From assembly GCA_000196815.1 (NCBI GenBank), contig FP929003.1, forward strand, positions 1,116,001 to 1,180,000: a stretch of 64,000 nt of DNA, given 5' to 3'. Source of the DNA: Nitrospira defluvii. GTDB taxonomy: Bacteria > Nitrospirota > Nitrospiria > Nitrospirales > Nitrospiraceae. Positions 1-64,000 of this stretch are shown in pieces. The position numbers were made by a program, and so were the translations under genes. The notes under the pieces are model-generated. The model was given only the letters and a program-made list of their open reading frames with translations. It was not told the origin of the DNA and did no database searches. Each line of letters opens with the position of its first letter. Within the stretch, counting starts at the first letter, position 1.

Positions 1-341
1 GCATCTGGAACATTACCTCCACTGGCACCCTGTCTTCAAGAGTTCTTTCGGAGGGACAAGGCGGGGACTTGAGGTCCACGGGTTCTGGAAGAGAGAGGCG
101 TGTCATCAGAGCGTCATTCAAATGGTCTGAAAGTAAAGGCAAGGGGCGATCGACGTGCCCGTTCCATAGTGCTTCATCATCGTGTCGGTGGGCAATCTAT
201 TCTGATTCGCTCTCCGTATACGGTGCAGTGTGGTGACAAGCAGGCTCCTCCCTCTGTAAGGTTGGTGACATTCTTTCAGCTACGAACGGTGTCTTGTGCG
301 CGCAGGCGAGTCCACGATTGACACATGAGTGAGGAGGCAGG
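1..341. other. left edge, no convincing gene
   Basis: No start-to-stop gene can be supported here. Two frames entering from the left edge stay open for a while on the plus strand (one to about base 131, one to about base 236), so the 3' end of an upstream gene cannot be excluded. Neither translation resembles a family I recognise. The last 15 bases carry the ribosome binding site of the next gene. Confidence 0.4.
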
Positions 342-1079
342 ATGATACCGCCCCAAGGTGCCATGACCACATCTGTAGAATCGCCCTCATCTTCAAAACG
401 CGCCGGGCTCGGCAAATTGATGCTGGGGATTTTTGTCGGGTTGAGTCTCGCCGCATTTTTTTACTTTGATCTGGGACAGTACCTCTCGCTGGATGGGCTC
501 AAGTCTAATCGGGCTCGTTTGCTTGCGTTCACAGAAGCCAATTATCCGGTGGCAGTGGCCATGTTTGTGCTCGCCTACTGTGTGGTGGTGGGGCTCTCGC
601 TGCCCGGTGGGGCGATCATGACGTTGGCCGGAGGGTTTCTCTTCGGCAGCCTGTTGGGCACGCTGTATGTCAATGTCGGTGCGACCGTGGGTGCGACGCT
701 GGCGTTTTTGGTGGCCCGCTATCTCCTCAGGGAGTGGGTGGAGCAGAAATTCGGCAGTCGGTTGGACGCGATTCAGGAGGGATTTGCCAGGGACGCGTTC
801 AGTTATCTGATGACGCTGCGCTTGATCCCGTTGTTCCCGTTTTTTCTAGTCAATATGGTCTCGGGGCTGACCAGAGTCAATGTGGGGACCTACATGGCGG
901 CGACATCCTTGGGCATCATTCCCGGCAGTTTTGTCTTTGCGTATGCCGGCCGCCAACTCGGCACGATCAGTTCACTCAAGGAAATCGCCTCGCCCAATGT
1001 GTTGCTCGCGTTTACGTTACTCGGCCTGTTGGCGCTGGTGCCCATTCTCTATAAAAAGTTTACCCGTGGGCCGGTCTAA
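342..1079 (+). CDS. TVP38/TMEM64 (SNARE-associated, DedA-like) membrane protein
   Basis: Integral inner-membrane protein of 245 residues with about six hydrophobic segments (roughly 25-45, 70-90, 92-127, 155-175, 182-205, 220-236). The family core is visible: PGGAIMTLAGG near 88-98, then a Gly/Ala-rich helix ending in ARY, then LRLIPLFPFFLVN near 159-171. DedA/TVP38 proteins are implicated in lipid scrambling or transport, but the substrate here is unknown. Start chosen at the ATG after GAGGAGG at 330-336; an ATG 21 bases later is possible. The MerA-like flavoprotein gene follows 49 bases downstream on the same strand. This pairing, sometimes as a fusion, is common in bacteria and suggests co-function. 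Confidence 0.9.
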   Translation: MIPPQGAMTTSVESPSSSKRAGLGKLMLGIFVGLSLAAFFYFDLGQYLSLDGLKSNRARLLAFTEANYPVAVAMFVLAYCVVVGLSLPGGAIMTLAGGFLFGSLLGTLYVNVGATVGATLAFLVARYLLREWVEQKFGSRLDAIQEGFARDAFSYLMTLRLIPLFPFFLVNMVSGLTRVNVGTYMAATSLGIIPGSFVFAYAGRQLGTISSLKEIASPNVLLAFTLLGLLALVPILYKKFTRGPV

Positions 1080-1128
1080 CCGCACGACCGCTGCCCTGCT
1101 TCTTCACCAGAGGGAGAATCCGACGTCA

Positions 1129-2682
1129 ATGAGCGCTCCTGTCCAAAGCTTGGTCTTGCCGGATGACGAACACAACCGGGCATTGGTTGCAAATGTGCAC
1201 CCGCCGGACTGGATGAATCCCGAGCCTGTCGGTCGCTACAACATGGTTGTAGTCGGCGCCGGCACTGCGGGGCTGATCACGGCGGTGGTGGCGGCGGGAC
1301 TGGGCGCAAAGGTCGCGTTGATCGAACGTCATCTGATGGGAGGCGATTGTCTGAACGTCGGATGCGTGCCCTCCAAGGCGCTGATTCGTGCGGCTCATGC
1401 GTGGGCGCAGTTGCGGGATGCCTCGGCCTTCGGGCTGCATATCCCGCCGGGGGTGACTCGTGACTTCGGTGCGGTGATGGCCAGGATGCGAAAATTGCGC
1501 GCCGGGATCAGCCATGTGGATTCCGCTCATCGCTACACGTCGCTGGGGGTCGATGTCTATATCGGGCAGGCTCGCTTCACCGGCCGGGATGCAGTGTCGG
1601 TGGAGGGGCCGTCTGGAAATCGGGCGCTGACCTTCGTCAACGCGGCAGTCTGTACCGGGGCCAGGGCCTCGGCGCCGGCCATCCCGGGGTTGGCAGAGGC
1701 GGGATATCTCACCAATGAAACGGTGTTTTCGCTGACGGAGTTGCCGGCGCGTCTCGCCGTGATCGGCGCGGGACCGATCGGGTGCGAACTGGCGCAGGCC
1801 TTCGCTCGTTTCGGGAGCGAGGTGTCACTCATCGAAGCCATGCACGGCATCATGCCGAATGAAGATCGGGACGCAGCGGAGGTGGTGCAGCAGTCCATGA
1901 CGCGGGACGGTGTCAGGCTGCTGTGTTGCGGGAAGAATCTGAAAGTGGAACGAACGGCCGCCGGGAAGCGGCTGCTGGTTGATTCACACGGCCGGCACTA
2001 CGATGTCACGGTGGACGACATTCTGGTCGGCGTGGGGCGTACGCCGAATGTCGATGGGCTGGGGCTGGAGTCGATCGGGGTTGAGTACGACAAAACCGGC
2101 GTGAAAGTGAACGATCGCCTCCAGACCACGAACCCCCGTATCTACGCCGCCGGCGACATTTGTTCCCGGTACAAATTCACCCATGCCGCGGATGCGATGG
2201 CGCAGATCGTCATTCAAAATGCATTGTTTCCGCATCCCTTCGGGCTTGGGTATGCCAGCATGGATTCGCTGATCATGCCCTGGTGCACGTTCACCGAGCC
2301 CGAGATCGCGCATGTCGGCCTCTACGAAGCGGATGCCAATAAAAAGGGCTTGGAGATCGAAACGTATACCTACAAACTCGGTGAGGTGGATCGAGCCATC
2401 CTGGACGGTGAGGAGGAAGGGTTTGCCCGCATCCATATTCAAAAGGGTACCGACACAATTCTCGGAGCCACGATTGTGGCGGCGCGGGCCGGTGACCTGA
2501 TCGGAGAATTTTCGGTGGCAATGAAAGCCGGTGTCGGCGCCAAAACGATCGCTGCGACGATCCATCCCTATCCCACCCGGGCGGAAGTCAACAAGAAGGT
2601 CGTCAACCTCTGGCGCAAGGCGCACTTTACCGCGCGGACCAAGATGCTGTTAACGAGGCTCTTTGCCTGGTTGAGGCGATAG
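1129..2682 (+). CDS. FAD-dependent pyridine nucleotide-disulfide oxidoreductase (MerA/Lpd-like)
   Basis: Cytosolic class I flavoprotein disulfide reductase of 517 residues. It shows an N-terminal FAD dinucleotide fold (GAGTAG, about 43-48), the redox-active pair CLNVGC (Cys74 and Cys79), a central NAD(P) fold (VIGAGPIGCELA), the second FAD motif (YAAGDI) and a C-terminal dimerisation domain with the HPYPT catalytic-base region. This resembles mercuric reductase and dihydrolipoamide dehydrogenase, but there is no N-terminal HMA domain and no C-terminal vicinal cysteine pair, so mercury reduction is unlikely. The reading frame is open much further upstream, through the previous gene. The ATG at 1129 is preferred because it follows a GAGGGAG ribosome binding site and gives a family-like length. 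Confidence 0.88.
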   Translation: MSAPVQSLVLPDDEHNRALVANVHPPDWMNPEPVGRYNMVVVGAGTAGLITAVVAAGLGAKVALIERHLMGGDCLNVGCVPSKALIRAAHAWAQLRDASAFGLHIPPGVTRDFGAVMARMRKLRAGISHVDSAHRYTSLGVDVYIGQARFTGRDAVSVEGPSGNRALTFVNAAVCTGARASAPAIPGLAEAGYLTNETVFSLTELPARLAVIGAGPIGCELAQAFARFGSEVSLIEAMHGIMPNEDRDAAEVVQQSMTRDGVRLLCCGKNLKVERTAAGKRLLVDSHGRHYDVTVDDILVGVGRTPNVDGLGLESIGVEYDKTGVKVNDRLQTTNPRIYAAGDICSRYKFTHAADAMAQIVIQNALFPHPFGLGYASMDSLIMPWCTFTEPEIAHVGLYEADANKKGLEIETYTYKLGEVDRAILDGEEEGFARIHIQKGTDTILGATIVAARAGDLIGEFSVAMKAGVGAKTIAATIHPYPTRAEVNKKVVNLWRKAHFTARTKMLLTRLFAWLRR

Positions 2683-2693
2683 GGGGACAGGTA

Positions 2694-3428
2694 ATGCGGC
2701 TCGGCTTTGTCCTGCTCATATGCTTGTCGGGCACGGCGATCGTCGCACATGCGCAGGGCTCTGCCAAGCTGGAAGTCGGACATTTTTCGGTCGCGCCTGA
2801 AGGCGCCGTATGGCCCGATGGGTGGGCACCGCTGACGTTCAAAAAGATCGACCGGCACACGATATACGAGCTGGTGAAGGACGGACCGGTTTCCGTGGTG
2901 AAGGCTGTGAGCGAGGCGTCCGCTTCAGGCATGACCAAAGCCGTGGCGATTGATCCGCGTGAGTATCCGATCGTGCGCTGGCGGTGGAAGGTGGAGAATC
3001 TTCTGCAGAAGGGCAATGTGCATCGCAAGGACGGTGATGACTATCCGGCACGTCTCTATATTACGTTTGCCTATGAACCCGCGAAGGTGAGTTTCGGACG
3101 GAAATTGAAGTACCAGGCCGGTCGGGCGCTGTTCGGTGATATTCCAATCGGCGCACTGAACTACATCTGGGACGGCAAGAGCCCGGTCGGGACGGTGGTG
3201 GACAATGCCTTTACCGACTTTGCGAAGATGATCGTGGTGGAGAGCGGGCCGCAGCGCATCGGTACGTGGGTCGAGGAAGAGCGCAATGTGTATGAAGATT
3301 ATCGAGCGGCCTTCGGCGAAGAGCCACCGGCGATCAGCGGCGTCGCGATTATGAGTGATACGGATAACACGAAGGAACGGGCTGTGGCTTATTACGGTGA
3401 CATCGTCTTCGTCAAGGCGTTGAAGTGA
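2694..3428 (+). CDS. secreted DUF3047 protein
   Basis: 244-residue protein with a signal peptide (about 1-20, ending AHA). The mature part matches the DUF3047 family in layout: an early FxxDxxPxGW-like stretch, a central PIVRWRWKVENLLQKGN segment, then DDYPARLYITF and later NYIWDGK, with VAIMSDTDNT near the C terminus. The family is periplasmic and its biochemical role is unknown. The start lies 12 bases after the flavoprotein stop behind a GGGGGACAGG ribosome binding site, so it is probably the last gene of a three-gene operon. The 3461-3493 hairpin ends it. Confidence 0.85.
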   Translation: MRLGFVLLICLSGTAIVAHAQGSAKLEVGHFSVAPEGAVWPDGWAPLTFKKIDRHTIYELVKDGPVSVVKAVSEASASGMTKAVAIDPREYPIVRWRWKVENLLQKGNVHRKDGDDYPARLYITFAYEPAKVSFGRKLKYQAGRALFGDIPIGALNYIWDGKSPVGTVVDNAFTDFAKMIVVESGPQRIGTWVEEERNVYEDYRAAFGEEPPAISGVAIMSDTDNTKERAVAYYGDIVFVKALK

Positions 3429-3460
3429 CGGGGAGGGGGAACGGCCGGAACCAAGAAGGC

Positions 3461-3493
3461 GGGGAGGCCGACCTGTGCAGGGTCGGCCTCTCC
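3461..3493. terminator. bidirectional hairpin between convergent genes
   Basis: 13-bp stem (3461-3473 with 3481-3493, one G-T wobble) and a 7-base loop, lying between the convergent DUF3047 gene and the minus-strand gene ending at 3535. There is no clear T tract on either strand, so strength is uncertain. Confidence 0.55.
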
Positions 3494-3534
3494 AGGACAC
3501 CGGCGAGCTGATGCGGGTTCGCAGAGTCAGGGGA

Positions 3535-3948
3535 TTACTGAATTGAATTTGCGAAGCCACCGTGGGTGATTTCAGCCCGAATGGTGTCGCCCACTTTTTT
3601 GTTGCCCCGAAGGTGCCTGGTTCCCTGTCCGACGTGCACCTTCATTTGGCTGCCATCGAAGTCTTCGACTGTGTACGTCTCACCGTGAATTTCTTTAACG
3701 GTGCCGCCCACGGTCTTCCAGGCGACTCCCGGTTTGGAGTCATGTTGCCCGGGTTTCGGCGCCGCGGGCTGCTCAGGGATTGATCCCAGCAGTGAGGCGG
3801 CCGCGGCTGCGGAGGTGGTGGTTGCATGGTTCGTATGTTTGCCGGCCTTCACCCTGTCCTTTGCCGATACCGGGGCCACGACAAAAGCGACGGTGACGAG
3901 GGCGGCCGTTGCGATGGTGAGCATTGAGTGCTGGCGTTTGGTGTTCAT
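3535..3948 (-). CDS. secreted small hypothetical protein
   Basis: 137 residues with a signal peptide (about 1-29, cleavage after VSA), an Ala/Ser/Thr/Pro/Lys-rich linker (30-75), and a C-terminal domain of about 60 residues containing VGGTVKEIHGETYTVEDFDG and VGDTIRAEI. The last part reads like a small beta-barrel of the type seen in secreted Nitrospira proteins that bind or sense ligands, but no family can be named. An AGGGAGA ribosome binding site precedes the ATG. It is transcribed alone, away from its neighbours. Confidence 0.75.
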   Translation of the reverse strand: MNTKRQHSMLTIATAALVTVAFVVAPVSAKDRVKAGKHTNHATTTSAAAAASLLGSIPEQPAAPKPGQHDSKPGVAWKTVGGTVKEIHGETYTVEDFDGSQMKVHVGQGTRHLRGNKKVGDTIRAEITHGGFANSIQ

Positions 3949-4324
3949 AACAATTCTCCCTGGGATGAGTCAGGCTGCAGTGTAGAGAGTCATTCAGCAA
4001 ACCGTATGCCTGGAAACCGGTTGCCTGCAGTGCAGAATTGCCTGGATTGATGCCGATTGTGTCGCGTTGTGCTGAGTCGGATGAGGTGGAGCCGGAGGGA
4101 AATGGCATCACTTGTTCAAATATGCTCACCCCCGTGAGTACCTGCCAATCTTGTTTCTGCTCGTGATGCCGGCTGGCTGCCGGCCGCTCTGTCCGCCATG
4201 CGTTGTTCTCTCTCGGGTCCATCTGCGCTCTCCATTTGAAACCGCCAATTCGATTGTCAACCAGCCGGGGTCCTTGTACGTTGGAACGGATGACAGTGCA
4301 GCGGGGGCAACCAAAGGAGGATGT
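3949..4324. other. intergenic stretch between divergent genes
   Basis: Holds the 5' regions of two divergently transcribed secreted-protein genes. Open frames here are short and lack start signals. I see no RNA gene, repeat or convincing promoter pair. Confidence 0.4.
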
Positions 4325-4642
4325 ATGAAGCAGGTGATCTGGAGTGCGGCATTAGTGGCGTTGTGTGTCCCGTCGTTCGTGTTTGCGCAGGCGGAGACGC
4401 CGAGGATCGATCAGCGGCAGGCCAATCAGGAGAAACGGATCGATCAGGGGATTGCCGGCGGTCAGTTGAACGAGCGTGAGGCCACTCGCTTGAACAACCA
4501 GCAGGAACACGTTAACAAGCTGGAGGACAAGGCGAAATCGGACGGTGTGGTGACGAAGAAAGAACGGGTCCGTATCAATCGTGCGCAGGATCGCACGTCG
4601 CGTCATATTGCTCGCCAGAAGCACGACCGCCAGCAGCGATAA
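4325..4642 (+). CDS. small secreted, charged repeat protein
   Basis: 105 residues: signal peptide (about 1-21, ending VFA-QA), then a highly charged helical region with two related segments. The first reads RQANQEKRIDQGIAGGQLNE and continues through a RLNNQQ stretch. The second has DGVVTKKERVRINRAQ and ends in KHDRQQR. Similar small proteins occur in Proteobacteria and Nitrospirota, and the function is unknown. The ATG at 4325 is preferred over one at 4321 because it is in frame and lies 4 bases after AGGAGG (4315-4320). A strong hairpin follows about 85 bases downstream. Confidence 0.75.
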   Translation: MKQVIWSAALVALCVPSFVFAQAETPRIDQRQANQEKRIDQGIAGGQLNEREATRLNNQQEHVNKLEDKAKSDGVVTKKERVRINRAQDRTSRHIARQKHDRQQR

Positions 4643-4727
4643 ACGATATCACCGATGCCGGACGTGCGGTCGAGCGACTGGTTCGAGCCAGCCAGGCATC
4701 CGCGCTCGCTCATTCTGTCGAGTAATC

Positions 4728-4762
4728 CCATGCCGTCCACACTTCTTGTGTGGACGGCATGG
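4728..4762. terminator. 15-bp perfect hairpin
   Basis: Perfect 15-bp stem (4728-4742 with 4748-4762) and a 5-base loop TTCTT, located between the small secreted gene and the next plus-strand gene. The downstream sequence is pyrimidine-rich (TTCCTCTC) but not a pure T tract. Most likely the terminator of the 4325-4642 gene. Confidence 0.65.
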
Positions 4763-4863
4763 TTCCTCTCCATCCAATCCTCTCGGTTTGTGCACAGCCT
4801 CCCTTCTCCTTTGTCTCCTCGGCGGGACTGAATCGATTCGCTCGATCCTGTTAGAATGCCGGC

Positions 4864-7539
4864 ATGGATCTGATCACGACACATCTGAATGCAGACTTCG
4901 ATGGACTGGCTTCGATGGTGGCTGCCCGGAAGCTCTATCCGGGAGCGGTCCTGGTGTTGCCCGGCGGTGCGCAGGAGTCGGTGCGAGGGTTTCTGGCCAC
5001 GCACCATCTGGACATCTCTCGCCTCAAGGACGTGGCCCTGGAACGGGTACGGCGGTTGATTCTGGTGGACGTCCAGGAGCCGGAGCGGTTGGGTCCATTG
5101 AAGGTCCTCAGTTCACGCGCAGATGTGGAGGTGCATATTTTCGATCACCATGGAGTCGACGATGGGCCGGAGCCGCAGATTCGATCTCAGTGGCCTTTTC
5201 TCGCTGAACGGCACATCGAGCCGGTCGGCGCCACGACTACGCTGTTGATCGAACGCCTGAAGGCGCAGCAGATCATCCTCACGGCTGCCGAGGCGACGGT
5301 GTTGGCGCTTGGTCTGTACGAGGAGACAGGGTCATTGGCCTATCCGTCGACGACTCCGCGCGATCTGGAGGCTGCGGCAGTTGTGCTGCGCGCCGGGGCG
5401 GATTTAAACGTCGTGGCGGAGGTCTTGCGGCATCCGCTGGATCCCGATCTGATCGCCTTGTTGAACGATCTATTGCAGTCCGGATCAATCTATTATCTGG
5501 AGGGCCGAAAAATTCTTGTGGCCTCCAGCACCTATGACCGTTACAAGGGGGATCTCGCGGAGGCCGTCCACCGGTTGGCGGAGCTACAGGGATTCGATGC
5601 CGTCATCGTTGCCATTGCGCTGGATGAGAAGGTCGAGGTGATTGGCCGGAGCCGGCGTCCCGAGATCGACGTGGCGTGGATTGCGCGCGAATTCGGCGGC
5701 GGCGGACATGCCGTGGCGGCAGCGGCCAGCGTGAAGGGCCGCACGCTCATCGAAGTGCAGGAACGACTGACCCGTCTCCTGACAGAACGCTATCGCCCGA
5801 CCTTGTTGGCTCGGGATGTCATGACACAGCCGGTCAAAACGATCGTCGCGGATGCAACCGTAGCGGAGGCCGAACGATCCATGACTACATACGGGGTCAA
5901 CGTTCTTCCGGTCGTCGATCAGAAGGACCGCTATGTCGGGACGATTTCACGGGAGGTCGTTCAGAAGGCATTGTTTCATCGACTCGGAGCGCAACGAGTC
6001 GAGGATCTGGCCAGACACGATCAGTACAGCGCAGAGCCGGAGACCCCCTTTCACGACATCGAAATGCGGATGATCGAATTGAATCAGCGGTTTGTGCCGG
6101 TGCTGTCCGGCGGCAAAACGGTGGGCGTGATTACCCGAACCGATCTGCTCCGCAGCCTCCATGAAGACGTGATTGCGTCTGTGCGAGGGAAAGCCAAATC
6201 GTTGATGGACCTGGAGTCCTCCGGAGCAGTGCGCCGACGCGATGTCGGGGGACTCCTGCGGGATCGCTTGCCGCGCGAAGTGCATGACCTGCTACAGACG
6301 GCAGGCGAATTGAGCGAGCGCCTTGGCTACTCAGCCTATGTGGTCGGTGGATTTGTGCGTGACCTGCTGCTCGGCATCGACAACCTCGATGTCGATTTTG
6401 TGGTGGAAGGCGACGGGATCGCGTTTGCCCGCGCCCTGGCGAAGGAGCGGGCAGGCCGGGTCAAGGTCCACGAGCGGTTCGGGACGGCTGTCGTACTCCT
6501 GCCGGACGGATTCAAGGTGGATGTGGCAACGGCCCGCACGGAGTATTACGAATATCCGACGGCGTTGCCGACGGTCGAGCAGAGCTCCATTAAGAAGGAC
6601 CTCTACCGTCGGGACTTCACCATCAACACGTTGGCGGTACGCCTCAATCCCCGCGCGTTCGGCCAACTGATCGATTTTTACGGCGGCCAACGCGATCTCA
6701 AAGAACGCCTCATCCGGGTACTACATAGCTTGAGTTTTGTGGAGGATCCGACGAGAGTCTTTCGCGCAATTCGTTTCGAACTGCGTTTCGATTTTCACTT
6801 GAGCAAGGAGACGCTGGCGCTGATTAAGGGCGCGGTGAAGATGGAGCTGTTCCATCGACTGTCCGGCCAGCGGCTGTTGGATGAACTGCGGTACTTATTT
6901 TCTGAGCGCACGCCACGCCATGCGGTTCGCCGATTGGCGGACCTGGATCTTCTGCGGTTCATTCATCCGACATTGACGTGGTCGAATCGACTGGATCGTC
7001 GGCTGAGCGAAGTGGAAGCGGCGTTGGAGTGGTACAAACTGTCCTGTCTGGATCGGCACATCAGCGGATGGCTGGTGTATGCCATGGCGCTTACCGAGGC
7101 GATGCCGGACCAAGCCGTACACGAGATGCTCGAACGATTTCCCTTCACGGAAGCGGAACGGGGGGCTATCACTGCGGCTCGTTTCCTTACGCAGCCGGTG
7201 TGCCGGGCTCTGAGTCGGCGCGCGCCGCTCAGGCCTTCGGACACGGTGGCTCTGTTGGCCGGTCTGGCAGATGAAACGCTCGTGTTTCTACTGGCGAAGA
7301 ACGCCTCGGCATCGGCCAAGCGACACCTGTCTCTGTATCTGACGACGTATCGCGACGTGAAACCCGCCTTGACCGGGAAATCCCTCCAGGCGCTTGGATT
7401 CAGACCGGGCCCACTCTATCGCACGATTCTCGAGCGTCTGACTACGGCAAGGTTGGATGGCGACGTGAAGACTGAAGCGGAGGAGCGGGAGCTCGTGAAA
7501 ACCTTTTCTGATCAAGGCCGTGGGAGAGCGAGAGACTAG
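4864..7539 (+). CDS. DHH-CBS-tRNA nucleotidyltransferase fusion (A-adding/CCA-type enzyme)
   Basis: 891-residue multidomain protein. Residues 1-300 form a DHH phosphoesterase (THLNADFDG near 6-14, DHH at 94-96, DHHA1 GGGGHA near 278). Residues about 315-432 are a CBS pair. Residues about 455-880 form a class II tRNA nucleotidyltransferase/poly(A) polymerase with VVGGFVRDLLLG and the metal-binding NLDVDF motif, followed by RRDFTINTLA and the RNA-binding helical domain. In Aquifex and relatives, proteins of this architecture add the terminal A of tRNA CCA ends while a shorter enzyme adds CC. That division of labour is a family-based inference. The DHH part may degrade short RNA or a nucleotide signal, and the CBS pair may sense adenylates. 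Both ends look intact. Confidence 0.88.
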   Translation: MDLITTHLNADFDGLASMVAARKLYPGAVLVLPGGAQESVRGFLATHHLDISRLKDVALERVRRLILVDVQEPERLGPLKVLSSRADVEVHIFDHHGVDDGPEPQIRSQWPFLAERHIEPVGATTTLLIERLKAQQIILTAAEATVLALGLYEETGSLAYPSTTPRDLEAAAVVLRAGADLNVVAEVLRHPLDPDLIALLNDLLQSGSIYYLEGRKILVASSTYDRYKGDLAEAVHRLAELQGFDAVIVAIALDEKVEVIGRSRRPEIDVAWIAREFGGGGHAVAAAASVKGRTLIEVQERLTRLLTERYRPTLLARDVMTQPVKTIVADATVAEAERSMTTYGVNVLPVVDQKDRYVGTISREVVQKALFHRLGAQRVEDLARHDQYSAEPETPFHDIEMRMIELNQRFVPVLSGGKTVGVITRTDLLRSLHEDVIASVRGKAKSLMDLESSGAVRRRDVGGLLRDRLPREVHDLLQTAGELSERLGYSAYVVGGFVRDLLLGIDNLDVDFVVEGDGIAFARALAKERAGRVKVHERFGTAVVLLPDGFKVDVATARTEYYEYPTALPTVEQSSIKKDLYRRDFTINTLAVRLNPRAFGQLIDFYGGQRDLKERLIRVLHSLSFVEDPTRVFRAIRFELRFDFHLSKETLALIKGAVKMELFHRLSGQRLLDELRYLFSERTPRHAVRRLADLDLLRFIHPTLTWSNRLDRRLSEVEAALEWYKLSCLDRHISGWLVYAMALTEAMPDQAVHEMLERFPFTEAERGAITAARFLTQPVCRALSRRAPLRPSDTVALLAGLADETLVFLLAKNASASAKRHLSLYLTTYRDVKPALTGKSLQALGFRPGPLYRTILERLTTARLDGDVKTEAEERELVKTFSDQGRGRARD

Positions 7540-7599
7540 CTTCCCGCATTCGGGGAGGGAGCAAGCCACATCGGTAGCGCCGCAGAGCGCGGACAACCT

Positions 7600-7625
7600 C
7601 GGGAGGTCGCGCTGAACGCCTCCCG
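7600..7625. terminator. possible hairpin terminator
   Basis: CGGGAGG (7600-7606) pairs with CCTCCCG (7619-7625), with two further pairs across a bulge. It lies between convergent genes. No T tract. Confidence 0.3.
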
Positions 7626-7650
7626 TGCCCGATGACACGACGCGGGGAGG

Positions 7651-7851
7651 TTAAGCCAACGGCTCAACCGGCTCGAGTTCGTCGTGCATGTCGACGGTCC
7701 GAGCATCTTTTCCCATTGCGGCGAGGAGGCCGTCATAAACGATGCGAGCCGCGTCCGACCATTTAGGATTGAATGGGCGACCAGCGAAAGCGGCTTCGGC
7801 CGCCTTTTTCTCATCGTGGGTAATTTGTCGAGGAGTCAGTGTGGTGTCCAT
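7651..7851 (-). CDS. small conserved hypothetical protein
   Basis: 66-residue cytosolic protein with no membrane segment. Its core AAFAGRPFNPKWSDAARIVY followed by DGLLAAMGKD looks structured (two helices), with an acidic C-terminal tail. I do not recognise a named family. No strong ribosome binding site precedes the ATG and the upstream region is AT-rich (TATTATTATT). The protein-like composition and convergent placement support it being real. Confidence 0.55.
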   Translation of the reverse strand: MDTTLTPRQITHDEKKAAEAAFAGRPFNPKWSDAARIVYDGLLAAMGKDARTVDMHDELEPVEPLA

Positions 7852-7984
7852 ACGAATAATAATAGATCGCTTCAGGGCATTGTCAAGGACTCAACGGAAT
7901 GGCAGAGTCACTGTTGTGTATCAGACATTGCTTTCTAGCGCTGCGGCATGCTTAGCCTGAAGCGGCAGGACTAAGGGAATCTCC

Positions 7985-8950
7985 TCAATCACGGTACGGC
8001 GGCAAGCGCCGGTCAAGTTCGGCGTGAACCGACCGAAGCAGTGTCGATGCCGTCTCGTGCGTCACCACCACGAACGAGAGTCTGTCTCCCGGCGATAGTT
8101 GAGCCGCGAGAGCGCGATCGGCCGCGATCATCGTCGCGAGTTTGGCATATCCCCCCGTCGTTTGGCAGTCGGCCATGAGCAGAATCGGCTGTCGATCCGC
8201 CGGCACTTGAATGCTCCCGGCACTCACGGCATCGGACACGATGTCGGCCGAGGTGCGGTGCGGCAACCCCAATCCTTGTAACCGATAGCCCATCCGGTCT
8301 GATTCAGAGGCGAGTCGGTACGGTTGGCTCGCGAGTATCTCCAGCGCATCGTCCGTGAAACGATCGGCCTGTGGCCCCGGTATCACCCGTATCGTGGCGG
8401 TGGATTGATACCGGGGGCGTTGTGCTTCAGGAAGTGTTCGTCCTACGTATAGTTTGCCCGCAACTCGTGCCGGTCCGACATTGAGCCGATCCCATTTCCT
8501 CAGCGCGCGGCCTGCGACGCCTCCTATTCCACTGCGCACATGGGTCGATCGGCTGCCGAGCATCAACGGCCCGTCGATGCCGCCGGCCACGGTGAGGTAG
8601 GCACGAGTGCCGTGTCGGCGCATGCCGAACTCAAGGCGACTCCCGGCCGGCATGCGGACAACGGTCCACATGGGCAGTGCGACGCCGTTGCTGGTGGGAT
8701 TAAGGTCCGCCCCGGTGATGGCGATGGAGAGTGCGTCTTCGAACAACAGTTCCGGTCCGTGGAGGGTGATCTCCAGGCCGGCGGTCCGGTCGGGATTGCC
8801 GAGCAGGCGATTCCCGACCGTGAGCGCCCAGGGATCCATCGCGCCGCTTACGGACACGCCGAACCGTTGGTATCCAACACGACCGAGATCCTGAATGGTC
8901 GTGAAGAGGCCGGGACGGACGACGTGGATGGTCGGCTGCTTAAGAGGCAT
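7985..8950 (-). CDS. pxpC: 5-oxoprolinase subunit C (biotin-dependent carboxyltransferase-like)
   Basis: Subunit of the PxpABC complex, which hydrolyses 5-oxo-L-proline (pyroglutamate) to glutamate at the expense of ATP. Visible family motifs: VRPGLFTTIQDLGRVGY at the N terminus, GVSVSGAMD, LEITLHGPELLFE, AYLTVAGGIDGPLMLGSRST, and RMGYRLQGLGL in the C-terminal half. The frame is open to 9004, but the MPLKQPTIHV start at 8950 gives the usual family N terminus and overlaps pxpA by 11 bases, which suggests translational coupling. Last gene of the mfs-pxpB-pxpA-pxpC operon. Confidence 0.92.
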   Translation of the reverse strand: MPLKQPTIHVVRPGLFTTIQDLGRVGYQRFGVSVSGAMDPWALTVGNRLLGNPDRTAGLEITLHGPELLFEDALSIAITGADLNPTSNGVALPMWTVVRMPAGSRLEFGMRRHGTRAYLTVAGGIDGPLMLGSRSTHVRSGIGGVAGRALRKWDRLNVGPARVAGKLYVGRTLPEAQRPRYQSTATIRVIPGPQADRFTDDALEILASQPYRLASESDRMGYRLQGLGLPHRTSADIVSDAVSAGSIQVPADRQPILLMADCQTTGGYAKLATMIAADRALAAQLSPGDRLSFVVVTHETASTLLRSVHAELDRRLPPYRD

Positions 8951-9716
8951 GATCGATACGGACTGCGGAAATCCCTCCGTCGTCGAACATCGTCCGGAGC
9001 GCATGAGCCAGTCGGACCGCGCCAGGAGTGTCGGCGTGGATGCAAAGTGTGTCGATATGTAGATGAAGCAAGGAACCGTCGATTGCCGCGATGGTGTCGT
9101 CGTGAATCAGCGAGTGCGCACGCGAGACCACGGTCGATTCATCGTGGATCAGCGCGCCTTCCTGCCCCCGAGGCACTAAACGGCCGTCGGCCTGGTAGGC
9201 CCGATCGGCAAATCCTTCGGCGGCAACTGCGAGACCGCGGGCTTGGCCGGCGGCGAGGAGTTCCGATCCGGCCAATCCCACGAGGATCAATCGGGGATCA
9301 ATGTGTGCAACCGCTTCGGCGATGGCGTCGGCCAGCGCGGGGTCGCGAGCCGACATGTTGTAGAGCGCCCCGTGCGGTTTCACATGCGAGAGCCGAAGCC
9401 CTTCGGCCTGACTGATGGCCATCAGTTCACCCACCTGGGCCAGGATCAAGTCCTGTACGAACGAACGGGAAAGCGGTTGTTCACGACGACCGCCGGAGTC
9501 CCGATCCGGCAATCCGGGGTGCGCACCGATCGCCAGATCATGCTGTCGGGCCAGCTGCACGGTGCTGCGCATCACGGCCGCATCGCCTGCATGCACCCCG
9601 CACGCGATATTTACCGACGTGACGTAGGCCATGATCCGGGCTTCCACGTCCAGTTGCTCCGGTGTCGCGGCCTCTCCCAGATCGCAATTAAGATCGATGC
9701 TACGTTCCTGGTTCAT
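8940..9716 (-). CDS. pxpA: 5-oxoprolinase subunit A (LamB/YcsF family)
   Basis: 258 residues with the full LamB/YcsF signature: IDLNCDLGE at the N terminus, VNIACGVHAGDA, IGAHPGLPD, LSHVKPHGALYN and HIDTLCIHADTPGA near the C terminus. It provides the catalytic TIM-barrel-like subunit of PxpABC in the cytosol. The start overlaps the pxpB stop as ATGA (9713-9716), so the two are translationally coupled. Order B-A-C with an upstream transporter supports a pyroglutamate salvage operon. Confidence 0.95.
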   Translation of the reverse strand: MNQERSIDLNCDLGEAATPEQLDVEARIMAYVTSVNIACGVHAGDAAVMRSTVQLARQHDLAIGAHPGLPDRDSGGRREQPLSRSFVQDLILAQVGELMAISQAEGLRLSHVKPHGALYNMSARDPALADAIAEAVAHIDPRLILVGLAGSELLAAGQARGLAVAAEGFADRAYQADGRLVPRGQEGALIHDESTVVSRAHSLIHDDTIAAIDGSLLHLHIDTLCIHADTPGAVRLAHALRTMFDDGGISAVRIDHAS

Positions 9717-10417
9717 CTGTGATTCTCGAACAGCGCGTGGAATTCTGTTTCCCCGATCGGCACGAATTGCACCTGGTCTCCCGGTGCCAGTAAGAACGGT
9801 CCAGGTCGGGTCAGGCTGAACAGCGGTACCGGAGTGCGTCCGATGATGCGCCAGCCGCCCGGACCGGCATGCGGGTAAATGCCGGTTTGTGTGCCGGCGA
9901 TGCCGACCGATCCTGCCGCGACTTGTTTGCGAGGCGTCGGGAGTCGCGGCGTCGCGATGCGATCCGGCACGGTGCCCAGATAGGGAAAGCCCGGGCTGAA
10001 TCCCAGCATGTAGACGCGGTAGACCACGGAAGCATGCAGGGCCGTTACCTGTTCGGGAGGGAGTGTCGCGCGCTTGGCCACGTCGATCAGATCGGGCCCT
10101 GCGCTACCTCCATACCACACGGGAATAGTGTGAGTCGTGGGGGCACGTAGCGGGGGCCTGTTCGTTGCCGTCATCAAGGCACGGAAATGCCCGGTCATCG
10201 TGGACACATCGGTACGGAACGGATCGAAATAGACCGTAGCGGAACGGTACGTCGGCACCACCTCCAGAAAGCCCGGGAGTCCGGCCTGTTCCACGGCGGT
10301 GGCGAAGGCCAGGACCGACTCATTCGTGCGTGGATCGATCGTCTCCCCGAATTCAATGGTCAGCGCGGACTCACTCAGTGGCACGATGCGCGGGATCGTA
10401 ATCTCAGGTTGTTTCAT
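9713..10417 (-). CDS. pxpB: 5-oxoprolinase subunit B (KipI family)
   Basis: 234 residues counted from MKQPEITIPRIV. KipI-family motifs are clear: SALTIEFG near the N terminus, YGGSAGPDL, YMLGFSPGFPYLG, LPTPRKQVAAGSVGIAG, and IYPHAGPGGWRIIGRTP. It is the ATP-dependent partner subunit of PxpABC. The frame is open to 10468, but the upstream extension would overlap the MFS gene and does not resemble the family, so the ATG at 10417 is chosen. The gap to the MFS stop is 28 bases, consistent with one transcript. Confidence 0.92.
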   Translation of the reverse strand: MKQPEITIPRIVPLSESALTIEFGETIDPRTNESVLAFATAVEQAGLPGFLEVVPTYRSATVYFDPFRTDVSTMTGHFRALMTATNRPPLRAPTTHTIPVWYGGSAGPDLIDVAKRATLPPEQVTALHASVVYRVYMLGFSPGFPYLGTVPDRIATPRLPTPRKQVAAGSVGIAGTQTGIYPHAGPGGWRIIGRTPVPLFSLTRPGPFLLAPGDQVQFVPIGETEFHALFENHR

Positions 10418-10445
10418 AATAGCCGGGCAGTCGGCCCGCGAGATG

Positions 10446-11726
10446 TCATTCCGGTAACGGCTTTCCATTCGTCTCGGTCGCGAAGGGCAGTACGGCCAAT
10501 CCCAACAGATAGATCAGCGCGATGGTGCTCGCCGCGTTGTTGAACGACCCCAGCAGGGTGACGAGCCACCCGGTCACGAAGGGCGCGGCGGAGGCGAGCA
10601 CGCGGCCTGCGTTGAAGCAAAATCCTGAGCCGGTGGCGCGGAGCCGTGTCGGATAGAGTTCAGGCAAGTAAATCGGAAAGCCGCTGAAAATGCCATTGTT
10701 GAAGAATCCCAGCAGAGGGAGCAACAGCAACACTTCCGCATAACTGTGCGGGACAAAATAGGTCGCCGGCAGCATGATGAAGCTGCCGAGGCACATCAAT
10801 CCGAATACGGGCAGGCGGCCGAACCGTTCGGCCAGCGGTCCGAATCCCAGATACCCGAACAACGAGCCCGCATTGAGCGCCATGATCGCGTAGCTGACCT
10901 TCTCTGTCAGCGTCGCGGCATCCTGCCCTTGGAGGTCCGGCATGGCCCGGATCAGGGTGGGGGCCCAATTGGTCGCGCCCCACAGGCCGAAGACCGCCAC
11001 GAACGCCAGGGTTGAGCCCACCCAGGTGTTGCGGCGTAATGCCGGTTGAAACAACTCGGCGAGGTGCAGGAAGCTGGTGCGTGCGGATTGCGCCTCCTGT
11101 TCGTGGGCCTGTACCCATCGCTCCGGTTCTTTGACCCACCAGCGGACGAGTAAGGCCACAAAGGCAGGCAGGATGCCCACGAGGAAGAGGAGTCGCCATC
11201 CGTAGCTGCTCAGAAGCAGGTTGAAGCCGGCGGCCAGGAAAAATCCGGCGGCCCATGCAGACTGTAGAATCCCGGCCGCCCGGGCACGTTTGTCCTCAGG
11301 CCAGGTCTCGGCCACAATGGCCGCGCCGGCGGCCCATTCACCGCCGATGCCGAGGGCGGTCAGAAAGCGATAGATGGCCAGATGCCACCATTCTTGAGCC
11401 AGCGCGGCGAGGCCGGTGAAGACGGCATATATCAAGATCGTGATGATCAACGTCTTGGTACGGCCGAAATAGTCTGCGGCCATCCCGAAGCCGATTCCTC
11501 CGATGGCCCACCCGATCAGAAAAATAGAAAACACCATGCCGCCGTACCACCCGATCTGTTCGTCCGTGACGGCTCGGCCGGCGGCCCCGGCCTGTAGAAG
11601 CTCCTGTAGGGCTGGATGCAGCACGATCGCGTAGATCGTTGCGTCCATGGCGTCGAATACCCAACCCAGCCAGGCGACGAACAGGACCAGCCATTGATAC
11701 CTCGTGACGCCTTGTGCCCACGCCAT
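10446..11726 (-). CDS. MFS transporter, candidate pyroglutamate or organic acid importer
   Basis: 426-residue major facilitator with 12 predicted membrane segments. Family signatures are the early acidic GWVFDAMD segment of the AAHS/sugar-acid group, a DYFGRTK motif after TM2, [15 protein letters not shown] in TM4, and [10 protein letters not shown] after TM8. An AGGAGAGGG ribosome binding site precedes the ATG. It is first in an operon with pxpBAC, so import of 5-oxoproline or another amide/acid that yields it is the natural guess. That substrate assignment is inference from neighbours only. Confidence 0.85.
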
Positions 11727-11834
11727 GCCGAACTCCCTCTCCTGGGAACAGACTGCCTCCGCGCCAGGCTACGGGGGAGACCCGACGCTGTCAAGGTGAA
11801 GCCGGCGAAGCGGCATGGTATAGTCTCGGCCTGT

Positions 11835-12473
11835 ATGCCTCGCGTGGATTATTATCGTGTCCTCGGTGTGTCGCGCGACATCTCCGACGACGACATCAAA
11901 AAAGCTTACCGGAAGCTCGTATTCGAGCACCATCCCGACCGCAATCCCCACAACAAGCAGGCGGAGGAGAAGATCCGCGAGATCAACTCCGCCTATGAGG
12001 TCCTGGGCGATCCCGAGAGCCGGAGAACCTACGATCGCCTGCATTGGGGGGAAGAGGCGCGGGCCGAGACGGTGGATCCGTCTCTGATCCTTGAGGAGAT
12101 GGAGAAAAAGCTCTTCGACGAAGGGCGGAAAGAAGTGTTCGCCGCCCTGATGAAGATGGTGCCGCGGATCAAATCGGAACTGGCCCTCATTCGCGAGCGC
12201 ACGGTGGCGCATCAGGGGTATGACACCTTCAAGGAGTCCATCGTGGAGGCGCGCGGGGCGGAAGTCCTGGATGAGTTCGTGACTCCCGATATGGAGCAAC
12301 GGAAACAGCGCTTGCTTGAGGTCGCGGTGCAGATGATGGTGTCGCAGGCGGTGGTTGCGCGGGGAGACGAGGGCGGGATTCGTGCGCTTCGCGGCCGGTT
12401 AGAGGAGATGTTCCGCAAGGGCCGTATCAACGGCTTCGCGACGGCCTTGGAATTACTGTATGAACGACGGTAA
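11835..12473 (+). CDS. J-domain (DnaJ-like) protein
   Basis: 212 residues. Residues 1-66 form a canonical J domain: [24 protein letters not shown], then the HPD motif in EHHPDRN, and [14 protein letters not shown]. The remainder is an uncharacterised helical region with no G/F, zinc-finger or DnaJ C-terminal domain, so this is a type III (class C) J protein that would recruit DnaK to a specific client. The frame is open upstream, but the ATG at 11835 places the J domain at the N terminus. It is divergent from the MFS gene and convergent with the amidohydrolase 26 bases away. Confidence 0.85.
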
Positions 12474-12498
12474 CGACCCGCGTCTTTCGTGTCGCGGT

Positions 12499-13707
12499 TC
12501 ACGTCCCTGAGAGCGGACCCGCCACGAATCGACCGCGCTGCATCACTGCCGCAATCCGCTCCCGTTTCAGCAGTACTCCGATATTTCTGAGAGGATTACC
12601 TTCCACAAACAGCAGGTCCGCCTGTTTTCCCGCCGCGATGGATCCGATCTCCTGAGTCAGGCCCAGTAATCGCGCGGCGGCGGAGGTGCTGGTCATGATC
12701 GCGTCCATCGGTGTCATGCCCAGCGCGACCATTCGTTCCAATTCCTGAGCATTGTCCCCGTGATAGTTGAACGGCGTTCCGGCATCCGTACCCAGGGCGA
12801 TCGGAACACCCCGGCGCAGGGCGGCACGGAAGCTTCTCTCGTGCTGCTTCACCATGTTCCTCGCCTTGGAGCGGGCGCTGTCGGGAATGCCGCAGCCGGT
12901 CGGGCACGCCGCTGTCGTAGCGAGGGCCGACAGTGTAGGTACCATGTAGACGTGGCGCTGGGTCATCATTTCCGCCGCGTCATCGTCCATGAGGGTGGCA
13001 TGTTCGATGGAGTGGACGCCTGCACGCAAGGCGTTCTTCATCCCGGTGGCGCCGTGGGCATGGGCGGCCACGTGTCGTCCATGGGAGACGGCCACTTCGA
13101 CGGCAGCGGACAGTTCTGCCACGGTCATCTGTGCGTCGTCCGGAGAGGTGCCGGGAGTGAGCACGCCGCCGGAAGCAATGACTTTGATGACTTCGGCGCC
13201 GGCATGGAGTTGATCCAAGACGGCGGCCCGGACGGCCTCGACCCCGTCGGCCTCGCGTCCGATGAAGCGCGCATGTCCGCCGGGCATGCAGATCGCGAGA
13301 CCGGCGGCGAGAATCCTGGGCCCCGGCGTCAATCCGGCCTCGATGGCCTGTTTCAGGGCAAAGACCGCATGGTCCCGGAATCCCACATCCCGGACGGTGG
13401 TGAACCCGGCGTGGAGTGTGCGGCGCGCCAGCTCGGCGGCTTTGAGCAGCGTGACGGATGAGGATTCCCCCTCCACCGCAGCCACGACATCCGCCTCCGC
13501 TCCCAAGCAAAAGTGGACGTGGCAATCGATCAGGCCGGGAAGGACGGTCAGGCCGCGGCCGTCGATTCGTTGCGCGCCCTTGGGGAGCCGAACGTCCTGT
13601 TCCGGCCCGACGGCCTGGATGCGGGTGCCCTCGATGAGGAGGGTACCTCGCTCAATCCGGTGACCGAGGCCGTCCAGAATGCGGATGTGGCGGATGGCGA
13701 TGGTCAT
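12499..13707 (-). CDS. amidohydrolase (imidazolonepropionase/prolidase-like)
   Basis: 402-residue metal-dependent hydrolase of the amidohydrolase superfamily. It shows the N-terminal beta-sandwich, GLIDCHVHF (the first metal HxH), a VIKVIASGG segment with the bridging Lys, AAHAHG, then IEHATLMD (metal His), and LGTDAGTPF with the catalytic Asp. The subgroup is typical of imidazolonepropionase-like or Xaa-Pro dipeptidase-like enzymes acting on cyclic amides or dipeptides. The actual substrate is unknown. Its GTG/ATG region overlaps the end of the cytochrome gene by 4 bases, so it is the last gene of a three-gene operon. Confidence 0.88.
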   Translation of the reverse strand: MTIAIRHIRILDGLGHRIERGTLLIEGTRIQAVGPEQDVRLPKGAQRIDGRGLTVLPGLIDCHVHFCLGAEADVVAAVEGESSSVTLLKAAELARRTLHAGFTTVRDVGFRDHAVFALKQAIEAGLTPGPRILAAGLAICMPGGHARFIGREADGVEAVRAAVLDQLHAGAEVIKVIASGGVLTPGTSPDDAQMTVAELSAAVEVAVSHGRHVAAHAHGATGMKNALRAGVHSIEHATLMDDDAAEMMTQRHVYMVPTLSALATTAACPTGCGIPDSARSKARNMVKQHERSFRAALRRGVPIALGTDAGTPFNYHGDNAQELERMVALGMTPMDAIMTSTSAAARLLGLTQEIGSIAAGKQADLLFVEGNPLRNIGVLLKRERIAAVMQRGRFVAGPLSGT

Positions 13708-14306
13708 GGCGCCTCGCTGATCGGAATGGTGACGATGACGCCGCCCATGATGTCGTTGAGTTTGTAGTCCCGTCGCGGGCTGTTTACGTGGGCATTGTGG
13801 CAGCTCACACAGCTTTCGGACACCGCCCGGTCTGCGTAGATGCCTTGGAAGTAGCGGACGCCCGCCTGCTGATAGAATCCGGTGAAGGGTTTTTCGGGTG
13901 CCTTCATGACGACCTCAAGCCCGCGCCGTTCGAACTCGCTGTTCGGTCCGTTCCACACATATATCGGGGTGAGGCTGGCCAGACGGAAACTGAGTTTCAT
14001 ATCCTTTTGCGCCACCAGGCGCCCGGATTCGAGGAGGAATTGGGCCGGGAGCGGGAGGCCCTTCTCCTCCTTCCAATGTTCGAGTGCCTCGACAACGCCC
14101 TGGTTATGGAGCTTGTCCACGACGTTCTGGGTGTAGTTGGCGCGATTTGCATCGATGACCGCATGAATAAAGCTGGTCACGCGCTCGGGGGAGACCATTT
14201 CCGCCTTGTGTGATTCTGCGAGCGCGAGGGCGATGACCCAGTAGGTGATGGCCGCCACGAAGCCGGCCACTCCTGCCGCCACGATCCATAACCCGTTTCG
14301 ACTCAT
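13704..14306 (-). CDS. DUF3365-like membrane-anchored cytochrome c
   Basis: 200 residues from MSRNGLW. An N-terminal membrane anchor (about 5-27) faces a periplasmic sensor-like domain (Tll0287/DUF3365 type) that ends with a single heme c site, CVSCHN, near residue 172. It probably acts as a redox or signal protein on the periplasmic face. The ATG follows GAGGAGGGG and overlaps the upstream aminotransferase stop as ATGA (14303-14306). The longer frame to 14450 lies inside the aminotransferase gene and is rejected. Pairing of a cytochrome with an aminotransferase and an amidohydrolase is unusual. Confidence 0.85.
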   Translation of the reverse strand: MSRNGLWIVAAGVAGFVAAITYWVIALALAESHKAEMVSPERVTSFIHAVIDANRANYTQNVVDKLHNQGVVEALEHWKEEKGLPLPAQFLLESGRLVAQKDMKLSFRLASLTPIYVWNGPNSEFERRGLEVVMKAPEKPFTGFYQQAGVRYFQGIYADRAVSESCVSCHNAHVNSPRRDYKLNDIMGGVIVTIPISEAP

Positions 14307-15520
14307 GCACCCCTCCTCGCCGATCCTAGTGAATGGGTATACACTTCTTCCGCTGCCTTGACGGCGCGGCCCGGCTGTGCCGGCCGTCCCTGGCCTGCAA
14401 AGATCTCTTCCAGGGCGTTGAGTAGCGTCAGCACGTGCGCCTGTCGGCACGATTCGCCCATAAGGCCGATACGCCAGACCCGCCCCCGTAAGGGTCCCAG
14501 TCCGCCGCCGAGTTCGATGCCGTACTGTTGCAGCAGGTGCGTCCTCACCATCGCCTCATCGATTCCGTCGGGCAGCGTGACACAGTTGAGCATCGGGAGT
14601 CGATGGCCCGGTGAAGGCAAGGGGCTCAAGCCCAGAGTTTGGAGCCCGGCCATCAATGCATCACTGTTGACCTGATGCCGGGCGATACGCGGCGGGAGGC
14701 CCTCTTCATGCACCAGCCGCAAGGCCTCTCGAAGTCCGTAGAGCATCGAGATCGGGGCGGTGTGGTGATAGGCACGGCTGTGATCGTTCCAATAGTCCGC
14801 GATGAGCGACAGATCAAGGTACCAGCTGTGGCAGGGCACTTGCCGTTTTCGGATAACACCCATGCCTCGCGGACTGACGGTCAGCGGGGCCAGGCCGGGG
14901 GGACAGCTCAGGCACTTCTGCGTACCGCTGTAGCAGGCATCGATTCCCCAGGTATCGACCTCGACCGGGATGCCTCCCAGGGAGGTGACGGCGTCGACGA
15001 TAAATAGTGCATCGTGCGCGCGGCACAGCGCCCCTACGTCCTCAAGGGGTTGGCGGGCGCCGGTTGACGTTTCCGCATGGACCAGGACCACGGCTTTGAC
15101 CGGAGCAGAGCGCGCCAGTTCCTGTTCCAGCGCCTCGATGGGAATCGTCGCTCCCCAGGGCGCTTCGATGCGAATCGGGATGCCGCCGCTTCGTTCGATC
15201 ATGGTCGCCAGCCTGGAGCCGAACACGCCGTTGACTCCCACGATCGCACGATCGCCGGGCTCGATAAGATTGGCAATCACCGCTTCCATGCCTGCCGATC
15301 CGGTTCCGGACAAGGCAATCGTAAACTCATTTTCTGTGTGGAACGTGGCACGGAGCAAGGCTTGAATCTCGTTCATCAGAGCGAGAAAAACCGGGTCGAG
15401 GTGGCCGAGCAGCGGCTGACCAAGGGCCTGCAACACCCGGGGATGGACCATGCTCGGGCCAGGGCCCATGAGCAGGCGATGCGGCGGAACAAAGTCCTGA
15501 TACCGGGAGGTTGTAGTCAT
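14303..15520 (-). CDS. class V PLP aminotransferase (alanine-glyoxylate/serine-pyruvate type)
   Basis: 405 residues. The class V fold type I aminotransferase pattern is present: LMGPGPSMVHPRVL at the N terminus, ALSGTGSAGMEA (PLP phosphate region), FIVDAVTSLGG (Asp binding the pyridine N) and the Schiff-base Lys202 in SGTQKCLSCPPG. C-terminal PLRGRVWRIGLMG is typical of alanine-glyoxylate or serine-glyoxylate aminotransferases. It would convert glyoxylate to glycine using Ala or Ser. It is first in the operon with the cytochrome and amidohydrolase. Its promoter must lie in or beside the 15594-15774 inverted-repeat element. Confidence 0.88.
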   Translation of the reverse strand: MTTTSRYQDFVPPHRLLMGPGPSMVHPRVLQALGQPLLGHLDPVFLALMNEIQALLRATFHTENEFTIALSGTGSAGMEAVIANLIEPGDRAIVGVNGVFGSRLATMIERSGGIPIRIEAPWGATIPIEALEQELARSAPVKAVVLVHAETSTGARQPLEDVGALCRAHDALFIVDAVTSLGGIPVEVDTWGIDACYSGTQKCLSCPPGLAPLTVSPRGMGVIRKRQVPCHSWYLDLSLIADYWNDHSRAYHHTAPISMLYGLREALRLVHEEGLPPRIARHQVNSDALMAGLQTLGLSPLPSPGHRLPMLNCVTLPDGIDEAMVRTHLLQQYGIELGGGLGPLRGRVWRIGLMGESCRQAHVLTLLNALEEIFAGQGRPAQPGRAVKAAEEVYTHSLGSARRGA

Positions 15521-15593
15521 CGTCGGTGCCGGTTGTCGTTGTTGGTCCCGGGAGGTATCACCCTGTAGGTCACGGCCTGGTACTCAGAGGGGC

Positions 15594-15774
15594 CTAGCCC
15601 GGACTATGCCTGAATGCCGGCTCCGTTGTCCGATCCTCTCGGCCGGCGGGGCTGTTCTCGTTCGGCCTCCTCGACGGACTGCGAGTACACCTCCGTCTGC
15701 CTCGCTTGCGAGAAGCCCCGGCCGGCTTCGGTCTCGAACGCCTCGCGACGGCATTCAGGCATAGTCCGGGCTAG
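15594..15774. repeat. 181-bp element with perfect 26-bp inverted ends (MITE-like or long hairpin)
   Basis: Bases 15594-15619 are the exact reverse complement of 15749-15774 (left end begins CTAGCCCGGACTATGCC). Between them a second, imperfect stem of about 17 bp can form (15641-15660 with 15709-15725), plus a 6-bp inner stem GACGGA/TCCGTC, so the whole segment folds on itself. Both ends carry CTAG. If CTAG is the duplicated target, the element would be 173 bp inside a 4-bp duplication. No transposase is encoded. It sits in the 388-bp divergent promoter region between the aminotransferase and CPBP genes, so it is not a terminator for either. Confidence 0.75.
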
Positions 15775-15908
15775 TATAACGAAACCGGATGGGATTCAGC
15801 CATGGGATTATCCGCAGTTCCCGCCTGCGATCCTTCACTGTGCTGCGCCAGTTTCGCCTCTTGAATGCCGGTGGTATACTCCGGCGCCAATCACGCCCCG
15901 GAGGACCT

Positions 15909-17402
15909 GTGGCCGCAGACGAATCGATCGACTCGACATCGCAGACGCCCGTATCTCCGCTGCCCTGCGTCGGGGCGCCTCCTCCCCCACATGCCTACGA
16001 TCCCGGCTTCTCCCGCGCCATCACCTGGTTGTCGGCGGTCGTTCTCAGTGCCTCGATTGCGGTGGTCGCGTGGTTATCGTTCGATGTGCCGCGTGTGGAT
16101 CGGGTGCCGGATGCCGAACGAGCGCTCAGTCATATGGTCGGGCGCTTGATGGATCAGGAAGAGGGGCTCAAGACCCTGCCGGTCTGGGAACAGTTTCTCT
16201 ATGAAGTCACGATGGGCAGTGACGCGAACGATCGCGAGCAGGCGATTGAATGGTATCGCGAACTCGCTGAAGAATCGTCCGACCCCTCTGTCGATTTGCA
16301 TCTGGCGATCCTGGAGGGAGAATCCGGGCACCTGGCGGATGTGCAACAGAAAATGGCTCGATGGGTTCGGCAGGGTGAACCGTACCCGACCTTTACCAGG
16401 CTTCTGCAAGCGGGATATGTGGATGCCCGTGTGACTCCTGCTTCGGGTTTCGAGTTGCAGGCCTATCTGGCCGAGCAGTCCGTGTCAGGATGGTTCTACA
16501 GCCGCCTGGCCACTCGAATCGCCGAACGAGCCGGAGACCGGCCCTTGCTGGTGACGATTGAGACTTCCTCGCAGCAGCGGGTGGAGGCAGTGCTGTGGCG
16601 TTCCCGGGTGTTTGCCTTGCTCGAATCGACGCTCATGATCGTGGGGTTGTTCGTGCTGGCGTTGTGGGTCCGGCGGGGGCAGGGCACGGCAATGTTTCGC
16701 GTGGGGTCCGCGGAGCTTCCGCCCCTCTGGGCCGGCCGATTGGGCGCGGGGGTGTTACTGCGCGGGGGGGCGGTGGGCGCCCTGTTGACGGTGGCGTTTC
16801 TCTATATCGCCGGCGATTATCCATCGTTGCGGGTCGTCGCGGTGCCGCTGTCGAACCTTCCCCTGTTGGCCTTGGCCTACTACCATCTGCTCCGGCCCCA
16901 GCGGCAGACGTTCTGGCGTGGATTCGGGTTGCGCATCGAACCGCGCCATCTGGGGCAATTGGGGTTAGCGGTACTGGCGGTCGTGGCCGCGGGCCTCGTG
17001 GGCGAATGGGTACTGGGCCGGATCGCGGAACCGTTGAAATTGATCAGTCACTGGACCGAGTGGTTCGATGCGGATCTCGTGTGGGGCTCGTCGCCGACCC
17101 TCATGGTCAGCCTGATGGAATACGTGTTTTTTGCGCCCGTCTTTGAAGAATTGGCTTTTCGCGGTTTGTTGTTCGGTGTGTTTCGTCGCCGGTTTCAATG
17201 GGGCGTGGCCGCCATGCTGAGCGCGGCGTTGTTTGCGATCGCCCATGGGTATGGGTTGATCGGCTTCCTCAGCGTCTTCTGGAGCGGGATGATTTGGGCC
17301 TGGGCCTATGAACGGACCGGCAGCCTCTGGCCCGGGATGATCGGGCATGCCATCAATAATCTGCTGGTCTGTTTGAGTGTGATGGCCTTATTACGGGCCT
17401 GA
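15909..17402 (+). CDS. CPBP-family intramembrane metalloprotease
   Basis: 497 residues from the GTG start. An N-terminal transmembrane helix and a periplasmic helical region of about 200 residues precede a polytopic C-terminal half. The CPBP (Abi) catalytic motifs are present: EELAFRG near 412 (paired Glu and Arg), FAIAHG, and IGHAINN near the C terminus. The family includes Rce1-type prenyl proteases and bacteriocin-immunity proteins, and the substrate here is unknown. The frame is open to an ATG at 15789, but GTG at 15909 lies just after GGAGG (15900-15904) and removes an Arg-rich, non-family extension. Confidence 0.8.
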   Translation: MAADESIDSTSQTPVSPLPCVGAPPPPHAYDPGFSRAITWLSAVVLSASIAVVAWLSFDVPRVDRVPDAERALSHMVGRLMDQEEGLKTLPVWEQFLYEVTMGSDANDREQAIEWYRELAEESSDPSVDLHLAILEGESGHLADVQQKMARWVRQGEPYPTFTRLLQAGYVDARVTPASGFELQAYLAEQSVSGWFYSRLATRIAERAGDRPLLVTIETSSQQRVEAVLWRSRVFALLESTLMIVGLFVLALWVRRGQGTAMFRVGSAELPPLWAGRLGAGVLLRGGAVGALLTVAFLYIAGDYPSLRVVAVPLSNLPLLALAYYHLLRPQRQTFWRGFGLRIEPRHLGQLGLAVLAVVAAGLVGEWVLGRIAEPLKLISHWTEWFDADLVWGSSPTLMVSLMEYVFFAPVFEELAFRGLLFGVFRRRFQWGVAAMLSAALFAIAHGYGLIGFLSVFWSGMIWAWAYERTGSLWPGMIGHAINNLLVCLSVMALLRA

Positions 17403-17421
17403 ACACCGGTCGTCCGCGGCC

Positions 17422-18240
17422 TCACAGTCTGATCGGGGGCTGTCTGTGCGCTTCGATCGACTGGAGGGCGTCATAGAATTCCGGGTGCTGGAGCGTATAC
17501 CCCACATGTGTCAGGATCTTGTGATTCCGGATGCGTTTGCCTGATTCGCTGCGATCCGCCTGTCGAGCACTCACCACTCCCCACCTGCCGGAGACTTCCG
17601 CACAAATATCGGCCCACCGGCGCGGGTGTCCATCGCTCACATTGTAGGTGTCTCCGGCCTGTCCGCGTTGCAGCGCCAGGAGACAGAGGTGCGCCAGATC
17701 TTCGACATGGATGAGGTTGACGAACTTGTTCGTCGGACCGACACGCCCTTGCCGGATCCATTCCACGGGGTTTCGATTCGGGCCGTAGATCCCGGCGACG
17801 CGTAAAATAATCGCTTCGTGATGCGTACGCAGGTATTCCTCGCCCTGCACGCGGGGAAGGCCGGTATTGACGGGATGGGCTTCGTCGATCCAGGGAGGAA
17901 GGTCATCCAGGGGGCCGCCTTCCCGGTCATACGCAGAGGTACTGCCCAGCACCACCAACCTTCCGGGAGGGCGGCAAGAGTGTCGGGCAAATGCCCGGAC
18001 CTGTTCGAGCGGCGTGGCGGGAAATGTCCAGATCAGGTCTGCGTCGGGAGGAAGTCCGGACCAGGTGCTCGGTTCCGCCAGGTCGAATCGAATGCGTCTT
18101 GACGGCTCGACATCACTCAAATGGCGATTGGGGTGACGGCTGCTGGCCAGGATGGGCAGGGATTGTTGCCTCGCCAATTTGTAAATCCAACGGCCGGTAT
18201 ACCCGGATCCCAGAATGACGAGAGCGCGCGGCGTGGTCAT
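17422..18240 (-). CDS. NAD-dependent epimerase/dehydratase-like protein
   Basis: 272 residues from MTTPRALVILG. Rossmann-fold nucleotide-binding motif GSGYTGRW near residue 10 is followed by FDLAEPSTW, STSAYDREGG (catalytic Ser/Tyr region), LRVAGIYGPNRNP and NLIHVEDLA, all typical of extended short-chain dehydrogenases such as the YeeZ-like group. The classical YxxxK is weak, so catalytic activity should not be assumed. The frame extends to 18324, but the extra residues are Arg-rich. Divergent from the histidine kinase gene. Confidence 0.82.
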   Translation of the reverse strand: MTTPRALVILGSGYTGRWIYKLARQQSLPILASSRHPNRHLSDVEPSRRIRFDLAEPSTWSGLPPDADLIWTFPATPLEQVRAFARHSCRPPGRLVVLGSTSAYDREGGPLDDLPPWIDEAHPVNTGLPRVQGEEYLRTHHEAIILRVAGIYGPNRNPVEWIRQGRVGPTNKFVNLIHVEDLAHLCLLALQRGQAGDTYNVSDGHPRRWADICAEVSGRWGVVSARQADRSESGKRIRNHKILTHVGYTLQHPEFYDALQSIEAHRQPPIRL

Positions 18241-18341
18241 CGGCACATCATACCTGAACGGCTGATCGGTTTGCTGCCGTCGACCCCTGCTGATTCTGGT
18301 TCTGGTCTCCGGCGAGCGACGCATGCTAAAATCCCGCCCCT

Positions 18342-19484
18342 ATGGGACCCTTCAGCGCCAGGCAGGAGGAGACGAGGGAAGGGAGCAGGCATTCGGCCGG
18401 TGACCCGTTGCATCGCCGACAGCGTCTCATGGTGGGGGCGGCGGCCCTGCTGGCGTGTCTCTTTTTCATTCTGGATCTCCAGTTGCCGCTCGGAGTGGCG
18501 AACGCGGTGCTGTACAGCGCCGTCGTCTTTCTGTCCGCGGCCAGCCAGTACCGATGGCTGCCGATCGGCACCGCCATCACCTGCTCGCTGTTGACCATCA
18601 TGGCCGCTCCGTTCAGTCCCCGTGTGCCGGGCCTTCCGGCATGGTTTGAGTGGGGCAATCACCTGTTCAGTCTGTTCGGCATCTGGACTCCGGTCATGTT
18701 TATCTATCAACGACGGCGCACGGAGTTACTGCTGAAGGAAGTCAACGAGCGGCTTGAGCAAGGAGTGGACGCGCGCACGGCGGACCTGGCCGCCAGCCGT
18801 CTGGCCTTGGAGCGAAGCGAAGAACAGCTGCATACGTTGACCGGTCGGATTCTGACGGCACAGGAAGAGGAGCGCCGGCGGATCGCCCAGGATTTGCATG
18901 ATGACGTGAATCAACGGCTGGCCTTGCTGATGTTGGATTTACAGACAGTTGACCGACAAATCGGGTCCGCCCCGGCAGAAGCTCAGGAGGGGATCCGCAA
19001 CGCTTTGAAGGGGCTGGAGGAGCTGTCGGACGATGTGCGCTTTATGGCCTACCGATTCCATCCCTCCATCCTGGACGATCTAGGGTTGAAAGCGGCCTTG
19101 CAGCGGTTGCTGGATGACTTTTCGAGCCGCACGGGGGTGAAGGCGCTGTTTGTGCACCAGCCGCTCGATCACCAGCTCGACAAAACCACATCGACCGCCG
19201 TCTACCGGGTGATCCAGGAAAGCCTGTCGAATATCGCGCGACATGCCAAGGCTACCCGGGTGGAGGTGGAGGTGACCGTGGAAGACGAGGGGCTGGCTGT
19301 GGTGGTGCGTGACGACGGCAGAGGGTTCGATCAGCTGGCGATCGATCGGGCCGAAGGCGGCTTGGGGTTGTTGAACATGCGAGAGCGTTTGTTGGCGGTG
19401 CAGGGATACTGCGAGGTGGAATCCAATCCGGGACGTGGCACGACGGTGTCGATGTATGTGCCGTTAGCGCGGGTGGCGACATGA
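18342..19484 (+). CDS. NarL-type sensor histidine kinase
   Basis: 380 residues. Four short hydrophobic segments (about 29-45, 51-67, 75-90, 105-122) form a membrane sensor without a large periplasmic domain. A coiled coil follows at about 125-175, then a HisKA_3 dimerisation domain with phospho-acceptor His186 in AQDLHDDVNQRLA, and a HATPase domain with VIQESLSNIARHA, DDGRGFD and GGLGLLNMRERL. The signal is unknown, and the membrane layout suits sensing within or at the membrane. The stop overlaps the downstream regulator start (ATGA at 19481-19484), so the pair is cotranslated. Confidence 0.92.
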   Translation: MGPFSARQEETREGSRHSAGDPLHRRQRLMVGAAALLACLFFILDLQLPLGVANAVLYSAVVFLSAASQYRWLPIGTAITCSLLTIMAAPFSPRVPGLPAWFEWGNHLFSLFGIWTPVMFIYQRRRTELLLKEVNERLEQGVDARTADLAASRLALERSEEQLHTLTGRILTAQEEERRRIAQDLHDDVNQRLALLMLDLQTVDRQIGSAPAEAQEGIRNALKGLEELSDDVRFMAYRFHPSILDDLGLKAALQRLLDDFSSRTGVKALFVHQPLDHQLDKTTSTAVYRVIQESLSNIARHAKATRVEVEVTVEDEGLAVVVRDDGRGFDQLAIDRAEGGLGLLNMRERLLAVQGYCEVESNPGRGTTVSMYVPLARVAT

Positions 19485-20125
19485 CCCTGCCGCGCGTGCT
19501 GCTGGCGGATGATCACACCCTGGTGTTGGAAGGGTTTCGGCGGCTGCTGGATGACCAGTGTGAACTGGTCGGGACCGTCGGGGACGGGCGTGCCCTGCTG
19601 GAGGCCATTCCGGAGTTGAAGCCGGATATCGTGATTCTTGATATCTCGATGCCGGTGCTCAACGGAATCGATGCGGCCCGTGTTCTGAAGGTCAAATTTC
19701 CCCAGGTCAAAGTGGTCTTTATCACGATGCATGCCGATCCGGCCTATGTGCGGGCGGCCTTCGAGGCCGGGGCTTCCGCCTATCTGCTCAAACGCTGCGT
19801 GGGCGAAGAATTGGGGCAGGCGATACGGGCTGTGCGGAGCGGGAACTTTTATGTGACCCCTCTGGTGACCAAGGATGTGGTGGAAAGTATGTTGCGCGGG
19901 ATCGATGGCGGGGCGCCGTCCGGTCCGGAACTCACCACCCGTCAGCGTGAAGTGCTGCAATTGCTGGCTGAAGGCCATACGGTGAAGGATATAGCCGGCA
20001 CGCTCAACATCTCCCCGCGCACCGTTGAGTTCCATAAAGGCCAGATCATGGAACAACTCAATCTTCATACCACTGTCGAACTCGTCAAATATGCCTTGGC
20101 CCAGGGATTAACCAGTCAAACATAG
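19481..20125 (+). CDS. NarL/FixJ-family response regulator
   Basis: 214 residues. The receiver domain (about 1-120) has the acidic pair LLADDH, phospho-acceptor Asp in VILDISMP, and the conserved Lys in YLLKRC. A LuxR-type helix-turn-helix follows at about 145-210 (ELTTRQREVLQLLAEG and SPRTVEFHKGQI). It is the cognate partner of the adjacent kinase by overlap and family. Target genes cannot be read from the sequence. Confidence 0.93.
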   Translation: MTLPRVLLADDHTLVLEGFRRLLDDQCELVGTVGDGRALLEAIPELKPDIVILDISMPVLNGIDAARVLKVKFPQVKVVFITMHADPAYVRAAFEAGASAYLLKRCVGEELGQAIRAVRSGNFYVTPLVTKDVVESMLRGIDGGAPSGPELTTRQREVLQLLAEGHTVKDIAGTLNISPRTVEFHKGQIMEQLNLHTTVELVKYALAQGLTSQT

Positions 20126-20279
20126 CTGCCTTCCTCCCGTTTCCCTCCCTTGGTCCCTTGAATTACTAGTCTAGGCGCAGGTATTTTTTGGCTGAAATGA
20201 CCCGCGTTATTACGCGTGTGGTTTTCCCTTCACTTGCCTACTATACGCCTCCATTTTCTAAGCAGTGACTCGTAGGAAT

Positions 20280-20711
20280 ATGAGAAAGAAGATGTCGCGT
20301 CCACGTGTCCTCATCGGCGATTCCTCGCGGGCTATGCTGGCCTTTCTGGAGATTTTGTTGGAACCTCAATTCGAGGTCGCGTCTTCTGAAACCGAAGCGG
20401 AAGCCATTGTATTGACTGCAAGAAAGATCTCCCCGGAGTTGGTCATTCTGGATTTCTCCCTCTCGTTTCTCGAAGGGCTCGGGGCTGCCCGGCAGCTGTA
20501 TGAGACGATGCCGAACAGCAAGGTCGTGTTTTTCTCTTCGCATGAAGACCCTGTCTACGTCACGGCAGCATTCGAGGCCGGTGCCAGGGGGTATCTCGTC
20601 AAGCATCTCACGGTCGACCTCGGGCATTATCTCGGCCGCGTGTTGCAAGGTGAACGGGTCTGTTGTCCGGATGGTCTTCACACGCGGGTGGCTCGCACGA
20701 AAGACACCTGA
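20280..20711 (+). CDS. stand-alone receiver domain protein
   Basis: 143 residues from the ATG at 20280. It is a single CheY-like receiver: acidic residue in VLIGDSS, phospho-acceptor in VILDFSLSFLEG, Ser in VVFFSSHED and the conserved Lys in GYLVKHL. The catalytic set is complete except that the usual acidic pair is reduced to one Asp. There is no DNA-binding domain. Sequence layout is close to the receiver of the preceding NarL-type regulator, so it may be a phosphate sink or diffusible output for the same kinase. Starts at GTG 20265 or ATG 20292 are possible. A TTGAAT/TATTTT pair with 18-bp spacing (20158-20187) could be its promoter. Confidence 0.8.
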   Translation: MRKKMSRPRVLIGDSSRAMLAFLEILLEPQFEVASSETEAEAIVLTARKISPELVILDFSLSFLEGLGAARQLYETMPNSKVVFFSSHEDPVYVTAAFEAGARGYLVKHLTVDLGHYLGRVLQGERVCCPDGLHTRVARTKDT

Positions 20712-20760
20712 CCGCCTGCTGTCCGGCCATGCGATGGATTCGCGCAAAAGGAGACCGACG

Positions 20761-20961
20761 ATGGTTCGAGTCGTACCGATGTGTGAGTTGTGCCGCCGGG
20801 TTCGTGATGAGGGGGCCTCGACCTGGGGGACCAACAGCTGGGTCGATTTTCCCAGTTACCTGGCACGACATGTCGTGCCGCCCTCTCAGGTGCGGTTTTC
20901 ACGGGATTATTGCAGTGAGTGCCGGCTCTCCTGCGACATTTTGAAGACCTACGGGGGGTAA
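20761..20961 (+). CDS. small zinc-ribbon protein (free-standing CxxC...CxxCxxxC module)
   Basis: 66 residues with MCELCRRVRDE at the start and YCSECRLSC at the end, five cysteines placed like a zinc ribbon, plus a central W/Y/F-rich segment. The pattern (PxCxxCKxxRDxxGxW, an aromatic-rich linker, then CPECxxxx) is the short module normally found as the C-terminal tail of PAS or receiver proteins. Here it is a separate gene 49 bases after the lone receiver gene. An AAGGAGA ribosome binding site precedes the ATG at 20761. The link to two-component signalling is inference from family pattern and position. Confidence 0.75.
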   Translation: MVRVVPMCELCRRVRDEGASTWGTNSWVDFPSYLARHVVPPSQVRFSRDYCSECRLSCDILKTYGG

Positions 20962-21178
20962 GGATGCGAAAGCCCTCGCGCGACACATTCTGTCCAAAGC
21001 ATCCGCCGAGCATCATCGGTCGTGCGGCATCCTACCAGTCCTGATCGTCCCGGTCGCTCTGTTCTGTCCATCCCCGTTGTCGGAATCGCCGCTGCCTCAT
21101 CTTTCATCTCCTCAATCCGCGTCCGTGGCGGCTTGCGCGATGTGTTGTCGTTTCCTGTTGTGCTACGATGATTCTCTG

Positions 21179-24100
21179 ATGTCTGCCCTGCCGTTTCATC
21201 CCATCGTTGCCGAGTGGTTCTCGACCCGATTCTCCTCTGCGACGAATGTCCAGATGCAGGCCTGGCCTGCGATTCAATCCGGTCGTGACGTGCTGATCTC
21301 AGCGCCGACGGGGTCGGGGAAGACCCTCGCGGCCTTTCTCTCCTGCATCGATACTCTCTTTCAGCAGGCGGTACGCTGTGAGCTGCGGGATGAGACGCAA
21401 GTGCTCTATGTCTCGCCGCTGAAAGCACTCAGCAACGATGTGCAGAAGAATCTGCAACAGCCGCTCAGCGAGATCGGGCAGGCCGCGTTGGCTGCCGGCC
21501 TGTTGCTGCCTGAGTTGCGGGTGGTCGTGCGTACCGGCGACACGCCTATGGCCGAGCGGCAACAGATGCTTCGGCGTCCGCCGCACATTCTGATCACGAC
21601 GCCCGAATCGTTGTTTATCCTGCTGACGGCGGAAAAGAGCCGGGCGATGCTGAAAACCGTGCGCACCGTCATTGTGGATGAAATTCATGCCGTGGCGCCC
21701 AATAAGCGAGGGGCGCATCTGGCCCTGTCGCTGGAGCGGGTCACGGCGCTCACCGGCGCCGAGGTTCAACGTATCGGCCTGTCGGCAACGCAGCGTCCCA
21801 TCGAAACCATTGCGAAGTTCTTGGTCGGAAATAGGAACCCGTCAAGCGTCGACGGTCACACGTCATACCAAGACGTCAGCCATCAGCCATCAGCCATCGG
21901 CTCTGCGCCTTGTACGGTCATCGACGTGGGCCATCGCCGCGATATGGATCTGGCCGTTGAAGTGCCGAAGGATGAACTCGGCGCTGTCGCGACGAATGCG
22001 ATCTGGAGCGATATCTATGATCGTGTCGCCGCGCTGGTCGAAGCGCATCGGTCCACCCTGGTGTTTGTGAATACGCGACGGCTGGCTGAGCGGGTCTCGC
22101 ACTATTTGGAAGAGCGGTTGCGGCATCTTGGGGACGAAGTGGTCGCGGCGCATCACGGCAGTCTGTCTCGAACGATCCGCCTGTCGGCCGAAGATCGATT
22201 GAAAACGGGCGCCGTGCGCGTGGTGGTAGCCACGGCATCGCTGGAACTCGGCATCGATGTCGGAACCGTCGATCTCGTGTGCCAGATCGGGTCCCCCCGC
22301 TCGATCGCCACCGGCCTCCAGCGGATCGGTCGGGCGGGCCATTGGGTTCACGCCATTCCCAAGGGCCGGCTCTTCGCCACTACGCGCGACGAATTGATCG
22401 AATGCGCCGCGTTGATCCGGGCGATCAGGGCCGGGGTGTTGGACCGCATCGAGGTGCCCCCTGCGCCGCTGGATGTATTAGCCCAGCAGATCGTAGCCGC
22501 CGCGGCGACCCAGTCGTGGGATGAGGCAGAGCTCTACGATCTCTGCCGGCGCGCGATGCCCTACCGCGATCTGGATCGGTCGACCTTCGATGCCGTCGTC
22601 ACCATGCTCGCCGATGGGTACGTGACCAGCCGGGGCCGGGGGCGGGCCTACCTCCATCACGATCGCATCAATCGTCACATACGGGGTCGTCGCGGGGCTC
22701 GCCTGGCGGCCATTACCTCAGGCGGTGCAATCCCCGACACGGCCAACTACGCCGTGATTGCGGAGCCGGACGGCACGGTGGTGGGGTCGGTCGATGAGGA
22801 TTTCGCGGTCGAGAGTCTGGCCGGAGACATCATCCTGCTGGGCAACACGTCCTGGCGGATCAAAGGTGTGGAGACCGGCAAGCTGCGGGTCGAAGATGCG
22901 CAGGGCGCTCCGCCGACGATTCCGTTCTGGCGCGGGGAGGCCCCGGCCCGTACGGCGGAACTGTCCGCGGAAGTGGCGCGTCTGAAGGCCGACATCGACC
23001 ATCGACTTGCTGCCGACCAGGCGCTCTCCATGGCTTCTGCACCGCCCGTGCAATGGCTCAGGCAGGAATGTGGTCTCGACCAGCGGGGGGCGCAACAGGC
23101 AGTCGAATATATCCTGGCGGGCAAGGCGGTGCTGGGGACGGTCCCGACGCAGCAGACCATCGTGGCGGAGCGATTCTTCGACGAAAGCGGCGGGATGCAG
23201 CTGGTCATCCATGCGCCGTTCGGCGGGCGGGTCAACCGAGCCTGGGGCTTGGCATTGCGCAAGCGGTTTTGTGTGACATTCGACTTCGAATTGCAGGCCG
23301 CCGCCACGGATGAAGGTATCGTTCTCTCGTTGGGGGAGAAGCACAGCTTTCCGCTCGAGACGGTGTTTGCGTTTCTGAACGTCAACACGTTGCGGGAGGT
23401 GCTCACACAGGCGGTGCTGCAAGCGCCGATGTTCATGACCCGGTGGCGGTGGAATGCCTCGCGGGCCCTGGCGTTGCTTCGGTTTGTCGGAGGGAAGCGG
23501 GTGGCGCCACAGATCCAACGAATGCGCGCCGAAGATCTCCTCGCCGCGGTGTTTCCCGATGCGATTGCCTGTCAGGATAATTTCCAGGGTGCGCGAACGG
23601 TCCGGCAGATTCCGGACCATCCGTTGGCGCAGGAGACGATCCGTGATTGTCTGACGGAAGCGATGGATCTCGACGGTTTGATCGCCGTCCTGGAGAAGAT
23701 CGAGCGCGGCGCGATGACCTGTCTGGCCGTCGATACGCCGATGCCTTCGGCCTTCTGCCACGAAATTTTGAACGCCAATCCCTATGCCTTCCTCGATGAT
23801 GCGCCGTTGGAGGAGCGCCGGGCCAGGGCGGTGGATATGCGGCGCAGTTTGCCGCCTGAGCTGGCGGGTGGCATGGGCGCGCTGGATCAATCGGCCGTCG
23901 ATCAGGTCAGTGAGGAGTCCTGGCCGGTGGTGCGGGACGCGGAGGAATTTCACGATGCGCTGTTGTCGCTGGGCTGGGTGCCCTGCGAGCGAATGCCAGG
24001 CTGGGACTTGCTGGTGCCGACGCTGGCGGCGGCCGGTCGCGTCGCGACCCTCTGGCAGGGAGAGACGAAGCTGGGGTGGCTGGCAGCGGAGTATCGTCAT

Positions 24101-25558
24101 TACGCTTGCCTGCTCTTTCCCGATGCGCGGATCGATCCGGCGACCGGCCCGGTTGATTCGACGGAACAGGTGGAGCAGGAAGAGGTCCTGAACCGGGTGG
24201 TGCTGGGATGGATGGAGAGTATCGGCCCCACGACGGCCGGGGAACTGTCGCAGACGCTGCATCTGTCCGAGTCGGACGTTCAGTCGGCGTTTCTGCGACT
24301 CGAGTCCCAGGGCCATCTGCTCCGTGGCCGATTTTCGCCTCACGCTTCACGAACGACGAGTGACGTCGTTGAGTGGTGTCATCGCCGCCTGCTCGCCAGG
24401 ATTCACCGGTTGACGATCGGGCGGTTACGCAAAGAAATCGAGCCGGTGACGGCTGCCGAGTTCATGCGGTTCTTGTTTCAGTGGCAACATGCGGCGCCCG
24501 GCGCGCGTCTACACGGGGAAGCCGGACTCCTTGAAGTCGTCAAACAACTCGGTGGATTTGAGGCCGCTGCCTCGGCCTGGGAATCACAGATCCTGCGCGT
24601 TCGCATGGCCAAGTATCAGCCCGAGTGGCTCGATCGGCTTTGTTTGAGCGGCGCACTGATGTGGGGTCGCCTGACGCCGCATCCCCGTCTGATGCAGGAG
24701 TTGAATCCTGTGTCGGGGCGCCGGGTGATTCCGACCCGGGTTGCGCCCGTCGGTATCTTTGTGCGCGAAGATGGACCGGTCTTGCTGGCGGCGGTCGGTG
24801 AGGAGTTGGCGCGTCTCGATCTGTCCGCACGCGTGAGTGGTTCGGCGCAAGCCATCCGACATTGCCTGCAGGCGCGGGGCGCGAGTTTTTTCAGCGAGCT
24901 GTTGCATGGGACGCGGCTGCTGGCCTCCGAAGTGGAAGACGGGTTGTGGGAACTGGTCGCGGCCGGCCTGGTGACCGCCGACGGGTTCGACAATCTGCGT
25001 TCGCTGATCGATCCGAAGCGGCGGCGTGCGGAGGCGTCGGATCGAAGTCGCCGGCCGCGCCATGTGGGGGGACGCTGGTCGCTCCTGAGATCGACTGAGA
25101 GCAGTCCGCTGTCGGCCATCACCGCTACCGAGCATTTGGCTCGGCAACTGTTGCAGCGGTATGGAGTAGTGTTTCGAGATCTCCTGGGGCGGGAGTCGAC
25201 GGTCTCGTCCTGGCGCGATCTGCTGGTCTGTTACCGGCGGCTCGAATTGACGGGTGAAATTCGCGGGGGGCGGTTTGTGAGCGGCTTTACCGGCGAGCAG
25301 TTTGCCCTGCCAGGCGCATTGGAGTCGTTGCGGGCGCTCAAGAAGCGGCCTGGTGCTGCGACTCAGCAGGATATCAAAATTTCCGCCGCCGATCCGTTGA
25401 ATCTCGCGGGGCTCATTCTGCCTGGGCCTCGTATTGCCGCGGTGCCGTCGAACTTCGTGGTCTTTCGGGATGGGGTGGTCGTTCGTACGGTGACGGGGCG
25501 CGAGACGAACGACCGGCCCGGGTCGCCGGTCGTCGAGGTCGGTCGCGTCAGCGGATAG
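21179..25558 (+). CDS. lhr: Lhr-type DEAD/DEAH-box helicase
   Basis: 1459-residue superfamily 2 helicase. Residues 1-450 form the two RecA folds: SAPTGSGKT near 40-48, DEIH near 167, LSATQRP, then ELGIDVG and QRIGRAGHW. The Lhr core winged-helix and beta-bundle domains follow, then a long C-terminal region as in E. coli Lhr (about 1540 residues). The family acts in DNA repair and RNA/DNA unwinding. Two in-frame insertions look foreign: about 25 residues after FLVGNR (bases about 21838-21903, containing three CAGCCAT copies) and a short HASRTT stretch (about 24339-24363). The ATG at 21179 gives the normal N terminus. Confidence 0.9.
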   Translation: MSALPFHPIVAEWFSTRFSSATNVQMQAWPAIQSGRDVLISAPTGSGKTLAAFLSCIDTLFQQAVRCELRDETQVLYVSPLKALSNDVQKNLQQPLSEIGQAALAAGLLLPELRVVVRTGDTPMAERQQMLRRPPHILITTPESLFILLTAEKSRAMLKTVRTVIVDEIHAVAPNKRGAHLALSLERVTALTGAEVQRIGLSATQRPIETIAKFLVGNRNPSSVDGHTSYQDVSHQPSAIGSAPCTVIDVGHRRDMDLAVEVPKDELGAVATNAIWSDIYDRVAALVEAHRSTLVFVNTRRLAERVSHYLEERLRHLGDEVVAAHHGSLSRTIRLSAEDRLKTGAVRVVVATASLELGIDVGTVDLVCQIGSPRSIATGLQRIGRAGHWVHAIPKGRLFATTRDELIECAALIRAIRAGVLDRIEVPPAPLDVLAQQIVAAAATQSWDEAELYDLCRRAMPYRDLDRSTFDAVVTMLADGYVTSRGRGRAYLHHDRINRHIRGRRGARLAAITSGGAIPDTANYAVIAEPDGTVVGSVDEDFAVESLAGDIILLGNTSWRIKGVETGKLRVEDAQGAPPTIPFWRGEAPARTAELSAEVARLKADIDHRLAADQALSMASAPPVQWLRQECGLDQRGAQQAVEYILAGKAVLGTVPTQQTIVAERFFDESGGMQLVIHAPFGGRVNRAWGLALRKRFCVTFDFELQAAATDEGIVLSLGEKHSFPLETVFAFLNVNTLREVLTQAVLQAPMFMTRWRWNASRALALLRFVGGKRVAPQIQRMRAEDLLAAVFPDAIACQDNFQGARTVRQIPDHPLAQETIRDCLTEAMDLDGLIAVLEKIERGAMTCLAVDTPMPSAFCHEILNANPYAFLDDAPLEERRARAVDMRRSLPPELAGGMGALDQSAVDQVSEESWPVVRDAEEFHDALLSLGWVPCERMPGWDLLVPTLAAAGRVATLWQGETKLGWLAAEYRHYACLLFPDARIDPATGPVDSTEQVEQEEVLNRVVLGWMESIGPTTAGELSQTLHLSESDVQSAFLRLESQGHLLRGRFSPHASRTTSDVVEWCHRRLLARIHRLTIGRLRKEIEPVTAAEFMRFLFQWQHAAPGARLHGEAGLLEVVKQLGGFEAAASAWESQILRVRMAKYQPEWLDRLCLSGALMWGRLTPHPRLMQELNPVSGRRVIPTRVAPVGIFVREDGPVLLAAVGEELARLDLSARVSGSAQAIRHCLQARGASFFSELLHGTRLLASEVEDGLWELVAAGLVTADGFDNLRSLIDPKRRRAEASDRSRRPRHVGGRWSLLRSTESSPLSAITATEHLARQLLQRYGVVFRDLLGRESTVSSWRDLLVCYRRLELTGEIRGGRFVSGFTGEQFALPGALESLRALKKRPGAATQQDIKISAADPLNLAGLILPGPRIAAVPSNFVVFRDGVVVRTVTGRETNDRPGSPVVEVGRVSG
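21877..21897. repeat. three tandem CAGCCAT heptads inside lhr
   Basis: Three exact copies of CAGCCAT (21877-21883, 21884-21890, 21891-21897) in frame within the helicase gene. A single related unit, TATCAGCCATTGGCTA, occurs in the spacer at 56925-56940. Confidence 0.8.
24339..24363. repeat. short interspersed TTCACG-type repeat inside lhr
   Basis: Contains CGCTTCACGAACGACGAG, matching words found at 35975-36010 (reverse complement) and 55397-55432. Here it is read in frame as HASRTT within the helicase. Confidence 0.6.
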
Positions 25559-25587
25559 TACTCAGGCCGCCCTACGTGGCCCGTGTC

Positions 25588-26442
25588 TCAGATCAGTTTG
25601 GCCGGAATTGCCAGCAAGGGGCAGCGCGCGCCTCTGAGCACGCGTTCCGTGGTGCTGCCGCGCAGCATCTCCAGTAAGCTGTCCTGCCCTTTCGTTGCCA
25701 TGACGATCAAGTCCACATCGAACTCTGCGCCTGCCGCTAGAATCCATTCCACCGGATCGCCTTTGCCGAATAACTGATTCCAGGACCAGCCTGCTTTTTG
25801 AGGCAGTTCCAGCTGGTTGACGTCCGATTCTTTCCCCGCATGAACCAGGGTCAGCTCGACGGGAGGGGCGCTCAGTTCCGAGATCAGCGCGCTTGCGGCA
25901 TCGATGGCGGGCTGGGAAGGCGGCTGGATGGAAATAGGCAGGAGTAAGCGCTGGAGCGTGGTCTGGCCGGTCTGCCGGGATACGAATCCCTCCACGTGTG
26001 ACGGGACAAACAACGTCTTCACCTGCATTTCACGGGAGACCGGTTCCGCGAGCGCGTGATGCAGCCACCGGGCGAATCCTTCGTGCTGATGCGTGGCCAG
26101 CACCATCAGGTCTGTCGGCGACGTCGTCAGATGATGCATGATGGCTTGTTTGGCATCGGAGGCCAGGGCGCGCACCTTCCTGATCCGGATGCCCAGTTTG
26201 GTCACATCACCTTTGGAGCTGGATTCCGGCAGCAGTCCCCATTGAGCCAGAGTCGGGCGAATACGGGGGAAGTCTTCGAATCCCTCCGGAGAGACGGCCG
26301 GGTCCACATGCATGATCGTCAGCTCGGCACGAAACACCAGCGCCAGCTTGAGTGCATGGGCGAAGGCCACCTGGCTGTCCTGCGAAAAATCTGTCGGGTG
26401 GAAGATCCGATGAATTGTGAACGGAGGGCGCAACGCATTCAT
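25588..26442 (-). CDS. tandem universal stress protein
   Basis: 284 residues containing two UspA-like domains. The first (about 8-150) begins IHRIFHPTDFSQDSQVAF and has TDLMVLATH. The second (about 165-284) begins LQRLLLPI and ends with VDLIVMATKGQDSLLEMLRGSTTERVLRGARCPLLAIP, close to the nucleotide-binding GxxGxx(9)G(S/T) motif region. Tandem Usp proteins are cytosolic stress-response factors. There is no membrane segment. It lies downstream of the lipoprotein gene on the same strand with a 70-base gap, so cotranscription is possible. Confidence 0.88.
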   Translation of the reverse strand: MNALRPPFTIHRIFHPTDFSQDSQVAFAHALKLALVFRAELTIMHVDPAVSPEGFEDFPRIRPTLAQWGLLPESSSKGDVTKLGIRIRKVRALASDAKQAIMHHLTTSPTDLMVLATHQHEGFARWLHHALAEPVSREMQVKTLFVPSHVEGFVSRQTGQTTLQRLLLPISIQPPSQPAIDAASALISELSAPPVELTLVHAGKESDVNQLELPQKAGWSWNQLFGKGDPVEWILAAGAEFDVDLIVMATKGQDSLLEMLRGSTTERVLRGARCPLLAIPAKLI

Positions 26443-26513
26443 GTCGATGTCGAACTCCAGTGAGGTGCTGTGATCAGCACTGCTGCCGGTTGCCCACGGC
26501 CCGCACGGAACGG

Positions 26514-26909
26514 CTAGCGCAGCGACGATTGAAGATGGTTCACCAAATCGGTGGTTGAAGTGCTACCGGACCGGATCCATCGAGCGAATGAATCCTGCGC
26601 GGACGGTTGAAATACCGATGCGTGGGAGGCGCCCGTCAGGCGGTCCAACGAGGCCAGGTACTCGCCTTGTCCGCGGGCCGTATCGGCTTGAAGATTGTCC
26701 GCATTGTAGGCGGTGAAGGCCGCAACCTTGTGTTCGGATTTCAGCAGGCCATCTTCGTTCCACCAGATGCGTCCGGATGTGGTCCCGGTAATGTTCGAGG
26801 TCGTGTCCGTCGTTTCCTTGAAGGTGGCTTTGAACGAGCAGGCCGAGAGCAACAAGACGAGAGAGAGCCCTCCGAATACGGCGAGGATCGGGCGATGATT
26901 GGAAAACAT
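26514..26909 (-). CDS. lipoprotein of unknown function
   Basis: 131 residues starting MFSNHRPILAVFGG. A signal peptide ends in the lipobox LSAC (Cys24), so the protein should be lipid-anchored. The mature part has SFKATFKETTDTTSNITGT and a helical C-terminal region with DNLQADTARGQGEYLASL. Such short lipoproteins occur in several Gram-negative groups. No function can be assigned. The ATG has an AAAGGAG ribosome binding site. The longer frame to 27137 is rejected. Confidence 0.75.
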   Translation of the reverse strand: MFSNHRPILAVFGGLSLVLLLSACSFKATFKETTDTTSNITGTTSGRIWWNEDGLLKSEHKVAAFTAYNADNLQADTARGQGEYLASLDRLTGASHASVFQPSAQDSFARWIRSGSTSTTDLVNHLQSSLR

Positions 26910-27162
26910 GCGTAGACTCCTTTCGGGAGGCGAACAGAATTGTGCCGCGACTATACCATAGTGGAGACCAAATTGAGCCAGCTGAGAGCGCGGATATCCT
27001 CGCGCAAGTCCGGATCGTTCGCGGGCCGTCGCCGTTGACAATAGCGGCGAGCATGAGCACAATCGCCAAGGCCTTGATGGGGCAGAACTTCGGGCGAGGC
27101 GGTCTGGGGAGAGCAGCGGACCCAGGGGCCGGCGCACCCCGGAAAGATGAGGAGGCTAGAAG

Positions 27163-27603
27163 ATGAAGACACGCGTGTTGCTATATGGGCTTGTCGGCGT
27201 CACTTTCGGTGTTGCGCCGGTGCGGGCGGAATCGGTTCCGATGAAGCCGGGCGAGTATCAAGTCACGGCGGTCACGGATGCCAGCAACGGCGAGGCAGGG
27301 AAACCGGACACCCGCACTCGCTGCGTGAGGGAGGAGCATCTCGCCAATCCGGATGCCGTCTTTAACTACTACGCCTTGAATGGGTTTCAGCCCAACCCGT
27401 CCAGCAAGGTGGTGAATGTGTCGATCCAAGGCGGGAAGGTCAGTTATGACATCGAAGGCGTCTACGCGGTCACTCGTGTGGAGGGGACGGTGTCTCCCAC
27501 TGGATTTTCCGTGGTACGGAAAGCGACGCCCAAAGGTGATCATGCGCTGTCGGTGACCATGAAAGTCGACGCGAAACGAACCGGGGATTGTCCCGGAAAG
27601 TGA
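27163..27603 (+). CDS. secreted DUF3617 protein
   Basis: 146 residues with a signal peptide (about 1-22, ending VRA-ES). The mature part starts VPMKPGEYQVTAVTD, then TRTRCVREEHLANPDAVF and ends KRTGDCPGK. This is the DUF3617 layout: an early PGxWxxT strand, a Cys-containing CxxxE, and a closing Cys near the end that may form a disulfide. The family is periplasmic with unknown role. A GAGGAGG ribosome binding site lies before the ATG. It is transcribed alone and ended by the 27648-27673 hairpin. Confidence 0.8.
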   Translation: MKTRVLLYGLVGVTFGVAPVRAESVPMKPGEYQVTAVTDASNGEAGKPDTRTRCVREEHLANPDAVFNYYALNGFQPNPSSKVVNVSIQGGKVSYDIEGVYAVTRVEGTVSPTGFSVVRKATPKGDHALSVTMKVDAKRTGDCPGK

Positions 27604-27647
27604 TGCCGTTCAGGCCGCGTGTCGACGCTACCATATGCCTGCTGATG

Positions 27648-27673
27648 CGGAGGCCGGGTTGTCCCGGCCTCCG
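27648..27673. terminator. bidirectional hairpin terminator
   Basis: Perfect 11-bp GC-rich stem (27648-27658 with 27663-27673) and TTGT loop between the convergent DUF3617 and DUF2330 genes. Short T-rich stretch on the plus side only (GTTTC). Confidence 0.65.
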
Positions 27674-27691
27674 GCGTTTCGACTGCTGCCG

Positions 27692-29038
27692 TTAGTTCAC
27701 CCATAAGCGCTGATACCATTTCTTCTCCTCGCCGGCCGGCACCGAAGCGATGTTCATCGTCCGACGGATGTCGCCGATGTTCCAGCCTGTCAGTGACGCC
27801 AGCGTGTGCGCCTCCCGCTCATATCGCTCCCGCAGTTGATGCCGGTACGCCGTGGCGGCGGCGCATTCATCGGTTCCACTCCAGGGATGGCGAAGGATAT
27901 AACGCGCCTGAAAGTTACTGCGATCCGAGGTCTCCTGGAACATCAGGTCTTCAGGAAAGTGCGCGGCGTCGTAGCGCACGTGCAGCCGGGTGAGGAACAC
28001 GTTCTGCGCCATCGGCATGCTCGTGCCCGTCCGTCCGGTTCCATCCTGCCAGAAGACGCCCAAACCGCGGAGTTCGTCGGCAGTGAGCGGATTGGCCGCG
28101 CAGGGGTCGCACCAGTTCATGTCCCAGGCATACTCCATGAACAGGCCGCGTTCGCTCTCCCGTTTCACCTGCTGCGTGAACAGGTCGCGGTAGAAGTCCC
28201 CGAATTTGTTTTTCACGTAGAGCGGAATTTCCTGTGCCTCGGGGAGTCGTACGGTCCGGTAATTTGTCGTCTCTACCCGGCCCTGCTTCGTCAGAAAATA
28301 GATAAACAGCTCCTGTGCGCCGTCGGCATTCACCGTGCCGAGCCGGATCGGCAACATGAACTTCGGCGATTCGAATGCAATCTGAAGCGGTCGGAGGTGC
28401 GTCAAGCCGAGCTTCGTCTGCTCGCCCAGATTCACCTTGGCGACGAAAAATTTCATGCCCTGTTTGAGATAGCTGTGGAGGACGACCGACGCCCCGTTCG
28501 GGATGCGATAACCGTTCTCGGTCAGCCAGCTTTCGAGCCCGTTGCTTTCCTTAGCCGAGAGAATCAAGATGTCGTACTCTCCGACCATGTATTCTGCTTC
28601 GACCGTGACCCCTAAGGCCTTGTCACGCTCACGGGCCGGCGCTGACGCGGGCGCCATGCTTTTCATCGCGTCCATGCTCCGGCGCTCCATGAGTTCATGA
28701 CGCAGGCAGGGATTCTCGTCGAAGTATTCCACGAGCCGGGGTGCCGAGTAGTCGGCCAGGTGCTTCAGCACCGCCGGATTGCCGACGTGGATCTGCTCCC
28801 TCTCCAGGAGGGTCGGCACCGGCACCACCAGCGCAAACTCCTTCACATCGCCTCTGAAATCGTTTGCCATGGTGATGACCGTTTTGTTCTCGTGTCGCGC
28901 GATGGCCACTTCCGAAGCCTTGTTGAAGAGTTGGGTGTCGGCCTTGCCGACGTAGAAACCGCAGAAGGCCGAGGCCTCGCCGCTCCACGCGAGCAGGCCC
29001 AGGGTGAGTAACAATGAAGGAACGATGACGCGTCTCAT
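27692..29038 (-). CDS. DUF2330 secreted protein (internal start in the joined frame)
   Basis: 448 residues. The signal peptide ends GEASA, then the mature N terminus FCGFYVGKADTQLFNKAS and EFALVVPVP match DUF2330. A WDMNWCDPC motif lies further on, and the C-terminal region carries a Cys. These proteins are exported, and their role is unknown. The ATG at 29038 has AAGGAGG five bases upstream, one of the best ribosome binding sites in the window. It is listed separately because independent initiation here is more likely than a mature fusion: a signal peptide in mid-protein would be odd. Confidence 0.75.
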   Translation of the reverse strand: MRRVIVPSLLLTLGLLAWSGEASAFCGFYVGKADTQLFNKASEVAIARHENKTVITMANDFRGDVKEFALVVPVPTLLEREQIHVGNPAVLKHLADYSAPRLVEYFDENPCLRHELMERRSMDAMKSMAPASAPARERDKALGVTVEAEYMVGEYDILILSAKESNGLESWLTENGYRIPNGASVVLHSYLKQGMKFFVAKVNLGEQTKLGLTHLRPLQIAFESPKFMLPIRLGTVNADGAQELFIYFLTKQGRVETTNYRTVRLPEAQEIPLYVKNKFGDFYRDLFTQQVKRESERGLFMEYAWDMNWCDPCAANPLTADELRGLGVFWQDGTGRTGTSMPMAQNVFLTRLHVRYDAAHFPEDLMFQETSDRSNFQARYILRHPWSGTDECAAATAYRHQLRERYEREAHTLASLTGWNIGDIRRTMNIASVPAGEEKKWYQRLWVN

Positions 29039-29971
29039 GAGAACCTCCTTGGTTGGTGACACGAGAGAAACGGGGGCAGAACGAGGATGACTACCGGCTG
29101 AGGGGCGGGCATTGATGTGTAACGACGAGTTTGGTGATGCGCAACCTGTCGATGCCCTAGTCCAAGCGTAACGAGCACCGGGAAACAGATGGTCGAGTAC
29201 CGGGACGAGTGGTGTGCACGCGATCAGTCCCCACAGCGGCCCATTCGGGCGGAATAATCCGAACTGAACGTAGAGCGCGGCGAGGGCGATGCAGAGGGCA
29301 TAGGCCATTCGCCCGGTGCGGGAGTCGGGTGTGGTTTTGGGATCGGAGATCATGAAAAAGGCAAAGATGAGCAGCGCGCCGCTGTCGATCTGGTGGAGGG
29401 GAATCGTCAACGGATCGCCGAGCCGGAGTGCGCGAGCAAAGAGGAGGCCGACGTAGACGGCAAGGAAGGCGAGCGTCACATCCGCCCTCGCCGCGCGGGT
29501 CACGACGAGGCTGCCGAGGCAGGCGACGAGGAAGCCGAACCAGACGACCTGCCCCCATTGTCCCGGCGAGATCCAACCCAGGCCGGTGGCGAGCATGACG
29601 GCGAGGGCGAGATTGGTCGGATTGAACAGGTGCTTCTCTTGCCAACGAAAGACGAACTTACTGCCGACGGCGACGACCGAGGCCAATGCCGCGATGGCGA
29701 GGTGATCGGTGCGGAGCAGGATGCAGAGCGACAGGGAAGAGATGAGGGCGCTCTTAGGATCAAAGCATGGAAGCTTGGCGTAACGTGTTCCGGCATATTG
29801 TGTGAGCAACGCTGTTCCGATCGTGACGGCGATCTGCCAGAAGCTCAGGTCGAAGTTGAGCCAGAAGAGACCGTAGATCAGCAACGTTCCCAGACTGGCG
29901 ATTTGATAGAGGCGGGGATCGCGCCGGTGAGTCGATGGGTTCGATTGGGATGTGCCCTCGATGTGTTCCAT
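27692..29971 (-). CDS. continuous frame: RnfD/NqrB-like membrane domain joined to DUF2330 protein
   Basis: The reading frame has no stop from the ATG at 29971 to 27692 (759 residues). Residues 1-280 are an RnfD/NqrB-like polytopic membrane domain: FNPTNLALAVML, ISDPKTTPDSRTGRMAYA and GPLWGLIACTPLVPVLD, as in single-gene RnfD-like proteins. A 35-residue low-complexity linker follows, then MRRVIVPSLLL, a signal peptide and a complete DUF2330 domain. A strong ribosome binding site inside the linker (29044-29050) argues that DUF2330 is normally translated separately. The membrane gene therefore lost its stop, or a sequencing error hides it, or both products are made. The start at 29971 follows GGGAGG; the GTG at 29986 is less likely. 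Confidence 0.7.
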   Translation of the reverse strand: MEHIEGTSQSNPSTHRRDPRLYQIASLGTLLIYGLFWLNFDLSFWQIAVTIGTALLTQYAGTRYAKLPCFDPKSALISSLSLCILLRTDHLAIAALASVVAVGSKFVFRWQEKHLFNPTNLALAVMLATGLGWISPGQWGQVVWFGFLVACLGSLVVTRAARADVTLAFLAVYVGLLFARALRLGDPLTIPLHQIDSGALLIFAFFMISDPKTTPDSRTGRMAYALCIALAALYVQFGLFRPNGPLWGLIACTPLVPVLDHLFPGARYAWTRASTGCASPNSSLHINARPSAGSHPRSAPVSLVSPTKEVLMRRVIVPSLLLTLGLLAWSGEASAFCGFYVGKADTQLFNKASEVAIARHENKTVITMANDFRGDVKEFALVVPVPTLLEREQIHVGNPAVLKHLADYSAPRLVEYFDENPCLRHELMERRSMDAMKSMAPASAPARERDKALGVTVEAEYMVGEYDILILSAKESNGLESWLTENGYRIPNGASVVLHSYLKQGMKFFVAKVNLGEQTKLGLTHLRPLQIAFESPKFMLPIRLGTVNADGAQELFIYFLTKQGRVETTNYRTVRLPEAQEIPLYVKNKFGDFYRDLFTQQVKRESERGLFMEYAWDMNWCDPCAANPLTADELRGLGVFWQDGTGRTGTSMPMAQNVFLTRLHVRYDAAHFPEDLMFQETSDRSNFQARYILRHPWSGTDECAAATAYRHQLRERYEREAHTLASLTGWNIGDIRRTMNIASVPAGEEKKWYQRLWVN
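29044..29050 (-). promoter_or_regulatory. strong internal ribosome binding site for DUF2330
   Basis: AAGGAGG on the minus strand, five bases before the ATG at 29038, located within the open frame that continues from the upstream RnfD-like coding region. Confidence 0.75.
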
Positions 29972-30068
29972 GTGTCCTCCCTTCACAGGAGGGTATGGGG
30001 TGATGGAGGGAATCCTTTCAGGCGTTGAGAAGGTCGGAGAAATTTACAGGATTGTAAGAGGTTAGGAG

Positions 30069-30185
30069 GGCAGCGGCCCGGTGGTCCTTCTTGCTCGCCT
30101 CCCGCGCACCATGGGTCTATCCCATTTCCAAGTTATGGGCGAGGCTCGGTCAATGCGCGCAGTGCAGGACCACCGGGCCGCTGCC
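30069..30185. repeat. 117-bp element with perfect 20-bp inverted ends
   Basis: Bases 30069-30088 (GGCAGCGGCCCGGTGG at the left) are the exact reverse complement of 30166-30185. Inside, CTCGCC/GGCGAG and CGCGCA/TGCGCG pairs allow further folding. It lies between the 3' end of the broken hepT gene and the start of the RnfD-like gene, both on the minus strand. It may act as a strong terminator, an RNA processing hairpin or a small mobile palindromic unit. Its sequence is unrelated to the 15594-15774 element, although the design is similar. Confidence 0.65.
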
Positions 30186-30290
30186 TCGAATAGCCTCCGT
30201 AGCGCATCGATTAGGTGCGTGCCCATCTTTTCCAGGCAAGCTGGGGAGGGCGGGCGTTGATCGGAGATTCAGCGAGGAAGGATCGGGAGG

Positions 30291-30709
30291 CTATGACGCA
30301 GAAAGGCGCTTGGCGACTGCCTGAGGGAATTGCTTGAAGTCGTAGAGGTGATGCCGGGAAATTTGGAACACGATGCTCCAGTCGATCGCCTGATAGCTAT
30401 GCACGGCGATGTTTCTGAATCCCACGGTTTTCTTGAGGCGTTGGGCCAGGGCGGGCTGATGATCTGTAGATGGTCGAGACTCTCAAAGTGCTCCGCCACT
30501 GTGGATGGAGCAGGGGAGTCGGACTCGGCGATCAGGTGGGCGGCCAGATCGACAGAGGTTTGAACCGCGCGCTGAAGATTGAGCGCGATGATGTCCTGCA
30601 AGTCCGGATCGTGGCTCAACTGGTCGGCGGACGCCGGCGTTTTCTCTGCGATTCGGTCGCCGCAACGCCGCAACGATTCGAGTTTGGCCTCGACTATATT
30701 CCGATCCAT
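30291..30709 (-). pseudogene. HepT-like toxin, frameshifted
   Basis: The first 83 or so residues from the ATG at 30709 match HepT (MDRNIVEAKLESLRRCGDRI, then DLQDIIALNLQRAVQ and LIAESDSPAP). At about base 30455 the frame shifts by one lost base. The family-like continuation resumes in another frame (ALAQRLKKTVGFRNIAVHSY, then DWSIVFQISRHHLYDFKQF) and ends at the TAG at 30291. The HepT active-site motif RX4-6H (RNIAVH) lies in the shifted half, so the product as read would be inactive. It could be a real mutation or a sequencing error in a CCC/GG run. The partner antitoxin is intact. Confidence 0.8.
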
Positions 30710-31113
30710 GTCTGCCTTCTCTCCGAGAGGATCCGGCGATAGTAGGGCATGACGTCGGCCTCGTCATAGGCCACGCGCCGCAACAGGTCGGCATAGAGCG
30801 TCCGGTTCTTACACAGAACCATGCGCCCCCTCGTCACAATCTGTTGCAACAAGGGGCCGTGTGCCTGAGCGAGGTCGATGAGATCGACCGGTCGACCGAT
30901 TGCAACGGCGAGATCTTCGATGAGTTCAATTTTGGTTTGCGGGGTGAGCGGATTGGCGGTTGCTACTGCGAGATCGCGGTCGCTTTCCCTTCGGCCATGC
31001 CCGGCTGCGAGCGAACCAAACAGGAACGCCATGGTTACGGAAGGATGGTGAACGAGAACATCAATCAACTTGTGATCGAGGCCGGTTGGGGATTGAGATA
31101 ATCGGCGTTCCAC
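30694..31113 (-). CDS. MntA-like nucleotidyltransferase antitoxin
   Basis: 139 residues from the GTG at 31113, which lies after AGAGGAG. Minimal nucleotidyltransferase fold: AFLFGSLAAG near 29-38, then SDRDLAVA at 44-51, the metal-binding DxD-like motif. MntA proteins neutralise HepT by adding AMPs to a Tyr of the toxin. It overlaps the hepT start by 16 bases, the usual arrangement. A TTG start at 31164 is possible but less likely. Confidence 0.82.
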   Translation of the reverse strand: MERRLSQSPTGLDHKLIDVLVHHPSVTMAFLFGSLAAGHGRRESDRDLAVATANPLTPQTKIELIEDLAVAIGRPVDLIDLAQAHGPLLQQIVTRGRMVLCKNRTLYADLLRRVAYDEADVMPYYRRILSERRQTWIGI

Positions 31114-31362
31114 AGTCGATGTCTCCTCTGGTTCCTGAGTATCATGAATGGCCTGTACGTGCAAGGAGAGGGCGGAGAGGCGACCGGCCTAGGAAGACAT
31201 GAACGGCTCACCGGCCCGTCGGCGTCCACAAACGTGGCGCTCGTGATTCTTCGCGCCCTCAGAATGGTCTCCTTCGACGTGCACTGTAACGCCCAATCCA
31301 GCCGCCGTGCCGGGGATAAGAACAGGAGACGAATAAAGAGGTGAGGTATTCGGGTGAGCTGG

Positions 31363-31391
31363 TTGACGGTATTCTGTACATAAAGTAGACT
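31363..31391 (+). promoter_or_regulatory. candidate sigma-70 promoter of the Phd-RelE pair
   Basis: TTGACG (31363-31368), 17-base spacer, TAGACT (31386-31391), 26 bases before the antitoxin start. Both hexamers deviate from consensus. Autorepression by the antitoxin is expected from family behaviour. Confidence 0.4.
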
Positions 31392-31417
31392 GGCCGCAAA
31401 CGAATAGAGGGGACACC

Positions 31418-31699
31418 ATGGCCATCACATCCAAAGACATCATTTCGCTGAGCCAGGCCAGGGCGAAGTTGACAGAATTGTGCGAAGAAGTGCGCACCAA
31501 GGGAAGCGAAAAAATCATCACGAAGAACGGCGGGAGCTGCGCGGCCCTCATCGATGCGGAGCGGCTCGATCACTACCATCGCCTCGAACGAGAACAAATC
31601 CATATTGGATTGCTTCAAGAAGCCATCAAGGGAATCGCTGATCTGAACGCGAAGAAAGTCCTTAGTCTGGCTCAACTCAAGTCACGACATGGCCGTTAA
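31418..31699 (+). CDS. Phd/YefM-family antitoxin
   Basis: 93 residues. The N-terminal half matches Phd/YefM: ISLSQARAKLTELCEEV, then EKIITKNGGSCAALIDAERLD. The C-terminal helix (EQIHIGLLQEAIKGIADL) would wrap the toxin. The start has an AGAGGGGA ribosome binding site. The stop overlaps the toxin start by 11 bases, as in many type II modules. The protein binds its own promoter and the toxin in the cytosol. Confidence 0.88.
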   Translation: MAITSKDIISLSQARAKLTELCEEVRTKGSEKIITKNGGSCAALIDAERLDHYHRLEREQIHIGLLQEAIKGIADLNAKKVLSLAQLKSRHGR

Positions 31700-32063
31700 G
31701 CGACCGGTCTTCACCGAAAACTTCTCCGCGAATCTGGCTGCGATCGGGGTGTTTCTTGAGCCGGATGGGCGGGCTGCATTCGATCGGCTGTTGGACAAGC
31801 TCTTCGACGAAACCATCCCGACTCTCTGCAGGTTCCCGCAGTCCGGGCGGACCTTTCTGAATCGTACCATCAAGTCTACAAAGGCCGAAGAGTTGGTAAA
31901 GCGCCTTCGCGGGCTCATCAAGAAAGACGACGATCTTCGAGAATGCCTGAAGGACGACCATCTGATCCTCTATTTAGTGCGGCAGGACAGAATCGTTTTC
32001 TTGGCCGTCAAGCACCATCGGCAGCTTTCCTTCGATCTCAAACATTTCTGGCAGGAAGAATAG
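31689..32063 (+). CDS. RelE/ParE-family toxin
   Basis: 124 residues, slightly long for the family because of an insert around residues 40-85. Recognisable parts are VFTENFSANLAAIGVFL at the start (ParE-type helices) and DDHLILYLVRQDRIVFLAVKHHRQLSFDL at the end (core strands). It could inhibit gyrase (ParE-like) or cleave mRNA (RelE-like). The sequence does not decide which. Translationally coupled to the antitoxin. Confidence 0.82.
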   Translation: MAVKRPVFTENFSANLAAIGVFLEPDGRAAFDRLLDKLFDETIPTLCRFPQSGRTFLNRTIKSTKAEELVKRLRGLIKKDDDLRECLKDDHLILYLVRQDRIVFLAVKHHRQLSFDLKHFWQEE

Positions 32064-32245
32064 AAGTCAGGCGCGAGCAGGTTAGGAGAGCAAAGAGGGC
32101 CGCCTTTAGTGCATTCTTGTAGAGAACTGTTGTGCGGAAATTGTTTGGACTCAGGTCCCAACGCTGGCAGTATACCGGGTGCTCCAAAGCCTCATTCTGA
32201 AAAGGTCGACAGCTCGAACGGAATCAGTAACTAGAGAGTTGAAAG

Positions 32246-33004
32246 ATGCAGCTTTCGTGGAATGAATACAAGGCTCGGGCATCAGAGGATCTTGCGTCGG
32301 ATGGAGCGTTCATCTATCGCGGTCAGCGAGATGCCAGGTGGAGTCTTAAAACAACTCTGCACCGTACGGCGCTCGTGAGCACAGTACGGGACATGAAGAC
32401 TTACGCAGATGTCGTTTTGCCGCAAGTACATGAGGCTATAGAGGCTTGGGTCGGTCGTAGTTGGGATCTAACGAATCCACTTGGCATGGCCGAATTCGTA
32501 GCCTTCCTGCAACATAACGGTTTTCCTACTCCGCTTCTCGACTGGACATACTCGCCATATGTGGCCGCCTATTTTGCTTTCGAGTCAGTGAACCACTTCC
32601 ACCCTCAGATAGATGAGGTGGCTGTTTTCTCATTTAACAAGCGATCGTGGACTGCGGCTTATCGACAGGTTTATGACTATGCTGACCACACCCCGCATGT
32701 GTCAGTGCTTCAGCCGCGCATGGTTGGTAATCACAAGCTTGCCGTTCAACAAGGGTGTTTCACTTGGTCGAATGTTGAGGATATTGAAGGCCATATTCGG
32801 CTCAATGAGAAAGATGGTAAGCATTTTCTTGTGAAGTGCACGTTTGATGTGCGTGAACGACCGAAGGTGATGAGGGAATTGAGCTTGATGGGAATCTCTG
32901 CAATCCAACTCATGCCGTCTGTCGAAGCTGTTTGCAAGAAGGCACTTGAAGATCTGATTGGACTGAATTCAGTTGGAAAGAAAATGTCGGAAGTCACTCC
33001 ATGA
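32246..33004 (+). CDS. FRG-domain protein
   Basis: 252 residues. FRG-domain signatures: FIYRGQRDARWSLKTTLHR near 22-40, and LQHNGFPTPLLDWTYSPYVAAYFAFE near 89-114. The family is often found in phage-defence or mobile regions and is thought to act on nucleic acids or as an effector. No activity is established for this protein. Codon use is visibly richer in A/T-ending codons than flanking genes, which suggests transfer. It follows the toxin-antitoxin pair by 180 bases. Confidence 0.82.
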   Translation: MQLSWNEYKARASEDLASDGAFIYRGQRDARWSLKTTLHRTALVSTVRDMKTYADVVLPQVHEAIEAWVGRSWDLTNPLGMAEFVAFLQHNGFPTPLLDWTYSPYVAAYFAFESVNHFHPQIDEVAVFSFNKRSWTAAYRQVYDYADHTPHVSVLQPRMVGNHKLAVQQGCFTWSNVEDIEGHIRLNEKDGKHFLVKCTFDVRERPKVMRELSLMGISAIQLMPSVEAVCKKALEDLIGLNSVGKKMSEVTP

Positions 33005-33238
33005 TTGAAAGCCCGTGGTCGGCTTCCCTCTCCCTCGTCTTGCCAATTTCCTCCGTCCTGCTAGAATCCCCGCGCCGATGACAGGTTTGGTTCCCATGGG
33101 CGGCGCAACCTGTAACGTGCGCTGCGGGGGATAGACCTGTGCCACACAGAATGTTGCACGCGAACATCAGCGGCGGCTGCCTGACGGTTGCTTGCACGTC
33201 AGGCTATGCCGATCACTGTTCACCAAGGAGACCTCACC

Positions 33239-34234
33239 ATGCTCTTCATCACCAGCAGAATGCCGACGGTCAATACCGAACCCGAACTGAATCCGAACTT
33301 CGTCTTCGATCTGCGAAACAATTCGTCCAGTCGTGGATTTTTCTGCTGCAGCCGGAACAAGAACGGCGCGATTGAGGAAATCGGCAGTAAGAACTTTTTG
33401 ACGGCGATCAAAGAGTCGCAATATCGGCAGGTGCTCATCTATATCCACGGCTTCTCGAATCTTCCAGAGGATGTCTTCAACGATGCCGAGGAGTTTCAAT
33501 CCCTCTGCAATAAGGAGAAGCACGGGGAGTTGCTCGTGGTCCCCATCATCTGGCCCTGCGATAACGATCTGGGACTCGTCAAAGACTATTGGGACGATCA
33601 GAAAGCGGCGGATCAAAGCGCCTTTGCCTTCGCCCGCATGTTCCAGAAATTCATGGAGTGGAGGAATTCATCCGACGCCAATCCCGACGAGGATCCCTGC
33701 CTCAAGCGGATCAATGTCCTGGCGCACTCCATGGGCAATCGCGTGCTTCGTCAGACGTTGAGCCTTTGGCAGAAGTACGATCAACCGGGCGGGTTGCCGC
33801 TTCTGTTTCGAAATACCTTTCTGATCGCTGCGGATATCTTGAACGAGTCTCTGCACAAGGGCGAAGCCGGGGAGCCGATCAGCCATGCCTCGCGCAACGT
33901 GGTGGTCTATTACGCCTCGGACGACCTGGCGCTTCGGGCAAGCAAGGTCTCAAATCTCAAGAACGCGGAAGCCTCTCGTCGCCTCGGGCACACCGGCCCG
34001 GAAGACATGGATCTGACTCCCAAGAACGTCTATGCCATCGACTGCGATGACGTCAACACGGTGTACGATCCGCCGAAAGGCCATTCATATTTCAGATCGG
34101 GGCGGAGAAAGGGTCAGCCCGGCGTGGTGTTCGACCATATCTTTGAAACGGTCCTGACCGGCCGCGTGTTTCCGAACGATGAGTCCAGGAAGTCGAGTAT
34201 TCTGGAATTGCCCCGATCGAGGTCCAAGGCCTGA
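33239..34234 (+). CDS. DUF900 alpha/beta hydrolase
   Basis: 331 residues from the ATG at 33239, which follows AAGGAGA. Alpha/beta hydrolase fold with LIYIHGFSNL (oxyanion region) near 80 and the nucleophile elbow NVLAHSMGNRVL near 160-171. A His late in the protein (KGHSYF) may complete the triad. DUF900 proteins are uncharacterised esterase-like enzymes, often beside defence genes. No signal peptide, so cytosolic. The upstream frame to 33188 lacks a ribosome binding site and is rejected. Confidence 0.82.
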   Translation: MLFITSRMPTVNTEPELNPNFVFDLRNNSSSRGFFCCSRNKNGAIEEIGSKNFLTAIKESQYRQVLIYIHGFSNLPEDVFNDAEEFQSLCNKEKHGELLVVPIIWPCDNDLGLVKDYWDDQKAADQSAFAFARMFQKFMEWRNSSDANPDEDPCLKRINVLAHSMGNRVLRQTLSLWQKYDQPGGLPLLFRNTFLIAADILNESLHKGEAGEPISHASRNVVVYYASDDLALRASKVSNLKNAEASRRLGHTGPEDMDLTPKNVYAIDCDDVNTVYDPPKGHSYFRSGRRKGQPGVVFDHIFETVLTGRVFPNDESRKSSILELPRSRSKA

Positions 34235-34275
34235 TTTGGATCCCTGGCCCGGCAGATGGCCGTATACTCCATCCC

Positions 34276-34638
34276 ATGCTTGAATTGCTCCTTGTCCTCG
34301 CGACTGTCATCGGCATCGCGCTGATCGGTCTGGTGACAGTCGCCATGACACCACCGCTCATGGTTGAGTTGGGGTTGTGGGGGCTGGCCGCCGGGCTGCT
34401 TATCGGGATCCCCACGGGCTGGTGGTACCATGTCGTGCTCTACCGGACATTGGCCCGACGTATGGCGCTTCCGCGTCGCTGGTGGCGAAGGCCGGTGTCA
34501 CTCCATCCATCGCTGACGCCTGACGAATACCAGAGCGTACGACCCTGGTTTGTCGCGGGTGCGCTGGGGTTTTTTCTGTGCCTCGCCGGAGGAGTCTCGG
34601 CGATCTCAGGCTTGTTGGTGCTCCGGTTTTATCCGTGA
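34276..34638 (+). CDS. small membrane protein, unknown
   Basis: 120 residues with hydrophobic segments at about 1-26, 30-52 and 92-117, and a basic cytosolic loop RTLARRMALPRRWWRRP between them. A short motif LTPDEYQSVRPWF precedes the last helix. No family recognised. It is 41 bases after the DUF900 stop on the same strand and convergent with the DUF4384-like gene. Confidence 0.65.
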   Translation: MLELLLVLATVIGIALIGLVTVAMTPPLMVELGLWGLAAGLLIGIPTGWWYHVVLYRTLARRMALPRRWWRRPVSLHPSLTPDEYQSVRPWFVAGALGFFLCLAGGVSAISGLLVLRFYP

Positions 34639-34670
34639 TGGGGGCTTGTGGAGGTAAGGAATCGCTCGGA

Positions 34671-35969
34671 TTACTGACTGATTGGAATATCGACGGCGAG
34701 CTGGGCGGTGGGTGATACCTCGGGATTCACGACGTAGGTGGCCTGTTCCTGTTGCCCGGACGTGTCGGCTGGAGAGGCCGATTCAACGAGGAGGTTCGCC
34801 GAGAACCGGTCCAGCATGCCGACTTCTTGCATGGTCAGTGGCCCGAACGGCTTCGGTGACAGACGGATCGTCAGCGCCAGCAAGCCATTCTCAGCCGGAG
34901 GAGGCAGTGGAATCTCGCTTCGTTTTCCCTCCGGCAGTTTGAGAGAGATTTTTCCCGTCTCCTGTGGCGGCCACCAGAGTCTGGTGCCGGCGGAGCCGAG
35001 ATTTTGAAGGATTTGCAGATACGCATCCTGAGTCGTCTCCACCGTGATGCGCACCGGCTCTTTACTTCCGGCAGCGATTGCGGCACTCACTTCCCGGCTC
35101 TGTCCGTCGGGGCCCCTTGTCACAAAGCTGTAGCGCAACCCCAGCGGCTTCACTTGCCCGAGTTGTTTGGCCTGTTTGCTCTCTTGCGCGAGACTGCCCG
35201 TATCGGCACGGGGGGACGGTTCGCCATAGAAGAGGGCGCGAGCACTTTTCTTCGGGGCGGCGACACTTGCAGCCGGCGCTACCGCTGGGGCTGGAGTGGC
35301 AGGAGGGGCCTGAACACCGGCCGAGAGTTTCTTGTCCGCCAATGCGGTTGCTTGTTCCGCTATCTTGCCCGGTGCCGTGAGGGGCGCTTGGGCCTGTTTC
35401 CGAGATTCATCTCGCTCGCGTAGCGGCACGGCATTGTCGCGTGCAGCTTTGGCGGCAGGGTATTGTTCCTCCGTCGTCGGCGCGGAACGTTCTCGCTTGG
35501 TCGGTTCGACCGGTGCTTTCGCGTTGAGTCGTGATCTCGCATCGGGCGATGGGGGTGAGTCAGCCGATTGAGGTGCCTGGACTGATGGCCTGGCCTGCTT
35601 CGCGTCTTCGGTCGTGATTGATTGGGCGGCTCGATCGAGACTTTCCTGATAGATTCTCGTGCCGAATGCGAGCGCGAAGATCACGGCGGCGAGACCGCCT
35701 GCGAAGGCGAGTCCGGCCGGCCGCTTGAACCATACCCACCAGGGAAGTGATCCACCGGCTTCGGATGTGTTGAGCCGCTTCAGGGCCTCCAGTAGCCTCC
35801 GGCGCACGGCGGGATCGGACAATAATTCCTTCAGCGCCTGTTCATCGGCCATGGCGTTAAATAGTTGCTGGTCCTGTAAGGCGGCCTTGTAGAGCAGCGA
35901 GCGCTCCTCCGGCGTCAGCGTATTCGCTGCGAATCCACCGAGCAATTTTTCGAGATCGCGTTGAGGCAT
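34671..35969 (-). CDS. anti-sigma-like membrane protein with DUF4384-like C-terminal domain
   Basis: 432 residues. An N-terminal cytosolic helical region (about 1-78, with MPQRDLEKLLGGFAANTLTPEER, like zinc-less anti-sigma domains) is followed by one membrane helix (84-103), a long Pro/Ala/Lys/Glu-rich periplasmic linker (110-260), and a C-terminal beta domain (about 275-405, with VETTQDAYLQILQNL and LKLPEGKRSEIPLPP) resembling DUF4384. It follows an ECF sigma gene in the same direction, so it probably holds that sigma factor and senses an envelope condition. The exact signal is unknown. Confidence 0.78.
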   Translation of the reverse strand: MPQRDLEKLLGGFAANTLTPEERSLLYKAALQDQQLFNAMADEQALKELLSDPAVRRRLLEALKRLNTSEAGGSLPWWVWFKRPAGLAFAGGLAAVIFALAFGTRIYQESLDRAAQSITTEDAKQARPSVQAPQSADSPPSPDARSRLNAKAPVEPTKRERSAPTTEEQYPAAKAARDNAVPLRERDESRKQAQAPLTAPGKIAEQATALADKKLSAGVQAPPATPAPAVAPAASVAAPKKSARALFYGEPSPRADTGSLAQESKQAKQLGQVKPLGLRYSFVTRGPDGQSREVSAAIAAGSKEPVRITVETTQDAYLQILQNLGSAGTRLWWPPQETGKISLKLPEGKRSEIPLPPPAENGLLALTIRLSPKPFGPLTMQEVGMLDRFSANLLVESASPADTSGQQEQATYVVNPEVSPTAQLAVDIPISQ

Positions 35970-35974
35970 AAAGA

Positions 35975-36010
35975 GTCGTCGTTCGTGAAGCGTATCTCGT
36001 GAAGCGATGG
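35975..36010. repeat. short interspersed TTCACG/GATACG-type repeat
   Basis: Between the sigma and anti-sigma genes. On the minus strand it reads CGCTTCACGAGATACG then CTTCACGAACGACGAC, made of the same words as 24339-24363, 55321-55432 and 56844-56880. Confidence 0.65.
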
Positions 36011-36058
36011 ACCTATCCGGTCATATCGCACTGAGCCGGAGGTTCGTGCACCTACCCA

Positions 36059-36556
36059 TCATTCCCACGTGCCGCCCATCAAACTCAACAACTGTTTTCG
36101 GCAGCGGAGATCCCAGGTGTAAATGGTGTTGATCGAATGCTGTCCCATGCGCGTTTGAATCTCCGGGAAACTGTTTCCCTCCAATTTCAATTGAAAGAGA
36201 TCGCGACAGCGTTCTCCGAGTTGAGCGACGGCGGCTAAGAGTCGATCCACTCGCTGTTTTTGATCCAGCAGTGTCGCCGGATCGTCACCGGGATTGGCCA
36301 ACGGCAGATCGTCGACTGATTCCTGATTGTATTCGCCCCGGCGGAGTGACTTACGATGGACATCCAGCATTTTGAACCGGAGTACTTGAAAGGCCAGGGG
36401 GACCAGTTCGGTCAGTTCAGTGACGCGGGCATACTTTTCGTGTAACAGCATCAACACCTCCTGCGTGAGATCTTCGGCGAGATCCTTCGATACACGTGAT
36501 GTCGCGAAGGACAGAATTCTTTCGCGCAGGCTGATCAGTATCTCGTCTCGCGTCAT
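36059..36556 (-). CDS. ECF-type RNA polymerase sigma factor
   Basis: 165 residues. Region 2 is recognisable: SRVSKDLAEDLTQEVLMLLHEKY, then FQVLRFKMLDVHRKSL. Region 4 is LGERCRDLFQLKLEGNSFPEIQTRMG followed by INTIYTWDLRCRKQL, a helix-turn-helix. It would direct transcription under an envelope or starvation signal and be held by the downstream membrane protein. The frame is open to 36643 but enters the upstream gene, and the ATG at 36556 is 11 bases after that gene's stop. Confidence 0.85.
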   Translation of the reverse strand: MTRDEILISLRERILSFATSRVSKDLAEDLTQEVLMLLHEKYARVTELTELVPLAFQVLRFKMLDVHRKSLRRGEYNQESVDDLPLANPGDDPATLLDQKQRVDRLLAAVAQLGERCRDLFQLKLEGNSFPEIQTRMGQHSINTIYTWDLRCRKQLLSLMGGTWE

Positions 36557-36567
36557 GGCAAGAATGC

Positions 36568-37611
36568 TCAGTGGTCCGCCATTGTCGGTGAAGGGGGGAG
36601 CAGGTCTCCGAGGGATCGGAAGCCGAGCCGCAGTCCGTGACACACCTCGACTTGACGGTCGAAGCGGTTCTTGGTGGCGATCATCTTGCGCAATGATCCG
36701 AGTGCGACCCGGCCCCAGGCTGCCATATGGAACACCGACAACGGATAGTCGGTGCCGAAGAGCAGGCGTTCGTGCACCTCCGGATACGTCCGCAAGTGCA
36801 GAAGCATTCGCATCCGGTTCGGTAGGGTCAGGGCGGAAATATCCGCATAGAAATGCGGATAACGTGTGACGAGGTCGCGCAGGGTCGGAAGAAATTTCTC
36901 ATAGAGAATCAAACCATAGCTGCAGGCGTGGGCCGCGATGACGGTCGCGCCTTCATCCAGCGCCAGGCGCAACCGGTCGGGTTCGCCCACGGACTGGTCC
37001 TTCCCGATGAGGCTGAATTCGTAGCCGACATGACTGAGAAACGGCAGCTGCCGTTCTGCCAGGGCGCGGTAAAAGGGTTTGTATTTCTGATTGGCCGGGT
37101 CGAACTGTTTCGCATTCGGGAGCACCTTGACAAGCACCGCTCCGGCATCCGCGCAGCGATGCACTTCATCGATGGCATCCCGCCGTTGCGGATTGATAGA
37201 GACGCCCGCCAGGAATTCAGTGGGATGGGCTTGCGCGGTCTTGAGGACATAGTCGTTGCCGATGAGAAAGTCGGTGTGTGCCCGGTTGAGATGCCCGTTG
37301 TGGTCATAGACGCCGTCCATGCCGAGGAGCACGGCTTTGTGCACGTGGCGTGAGGCTTTCAGTTCCGTCAGGAGGTCGGAAAGATATGTGTGATTCGCTT
37401 CGCGTGGCCTATCCGGTGAGAGCCCGTGTTTCCACAACAGAAACCGGAACAGCGGGCTTTTGAGCGTCTTGGGTGAGATATAGCAACCGTTGTCGCCGTC
37501 CGGCAGCGCGGCCAGATGGACATGGCAATCGATGAGCGTCTTTCCTTGCGGCGTCGCCTTCGGGAGCGGATCTCGCCGTTTGTCGTTCGTCTCTCGTTCT
37601 CCGTGCGTCAC
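36568..37611 (-). CDS. amidohydrolase-2-type metal-dependent hydrolase
   Basis: 347 residues. TIM-barrel hydrolase of the TIM-barrel/amidohydrolase_2 group with IDCHVHLAALP near the N terminus, FLSHVGYEFS, IAAHACSYG, and LLFGTDYPLSVFH with the metal-binding Asp. Members decarboxylate or hydrolyse small organics. The substrate is unknown. The GTG start lies three bases after the TAA of the acyltransferase gene, so translation is probably coupled. The first 15 residues are encoded by a word-repeat-like stretch (about 37579-37616) and look non-functional. Confidence 0.8.
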   Translation of the reverse strand: MTHGERETNDKRRDPLPKATPQGKTLIDCHVHLAALPDGDNGCYISPKTLKSPLFRFLLWKHGLSPDRPREANHTYLSDLLTELKASRHVHKAVLLGMDGVYDHNGHLNRAHTDFLIGNDYVLKTAQAHPTEFLAGVSINPQRRDAIDEVHRCADAGAVLVKVLPNAKQFDPANQKYKPFYRALAERQLPFLSHVGYEFSLIGKDQSVGEPDRLRLALDEGATVIAAHACSYGLILYEKFLPTLRDLVTRYPHFYADISALTLPNRMRMLLHLRTYPEVHERLLFGTDYPLSVFHMAAWGRVALGSLRKMIATKNRFDRQVEVCHGLRLGFRSLGDLLPPSPTMADH

Positions 37612-37614
37612 GTA

Positions 37615-40600
37615 TTAGCCTTCATGCTCCCCCAGCCGTTCCATCGCGATCCGCTTGAGGGCCCTGAGATCCAGCTTGCCCGTTCCCAGGATCGGAAGCG
37701 CGTCGACTTTGATGCAGTGGGTGCGCGAGGGCAGGAATAGATTGGGGAGGCCGCCGGCTGTGGCCTTGGCAAGGATGTGGGGGATCCTTTCTTCAGGAAG
37801 CGTATGCAATACAGCTAGCTGCTCACCTTTGCGCTCATCCGGTACGCCGGTGACGGCGCAGATTTGCAATTCCTCGCCGGATGCCAGTTGGAGCGCTTCT
37901 TCCACCCGTCGATGCGGGACCATTTCACCGCCGATCTTTGAAAAACGCGAGAGCCGGTCGGTGATGGTCAAAAACCCATCGTCGTCGAGCGTGGCGATGT
38001 CACCGGTAATATACCATCCGTCGCGCATGGCCTGGGCCGTCAAATCCTCGCGGCCGAGATACCCGTTCATGACGTTCGGCCCTTTGACGAGCAGCATGCC
38101 CGCTGTGCCGGGCGGGAGGATGGCAAAGCTGTCCGGATCGACGATGCGGACGGAAACGCCGGGAAGCGGCTGGCCGACCGTTCCACGTCGGGAGGCCGGC
38201 TGGAAGAATCCGGCAGCCCGGAAGTCCGGGCAGTTCACGGCGATGACCGGCGCACATTCGGTCACGCCATACCCCTCGATGGGTCCGATACCGAACCGGT
38301 CTTGGAAGGATTCGCACAGCCGCAGGGGTAATTTCTCCGCCCCCGTGAGGACGACCCGTAGCGTGCTGAACTGTTCCGGGGTGCAGCGCCGTTGATAGAG
38401 CTGCAGAAAGGTCGGGGTGCAGACCAAAAACGTCAGGCGATGTTTGGCGCAGAGCTCGCCGATCGCCGTCACATCCAGTGGCGAGGGATGAAACACGGTC
38501 GCCGCCCCGTTGAGCGTGACGTACCAGAACACGAGGTAGCCGAACGAGTGGAAGAGGGGAAGAATACCCAGGATTCGATCGTCTTCGGCCAGGGGGAGCA
38601 CCTGCGAGACGGCCTGTACATTCGCGTCGATGCTGAAGTGAGACAACATTACGCCTTTCGGCTCGCCGGTGCTGCCGCTGCTGAAGATGATGGTGGCGAT
38701 ATCATCCATGGTAACGGGCCCGGTCTGTCCGCAGGCCGATTCCAGAAAACGGAGCGGAGCCAGTGCGGCAAGGGCCGCGGCGGTGAGTTTCTCTTTCGTG
38801 CCGATGGTGCAGCCGATGTCTTCCAGCCACAGAATGGCAGGACCCTCCGGGAGTTCGAGCTTGGCCTTCTCGATAAACTTGCGACTGGTCACGATGGTAC
38901 GCAGCTGCGCCTGGCGTACGGCCGATTCCAGTCCGGACTTGCCCACCGTATAGTTGAGGTTGACGCAAGTGCGACCGGCGAGCGTGGCGGCGACTGTGGT
39001 GAGGGCTCCTGCTACGGTCGGCGGCAACAGCAGGCCCACATTCTGTTGGTCCTGCCAGTGGATTTTCAGGGCGCGTGCCAGGGCGATGGCCCCGATCAAG
39101 GCCTGCAGTGAAGACACGCGGGGTTTTGTCGCATCGGCCATGGCCAGGCGGAAGGGATGTCGGCGCATGGCGCTGATGAAGGCCTGGTGCAACGGGCGCC
39201 GGGTCGGCTTCCTCAACTGCCAGGCTGTCTCGCCAAGTTCGCGGACGAGACGGCGGAGTTCGTGCGCCGGGGTCTCGGCGGGAACCGGAGTGCCGAACGA
39301 GACGGTGACCGGATACGGGAGACGCTCCGGCCATTTGGTGACGAATCGGCCCCCGACAAAACTGAACATGCTGCCCCAGACGCGATCCAGGTGAACCGGT
39401 ACGACCGGGACCCTGCGTCCTTTCACGATCCGTTCGAATCCGCGGCGGAACGGCAGGAGGTTCCCGGTACGGGTGATTTGGCCTTCAGGAAAAATGCAGA
39501 CCACGTCACCGGCGTCGAGCGCATGTCCCGCGTCGCGCAGGGCGCGGAGAATCACGCGGGGGCCGCCGTCGGACGAGATGGGGATGACCTGCAACGCGCG
39601 CATGAACGGCTTAAAAATCGGATGATCGACATACTGGGCATCCACTACGAACCGGATGGGACGATCCAGGCTCGCAATCAGGAGAAATCCGTCGATGAAG
39701 GAGATGTGATTGGGGACCAGAAGGGCGCCGCCCGTCACCGGCACCTGCTGCTGCCCGACGATGCGCAACCGGTAGAGGCTATGGGTCAGCAGCACGAGCA
39801 CCAATCGCAGAAAGGTTTCCGGCATGAGCCACATCGCCCAGGCTGTTCCAATGGTCGTAACGAGGGCGGTCGCGAGGAAAATGCCGACGGTCGAAAGGCC
39901 TGCGTTGGCCAGGATACCTCCGCTCAGCGACCCGAGCAGGATACCGGTGAAGACACAGATGTTTTCGAGGGCGATGACCGATCCCCGCCGGTCGTGGGGC
40001 GCTCGCCACTGTACCAGGGCGTTGATGGGGATGAAGATGAGCGCACTCGACATGCCTAATGCGATCATCAGCGCGAGGGTCCCGCTGAACGGGGGGATCC
40101 ACCAGCCGAGGATCAGGAGAAAGGTCGCGACGCCGGCGGCTCCCAGAGGCACCAGTCCGTACTCCACGCGGGATCGGGAGAGGCGGCCGACGACCAGCGC
40201 GCCCAGTCCGATACCCACCGAGATCAAGGCCGAGGGGACCGTCGCCAGGGCATCGGAAAGACCCAGCACCGCTTTCGCATACACGAGTACGTTCTGCACG
40301 ACGAGGCTGGCGATGGTCCAGAAGAAGACCGCGCCGGTGATGGCGAGACGCAGTAGGCGGTCCGCCTGCAACGCCGACAAGGCCCCGCGCAGCGTGTCGA
40401 ACAATCCGCCCGTGTCGCGTGCCGGCGGCACCGGGGGAACGGCCCAGGCCGCCGCGAATCCGGCCAGGGCCAGCAGGGTCAACGCAAGCGGGGCAATCCA
40501 GGGTTGTGTGCCCGCCCCGGCCAGTAAGAAACCTCCGGCGGTGGTGCCGGTGAGGATCGCCAGGAAGGTGAACAACTCCAGGATGCTGTTCCCTCGCGCG

Positions 40601-41013
40601 AGTTGTTCGTGCGGGAGCAGTTCGGGAAGAATGCCGTATTTGGCCGGACTGAAGATCGCGCTGTGGACGCCCATGCAGGCGAGCACGACGAGTGCCCAGA
40701 GGCCTCCGGTCGGGTTGGCCAGCAAGGCGAGGGTTGCGCCGGCCATCAGGAGCGCCTCCGCCGCTTTCATCGTGATGATGACGGTGCGTTTGCTGATACG
40801 GTCGGCAAAAAACCCTGCCACGAATGACGTCACGACCAGCGGAAGAGTGAACACGACCATGGCGAGGGTCGTCTGGGTCTGCGATGCCGTTTCGAGATCC
40901 TGGCCTGGCGCGAGCGTGGCCGTGGCTGCCCGGATGCCCAGGAGCGCAACCATGAATTTCCAGGCGTTGTCGTTAAAGGCGCCGCAGAACTGCGCGATCA
41001 GGAGCCCGCGCAA
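37615..41013 (-). CDS. LplT-PlsC-acyl-ACP synthetase fusion (Aas-type lysophospholipid acyltransferase)
   Basis: 1132 residues in three parts. Residues 1-400 are an MFS permease like LplT (QFCGAFNDNAWKF at the start). Residues about 410-610 are a PlsC acyltransferase with VPNHISFIDGF (Hx4D) and FPEGQITRTG. Residues about 625-1120 are an AMP-binding acyl synthetase with IIFSSGSTGEPKGVML, YGVTECAPV and the C-terminal lid. Together they would import lysophospholipid and re-acylate it at the inner membrane. E. coli keeps LplT and Aas separate. The only in-frame standard start is TTG at 41013. A better ribosome site lies upstream (see 41058-41063). Confidence 0.85.
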   Translation of the reverse strand: MRGLLIAQFCGAFNDNAWKFMVALLGIRAATATLAPGQDLETASQTQTTLAMVVFTLPLVVTSFVAGFFADRISKRTVIITMKAAEALLMAGATLALLANPTGGLWALVVLACMGVHSAIFSPAKYGILPELLPHEQLARGNSILELFTFLAILTGTTAGGFLLAGAGTQPWIAPLALTLLALAGFAAAWAVPPVPPARDTGGLFDTLRGALSALQADRLLRLAITGAVFFWTIASLVVQNVLVYAKAVLGLSDALATVPSALISVGIGLGALVVGRLSRSRVEYGLVPLGAAGVATFLLILGWWIPPFSGTLALMIALGMSSALIFIPINALVQWRAPHDRRGSVIALENICVFTGILLGSLSGGILANAGLSTVGIFLATALVTTIGTAWAMWLMPETFLRLVLVLLTHSLYRLRIVGQQQVPVTGGALLVPNHISFIDGFLLIASLDRPIRFVVDAQYVDHPIFKPFMRALQVIPISSDGGPRVILRALRDAGHALDAGDVVCIFPEGQITRTGNLLPFRRGFERIVKGRRVPVVPVHLDRVWGSMFSFVGGRFVTKWPERLPYPVTVSFGTPVPAETPAHELRRLVRELGETAWQLRKPTRRPLHQAFISAMRRHPFRLAMADATKPRVSSLQALIGAIALARALKIHWQDQQNVGLLLPPTVAGALTTVAATLAGRTCVNLNYTVGKSGLESAVRQAQLRTIVTSRKFIEKAKLELPEGPAILWLEDIGCTIGTKEKLTAAALAALAPLRFLESACGQTGPVTMDDIATIIFSSGSTGEPKGVMLSHFSIDANVQAVSQVLPLAEDDRILGILPLFHSFGYLVFWYVTLNGAATVFHPSPLDVTAIGELCAKHRLTFLVCTPTFLQLYQRRCTPEQFSTLRVVLTGAEKLPLRLCESFQDRFGIGPIEGYGVTECAPVIAVNCPDFRAAGFFQPASRRGTVGQPLPGVSVRIVDPDSFAILPPGTAGMLLVKGPNVMNGYLGREDLTAQAMRDGWYITGDIATLDDDGFLTITDRLSRFSKIGGEMVPHRRVEEALQLASGEELQICAVTGVPDERKGEQLAVLHTLPEERIPHILAKATAGGLPNLFLPSRTHCIKVDALPILGTGKLDLRALKRIAMERLGEHEG

Positions 41014-41057
41014 GGGAAGCCGGGCCAGTGAGGAGTCTGGCTGGGGGTCGATAAGTG

Positions 41058-41063
41058 CCTCCT
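41058..41063 (-). promoter_or_regulatory. AGGAGG upstream of the Aas-type gene, followed by ATC
   Basis: AGGAGG on the minus strand, five bases before an in-frame ATC (41050-41052) that would add 13 residues (IDPQPDSSLARLP...). No ATG, GTG or TTG is available in frame upstream of 41013. ATC may be a rare start, a mutated ATG or a sequence error. Confidence 0.5.
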
Positions 41064-41136
41064 GTGCCTGTATGCAACCGTTTCTGTTCAGAATCGAAGA
41101 TGCAGTCTGCCGAAATTGGCGGAATGATGCAATGCG

Positions 41137-43029
41137 CTATCGCGATGTCGTTGAGGGAGGACTGTCCACCGGGAGTCCTTCGAGCGCCATGATCCGCAGC
41201 GCATTGGTGGTGGGGCAGGGCCCCGGTTTCAATCGATAATCGAAGTGCAGCGCGCCTTCCGCGACCGTTTCTTGAAAATGCACGTTGGTGACGGTGGGGA
41301 GTCGGCGCTCCAACTCAGACAGTTCGAGATCGTGGGTGGTGACGAGGCCGAACCCGTTTCCTCCCGCGAGGGCCGCAATGAGGGCGCGTCCTCCGATGAG
41401 CCGCTCCCGGTTGTTGGTGCCTTTGAAGACTTCATCGATCAGCCAGAGGACGGGCGGTCCCTCCAGGTCCCGGGTGCTGTCGAGAATTTTCTTGAGCCGT
41501 TTGACCTCGGCATAAAAAAAGGAGAGCCCGCCGTCGAGGGAATCGTCTACGCGGATGCAGCTGGCGATGCGCACCAGCGACCAGCGGAAGGAGGTGGCAC
41601 AGACGGGGCCTCCGGCCTGCGCAAGACAGGTGTTGATGCCGATAGTTCTGAGAAAGGTGCTCTTGCCGGACATGTTGGAGCCGGTCACCAGGAACATGCG
41701 TCCGCGCTCCTGAAACACAATGTGATTGGCCACGCGGGCCTTCGCGGGGATGAGCGGATGCGCCAGTCCCTGCGCATCGAGGATCGGTCCGGCGCCGTTG
41801 CGATGGGCGGCGTCATCCGGCTGTTGCAGCGAGGGCCATGGGTAGTCCGGATGCAGGTAGGCGAACGTTGCCAGGGAGGCGGCCGCGTCCAGTTCGGCCA
41901 GCAGCTCGAACCATTGCGGCGCGACGGCGGCAATCCTATCTTGTAGGTGCTGGAGGCGATAGGTGTGGTAGAGGTCCCAGGGACCGAACGCGTTGATGAG
42001 GTAATGTACCAGCGGATGGGCCCGAACGCTGAGCCGGTTCATCAAAGAGGCGGCCTGTTTCAGCGAGGTGGACGGGCGGGTGTGCTGTTGCAGGAGCGGC
42101 CGGCACAGCTCGGCCAATCGGGGAGTGGCATGGTACGATCGCCGTTCCAGATAACCCAGGACTGCGCTGAGCCGCTCCAGTTGCCGGTGCAGTGATTGGG
42201 CATGATCGAAGATTTCTTCCGAGCGGCTGCGAACGGACAGAAACAGAAACGCATACAGCCCGAACGACAACATCCAATAGTTGCCGATTCCGGACAGGAG
42301 ATCGGCTAGCATGAGCCCGGCTGTGGCAAGCGCGAGAAAGGTTTCGGTCAGCAGCATGGGCATGAAGCTGGGACTGTCGACCCGCTTCTGGAGTACTGCG
42401 AGGAGCCGGCGGCCGTCGATATCGGCGTCTTCCACCGCCTGTGCTTCCAATGACAACCGGTCCCGGAGCAGGGCAAGCGGTGCCAATTCCCTGATGAGAG
42501 CCTGCCGGCTCGCCCACGACGCGGGGGTCGGCGGTTGATCGAACAGCCACGAAGCGAGCCGCTCCTGGCCCTGGGAGGAGATGGTGTTGTTGATGAGGTG
42601 CAGGAGCGAATGGGGTCCGGCGAGGTCGAGGTCGGTCGCGTACCCATGTCGTTCGGGTACGGATACCGGGCGAAATGGAATCTCGGCCCAGCCCAGACGC
42701 ATGCGCGCGAGGTGCACTTGTTTGATGCCCTGCCAGCGGCGGAGCCGGTGCAAGCGATCTTCGAGCCTGTTATGATACCAGGCCACAATGAGGAACAGCA
42801 TGCAGCTGAATGCGAGTATGACGTTGCCGAGCTGGGTCCAGCCCAGTTTATGTGGAATGATGGAGCCGAAGAGTCCAACGGCAAAGATGGTGAGCCGCCA
42901 CCTCGTAAACCCTGCGCTGGACCGGCGGGCATTCGTCTCTAGCTGCGCCGCGCGGCGCAGCATGCGCACGAGGCTGTGTTCCCGCGTGGGCGACCTTCGC
43001 GATAGTGTCAACTCTGTGTCGGGTTTCAT
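41137..43029 (-). CDS. membrane-anchored MutS-family ATPase
   Basis: 630 residues. Two hydrophobic hairpins (about 45-86 and 232-275) flank helical core-like regions, and the C-terminal 200 residues are a MutS ATPase domain: Walker A TGSNMSGKST near 446-455, Walker B LWLIDEVFKGTN, the DDSLDGGLSFFYAE signature loop and VTTHDLELSELE. The mismatch-recognition and connector domains of MutS1 are absent. This is the membrane MutS-like clade of unknown role rather than canonical repair. The start MKPDTELTL at 43029 is chosen over the open extension to 43149, which crosses the divergent prmA start. Confidence 0.82.
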   Translation of the reverse strand: MKPDTELTLSRRSPTREHSLVRMLRRAAQLETNARRSSAGFTRWRLTIFAVGLFGSIIPHKLGWTQLGNVILAFSCMLFLIVAWYHNRLEDRLHRLRRWQGIKQVHLARMRLGWAEIPFRPVSVPERHGYATDLDLAGPHSLLHLINNTISSQGQERLASWLFDQPPTPASWASRQALIRELAPLALLRDRLSLEAQAVEDADIDGRRLLAVLQKRVDSPSFMPMLLTETFLALATAGLMLADLLSGIGNYWMLSFGLYAFLFLSVRSRSEEIFDHAQSLHRQLERLSAVLGYLERRSYHATPRLAELCRPLLQQHTRPSTSLKQAASLMNRLSVRAHPLVHYLINAFGPWDLYHTYRLQHLQDRIAAVAPQWFELLAELDAAASLATFAYLHPDYPWPSLQQPDDAAHRNGAGPILDAQGLAHPLIPAKARVANHIVFQERGRMFLVTGSNMSGKSTFLRTIGINTCLAQAGGPVCATSFRWSLVRIASCIRVDDSLDGGLSFFYAEVKRLKKILDSTRDLEGPPVLWLIDEVFKGTNNRERLIGGRALIAALAGGNGFGLVTTHDLELSELERRLPTVTNVHFQETVAEGALHFDYRLKPGPCPTTNALRIMALEGLPVDSPPSTTSR

Positions 43030-43058
43030 CGTACCGCTGACGATACTGGGAGTCTGAG

Positions 43059-43994
43059 ATGGCGTCAACCTCGAAGACAGATGAGTATCCCGCTGACGTG
43101 TCCGGCACGCCGGGTCCTGGCGACTGGATTCAAGTCGATGTGCAGACATTGCTCGATGCCGGTGAACTCCTGGGGGTCTTGAACGATCCGGATGTGACCG
43201 GGGCCTGGCAGGAACAGGATGGCATCCATCTCTACTGGCCCGCAGCCCGTTGCGGACCGGATACGTGGCAAGGCCTGAGGCTTGCGTTGACCCAGCTCGG
43301 GCATCCCGACCCGGCCGGTGCCCTCACGATCAACCATTTGGCGGACCGCGACTGGAACGCCCAGTGGTCGCGCCTGGTTGAGCCGATCAGAATCGGGCAG
43401 GTGGTCATCAGGCCAAGTTGGAAGTCTCTGGCGCTGAACCCCGGCGACATCGAACTGATCATCGATCCCAAGCAGGCATTCGGCACCGGCCACCATGCGA
43501 CGACCCAACTGTTGATCGAATGGCTGCAAGAGGTCGTGACGCCGACCGATCGCGTCCTGGATGCGGGAACCGGGAGCGGGGTGTTGGCGATGGTGGCGAT
43601 CCGGCTCGGGGCGGCGGAGGCGGTCGGGGAGGATTTCGATCCTGTGGCGATTGAGTGCGCGCGGGACTACGCTCAGGTCAACGGGTTCGACGCGCGGCTG
43701 ACGCTGGCGGTGGAATATGCTCAGACGCAGAAGTCTCACCACGGATTCGAGCCCACTCTGGTTCTCGCGAATTTGGATCGGCAGACCCTGCTCAATGCTG
43801 CGGAGACGCTCTGTGGATATGCATCGGGCGGCGCGCGCCTGCTGCTGTCCGGTCTGTTGATCGATCAGCGGGCGGAGATCGAAGCCGCCTATGCCGAGCA
43901 TGGAGTCTACGTGAGGGCATCGAGAGAACGAGACGGATGGGTCGCCCTGGAGGCCACCGGAATGGAATCCTGTGACGGCGGGCTCTGTTCCTGA
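43059..43994 (+). CDS. prmA: ribosomal protein L11 methyltransferase
   Basis: 311 residues. The N-terminal substrate-binding region is followed by the PrmA signature DPKQAFGTGHHATTQLLIEWL, the SAM-binding DAGTGSGVLAMVA near 168, GEDFDPVAIECA and LVLANLDRQTL. It trimethylates lysines of ribosomal protein L11 in the cytosol. It is divergent from the MutS-like gene with only 29 bases between the starts, and the downstream MOSC gene begins 7 bases after its stop or overlaps it. Confidence 0.92.
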   Translation: MASTSKTDEYPADVSGTPGPGDWIQVDVQTLLDAGELLGVLNDPDVTGAWQEQDGIHLYWPAARCGPDTWQGLRLALTQLGHPDPAGALTINHLADRDWNAQWSRLVEPIRIGQVVIRPSWKSLALNPGDIELIIDPKQAFGTGHHATTQLLIEWLQEVVTPTDRVLDAGTGSGVLAMVAIRLGAAEAVGEDFDPVAIECARDYAQVNGFDARLTLAVEYAQTQKSHHGFEPTLVLANLDRQTLLNAAETLCGYASGGARLLLSGLLIDQRAEIEAAYAEHGVYVRASRERDGWVALEATGMESCDGGLCS

Positions 43995-44001
43995 TGATGA
44001 G

Positions 44002-44484
44002 ATGGCGCGATTGGCAATTCCATACGTGCATCAGGTGAGCCTGTCCGACGGCGGAGTTCCAAAGTCGGCGGTACCTTCTGCGCAGGTGACGCGTGACGGG
44101 TTGGTCGGCGATCGTCAGCGCAACCGGAAGTATCACGGCGGTCCGGATCGAGCGGTCTGCCTGTTTTCCCTGGAGGTGATCGACGCCCTTCGCGCTGAAG
44201 GTCATTCGATCGGGCCTGGTTCGTCCGGGGAGAATCTCACTCTGGCGGGGCTCGACTGGTCCCTCATGCAGCCCGGTGATCGACTTCAAATCGGTGAGCA
44301 GGTGCGGCTGGAGATGACGAGTTATACGACACCCTGTCGATACAATGCGCAGTGGTTCAAGGACGGGGACTATGAACGAATTGCCCAGGAGACACATCCC
44401 GGATGGAGCCGGCTCTATGCGCGGGTTCTTCACGAAGGGACAGTGCGGCCGGGAGATCGTGTTGTGGTGGAACGGGCGACCTAA
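44002..44484 (+). CDS. MOSC-domain protein
   Basis: 160 residues from the ATG at 44002; a GTG at 43972 would overlap prmA by 23 bases. MOSC-domain features: GLVGDRQRNRKYHGGPDRAVCLFS, GSSGENLTLAGLDW, PGDRLQIG, and the conserved Cys in YTTPCRYNAQWF that could hold a sulfur or molybdenum-cofactor ligand. MOSC domains act in molybdenum-cofactor sulfuration or small-molecule oxime/hydroxylamine reduction (YiiM type). The stand-alone form here most resembles YiiM-like proteins. Confidence 0.85.
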   Translation: MARLAIPYVHQVSLSDGGVPKSAVPSAQVTRDGLVGDRQRNRKYHGGPDRAVCLFSLEVIDALRAEGHSIGPGSSGENLTLAGLDWSLMQPGDRLQIGEQVRLEMTSYTTPCRYNAQWFKDGDYERIAQETHPGWSRLYARVLHEGTVRPGDRVVVERAT

Positions 44485-44500
44485 GCAGGTGGGGTGATCG

Positions 44501-45160
44501 ATGAAGCGCGTGCTGGAACCGGAGCTGATGGACGATGCGCCGCAGGCCCGTGCCTATGCGCAGGCCGATTTTGCTGAGGAGAATCAGGGTTTTGTCGATC
44601 GTTTTCGCGAATACTTTCCCGATTGGGCCGGCGGCCATGTCGTCGATCTGGGATGCGGACCGGCAGATATTCCGATTCGTTTTCTCCGTTCCTTCCCGGA
44701 CGCGCGCGTGACGGCCGTGGATGCCAGCCGTCCCATGCTGGACTTGGCGGCCGAGGCGATCGCCGGTGCGGGACTGGCGAATCGTATCACCCTCCGTTGT
44801 GAGCGGTTTCAATCCCTCGAATTGCCGGAGCAAGCCGATGCTCTGCTGTCCAACAGTCTGCTGCACCATGTCCCGAATCCGCTGCAGTTCTGGTTTCGCC
44901 TGAAGCAATTGGCCAAGCCCGGCGCTTGTGTTCTGGTCATGGATCTCTTGCGACCGGACTCTCCTGAGGCGGCTCAGGCCTTAGTGGATCACTATGCCGG
45001 CGACGAAGATCCGATCTTGAAACGAGATTTTTACAACTCGCTGTTGGCCGCTTTTACCGAGGATGATGTCGCGGCGCAATTGGCCGAGATGAACCTCTCC
45101 CGGCTCCTCATCGACGTGCCGGATGACCGGCATTGGGTCGTCGGTGGAGTCCTTCTTTAA
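44501..45160 (+). CDS. class I SAM-dependent methyltransferase
   Basis: 219 residues. SAM-binding motif HVVDLGCGPADIPI near 47-60, the acidic AVDASRPML loop, then ADALLSNSLLHHV (motif IV region). C-terminal substrate part LLRPDSPEAAQALVDHYAG. The substrate is unknown. It is 16 bases after the MOSC gene, so prmA, the MOSC gene and this gene probably form one operon. Confidence 0.85.
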   Translation: MKRVLEPELMDDAPQARAYAQADFAEENQGFVDRFREYFPDWAGGHVVDLGCGPADIPIRFLRSFPDARVTAVDASRPMLDLAAEAIAGAGLANRITLRCERFQSLELPEQADALLSNSLLHHVPNPLQFWFRLKQLAKPGACVLVMDLLRPDSPEAAQALVDHYAGDEDPILKRDFYNSLLAAFTEDDVAAQLAEMNLSRLLIDVPDDRHWVVGGVLL

Positions 45161-45358
45161 TCAGTCTGGTGAAAACGAACCCCGGCTGCCTTCTCACCTC
45201 GGTCACATCCTCACGTACCCCTGATGGCACGCCTGCGCTGTGGTCGTCGGCTGAGGCCCTGCTGGATGCCCGGTTTGACGATCCTGTGATGCGATAACTT
45301 CTTCCCCGGTCTCGCAGAGCACTCGCGCTTGAGGGTCTGTCTGTGTATGCTTCCCGGC

Positions 45359-46195
45359 ATGCGATTGCTCGCGAGTCTCCTCATTCTGTCTCTGTGGATT
45401 GCCGGTTTGGAAACCGGCGATGTAGCCTACGCCCAGCTTGAGCGGTTGCGGAAGCACAAAGACATTCCTGCTGCGCCGATTCCCGACCCGCCCATGGTCT
45501 CGATTCCCGAAGGAGACTTTCTCATGGGGGCGAATGGAATGGATGCGTTAGAAGACGAGAAGCCACAGCACCGGGTGTGGCTGGATTGGTACCAGATCGA
45601 TACGTACGAGGTGACGACGGGGCAATATGCGGCGTTTCTGGTTCAGGAGAAAGTGTCGCCGCCCTGGCAATGGGAGTCGGTGGATCCGGCCCAGCATCAT
45701 GATCGTCCGGTCATCGGCGCCAGTTGGTTCGATGCAGAGGCCTATTGTCGCTGGCGGGGTGCACGGCTCCCGACGGAAGCCGAGTGGGAGAAGGCCGCAA
45801 GGGGGAGTGATGGGCGATTGTTCCCCTGGGGCCATCGGACTCCGACTGATGAGGAGGCGAATTTCGGGCTTGGCGCCAGATTCAGTTACAGTCAGGTCCT
45901 CGCGCCCGTTCAGGGATATCCGTCTGGTCGCAGCCCCTATGGGCTGCATCAGATGGCGGGAAATGTCGGGGAATGGGTGGCCGATTGGTACGGGGCGAAT
46001 TACTATGAAACCAGCGCCTCAAAGAATCCTGCCGGACCGGAACGGGGGACATTTCGTGTCGTGCGTGGCGGGTCCTGGTCGGATTTGCCGAAGTACCTGC
46101 TGACCTACGGCCGGTCGAAGCTGCCGCCGGAGACTCGCAATAGCTATACGGGATTTCGCTGCGCCAGGACGGTCCTTCCACTCGCTTCACCGTAA
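45359..46195 (+). CDS. secreted formylglycine-generating-enzyme-like (SUMF1) protein
   Basis: 278 residues from MRLLASLLIL; an ATG at 45347 is possible. Signal peptide about 1-25. FGE-sulfatase domain motifs: MVSIPEGDFLMGANG, TYEVTTGQYAAFL, GARLPTEAEWEKAARG, LFPWGH, MAGNVGEWVADWYG, RVVRGGSW and SYTGFRC. The copper-binding Cys pair of true FGE is not seen, so this is likely a non-catalytic or differently acting periplasmic member, as is common in Nitrospirota and Proteobacteria. Confidence 0.85.
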   Translation: MRLLASLLILSLWIAGLETGDVAYAQLERLRKHKDIPAAPIPDPPMVSIPEGDFLMGANGMDALEDEKPQHRVWLDWYQIDTYEVTTGQYAAFLVQEKVSPPWQWESVDPAQHHDRPVIGASWFDAEAYCRWRGARLPTEAEWEKAARGSDGRLFPWGHRTPTDEEANFGLGARFSYSQVLAPVQGYPSGRSPYGLHQMAGNVGEWVADWYGANYYETSASKNPAGPERGTFRVVRGGSWSDLPKYLLTYGRSKLPPETRNSYTGFRCARTVLPLASP

Positions 46196-46220
46196 GCTGG
46201 GCGCCTGCTGCGCGCCAGCT
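46195..46220. terminator. bidirectional hairpin between convergent genes
   Basis: AGCTGG-GCGC (46195-46204) pairs with GCGCCAGCT (46212-46220), nine pairs with one bulged G. It overlaps the stop region of the FGE-like gene and faces the BACON-repeat gene end. Followed by CACGGTCTCTTGCTCTTC, no clean T tract. Confidence 0.5.
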
Positions 46221-46254
46221 CACGGTCTCTTGCTCTTCTCTCGTTCGCGTTTGC

Positions 46255-48069
46255 TTAGAACAGGCTCTTGCTGACCTCCGCAGACTTGGCGCTTTCGTTC
46301 CCAGACTTGTCGAAGGCCGATACGGAAAAGAAATAGGTCGCACCGACCGGCAGATTCTGGATCGTGAAGCTGGTGCGGCTGGTGACTTCGAAGGGCCCTG
46401 CAAATCCATAGCTGCCCGATCGCGTGCCGACGTAGATTCGATACCCGGCGAGATCCGACTCGGTATTCGCATTCCAGCTGACCGTGGCGCTGGCGGTTTT
46501 GGGTGCCGTCGACGAAGGCGTGGTGGCTACCGGGAGCGGCGACGGGGGAGTGGGGGGCGGAGGAGGCGGCGCGGTGACCGCCGATTGAGTCGGCGCCGAC
46601 GGTGCTGCAGCGGCTGTCTGTCCGGCAGCAATCGTGAAGGTGACCGGAATGCGCAGCGTGTTGGAGAAATTGTTCGGGCCGGACTCGACGATATACACCA
46701 CTGCTGAATACGTTCCTGCCGCGAGACCGGTGGGTTTGGCCGTTACGACAATCTGATCTGTTTCAGTGGAGATCGTCTGAGTACTCCCATACGGCGGATT
46801 GAGCCACACCCAGCCCTGGCTGGTGCTGAGCGAATAGATATGCTGGTCTGTTCCTGTTTTGCGCAGGCTCAAGGTGCCGACTGCGTTGGCGCTAGTGAGT
46901 GCCAGCGAAGACGGACTGGCCTGGATCGGCCCGGTGGCAACCGGGGAAGGTGCCGGCGGAGCTGGAGCCGGCGGAGGCGGGACGGCCACGGGGGCGGGCG
47001 GCGGTGGGGGAGGCGTCTGCACGACGGGTTTAGGCGCCGGCGGGGTCACGGCCGACGGCGCTGCGGGCGGCGGGGGCGGCGGTGTCGCCACCGGCGAGGC
47101 CGTGACGGTGAGGGTGACCGGGATCCGCAGCATATTACTGAAGTTGTTGGGGCCTGATTCGACGATGTAGATCACGGCCGAATGTGTTCCAGCCGGCAGG
47201 GCGGCGGTCTGTGCCGTGATCACGAGTTGGTCTGTTTCTGTCGTAATGGATTGTGTGCTGCCGTAGGGCGGATTCATCCAGATCCACGACTGGTTCGTGC
47301 TGAGGGAGTAGGTGTGCTGAGCGGTGCCGCCTTTGCGGAGAGCCAAGGTGCCGACAGCCGGCTGTCCCTTCGCTGCCGTCAGCATGAGTGCGACGGGGGT
47401 GGCCACCATCCCGGTGCCGGAGACCACCGGCGGTGCCGGGGGAGCGGGGGCCGGCGGAGGCGGCACCGCTACAGGAGCGGGCGGTGGGGGGGGCGTCAGC
47501 ACGACCGGTTTAGGCTGCGGCGGAGTCACGGCCGACGGCGCTGCGGGCGGCGGGGGCGGCGGTGTGGCCACCGGCGAGGCCGTGACGGTGAGGGTGACCG
47601 GGATCCGCAGCATATTGGTGAAGTTATTAGGGCCCGAGTCAACGACATAGACCACCGCCGAGTGTGTTCCGGTCGGCAGGTTGGCCGTTTGCGCCGTGAT
47701 GACCAATTGATCGGCTTCGGAGGTAATGGACTGGGTGCTGCCGTAGGGCGGGTTCATCCAAATCCACGACTGATTCGTGCTGAGATAGTAGGTGTGCTGA
47801 TCCGTGCTGGACTTCTTGAGCGTGAGCGTACCGACGGCAGTGTTGCCCTTCTGAGCCGTCAGGACCAGCGCGGCAGGGTTGGGCAGGATGGGTGCGGTTC
47901 CGCTGCCCTGGGCTTTCGTAACAGCTGCCGCAAGGGATGGTTGTTGCAGCAGGCTCATCGTGGTGGCGCTGTCCGCGGCCACCGCATATGAAGCCCCTCC
48001 TGTCTGGAGCAGGGCGGAAGACAAACAACCGACAGCACCCATCACAAGCACGCTCGTTGACGTCTTCAT
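46255..48069 (-). CDS. secreted protein with three BACON-like repeats and a C-terminal fibronectin III domain
   Basis: 604 residues from the ATG at 48069, which follows GGAGGAA. A signal peptide (about 1-31) and a short spacer precede three beta-sandwich repeats of about 95 residues. Each has LSTNQSWIWMNPPYGSTQ-like cores (third copy LSTSQGWVWLNPPYGSTQ), then a GTHSAVVYV-like strand, SGPNNF and LRIPVTLTV. Linkers are made almost only of Pro, Ala and Val (PPPPPPAAPSAVTPP). The C terminus (about 515-604) is a fibronectin type III fold (WNANTESDLAGYRIYVG, TSFTIQNLPVGATYFFSVSAFD). Probable cell-surface or periplasmic binding protein. Confidence 0.8.
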   Translation of the reverse strand: MKTSTSVLVMGAVGCLSSALLQTGGASYAVAADSATTMSLLQQPSLAAAVTKAQGSGTAPILPNPAALVLTAQKGNTAVGTLTLKKSSTDQHTYYLSTNQSWIWMNPPYGSTQSITSEADQLVITAQTANLPTGTHSAVVYVVDSGPNNFTNMLRIPVTLTVTASPVATPPPPPPAAPSAVTPPQPKPVVLTPPPPPAPVAVPPPPAPAPPAPPVVSGTGMVATPVALMLTAAKGQPAVGTLALRKGGTAQHTYSLSTNQSWIWMNPPYGSTQSITTETDQLVITAQTAALPAGTHSAVIYIVESGPNNFSNMLRIPVTLTVTASPVATPPPPPPAAPSAVTPPAPKPVVQTPPPPPPAPVAVPPPPAPAPPAPSPVATGPIQASPSSLALTSANAVGTLSLRKTGTDQHIYSLSTSQGWVWLNPPYGSTQTISTETDQIVVTAKPTGLAAGTYSAVVYIVESGPNNFSNTLRIPVTFTIAAGQTAAAAPSAPTQSAVTAPPPPPPTPPSPLPVATTPSSTAPKTASATVSWNANTESDLAGYRIYVGTRSGSYGFAGPFEVTSRTSFTIQNLPVGATYFFSVSAFDKSGNESAKSAEVSKSLF

Positions 48070-48111
48070 CGTAGTTCCTCCGGGAAAATCGAGACGCTGG
48101 ATGAGCAACCA

Positions 48112-48279
48112 GTGTGCCAGGAGCCGAAGTGGTGCGATCGCCAGAAAGCCCCGTCACGAGCCATTTTGCGGGCAATCGAGCTGCGGGTTTCTATTCGTTA
48201 TTTTTTGCTGTGCAAGATGGAGCAGTGGCTGCAGGAGAAAGCCTCCGGCGGGACGCTCTTCTGCAACATCGATGAGTAA
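48112..48279 (+). CDS. short candidate ORF, 55 residues
   Basis: A frame starting GTG at 48112 and ending TAA at 48277-48279 reads protein-like: CQEPKWCDRQKAPSRAILRA, then ELRVSIRYFLLCKMEQWLQE and KASGGTLFCNIDE. GC-rich third positions, four Cys and an amphipathic helix support coding. No good ribosome binding site precedes the GTG, and an internal ATG exists at the MEQWLQ part. Divergent from the BACON-repeat gene, 42 bases from its start. Function unknown. Confidence 0.45.
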   Translation: MCQEPKWCDRQKAPSRAILRAIELRVSIRYFLLCKMEQWLQEKASGGTLFCNIDE

Positions 48280-48340
48280 CCGGGATTGTGAACGAGGTTC
48301 GGGAATCGTCGTCGGTCGGTGATGTAGGAAAAGGCCGGTA

Positions 48341-49159
48341 TCAGGTCCTGGGGTGGCGAGCGACCCATTCGGTGAGGAGCGTCAGCATCCGCTGAAAGTC
48401 GGAGGCTTTCGTGAAGCGGTGATCGGCACCTGGAAGAATTTCCAGCCGTTTAGGTCCCGGCAAGGCCTCGAAGAGTCGCTGGCTTTGGTGGAGGGGCACA
48501 TATTCATCATGATCACCCTGCACGATTACCGTGGGAACGGCGATGGTTCGAGCCGGTTCATACGCAATCCGGTTGAGGCAGTCCTGGTAGAAAACATAGT
48601 CGAGGGGGAGGCGAGTGGCCCCTCCGTGAAGATCAGGTATCGTGTCGGTTTGTTTCCATTCTTGAAGGCCGTCTTCTCCCAGCTCCAGTCGAAGCTCTTC
48701 CCCGAAGTCGACCACGGGGCATTTCAGTGCGAGGCAGGCCAGTGGCGGAATGGATGCCGGTTTCGAGGTGTGCATTCTTGTCCAGTCAGCGGCGGCGAGA
48801 ATCGACACGAGACCGCCGAAACTGGAGCCTACGAGTGCCAGCCGGTGGTATCCCCGTGTGAGGAGGTAGTGCAAGGCGGCGAGCGCTTGGCCGACTCCGA
48901 TGGTGGTCGTCAATTTGGCGAAGGGGCCATCGCTGTCGCCATGTCCGAAGCAATCGAACCGGAACGTGGCAATCCCCCGGCCGACCATGAGTTCGGTCAG
49001 GGCCTGATTGCTCGAACTGTTTTTATGGGAGAGAAACCCGTGACACAGGACCGCGACGTGATCGGTTGCCTGTTCAGGCCTGGCCAGGACGGCTGCGATA
49101 CGGTGGCCGAGCGTGTCGTGGAAAAAGACCGGTTCTTCCATGGGCCCAATCGTTGGCAT
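48341..49159 (-). CDS. alpha/beta hydrolase
   Basis: 272 residues. Hydrolase fold with VAVLCHGFLSHKNS (oxyanion), TFRFDCFGHGDSDG, nucleophile elbow ALVGSSFGGLVS near 112-122, acid residue in VIVQGDHDEYVPL and His in LPGADHRF. No signal peptide. A serine esterase/peptidase-like enzyme of the YqiA/feruloyl-esterase-like group, substrate unknown. It is 20 bases after the membrane protein gene stop in the same operon direction. Confidence 0.85.
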   Translation of the reverse strand: MPTIGPMEEPVFFHDTLGHRIAAVLARPEQATDHVAVLCHGFLSHKNSSSNQALTELMVGRGIATFRFDCFGHGDSDGPFAKLTTTIGVGQALAALHYLLTRGYHRLALVGSSFGGLVSILAAADWTRMHTSKPASIPPLACLALKCPVVDFGEELRLELGEDGLQEWKQTDTIPDLHGGATRLPLDYVFYQDCLNRIAYEPARTIAVPTVIVQGDHDEYVPLHQSQRLFEALPGPKRLEILPGADHRFTKASDFQRMLTLLTEWVARHPRT

Positions 49160-49179
49160 AAGAGGTGATCCGAGTCTGG

Positions 49180-50475
49180 TTAGCGCGTGGCTGCGCGGTC
49201 GCCGGTCGGCATCGTTCCGACCATCTGCGTGATTTTTACAGTGACCATCGTCAGGTGGATCAAGAGAAGTCCCAGACTACCCCAGGTTCCGGCCTGGATC
49301 CAGATCGAAGAGAGCGGGAGATTCCAGGTCAGTGAGGCGACGAGGACAAGTCCCAAGGTTCCGAAGCTGAGCGTGGACACCTGCAGCGCCCGCCATCGGT
49401 TCGCGATTTGCGCAAGGGTCTCCTGATAGGCGGACCGCTTTTTGTGACTGGTGATCCGTTGCGCTGCCAGCAGCGCGGGCAACGCATAGAACAGTCCGGA
49501 GACGGTCGCTTGTAGGAAAAATCCCAGGAGCGCGGTGTGGGTATAGGCGACCAGGTGAAGCGTTCCGTAAGGCATCATCGGCGGAGTCCACAGGACATTG
49601 ATCCCGACCGCCATCCCGATACAGGTCATGATGAGCAACAGGCATAAAGCGATCATGAGGTGGTCGGTGGCGGCGGAGCCAGGCTGGCCGGCCTGGCTCC
49701 AGGTGCGCAGGAGATTGATGCTGCCGAGTGCCAGTGTCACCAGAAAGCCAGCGCCGGCGACCAGTTGGATGTGAACGGAGGACAACAAGAATCCTGTGAT
49801 CAATCCCGCGGCGCAAGCCGGCAGAAGGAGCAGGACCAGCTGCCCGAGGCCGGCGCTGCGCAGCGGGCGGTTCATCAGCCCGGGCATCGCCGTTTGCATC
49901 GCTCCGACGACCCCCAGCGTGAGGAAGAGCAACAGGCCCGTGTGCAGATGGCCCAGACGCAGGATGCCGTGCCAGGTGGGGAACCAGGCACCGGCCAGGA
50001 ACTCGCCCAGGACCAGGGTGCCGAACAGTCCGCTAAGGCTGACGCCAAAAAAGAAGGCCGACAGTGGAGTCCAGCCGGAACTGGTCCGAAGTCCCGTCAT
50101 CAGATGACGCGCCAGGGGAACAAACAGCGCGGCCAGCAACAGCCCGGCCCCTATGGTCAGCGTATAGTCCCGCAACCAGGCTCCGGCGGCGAGTCCGAGG
50201 GCGGAGAGATTCATGGTGACGAACAGCAGGCGGTGTTTGGGTCCTTTGGTGTCGTGCCCGGCGAGGGCGACCGCGGTGAGCGCCAGGCCGGTCATGATCT
50301 GGAGGAGTCCGCCGATCAGCGCTCCGTGGACGTGCAACAGGCGTAGCCCGTAAGGCAGCGGGGAGCCGCGTACGATGCCCAGGAAGGTTGCCAGTCCGAT
50401 CAGTGACGTCAGCAGCAGCCAGCTCCATCCGGTCACCAGAAACGACAGCGGGGATCCGAACCCTCGACTCATCAC
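49180..50475 (-). CDS. heme-copper oxidase/NnrS-like 12-helix membrane protein
   Basis: 431 residues with about 12 membrane helices. Repeated His pairs sit in helices: LLHVHGALIGGLLQIMTG, LGHLHTGLLLF and LHLVAYTHTALLGFFLQ. This resembles NnrS or cbb3-subunit-I-like heme-binding proteins, but the full copper-site set of a terminal oxidase is not obvious. It may bind heme or NO-related ligands. The start (GTG 50475 or ATG 50472) is one to four bases after the thiD stop, so it is cotranscribed with thiD. Confidence 0.7.
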   Translation of the reverse strand: MMSRGFGSPLSFLVTGWSWLLLTSLIGLATFLGIVRGSPLPYGLRLLHVHGALIGGLLQIMTGLALTAVALAGHDTKGPKHRLLFVTMNLSALGLAAGAWLRDYTLTIGAGLLLAALFVPLARHLMTGLRTSSGWTPLSAFFFGVSLSGLFGTLVLGEFLAGAWFPTWHGILRLGHLHTGLLLFLTLGVVGAMQTAMPGLMNRPLRSAGLGQLVLLLLPACAAGLITGFLLSSVHIQLVAGAGFLVTLALGSINLLRTWSQAGQPGSAATDHLMIALCLLLIMTCIGMAVGINVLWTPPMMPYGTLHLVAYTHTALLGFFLQATVSGLFYALPALLAAQRITSHKKRSAYQETLAQIANRWRALQVSTLSFGTLGLVLVASLTWNLPLSSIWIQAGTWGSLGLLLIHLTMVTVKITQMVGTMPTGDRAATR

Positions 50476-50476
50476 G

Positions 50477-51271
50477 TTAGCCTTGATTCAAGAAATAGAA
50501 ATGGTTGGTGGGACCCTTGCCGTGTCCGATGGCCAGGCTGTGTCGGATGGCCTCGGTGAGATAGGTCTTGGCGGATTGAACGGCGTCGGGGACGGTTTTT
50601 CCACGGGCGATATGCGCCGCAATGGCTGACGCAAAGGTGCAGCCGGTGCCGTGAGTATGCGGCGTATCGATGAACTCACCCTTGTAAATGTTGAAGAAGC
50701 GGCCGTCATACAGCAGGTCGGTGGCGCGGTCGCTCGCCAAGTGTCCTCCTTTGATCAGGACGTTGGCGCAGCCGAACTGGTGAATGGTCTTGGCGGCCCG
50801 GCGGGCATCGGCGAGCGAGGTGATCTCGATGCCTGACAGCTGTTGGGCTTCGTGCACGTTCGGCGTCACCAGGAGGGCCAACGGAAACAGTTCCTTCTTG
50901 ATCGTGTCGATGGCGTCAGGCTTCAGGAGGGCCTGACCACCCTTGGCGATCATCACGGGGTCCACCACCAGATTCTTGACCTGCTGCGGTTTGAGGAGTT
51001 TCACGACGGTCTTGATGATGTCGGTGGAGGAGAGCATGCCGGTTTTGACCGCCGCGACGTCGAAATCGTTGAAGATCGCGTCCAGTTGGGCGGCGATGAT
51101 CGAGGTGGGCAACTCCAACACATCGGTCACCTCTTCCGTGTTCTGGGCGGTAATGGCGGTGATGACCGACATGGCATACACCCCGTTGGCCGACATGGCC
51201 TTCAAATCCGCCTGAATCCCTGCTCCGCCGCCCGAGTCCGAACCTGCTATCGTCAAGACTTGTTTAATCAT
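50477..51271 (-). CDS. thiD: hydroxymethylpyrimidine/phosphomethylpyrimidine kinase
   Basis: 264 residues. ThiD signature throughout: LTIAGSDSGGGAGIQADLKA, AITAQNT, VDPVMIAKGG, LLVTPNVHEAQQLSG, VLIKGGHL and the catalytic DTPHTHGTGCTFASAIAA. It phosphorylates HMP to HMP-PP in thiamine synthesis in the cytosol. TenA at 54630-55298 belongs to the same pathway but is not adjacent. It overlaps no gene and lies 36 bases after the FlgO-like gene stop. Confidence 0.95.
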   Translation of the reverse strand: MIKQVLTIAGSDSGGGAGIQADLKAMSANGVYAMSVITAITAQNTEEVTDVLELPTSIIAAQLDAIFNDFDVAAVKTGMLSSTDIIKTVVKLLKPQQVKNLVVDPVMIAKGGQALLKPDAIDTIKKELFPLALLVTPNVHEAQQLSGIEITSLADARRAAKTIHQFGCANVLIKGGHLASDRATDLLYDGRFFNIYKGEFIDTPHTHGTGCTFASAIAAHIARGKTVPDAVQSAKTYLTEAIRHSLAIGHGKGPTNHFYFLNQG

Positions 51272-51307
51272 GAAGGTTTCCTGTGTCTATGTTCCGGAGA
51301 TCATCAC

Positions 51308-52285
51308 TTAGGGTGTGGGGGTGTCTGCTGCCTGCGGGGCAGGCGTTTCGGCCTCGGCGACCGGCGCGGCTTCGAGTTTCAGTCCATCCAGGGTGACGAC
51401 GCGATCGGGTCTCGGCGAGGTCTCGTGGTAATGCAGTGTCACGGGTCCCTTGGGCGGCTTGTTCGTCGCGATGAATGAGAGGCTCGCATGCTGCTGCCGT
51501 CTGGGATTCAGTTCTATGCCGCGAGTACAGAGGCCTTCTCGATTCTGAGCAACATCCTGCCGCCACTGTTCACCTTGTTCATCCAGCAGATACGTGTCGA
51601 GAAGCTGGCACCCGATCTTGACCGGATGGGTGCTGCGATTGACGAATAGTAAGTCGATCTCGATCTGGTCATCCTGCCTGGAGATAGCCATCACACTGAC
51701 TTTGTACAACTCATTCTCATGGGCGTTCAAGACCGGGGTGGTCGGTCCAGGAAGGGTCGCCGGTGCGGGCGGTTTGGGAGCATTGGCTTGCTTGAGGAGC
51801 GCGGCGAGCGGGCCCGCCTTCGGTACGATCGCCCGGGCGGCGCCCACCGGGAACACCGTATAGGGACCGATCAATTTGGCGGTGACTTGCACGCCCTCAG
51901 GAATTTCAAGATAGGCGCCGGTGACGTAGAGATCGGCGCGTAATGCCTTGGCGACCTTCTTGGCGGCTTTGGCCTGCGACGTGTCGAGATGGGTGAGCTG
52001 GTGTTTCTCCATGGTGGCGACCAGGAGCTTGCGATCGACGACTTTCAACTCCCCGGCTACCAGCAGGTGGGTCGCCAGTTCTTCGGCGAGGAATTGGCCG
52101 ATGGGCGTCACCTCACCCGTGCTGTCCACGAAATCCAACAGCGCGAGCCGTGACTTTTTCATTTTGATGGCTTCGGCCGCCACTCCTTCGGCCAATTCCT
52201 TCACGCTGTCTTCATATTTCGACGCAGCCGAGGCGGCGGAGTGCCAGAGCATGAGCAGGATGAGGGAGCAGAGGAGACGGATCAT
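51308..52285 (-). CDS. secreted FlgO-domain-like protein
   Basis: 325 residues from MIRLLCSL at 52285. Signal peptide about 1-20. The central part (about 45-150) matches the FlgO/CsgG-like fold: RLALLDFVDSTGEVTPIGQFLAEELATHL, LKVVDRKLLVATMEKHQL, RADLYVTGAYLEI. The C-terminal part (about 205-310) is a beta domain with Cys pairs (KIGCQL, REGLCTRG). It probably acts in the periplasm or outer membrane, and the role is unknown. In the same direction as the HEAT and small membrane genes upstream. Confidence 0.8.
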   Translation of the reverse strand: MIRLLCSLILLMLWHSAASAASKYEDSVKELAEGVAAEAIKMKKSRLALLDFVDSTGEVTPIGQFLAEELATHLLVAGELKVVDRKLLVATMEKHQLTHLDTSQAKAAKKVAKALRADLYVTGAYLEIPEGVQVTAKLIGPYTVFPVGAARAIVPKAGPLAALLKQANAPKPPAPATLPGPTTPVLNAHENELYKVSVMAISRQDDQIEIDLLFVNRSTHPVKIGCQLLDTYLLDEQGEQWRQDVAQNREGLCTRGIELNPRRQQHASLSFIATNKPPKGPVTLHYHETSPRPDRVVTLDGLKLEAAPVAEAETPAPQAADTPTP

Positions 52286-52360
52286 CGGGAGGCACTCACG
52301 GCATGATAACGCATGGCCCACATTATACTCACGTCGTCGAGACTGTCCAGCCCGTGTCGT

Positions 52361-52861
52361 TCAGGCCGGAGGTCTTGGCAGGAGTATTCTGGCGATGGCG
52401 CGCCCCAACCCGTACCCGATCGGCATACTCGCGAGCAGGATGACCGGCAGATAGAGATAGGCGAGCGCCCCCTGCGCATCCGGATGGAGCAACACCTCAA
52501 GATGGGTCCAGCCCGCAAGGACCAACATGCCGAGTCCTGCGCCGGCGAGACCCAATGTCCGTCGACGCGCAATCAGCGGGTCTTGCACAGGAGCGGCTCC
52601 CAGGTGCAGCAGAATCAACACCGCGAGGACCACGAAGGGAGCGGCCGTCAACAGGCCGATGAGGAAAAAATTGTAGCCGGGAGCGAAGAGGTGCAAAGTG
52701 AACGATCGCCAGGCCCGTGCGAAAGGCACCTGGTGCACCACGACCTCCACGGCCAGCATGATGCCCCAGGGGAGCAGCAGCCCGCCGATCACCGCCCCCC
52801 AGAAACCCAGGCGAGTCAGGACGCGAAGTCTCAAGGAGGTTTCGGGTGTCGTCGCGATCAT
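52361..52861 (-). CDS. small polytopic membrane protein
   Basis: 166 residues with four hydrophobic segments (about 17-36, 57-86, 100-118, 135-155) and Pro/Arg C terminus. No family recognised. The start overlaps the HEAT gene stop by 4 bases (52858-52861), so the two are translated together and may form a membrane complex with the HEAT protein. Confidence 0.7.
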   Translation of the reverse strand: MIATTPETSLRLRVLTRLGFWGAVIGGLLLPWGIMLAVEVVVHQVPFARAWRSFTLHLFAPGYNFFLIGLLTAAPFVVLAVLILLHLGAAPVQDPLIARRRTLGLAGAGLGMLVLAGWTHLEVLLHPDAQGALAYLYLPVILLASMPIGYGLGRAIARILLPRPPA

Positions 52862-53904
52862 GGACGGGCCGCCTTGCCGGAGGATTCCGCCGGTGCCATC
52901 GCGGCCTCAATCCCGGCGATGGCCTCGGCGACGGCCTCCCGCACGACCGGATCGGGATCCTCTCGCCGCAGTCGAAGAGGCTGGAGTGCTTGCGTGGCGG
53001 AAACTCCCATTGCACCGATTGCTTCTGCCGCGAGGTACCGAATGAGCGGCCGATCATCCTGGAGCAGCGGCAGGACCGGGAGCAGAGCATCGCCTGCCGC
53101 CGGACCGAGCTGGGCCAGCTGATGCAAGGCATAGTCACGCGCGGCTGAATGTTGGACCATCAGGCCCAATGATTCGAGTTGGGTCGCATCGTCCGGCCTC
53201 GCTTTGTCCAGCGCACTGCGGGCCAGCGTGGCAATGGATCTATTCGGATCATTCAGCAGCGGCGTCACAGCAGTGACCACCGGCTGTGTCAGGGGAACGG
53301 TAAAGGCAAATTGAGTGACGGCTGTCTGACGAACCAGTGAGGAGGAATCGCGCAGTCCCTCCAGCAAGGCTGCCACGATCGGTGGGGATGGAATACCGAT
53401 GCTCGCCAGGGCCATCAGCGCATTGCGCCGCACGAGTTCATCGGGATCGTGTCCCGCCGCCAGAAGGGCCGGCACTGCCGGTTTGGCCACCGGGCCCAGG
53501 CTCCCGAGCACGGCACAGGCGGTTCGACGTTGTTGCGCATCCTGGTCCTGCAGGCGCGGCATGAAGTGCGTCATGACCTGCCGGGCCGACGTCAGATCGA
53601 TCGACTTCAGCGCGGCGGCGGCGGTGGTGTTCGCATGCTGATTGCCGTCCTCGGTGGCTTGGGCCAGCAATCGAGGAATGGCCGCCCGCGCGGCGGGCCC
53701 GACCTGTCCAAGTTGCTCCGCCGCGACGATGCGTGTGGATGGATCGTCGTCCTGGAGCATCTCGATCAATGTCGGCACCGCTCGTGCCCCGGTTGACAGC
53801 CAATACCATAGACCCAGTAAGCCGACGAAGAGGACAAGCCCAAGCAGGTGCAGCTTGATCTCGCGCGGGGCCAGGATGGTGGGTGATGAAGCGCTGCCGG
53901 TCAT
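52858..53904 (-). CDS. HEAT-repeat membrane protein
   Basis: 348 residues. One N-terminal membrane helix (about 13-33), then about eight HEAT/PBS-lyase-type repeats (DDDPSTRIVAAEQLGQVGPA, DELVRRNALMALASIG, SSLVRQTAVTQF, NRSIATLARSALDKA, RPLIRYLAAEAIGAMG, DPVVREAVAEAIAGIEAA). A scaffold for protein binding on the membrane surface. It is the first gene of a minus-strand run and has no catalytic motif. Confidence 0.85.
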   Translation of the reverse strand: MTGSASSPTILAPREIKLHLLGLVLFVGLLGLWYWLSTGARAVPTLIEMLQDDDPSTRIVAAEQLGQVGPAARAAIPRLLAQATEDGNQHANTTAAAALKSIDLTSARQVMTHFMPRLQDQDAQQRRTACAVLGSLGPVAKPAVPALLAAGHDPDELVRRNALMALASIGIPSPPIVAALLEGLRDSSSLVRQTAVTQFAFTVPLTQPVVTAVTPLLNDPNRSIATLARSALDKARPDDATQLESLGLMVQHSAARDYALHQLAQLGPAAGDALLPVLPLLQDDRPLIRYLAAEAIGAMGVSATQALQPLRLRREDPDPVVREAVAEAIAGIEAAMAPAESSGKAARP

Positions 53905-54123
53905 AGGAATGGCGATTATCGTGAAATGCAGGGCGTCGAGATCAGCCTATCACAACGGAGGGGAAAGCTGAGGGGGCAAGAACGGTAGGAGCTATCCGTT
54001 GGCGGTTGTCAATATTCCCACTACGGGGACTTTTCGAATAGAACCTGGGGATTTCCCTCGTAGTCGATGGCCGATGCCAGGGCTAGCATGACAGTAGGAC
54101 CACCAGCAACAGAGGAGGTCATT

Positions 54124-54291
54124 ATGCCCATCTACTTCCTCATCGGCCTCACGATCCTCATTCTCGTGATTGCAGTCTACGCCACAGTTGCAGAAGAAGA
54201 AAACGAACCCACGACGGAGGACTCAATTCCGCCCTCAGATTGGGACGCTCAGACGTACGAACAGCAGCAGGAATATAGAAAGGCGAGTTAG
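54124..54291 (+). CDS. small single-helix membrane protein
   Basis: 55 residues from the ATG at 54124, which follows GAGGAGG by 5 bases. One membrane helix (MPIYFLIGLTILILVIAVYA) and a short acidic cytosolic or periplasmic tail with EENEPTTED and QTYEQQQEYRK. No family recognised. Placed alone between divergent neighbours. Good start signal and composition make it likely real despite size. Confidence 0.7.
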   Translation: MPIYFLIGLTILILVIAVYATVAEEENEPTTEDSIPPSDWDAQTYEQQQEYRKAS

Positions 54292-54629
54292 ATGCGAGTC
54301 GTAGAGCTCATCGTGAATGTTCCAGAAGGCTAGAGCAGAGTCATGAGTGGGCGCGTGTCTTTGGGCTATGATTCATTCTTCCGTGGACGTGTGATTGGCG
54401 GGCAGGCATAGTGCCTCTCGGAACGCCTTCGAAGCGCTAGCAGGAGTTCATTCGGCAGCGGGGTGAGCTGTCCTGCTTGGCAGGTGCCGCCTGCTGTTCG
54501 CAGCTCTGTTCGTGCTGGCACGGACCAGAGCAAGTTCAGGCGGCAAGGCTCACCTCGATGCCGAACGCTGCTGGCGCTTGGTTCCCGGCGTGGAGAGGGG
54601 CACTATACCTACCCGGCTCTCTCGCCCCC
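54292..54629. other. intergenic stretch downstream of tenA
   Basis: No frame with a credible start and composition. Contains several CCTGCT/GGCAGG-like words but no clean hairpin, RNA gene or promoter that I can support. Confidence 0.4.
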
Positions 54630-55298
54630 TCACACCGGCCACTTCTCCTCGTTCCAGGCCATCTCCCAAAACATCCACTCATATTTCGAGCTGATGAGAA
54701 ACGCCTGCTCCATGCGTTTCTTTTCCTCATGTCCGGCAGTTCGCGCCCAGGTATCGACCCGGGCCCGCATCCATTCCTGCACGGCCTCGAACTCCGGCGA
54801 GGCATAGAGCATCAGCCAGTCCCGATAGGGATGTTTGGCAGGCGGCGGTCCGTTCTTGAGGAAGTGTTTGCCGACGACGCAGTAGATCCAGGCGCAGGGC
54901 AGCGCCACGACGGCGATTTCGGTGGCCGTACCGCCTTGAGCGACGGCGAGCATGTGGCGCGTGTAGGCATAGTTGGTGGGAGCCATCGGTTCGTTCAGCA
55001 TATCGTGGGGGGAGAGTTTCCAGCGCTTGCCGTAGTTCTCGTGGAGGCTGCGTTCTACGGTGATGGTTTCTTCCGCCAGCTTGGCGAAGCGCAGGGCCGA
55101 TTCGGAGTCGGGTGCCCGCAACGATCCGGCGGCAAAGACGCGAGCCAGATCCGCGAGAAAGCGGGCATCCTGGAGAATGTAGTAGCGGAACTTCCGCTCC
55201 GCCAGCGTGCCCTTTCCAAGGGCCACGACGAACGGGTGCGTCAGCTGGGCATCCCAGACGGGCTGGGCCAATTTGCGAAGATGATTCGAAAACGACAT
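54630..55298 (-). CDS. tenA: TenA/thiaminase II family protein
   Basis: 222 residues of the TenA helical fold: YYILQDARFLADLARVFA, EETITVERSLHENYG, and the active-site region VVALPCAWIYCVVGKHF with the conserved Cys. It hydrolyses aminopyrimidine or thiamine breakdown products to HMP for re-use. Whether the natural substrate is aminopyrimidine (salvage) or thiamine cannot be told. It lies just downstream of sthA on the same strand, separated by repeat-like sequence. Confidence 0.9.
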   Translation of the reverse strand: MSFSNHLRKLAQPVWDAQLTHPFVVALGKGTLAERKFRYYILQDARFLADLARVFAAGSLRAPDSESALRFAKLAEETITVERSLHENYGKRWKLSPHDMLNEPMAPTNYAYTRHMLAVAQGGTATEIAVVALPCAWIYCVVGKHFLKNGPPPAKHPYRDWLMLYASPEFEAVQEWMRARVDTWARTAGHEEKKRMEQAFLISSKYEWMFWEMAWNEEKWPV

Positions 55299-55320
55299 CC
55301 GGTGCCTCCTTCGTCGGCGT

Positions 55321-55432
55321 CCGCGTATCTCGTCGCTCGTGAATCGTATCTCGCGAGCAATGACATAGACGGAATCAAGTCGATCATTCCTTCTTGCGCT
55401 TCACGTTTCACGAACGACGTTTCACGTTCGTG
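55321..55432. repeat. paired short interspersed repeats in the tenA-sthA spacer
   Basis: Two clusters: 55321-55360 (CGTATCTCGTCGCTCGTG, then CGTATCTCGCG) and 55397-55432 (GCGCTTCACGTTTCACG, then AACGACGTTTCACG). Both are built from TTCACG, CGTATCTCG/CGAGATACG and AACGACG words. The second abuts the sthA stop at 55422-55424 and overlaps its last codons. Confidence 0.65.
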
Positions 55433-56825
55433 GTGGCCAGGGTCTGGGCAACTGATTGATGCCGTCGAGGGCGGCGACGCGGTAACATTCCGCGAGTGTC
55501 GGGTAGTTGAACACGGCTTCGATGAAATAATCGATCTGGCCCTGATAGGCCATGACGGTCTGGCCGATGTGGATGAGTTCCGTGGCGCCGTCGCCGATTG
55601 CATGCACGCCGAGCAGTTGTCGGGTTTTGTTGTGAAAGAGCAGTTTCAGCATACCGAGTTCGTCGCCGATGATCTGTCCACGGGCGATCTCTCTGTAGCG
55701 GGCGATACCGACGGCATAGGGGACGCCGTTTTTGGTTAAGTCGTCCTCGTTGCGGCCGACCATGGAAATTTCCGGGATCGAATAAATGCCATACGGCATC
55801 AGCTCGGACTGGGTCTGGCAGGGAATGCCGAAGGCATGGCAGGCGGCATGGCGTCCTTGCTGCATGGACGTTGAGGCGAGCGCGGGAAAGCCGATGATGT
55901 CGCCCGCCGCATAGATGTGCGGCACGGTCGTCTGATAGTGCTCATTGACCGTCAGACGTCCACGGTCGTCTGCGACGAGTCCGATCGTTTCGAGGTTGAG
56001 GGTGGCGCTGGCGCCGGTGCGGCCGACCGAATAGAGCACCGTGGTTGCGGCGATTTCCTTGCCGCTTTTCAGGCGGACGATGACCTGCTCCTGCGGTTGT
56101 CGCTCGACGGACACCACTTCTTCATTGAACCGCAGGGTCACGCCGATGCTGCGCATGTGGTACTGGAGGGCCTCGATCGTTTCCTGGTCGACGAACTCCA
56201 GCAGGCGCGGGCGGCGCTCGATGAGGGTGACGTGAATGCCCATGGTCGCCAGGATCGAGGCATATTCCGCGCCGATCACGCCGCCGCCGATGATCGTGAT
56301 CGACTTGGGGAGTGTTTTCAGGGTCAACAGGCCGTCGGTGTCGATGATACTGTGATCGTCAAAGGGAATGTGCGAGGGCCGGGCGGGAACAGTCCCGCAG
56401 GCGATGACCACGAAGTCGGCCGTATGCTCCACGAGATCGTCGGAACGTTCGATGCGCAGGCGGTGCGGATCGACGAAGGCCGCGGTGCCGAACCAGAGGT
56501 CGACATTGTTGCGCGTCATCTGGTTCTGGATGATCTCAATTTCCCGGTTGATGACGTGGTTGGCGCGGAAGGTGAGATCCTCCATCGTGATGTCCTGCTT
56601 GACGCGATAACTGGCGCCATACAGGCTGCGCTGATGGAAACCCGACAGATAGAGTGCGGCCTCGCGGAGCGATTTGCTGGGGATGGTGCCGGTGTTGGTG
56701 CAGACGCCGCCGACGACTCGTTTGCGTTCGACGATGCCGACTTTCTTCCCCAGCTTGGCCGCCTGGATGGCGGCTTTTTGCCCTGCCGGGCCGGTTCCGA
56801 TGACCAGCAGATCGTAGTGCGCCAT
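55422..56825 (-). CDS. sthA: soluble pyridine nucleotide transhydrogenase
   Basis: 467 residues, the family length, from MAHYDLLVIGTGPAGQKAAIQAAKLG. The SthA-specific FAD region GGVCTNTGTIPSKSLREA lacks the second redox Cys of disulfide reductases. IIGGGVIGAEYASILA binds NAD, and HIYAAGDIIGFPALAS and the C-terminal dimer domain are intact. It moves hydride between NADPH and NAD in the cytosol. The frame is open to 56882 through repeat-like sequence. The ATG at 56825 is chosen by family N terminus. Confidence 0.93.
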   Translation of the reverse strand: MAHYDLLVIGTGPAGQKAAIQAAKLGKKVGIVERKRVVGGVCTNTGTIPSKSLREAALYLSGFHQRSLYGASYRVKQDITMEDLTFRANHVINREIEIIQNQMTRNNVDLWFGTAAFVDPHRLRIERSDDLVEHTADFVVIACGTVPARPSHIPFDDHSIIDTDGLLTLKTLPKSITIIGGGVIGAEYASILATMGIHVTLIERRPRLLEFVDQETIEALQYHMRSIGVTLRFNEEVVSVERQPQEQVIVRLKSGKEIAATTVLYSVGRTGASATLNLETIGLVADDRGRLTVNEHYQTTVPHIYAAGDIIGFPALASTSMQQGRHAACHAFGIPCQTQSELMPYGIYSIPEISMVGRNEDDLTKNGVPYAVGIARYREIARGQIIGDELGMLKLLFHNKTRQLLGVHAIGDGATELIHIGQTVMAYQGQIDYFIEAVFNYPTLAECYRVAALDGINQLPRPWPPRT

Positions 56826-56843
56826 GGTGTCTTGATTAGTATC

Positions 56844-56880
56844 CGTACGTCGTGACGCGTGAAACGTATCTCGCCGAAAC
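56844..56880. repeat. short interspersed repeat upstream of sthA
   Basis: GTACGTCGTGACGCGTG then AAACGTATCTCGCCG, same word family as 35975-36010 and 55321-55432. Sits 19 bases upstream of the sthA start, in its leader. Confidence 0.6.
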
Positions 56881-56995
56881 ACAGAGCCGAACGTCCATAG
56901 CGACTACTCGCTGTCCTTCCGTGCTATCAGCCATTGGCTACACGCTCTTCTCCGGCTCGCGAGAGACGAGCGGCGCTTCACGGTGGACGCGGTCC

Positions 56996-57682
56996 TCAGC
57001 TGGCCGTGACCAGTTTACGCGCGAATCGGAATGCCTCTTCAAGGTCCGGCAGCTGCGCGAGCTCGGGGGTGATTTGGAGATATCGAACCTTGTTGTCCTT
57101 GTCCACTACAAGCAGCGCGCGACTGAGCAGATGGGGGTCTTTGAGCAGAAGTCCGTGGGCCTTGCCGAAGTCGGCGGCACGGAAATCAGAGAGGAACGTC
57201 ACATTCGTGATCTTCGCCTCCTCGGCGAAACGTTTCTGCGCAAAGGGGGTGTCGATGCTGATGGTGATCAGTTCGACCATTCGATCGAGGCCCATGTTCT
57301 TCTCGCTCAGGTAGTGGGTCTGTTGTTCGCAGACCTTGGTGTCGAGGGACGGCACGATACTGATAATACGGACCTTGCCCTTCCCTTTCGTGTCGTTGAT
57401 CGGCACCATCGATAAATCGGTCTGCGTGAGCTTCACGTCGCGCAGCTTGTCGCCGACTTTGATGCCCATCCCCGAGAGCATCAACGGCTTGCCCTGAAAC
57501 AGGACGTTGTTGCCTTCTCCGGCGGCGGCGCTGCCGTCGGCCACCGGCATATTCTTGTATGAAAAATCGGAATGGCCGGGGCCGGGCAAGGTTCCGCAGC
57601 CGCTGAGGCTCAGGCACAGGAGGGCCGCTAGAAAGTGAGACGCCGAAGCGCCGGGAATCATGCGAGTATGGGGCGATGCCAT
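56996..57682 (-). CDS. lipoprotein thiol peroxidase (Tpx-like, 1-Cys)
   Basis: 228 residues. A lipoprotein signal peptide with lipobox LSGC (Cys29) is unusual for Tpx. The peroxiredoxin part has IVPSLDTKVCEQQTHYL with peroxidatic Cys118, and IDTPFAQKRFAEEAKI where the family resolving Cys (RFC) is Ala153. No other Cys remains in the mature protein, so it would act by a 1-Cys mechanism with an external reductant. The ATG at 57682 follows GGAG by 7 bases. Located upstream of sthA, same strand. Confidence 0.85.
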   Translation of the reverse strand: MASPHTRMIPGASASHFLAALLCLSLSGCGTLPGPGHSDFSYKNMPVADGSAAAGEGNNVLFQGKPLMLSGMGIKVGDKLRDVKLTQTDLSMVPINDTKGKGKVRIISIVPSLDTKVCEQQTHYLSEKNMGLDRMVELITISIDTPFAQKRFAEEAKITNVTFLSDFRAADFGKAHGLLLKDPHLLSRALLVVDKDNKVRYLQITPELAQLPDLEEAFRFARKLVTAS

Positions 57683-57752
57683 AGAATATCTCCATCGACG
57701 AGGACTGTCGGCTCAGTGGGCTCTGTCACTGTATGGCCGGTTCGTTGAGCTG

Positions 57753-58718
57753 TCAAGGTTGCAAGAATTCCGTAATGTGCCGGTTCACCACGTGCGGTTG
57801 TTCCCACTGCGGAATATGGCCGGCGTCGGGAATGATGATGAGCCGGGCCTGCGGAATCGTGGCCTGAAGGTCGCGGCCGACTTGCGGGGGAAAGAGGCGA
57901 TCCTGTTCGCCCCAGAGAATCAGGGTGGAATGGTGGACGTCCTTGAATCTGGGCGCAAACTGCTGTTCCCACAGGGGCAGGCTATCACGGAGCGACATGA
58001 GGGGCGTAATCATATCCTCGCGTTGACGGTTCCGGTTGGAGCGGTCCAGCACCGCCGGTGTCACCAGCGTATGGTCGTAAATGATTTCTTTCAGCACCGC
58101 CTCCATGGTGCGGTTGCCCACGAAGAGGGCTCCGAAGCGGGCCAGCCAGGCAGGGACGCTGGTATTCAGGGCACGTTGCATCAGCGGGCTGGCCAGGCGT
58201 TCGCGGACATGATCGGGCAAACTGTCGATCAACACCAGGCGGGATACCCGATCGGGATGGGTCAGGGCCATGCCGATGGCTACGCCGCCTCCCATGGAGT
58301 TGCCGATTAAGGTGGCGGTCGGGAGGCCGAGCGCATCCATGAGGCCGCGGATTGATTCGATCAACTCTTCAGGCCGGTAGTCGAGAGCGGGTTTGTCCGA
58401 GAGGCCTGACCCGATCAAGTCTGGCGTGATGACGCGGAATTGCCTGGCGAGGGGGATCTGTTGATATTCCCACTGCCACATCGAACCGCCGTACCCGTGG
58501 AGCAGGATCAGCGGCGGGCCCTGGCCTTCGTCGAGATAGGCGATGCGGTGGCCATTGACCGAGGCGGTGCGGATGGGAAATCGTTGGAAGCCGTCGAACC
58601 AGCGGGGAAGCTCTGAAGGCGTCGCGCAACCGCTCATGAGGACCGCTGCGAGGCAGAAGGTTAGGACGTGTGACGACGCGACGGCGGTACACCGGACCTG
58701 CCACGCCGGGAGCCTCAT
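57753..58718 (-). CDS. alpha/beta hydrolase lipoprotein
   Basis: 321 residues. Signal peptide with lipobox MSGC (Cys31). The mature hydrolase has LILLHGYGGSMWQW (oxyanion), TPDLIGSGLSDKP, nucleophile elbow LIGNSMGGGVA (Ser), LILWGEQDRLFPP (Asp) and IIPDAGHIPQWEQP (His). Probable envelope esterase or lactonase. It starts 2 bases after the pycB stop, so it is cotranscribed with pycB. The biochemical link to carboxylation is unclear. Confidence 0.88.
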   Translation of the reverse strand: MRLPAWQVRCTAVASSHVLTFCLAAVLMSGCATPSELPRWFDGFQRFPIRTASVNGHRIAYLDEGQGPPLILLHGYGGSMWQWEYQQIPLARQFRVITPDLIGSGLSDKPALDYRPEELIESIRGLMDALGLPTATLIGNSMGGGVAIGMALTHPDRVSRLVLIDSLPDHVRERLASPLMQRALNTSVPAWLARFGALFVGNRTMEAVLKEIIYDHTLVTPAVLDRSNRNRQREDMITPLMSLRDSLPLWEQQFAPRFKDVHHSTLILWGEQDRLFPPQVGRDLQATIPQARLIIIPDAGHIPQWEQPHVVNRHITEFLQP

Positions 58719-58720
58719 GG

Positions 58721-60709
58721 CTACTCCAGTTGAATGACGGTTTCGTCGATCTTGACGTTGTCGCCTTCGACGACCAGAATCGCCGCGACCCGCCCGTCCA
58801 TCGGCGCAGGAACTTGGCTTTCCATTTTCATGGCCTCAATGATCAGGAGCGGATCACCGGTCTTTACCTGGGCGCCGTCCGTTACCAGGACTTTCACGAC
58901 ACGACCGGGCATGGGCGGGGCGACATCGCCGGGTTTGGTCGGTCGGGGCCGTTTCGGCTTGCTCGTGCTGCCGGCCTCTGGGGATTCGGGCACGCCGGCC
59001 AGCACTTCCTGCAGCGGTTCCAGTGAGACTTCCTGCAGCCGGTCGTTGACCCGGATGTAGTAAGGCTTGCGGCCGTCGGTGGTGCGGCCTGAGCCCGAGA
59101 CCACGACATGATAATTCTCGCCGTGCACGGTGATGTTGAATTCGGCCGGCGCGAGGTGGAGATCGTGGGCCACGGCAGGACCCTTCGTTTCCGTCGGCTC
59201 CAGCGGCTCTGCCCGCAGGTCGCCCCGCTCGCGTGCTTCGAAGAAATCCCTGGCAATCGCGGGGAAGAGGGCGAACGACAGTTGATCTTCCAGCGTCGTG
59301 GCGGACTCGGGCATGTCCTTCTTGAGTTTTTCAAATTCCGATTCAAGCCGGTCGGCCGGTCGGCCCTTTACGGGCTCTTCGTCCCCGATGGCCCGTGCCA
59401 TGATCTCTTTATCAAGCGGCCCGGGAGCCCGGCCGTAGAGGCCGAGGAAATAATTCTTGGTCTCCGTAGTGATGACCTTGTAGCGCTCGCCCTGTTCACC
59501 AGTGAGCACGTTGAGGGTGGCCTGCGTGCCGACGATCTGGCTGGTCGGCGTGACAAGCGGCGGATAGCCCATGTCTTTGCGGACACGGGGAATTTCGTCC
59601 ATCACTTCTTTCATTCGGTCCAAGGCGTTTTGTTCGGCCAGTTGGGCGGCGAGATTGGAGAGCATGCCGCCGGGAATCTGGGACGTCAGAATTTCAGCGT
59701 CCACACCGGTGAAGTCGCTTTCAAATTGCCGGTACTTCCGGCGCACGTTTCGGAAATGCTCTGCAATGGGCTGCAGATCTTCCAGGTCCAATCCGCTGTC
59801 ATAGGGCGTGCCCCGTAACGCAGCCACCATAGATTCGGTGGGGGGATGCGAGGCGCCTCCGGCAAGCGGAGAAATCGAGGTGTCCAGGAGATCGAGCCCG
59901 GCCATGACCGCCATCAGCGCCGACATGGTTCCCATGCCCGAGGTGTAGTGGGAGTGCAGGTGGATGGGCACGCGAACCGCTGCTTTGAGGCTCTTGACCA
60001 GACGGTAGGCATCGACGGGCGCCAGCAGGCCGGCCATGTCTTTGATGCAGATGGTATCGGCGCCCAGGTCTTCCAACCGTTTGCCCATCGTGACGAACCC
60101 GTCCAGCCGGTGGACCGGGCTGGTGGTGTAGGAGATGGCCGCTTCCACATGCTTTTCGCAGGCTTTCACTTCACGGATGGCCCGCTCCAGATTGCGAACA
60201 TCGTTGAGGGCGTCGAAGATGCGGAAGACATCGATGCCGTTAAACGCCGAGCGCTCGATAAACTTCTCCAGCACGTCGTCGGCGTAGTGGCGATACCCGA
60301 CCAGGTTCTGGCCGCGCAACAACATTTGCAGCTTCGTCTTCGGCATCGCCGCGCGGAGCGCGCGCAGGCGCTCCCAGGGGTCTTCCTTGAGGAACCGGAG
60401 GCAGGTATCGAAGGTGGCGCCGCCCCAGACTTCCAACGACCAGAATCCCACAGCGTCCAGTTTTTGGGCGATGGGTAGCATGTCCTCGGTGCGCATCCTG
60501 GTCGCGAGTAGGCATTGATGCCCGTCGCGCAACGCAACCTCGGTCATTAAAAGCTTTTTCCCCGGCGCCGGGGTCACGCGGAACTCAGGGCTCGCCGCCT
60601 GCATAACCTGGACGGCGCGTGAGGCAGAGGGCCGGCTGGGTTTTACACGCACGTTCTTCTTCGCGGGGCTTTTCTTCTGGGCGATTTTTTTAGTCTTTTT
60701 CGTTGCCAT
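58721..60709 (-). CDS. pycB: pyruvate/2-oxoacid carboxylase subunit B (carboxyltransferase + biotin carrier)
   Basis: 662 residues. A basic N-terminal tail (1-30) precedes a carboxyltransferase TIM barrel (about 45-310, TEVALRDGHQCLLATRMRTEDM, GFWSLEVWGGATFD, HLHSHYTSGMG with metal-binding His) and the conserved carboxylase domain. A Pro/Ala linker joins a C-terminal biotinyl domain with biotin Lys628 in IIEAMKMESQ. It transfers CO2 from carboxybiotin to pyruvate (giving oxaloacetate) or 2-oxoglutarate; which one is not decidable here. In Nitrospira this pair is assigned to the reductive TCA cycle. pycA precedes it by 71 bases. Confidence 0.92.
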   Translation of the reverse strand: MATKKTKKIAQKKSPAKKNVRVKPSRPSASRAVQVMQAASPEFRVTPAPGKKLLMTEVALRDGHQCLLATRMRTEDMLPIAQKLDAVGFWSLEVWGGATFDTCLRFLKEDPWERLRALRAAMPKTKLQMLLRGQNLVGYRHYADDVLEKFIERSAFNGIDVFRIFDALNDVRNLERAIREVKACEKHVEAAISYTTSPVHRLDGFVTMGKRLEDLGADTICIKDMAGLLAPVDAYRLVKSLKAAVRVPIHLHSHYTSGMGTMSALMAVMAGLDLLDTSISPLAGGASHPPTESMVAALRGTPYDSGLDLEDLQPIAEHFRNVRRKYRQFESDFTGVDAEILTSQIPGGMLSNLAAQLAEQNALDRMKEVMDEIPRVRKDMGYPPLVTPTSQIVGTQATLNVLTGEQGERYKVITTETKNYFLGLYGRAPGPLDKEIMARAIGDEEPVKGRPADRLESEFEKLKKDMPESATTLEDQLSFALFPAIARDFFEARERGDLRAEPLEPTETKGPAVAHDLHLAPAEFNITVHGENYHVVVSGSGRTTDGRKPYYIRVNDRLQEVSLEPLQEVLAGVPESPEAGSTSKPKRPRPTKPGDVAPPMPGRVVKVLVTDGAQVKTGDPLLIIEAMKMESQVPAPMDGRVAAILVVEGDNVKIDETVIQLE

Positions 60710-60780
60710 ACTGGCGGCCTTCGGCGGCGAATCCGCTCGCGTAAGAGGGTTGAGGTGTTGTTGCCGGGTGGCTGGGGAGG

Positions 60781-62199
60781 TCAGAGTCCTTCGTACGCGG
60801 CGATCGCTGCGGAGATGGCCAGCACCAGGTCCTCAGGCTCCTCGGATTCTTCGTATTGATACAGGTCCGGATGGGTTTCCAGGTAGGACGTATCGAATCG
60901 TCCGGCTTGAAAATCCTGTTCCATCATCACGTTCTTCATGAACGGAATGGTCGTTTTCACCCCGCGCAGCACATACTCTTCAAGGGAACGCCGCATGCGG
61001 CTCACGGTCTCTTCCCAGGTGCGCCCGCGGACGGTCAGTTTTGCCAACAGCGCATCATAATAGGGAGGAATCGTGTAATCGCGATAGACCGCGCCGTCGA
61101 TGCGGACTCCGATTCCGCCGGGTGACAGATAGGCGGTGATGGTGCCTGTGCAGGGCATGAAGTTGTTGCGCGGGTCTTCGGCATTGATGCGGCACTGAAT
61201 CGCATGGCCCTGCAACGTTACGTCCTTCTGCCGGATCTCCAGAGGCTTTCCCGCCGCAATGGAAATTTGATTGCGGACGATATCGATGGCCGTGATCTGT
61301 TCCGTGACGGTATGTTCCACCTGGAGGCGGGGATTCATTTCCATGAAGTAGAAATGGCCCTCGTGGTCGAGGAGGAACTCGACGGTGCCGGCATTGTCGT
61401 AGTGCACCGCTTTCGCGATGGCAATGGCGGCCTCGCCCATTTGGGCGCGCAGTTTGGGCGTCAGGATCAATGAGGGGGCGATTTCGATCAGTTTCTGGTG
61501 CCGCCGTTGAATGGAACAATCCCGCTCACCCAGGTGGATGATGTTGCCGTGTTTGTCGCCCAGGATTTGAAATTCGATATGGTGCGGTCGTTCGATGTAT
61601 TTCTCGATGAAGATGCTGCCGTCGCCGAACGCGGCCTGTGCTTCTCGCGACGCGACATCGATGTTCTCTCGCAATTCCTGATCGGACCGGACGACCCGCA
61701 ATCCTCGGCCCCCGCCGCCGGCGCTGGCCTTGATCATGACGGGGTAGTTGATCTGATGGGCGAAGGCCAGGGCGTCGTCGACGCTGGTGACTCCGCCTTC
61801 GGTGCCGGGGACGATCGGGACCCCCGCCTGCTGGGCGATCTGTCGCGCCTTCACTTTGCTGCCCATGAGGTCGATCGTCTCGGGGGACGGACCGATGAAG
61901 GTAATGCCTGAGGTTTGGCAGAGCCGGGCGAATTTAGTGTTTTCAGAGAGGAACCCGTATCCGGGATGAATCGCGTCGGCGCCGATGCGCTTGGCGATCT
62001 CCACGATCTGTTTTCCGTCCAGGAACCCCTTGACGGGTCCCGGGCCTACGAGGTAGGACTCGTCGGCTTTTTTGACGTAGATTCCTGAAGAGTCGGCTTC
62101 AGAATAGATCGCCGCTGTCGCGATATTGAGCTCACGACAGCCACGGATGATGCGCATGGCGATTTCGCCACGGTTGGCAATAAGGATCTTCCGAAACAT
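60781..62199 (-). CDS. pycA: biotin carboxylase subunit A
   Basis: 472 residues of the biotin carboxylase family: FRKILIANRGEIAMRIIRG at the N terminus, ATP-grasp with IKASAGGGGRGLRVV, HIEFQILGDKHGNIIHLGERDCS, and FMEMNPRLQVEHTVTEQITAID. It carboxylates the biotin of PycB using ATP and bicarbonate. C-terminal sequence (YEESEEPEDLVLAISAAIAAYEG) is the typical tail of stand-alone BC subunits. First gene of the pycA-pycB-hydrolase operon. Confidence 0.93.
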   Translation of the reverse strand: MFRKILIANRGEIAMRIIRGCRELNIATAAIYSEADSSGIYVKKADESYLVGPGPVKGFLDGKQIVEIAKRIGADAIHPGYGFLSENTKFARLCQTSGITFIGPSPETIDLMGSKVKARQIAQQAGVPIVPGTEGGVTSVDDALAFAHQINYPVMIKASAGGGGRGLRVVRSDQELRENIDVASREAQAAFGDGSIFIEKYIERPHHIEFQILGDKHGNIIHLGERDCSIQRRHQKLIEIAPSLILTPKLRAQMGEAAIAIAKAVHYDNAGTVEFLLDHEGHFYFMEMNPRLQVEHTVTEQITAIDIVRNQISIAAGKPLEIRQKDVTLQGHAIQCRINAEDPRNNFMPCTGTITAYLSPGGIGVRIDGAVYRDYTIPPYYDALLAKLTVRGRTWEETVSRMRRSLEEYVLRGVKTTIPFMKNVMMEQDFQAGRFDTSYLETHPDLYQYEESEEPEDLVLAISAAIAAYEGL

Positions 62200-62336
62200 G
62201 ATGGGATTACGAGAGGCCTGGAGCCGTAGCTCACCTCTGATCCGCCTCCAAAAAGATCGCGTAACCTAGCATAGGGTCTAGAGAGTTGTCGAGACGAACG
62301 AGCACGAAAGGGTGGATTGTGGGAGGGGCGGATACG

Positions 62337-62361
62337 GGCAGGAGGTGACGCACCTCCTGCC
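62337..62361. terminator. hairpin downstream of the TIG gene
   Basis: Perfect 11-bp stem (62337-62347 with 62351-62361) and a 3-base loop, 19 bases after the TIG-gene stop on the minus strand. It lies between that gene and the pycA start, so it likely separates the two transcripts. No T tract. Confidence 0.55.
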
Positions 62362-62379
62362 TGACGAGTCTCGTATCTC

Positions 62380-62835
62380 TTACTTGGGTTGAATGAGGAG
62401 CGGCTTCGATTGGGCGCTGCCTCCGCCGGCCACCACGATGATGAAGGACATGCCGGCCTTCGCCTCCGGCACCACAGCCTCAATCGTCGTCTCGTTCACG
62501 AACCGGTAGTCGATCTTTTCCTTGGAGGCGGCGCTAAAGGTCACGCCATGGAAGCATTCCTTGCTGCCGAAATTTTCACCCTTGATGGTGATTTTCTCGC
62601 CGGGTTTCGCCTCATCGGGTTCAACCTTCGCAATGGAAGGACGCTTGGAACGGTCGCAGACCGGGTCGCTCTCCAGTTTGGAGGTGTCCGATCCCTTGAT
62701 CGACTCGGTATTGAACATCGTATACCCGGCGCCTTCGACCATCGCTCCTTCCTGGGCATGCCCAGCGGGGACGGCAACGAACGTGGTTCCGAGCAGAAGG
62801 GTGCAGCCGAGCATGCAGGTGACGATAGTGCGCAT
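62380..62835 (-). CDS. secreted IPT/TIG-domain protein
   Basis: 151 residues with a signal peptide (about 1-28, ending GHA-QE). An N-terminal Ser/Asp-rich stretch with one Cys precedes a single IPT/TIG immunoglobulin-like domain (about 65-150): PSIAKVEPDEAKPGEKITIKGENFG, CFHGVTFS, IEAVVPEAKAGMSFIIVVAGG. It probably binds a ligand or protein in the periplasm. It is 12 bases after the PstS-like gene stop, so the two are one operon. Confidence 0.82.
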   Translation of the reverse strand: MRTIVTCMLGCTLLLGTTFVAVPAGHAQEGAMVEGAGYTMFNTESIKGSDTSKLESDPVCDRSKRPSIAKVEPDEAKPGEKITIKGENFGSKECFHGVTFSAASKEKIDYRFVNETTIEAVVPEAKAGMSFIIVVAGGGSAQSKPLLIQPK

Positions 62836-62847
62836 AAAAGCCTCCTC

Positions 62848-63672
62848 TTATGGAGATGATGTCTTCGGGAGCGGCGTATAAGATTCGCTGATGATTTTTT
62901 GTCCGTCTTCCGACAGGGCAAATTGCTCGAAGGCCTCAACGAGCGGATCCGGCTCATTGTGCGACAGCAACAGGACCGGGCGGCGCAGAGTGTACCGGCC
63001 ATCCTTGACGGTAGGCGTTTCCGGTTCGATCTTATCGACCGGCAGCAGCTTCACGGGCACACCGGATGCCACTGCCTCCAGGGCCTGGCCTAGAGAGACA
63101 AATGCGACTGCCGAGTGGGGCGGGAGGGTGCCGGCAATGGTCTTGATCACTTTTTCGTCTTTGGCGATGAGCTTTGCGCCCTCGGGAATTTTGCCGGCGA
63201 TGCCGAGCTGTTGCTCGAAGGCGTCGCGATTATTTTCATTGCGCGGCCGGTCGATCAGCAGGACCTTCGTATCCGGTCCGCCGAGATCGGCCCATATTTT
63301 GTACTTTCCGGAAAAGAGCTCAGCGACTTCCTGTTTGGTGACCTCTTTGGTGAAGTTCGACCGGTGCACCATGATGGCGATGCCGTCCCACGCGATCTGG
63401 AATGAGCGAAAGCCGTCTTCCGCGGTTCCGGTCACCGCAATCTTGGCCTGTTTGGTCTTCACCAGATCGAGCGGCTTTGAATTGTCGTCCCAGACGACGT
63501 CGATGTAGGCGCGGGGATTGGCTTTTTCAAACGCATGGGCCAGCGATTCGATGACCCGCTGTTCGGGCCCGTGGCCGGCGATGACCATTGATCCGGCTAC
63601 CTCGGCTGAAGCCGGGAGGCAGAAGAGGCAGAGAAGAGCGGCACAGACAAATCCGCTGATACGGGTGTGCAT
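62848..63672 (-). CDS. PstS-like periplasmic substrate-binding protein
   Basis: 274 residues with a signal peptide (about 1-23, ending ASA-EV). The fold is the PBP-like/PstS type: GSMVIAGHGPEQRVIESLAHAFEK, YIDVVWDDNSKPLDLV, IAVTGTAEDGF, and YTLRRPVLLLSHNEPDPLVEAFEQFALSEDGQKII at the C terminus. No permease or ATPase gene lies next to it in the window, so it may work alone or as a sensor rather than in an ABC importer. Phosphate, molybdate or another oxyanion are candidates. Confidence 0.82.
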   Translation of the reverse strand: MHTRISGFVCAALLCLFCLPASAEVAGSMVIAGHGPEQRVIESLAHAFEKANPRAYIDVVWDDNSKPLDLVKTKQAKIAVTGTAEDGFRSFQIAWDGIAIMVHRSNFTKEVTKQEVAELFSGKYKIWADLGGPDTKVLLIDRPRNENNRDAFEQQLGIAGKIPEGAKLIAKDEKVIKTIAGTLPPHSAVAFVSLGQALEAVASGVPVKLLPVDKIEPETPTVKDGRYTLRRPVLLLSHNEPDPLVEAFEQFALSEDGQKIISESYTPLPKTSSP

Positions 63673-63767
63673 GCTGAACAGGTCTCCTCTCAGTCTTGAG
63701 CCGCTGGACGGCTCTGTCTCGCAGCGATGCCACCGGGCGGGAGTTCCGCCCGGCGTCAGGGCTCTGC

Positions 63768-64000
63768 CTATGCGTCGGTGCCTTCAGGAGGAGCCGCGGC
63801 TCCGGCGCCGGACATCATGTCCGGCGTGACATCCACGCGCTTACCCATGGCGGGCGGGAGTTTGGAAAACCGATCCATACGCTCGTTCAACATGTCATAG
63901 GCTCTGATCTCTTCGAATCCCGGCTTGTGGGAGCCTTTGACCTTGGAGGCAAACGCGGAGAGCATTCTGGTGGCGCCGACTTTGTTGCACTGGGGACAGA
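63768..64000 (-). CDS. FmdB-type zinc-ribbon protein, partial (start outside window)
   Basis: The frame enters from the right edge reading CPQCNKVGATRMLSAFASKVKG and ends at 63768 after a Met/Pro/Ala/Gly-rich tail. The CPxC followed by a RMLSAFASK-like stretch is the C-terminal half of FmdB-type zinc ribbons; the N-terminal CxxC half must lie beyond base 64000. An internal ATG at 63965 is not the true start. Same strand as, and 95 bases upstream of, the PstS-like gene. Confidence 0.75.
   Translation of the reverse strand, partial: CPQCNKVGATRMLSAFASKVKGSHKPGFEEIRAYDMLNERMDRFSKLPPAMGKRVDVTPDMMSGAGAAAPPEGTDA

Follow-up and report, generated by a model that had tools for sequence, protein, structure and literature searches.

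The window analysed here, a 64,000-nucleotide stretch of the Nitrospira defluvii genome (contig FP929003.1, positions 1,116,001 to 1,180,000), contains a 181-bp palindrome upstream of two divergent genes, which raises the question of whether it is a mobile unit or a resident regulatory structure. The initial annotation described perfect 26-base ends bordered by CTAG, with a second, imperfect stem and a third, short stem inside, and offered two readings: a non-autonomous transposable unit (MITE) with CTAG as target duplication, or a structured regulatory RNA or DNA. The structural description was borne out. The arms (15594-15619 and 15749-15774; 26 nt each, 129 nt apart) are 100% complementary, with CTAG at both ends of the element; the nested stem is 10 nt long and 90% paired, and the third stem corresponds to the central hairpin (Table 1). 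The terminal inverted repeats measure ~22 bp and begin CCCGGA(C/T)TATTCATGAAT. Folded as single-stranded DNA, the element reached -62.1 kcal/mol compared to -38.5 +/- 3.3 kcal/mol for dinucleotide shuffles of 15594-15774 (z -7.17), and 0/200 shuffles reached its energy. Its placement between divergent genes, the aminotransferase on the minus strand and the CPBP protease on the plus strand, was also confirmed. Although the open frame of the protease begins at 15789, the GTG at 15909, which is preceded by GGAGG, is the likelier start. Neither a sigma-70 promoter nor a convincing terminator (no T-run terminator) was found at the element.

Table 1. Coordinates of the palindromic element, its parts and the flanking genes (positions within the window).
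Feature	Positions	Strand	Sequence or basis
Whole element including both target duplications	15594..15774	.	173-bp body + 2 x CTAG
4-bp target duplication, left copy, CTAG	15594..15597	.	single NTAG at the empty site in five relatives
4-bp target duplication, right copy, CTAG	15771..15774	.	empty sites and flanks of other copies
Left terminal inverted repeat	15598..15619	+	CCCGGACTATGCCTGAATGCCG; family consensus CCCGGACTATTCATGAATACCT
Right terminal inverted repeat	15749..15770	-	family consensus, read inward, CCCGGATTATTCATGAATGCCG
Inner stem, 5' arm	15642..15651	.	covarying pairs in surrounding helix
Inner stem, 3' arm	15717..15726	.	covarying pairs in surrounding helix
Central hairpin block (approximate limits)	15670..15694	+	CTCGACGGACTGCGAGTACACCTCC; matches cross-phylum core TCGACGTACTG..AGTACGCCTC
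Right subterminal block	15740..15750	+	GCCTCGCGACG; cross-phylum conserved form CCTCGCGACGA
Class-V aminotransferase gene (PF00266), flanking	14303..15520	-	start 15520
CPBP/Rce1-like membrane protease gene (PF02517), flanking	15909..17402	+	probable GTG start 15909

Searching the N. defluvii genome with the window copy gave 34 matches, 21 of them full-length and about 9 partial. The full-length copies have a near-constant length and are 77-100% identical to the window copy; the mean pairwise identity of the aligned copies, 81%, shows that they are decaying. The end pattern occurred 24 times per strand in this genome, compared to 0 for the reversed control pattern. Across the 61 genomes searched, 36 carried the element, including genus g14, which belongs to another family of the order. 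In some genomes many copies are 96-99% identical to the consensus and have therefore been active recently. The copy search suggested for the MITE reading was thus positive, with about 30 genomic copies besides the 36/61 genomes, and the outcome that would have favored a resident structure (no other copy, with the region conserved in relatives) did not occur.

When the flanks of the 21 copies were joined around one CTAG and searched in the genus, the window locus was found without the element in all five relatives examined. Each carries an uninterrupted site in which the tetranucleotide (GTAG in four relatives, CTAG in the fifth) is followed by TATAACG, with 77-91% identity across the joint. 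Because the relatives carry a single uninterrupted NTAG, the tetranucleotide is part of the target, and the element inserted at a pre-existing NTAG. The empty-site comparison proposed in the initial annotation thus gave an answer at this locus: since five relatives lack the element there, a resident regulatory RNA is excluded as its origin. Empty sites were likewise found for copies L003, L006, L008, and others; copy L002 is an exception, with CTAG as its left flank but CCAG or CTCAG at the empty site of its relatives. Among copies more than 90% identical to the consensus, the flanks were CTAG/CTAG in 31, TTAA/TTAA in 4, and CTAA/CTAA in 1, and the CTAA target of this last copy is a single, unoccupied CTAA in two relatives. 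The 4-bp flanks are a duplicated target of the form YTAR, with CTAG far more frequent than TTAA or CTAA. Multicopy, short, without a transposase gene, and having terminal inverted repeats, target-site duplications, and empty sites, the element shows these defining features of a MITE. The reading of a MITE with CTAG as target duplication thus held, on the ~30 copies, the single-tetranucleotide empty sites, and the TTAA and CTAA duplications elsewhere.

A TA-only duplication of the IS630/mariner type, suggested by the TTAG..CTAA flanks of some cross-phylum copies, was rejected on young Nitrospira copies flanked by TTAA/TTAA with ends CCCGG..CCGGG, and by CTAA/CTAA. At the sites orthologous to L316 (L340/L343), a collapsed hairpin of 26 bases flanked by TTAA repeats is left in one relative and a relic of 52 bases in another, which shows that the palindromes decay by internal deletion and leave footprints.

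The preferred target is rare. In a 464-kb sample of the N. defluvii genome, CTAG was observed 227 times against 1697 expected (7.5-fold rarer). In the same 464 kb, CTAG, CTAA, and TTAG occur 5- to 7.5-fold less often than base composition predicts, and GATC is two-fold over-represented. The duplicated tetranucleotide formed an in-frame stop at 33/58 independent insertion sites, compared to 66/195 unoccupied CTAG sites (ORFs of at least 80 codons; Fisher one-sided p 0.0014), and at 13/21 sites in the N. defluvii genome alone (p 0.012). Orientation relative to the stop codon was 24:14 at 80 codons, which is not significant. Insertions at CTAG may be tolerated because this tetranucleotide is rare and often supplies the TAG stop of a gene; those at a stop-codon CTAG should be nearly neutral, since the duplication would restore the stop. 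The window copy itself is not a stop-codon insertion.

The arms of the window copy have 0 mismatches, compared to 3-6 in the other full-length, ungapped copies of the genome. Both arms carry TGCCTG, which is absent from all other genomes of the genus searched, and they combine left-type and right-type bases. As two independent identical changes are unlikely, these shared novel bases suggest that one arm was copied from the other, possibly by template switching in the hairpin. In an alignment of 54 copies, 14 inner pairs had changed on both sides, compared to 6.4 in shuffles, with notable columns at 56-125 (AU/GC) and 61-120 (GC/UA). This covariation may reflect arm copying or selection. Compensatory changes, which the initial annotation had linked to a resident RNA, do occur within the element, but among dispersed mobile copies.

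The ends are not confined to Nitrospira. The end TAGCCCGGAYTATTCATGA, a query in which one base leaves out most Nitrospira copies, was found in at least 120 genome-contig stretches from Planctomycetota, Gamma-, Beta-, and Zetaproteobacteria, Acidobacteriota, Myxococcota, Desulfobacterota, other "Deltaproteobacteria", Zixibacteria, Eisenbacteria/Krumholzibacteria, Armatimonadota, Rokubacteria, Bacteroidota, and others; short elements bounded by the same ends occur in at least ten phyla. About fifty stretches have paired ends 161-319 bp apart, mostly 167-169, 182-187, or 202 bp among the matches listed. The inner sequences of these elements differ and many fold alike; between the 182-187 class and the Nitrospira consensus, three blocks align (CTGCTGCGG on the left, TCGACGTACTG..AGTACGCCTC at the centre, and CTCGCGACGA on the right). 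An inner profile built from ten elements from outside Nitrospira, after their ends had been trimmed, finds the window copy at E 2.7e-5 and other Nitrospira copies at E values down to 6e-11 (best reversed sequence, E 0.76). Because a profile lacking the ends finds the window copy, the likeness across phyla does not lie in the ends only. We consider it possible, though only tentatively, that the interior is a functional module, a mobile hairpin cassette of wide distribution to which a transposase or a host protein binds. On this reading, the central hairpin (C[AG]ACGTAC..GTACGCCTC), with asymmetric blocks and covarying arms around it, is common to CTAG-inserting MITEs of at least ten phyla and to a second palindromic family of the N. 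defluvii genome whose ends differ markedly, and CTAG/TAG stop targeting would make the spread of the cassette nearly harmless.

The conserved interior bears on the alternative that the mobile copies are kept as a structured RNA or DNA regulator for a hairpin function, for instance to protect 3' ends, to terminate transcription, or to serve as a site for a host protein. Such a regulator would explain both the inner blocks conserved over phyla, to which the inner-profile match of the window copy attests, and the covarying stem pairs (0/500 shuffles for the double-changed pairs), although covariation can also stem from arm-to-arm copying or subfamily structure. The enrichment of insertion sites at stop codons is also consistent with it, whereas the five relatives without the element at the window locus, the decay of the copies, the lack of any match among Rfam covariance models, and the lack of a T-run terminator or promoter make it unlikely.

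Its ends and target make an IS1380-type MITE the best reading of the element. In one clade of IS1380 elements of ~1.7 kb, both sides show CTAG or TTAG and, next to it, CC(C/T/G)G.ATTATTCA(T/C)GA-like repeats, and a member scored 371 bits against the NCBI IS1380 model (NF033539; cut-off 180). IS1380 elements of other Nitrospirota have CTAG- or TTAG-CCCGGATTATTCA(T/C)GA-like ends, and IS1380 elements on plasmids of Acidovorax temperans and Pseudomonas putida have the terminal inverted repeats CCCGGATATTTCAC and CCCGCATTTCTCACAG, respectively, with CTAG on both sides. The MITE resembles IS1380 (PF13701/NF033539) in its CCCGGAT..ATTCA(T/C)GA ends and 4-bp YTAR duplication (CTAG or TTAG), but it is geneless, its body is 173 bp instead of ~1.65-1.7 kb, and only about the first 17 bp are common, of which ~13-15 match in any IS1380 found. 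The search for a full-length transposase flanked by the same ends, proposed in the initial annotation, led to IS1380 elements with similar ends and the same CTAG flanks, but to no autonomous element with the exact ends of the MITE in the genomes searched.

The IS1380-family transposase (PF13701) was detected in 9/29 genus members at E 0.001, 7 of them above the family cut-off, and in 64/196 genomes of the order. Full IS1380 copies are present in G026 and G028 and remnants in G015 and G020, with ends slightly different from those of the MITE. The N. defluvii genome gave no PF13701 match and no autonomous partner with the same full ends; several other genomes that carry near-identical, recent copies, G008 and G023 among them, also have no PF13701 match. 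No IS1380 gene was found among the 120 cross-phylum loci listed, many of which end at contig breaks, including by tblastn of IS1380 transposases. Searches of a plasmid collection with the MITE and of viral contigs with its end returned nothing. IS1380, a relative of eukaryotic piggyBac, is the outgroup for the piggyBac tree, and the piggyBac target, TTAA (PMC10813416), is also used by some MITE copies.

As a whole, these observations are very probably best explained by a MITE with IS1380-type ends that duplicates YTAR, was mobilised in trans, and is now partnerless in this genome. Judging from ends and target, an IS1380-type (piggyBac-like DDE) transposase would act in trans on the ends of the MITE, cut the element out, and insert it at CTAG; the partner would since have been lost from N. 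defluvii, leaving the copies as fossils. Without an IS1380 transposase in this genome, the copies are probably immobile today.

Duplication of YTAR is also a trait of the IS5 group, whose ends begin with GG or GA, not CCCGG. Mobilisation by some other YTAR-targeting transposase, such as one of the IS5 group, would account for the target and for the genomes in which copies are recent and PF13701 has no match; it appears quite improbable, as the likeness to IS1380 ends would have to be convergent, while CCCGGAT(T/A)ATTCA-like ends with CTAG/TTAG flanks are common to at least six Nitrospirota and two plasmid IS1380 elements. That the element is REP/REPIN-like and was moved by a tyrosine (HUH, RAYT) transposase, with CTAG as part of the ends, is most improbable despite the strong hairpins, the CTAG at nearly all ends, and the GTAG-type tetranucleotide-tagged palindromes described in PMC3733652, since HUH transposition proceeds without the target duplication that the 181-bp element has (TTAA/TTAA, CTAA/CTAA, and a single unoccupied CTAA).

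MITEs are a known kind of element in bacteria. The IS1380-type MITE resembles Correia elements, Chunjie (a Geobacter MITE of 178-235 bp; PMC10969869), TIMEs (PMC4133298), and QMITE2 (PMC5896051) in being short, non-coding, multicopy, and mostly intergenic, with inverted ends, direct repeats, and stable hairpins; it differs from them in targeting CTAG/YTAR and in having inner blocks found in at least ten phyla. It is palindromic, intergenic, and tetranucleotide-tagged like the REP/BIME/GTAG palindromes moved by RAYT, but compared to these (PMC3733652) it is larger, with a true target duplication and no single-strand transposition signature. In the literature searched, outside which most subscription journals lie, we found no IS1380-type MITE with YTAR targets and cross-phylum inner blocks and no paper containing the MITE end sequence; as far as searched, this IS1380-ended, cross-phylum MITE group is previously undescribed. 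Many unannotated palindromes of Nitrospira and of uncultured bacteria from at least ten phyla would accordingly represent a single kind of mobile element whose target is defined, linked to the IS1380/piggyBac branch, in which genes are spared because the 4-bp target doubles as a stop codon. The conserved central hairpin poses the question of why the non-coding interiors of MITEs are alike across phyla.

Other palindromic families are present in the N. defluvii genome. A second family of ~128 bp (CAGGATGCTGAAAACG...CGTTTTGAGCATCCTG; L382-L411, e.g. G000:C1:1725574-1725597) shares the central hairpin CAACGTACC..GGTACGCCTC with the 181-bp element, although its ends differ markedly; this hairpin has 38 exact cores in the genome and none for the reversed pattern, most of those inspected belonging to the ~128-bp family. 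A third, CTAG-bordered family of 196 bp has several full-length copies, one of which (L015:1678-1873, G000:C1:2149089-2149284) adjoins a 181-bp copy head to tail across a single CTAG common to both. At eleven loci (L005, L011, L013, L014, L017, L018, L048, L280, L290, L295, and L307), a CAGG(A/C)T-like sequence lies directly at the right flank of the 181-bp copy; these flanks resemble the beginning of a ~128-bp family member, as if the edge of one element had provided the CTAG target of the other.
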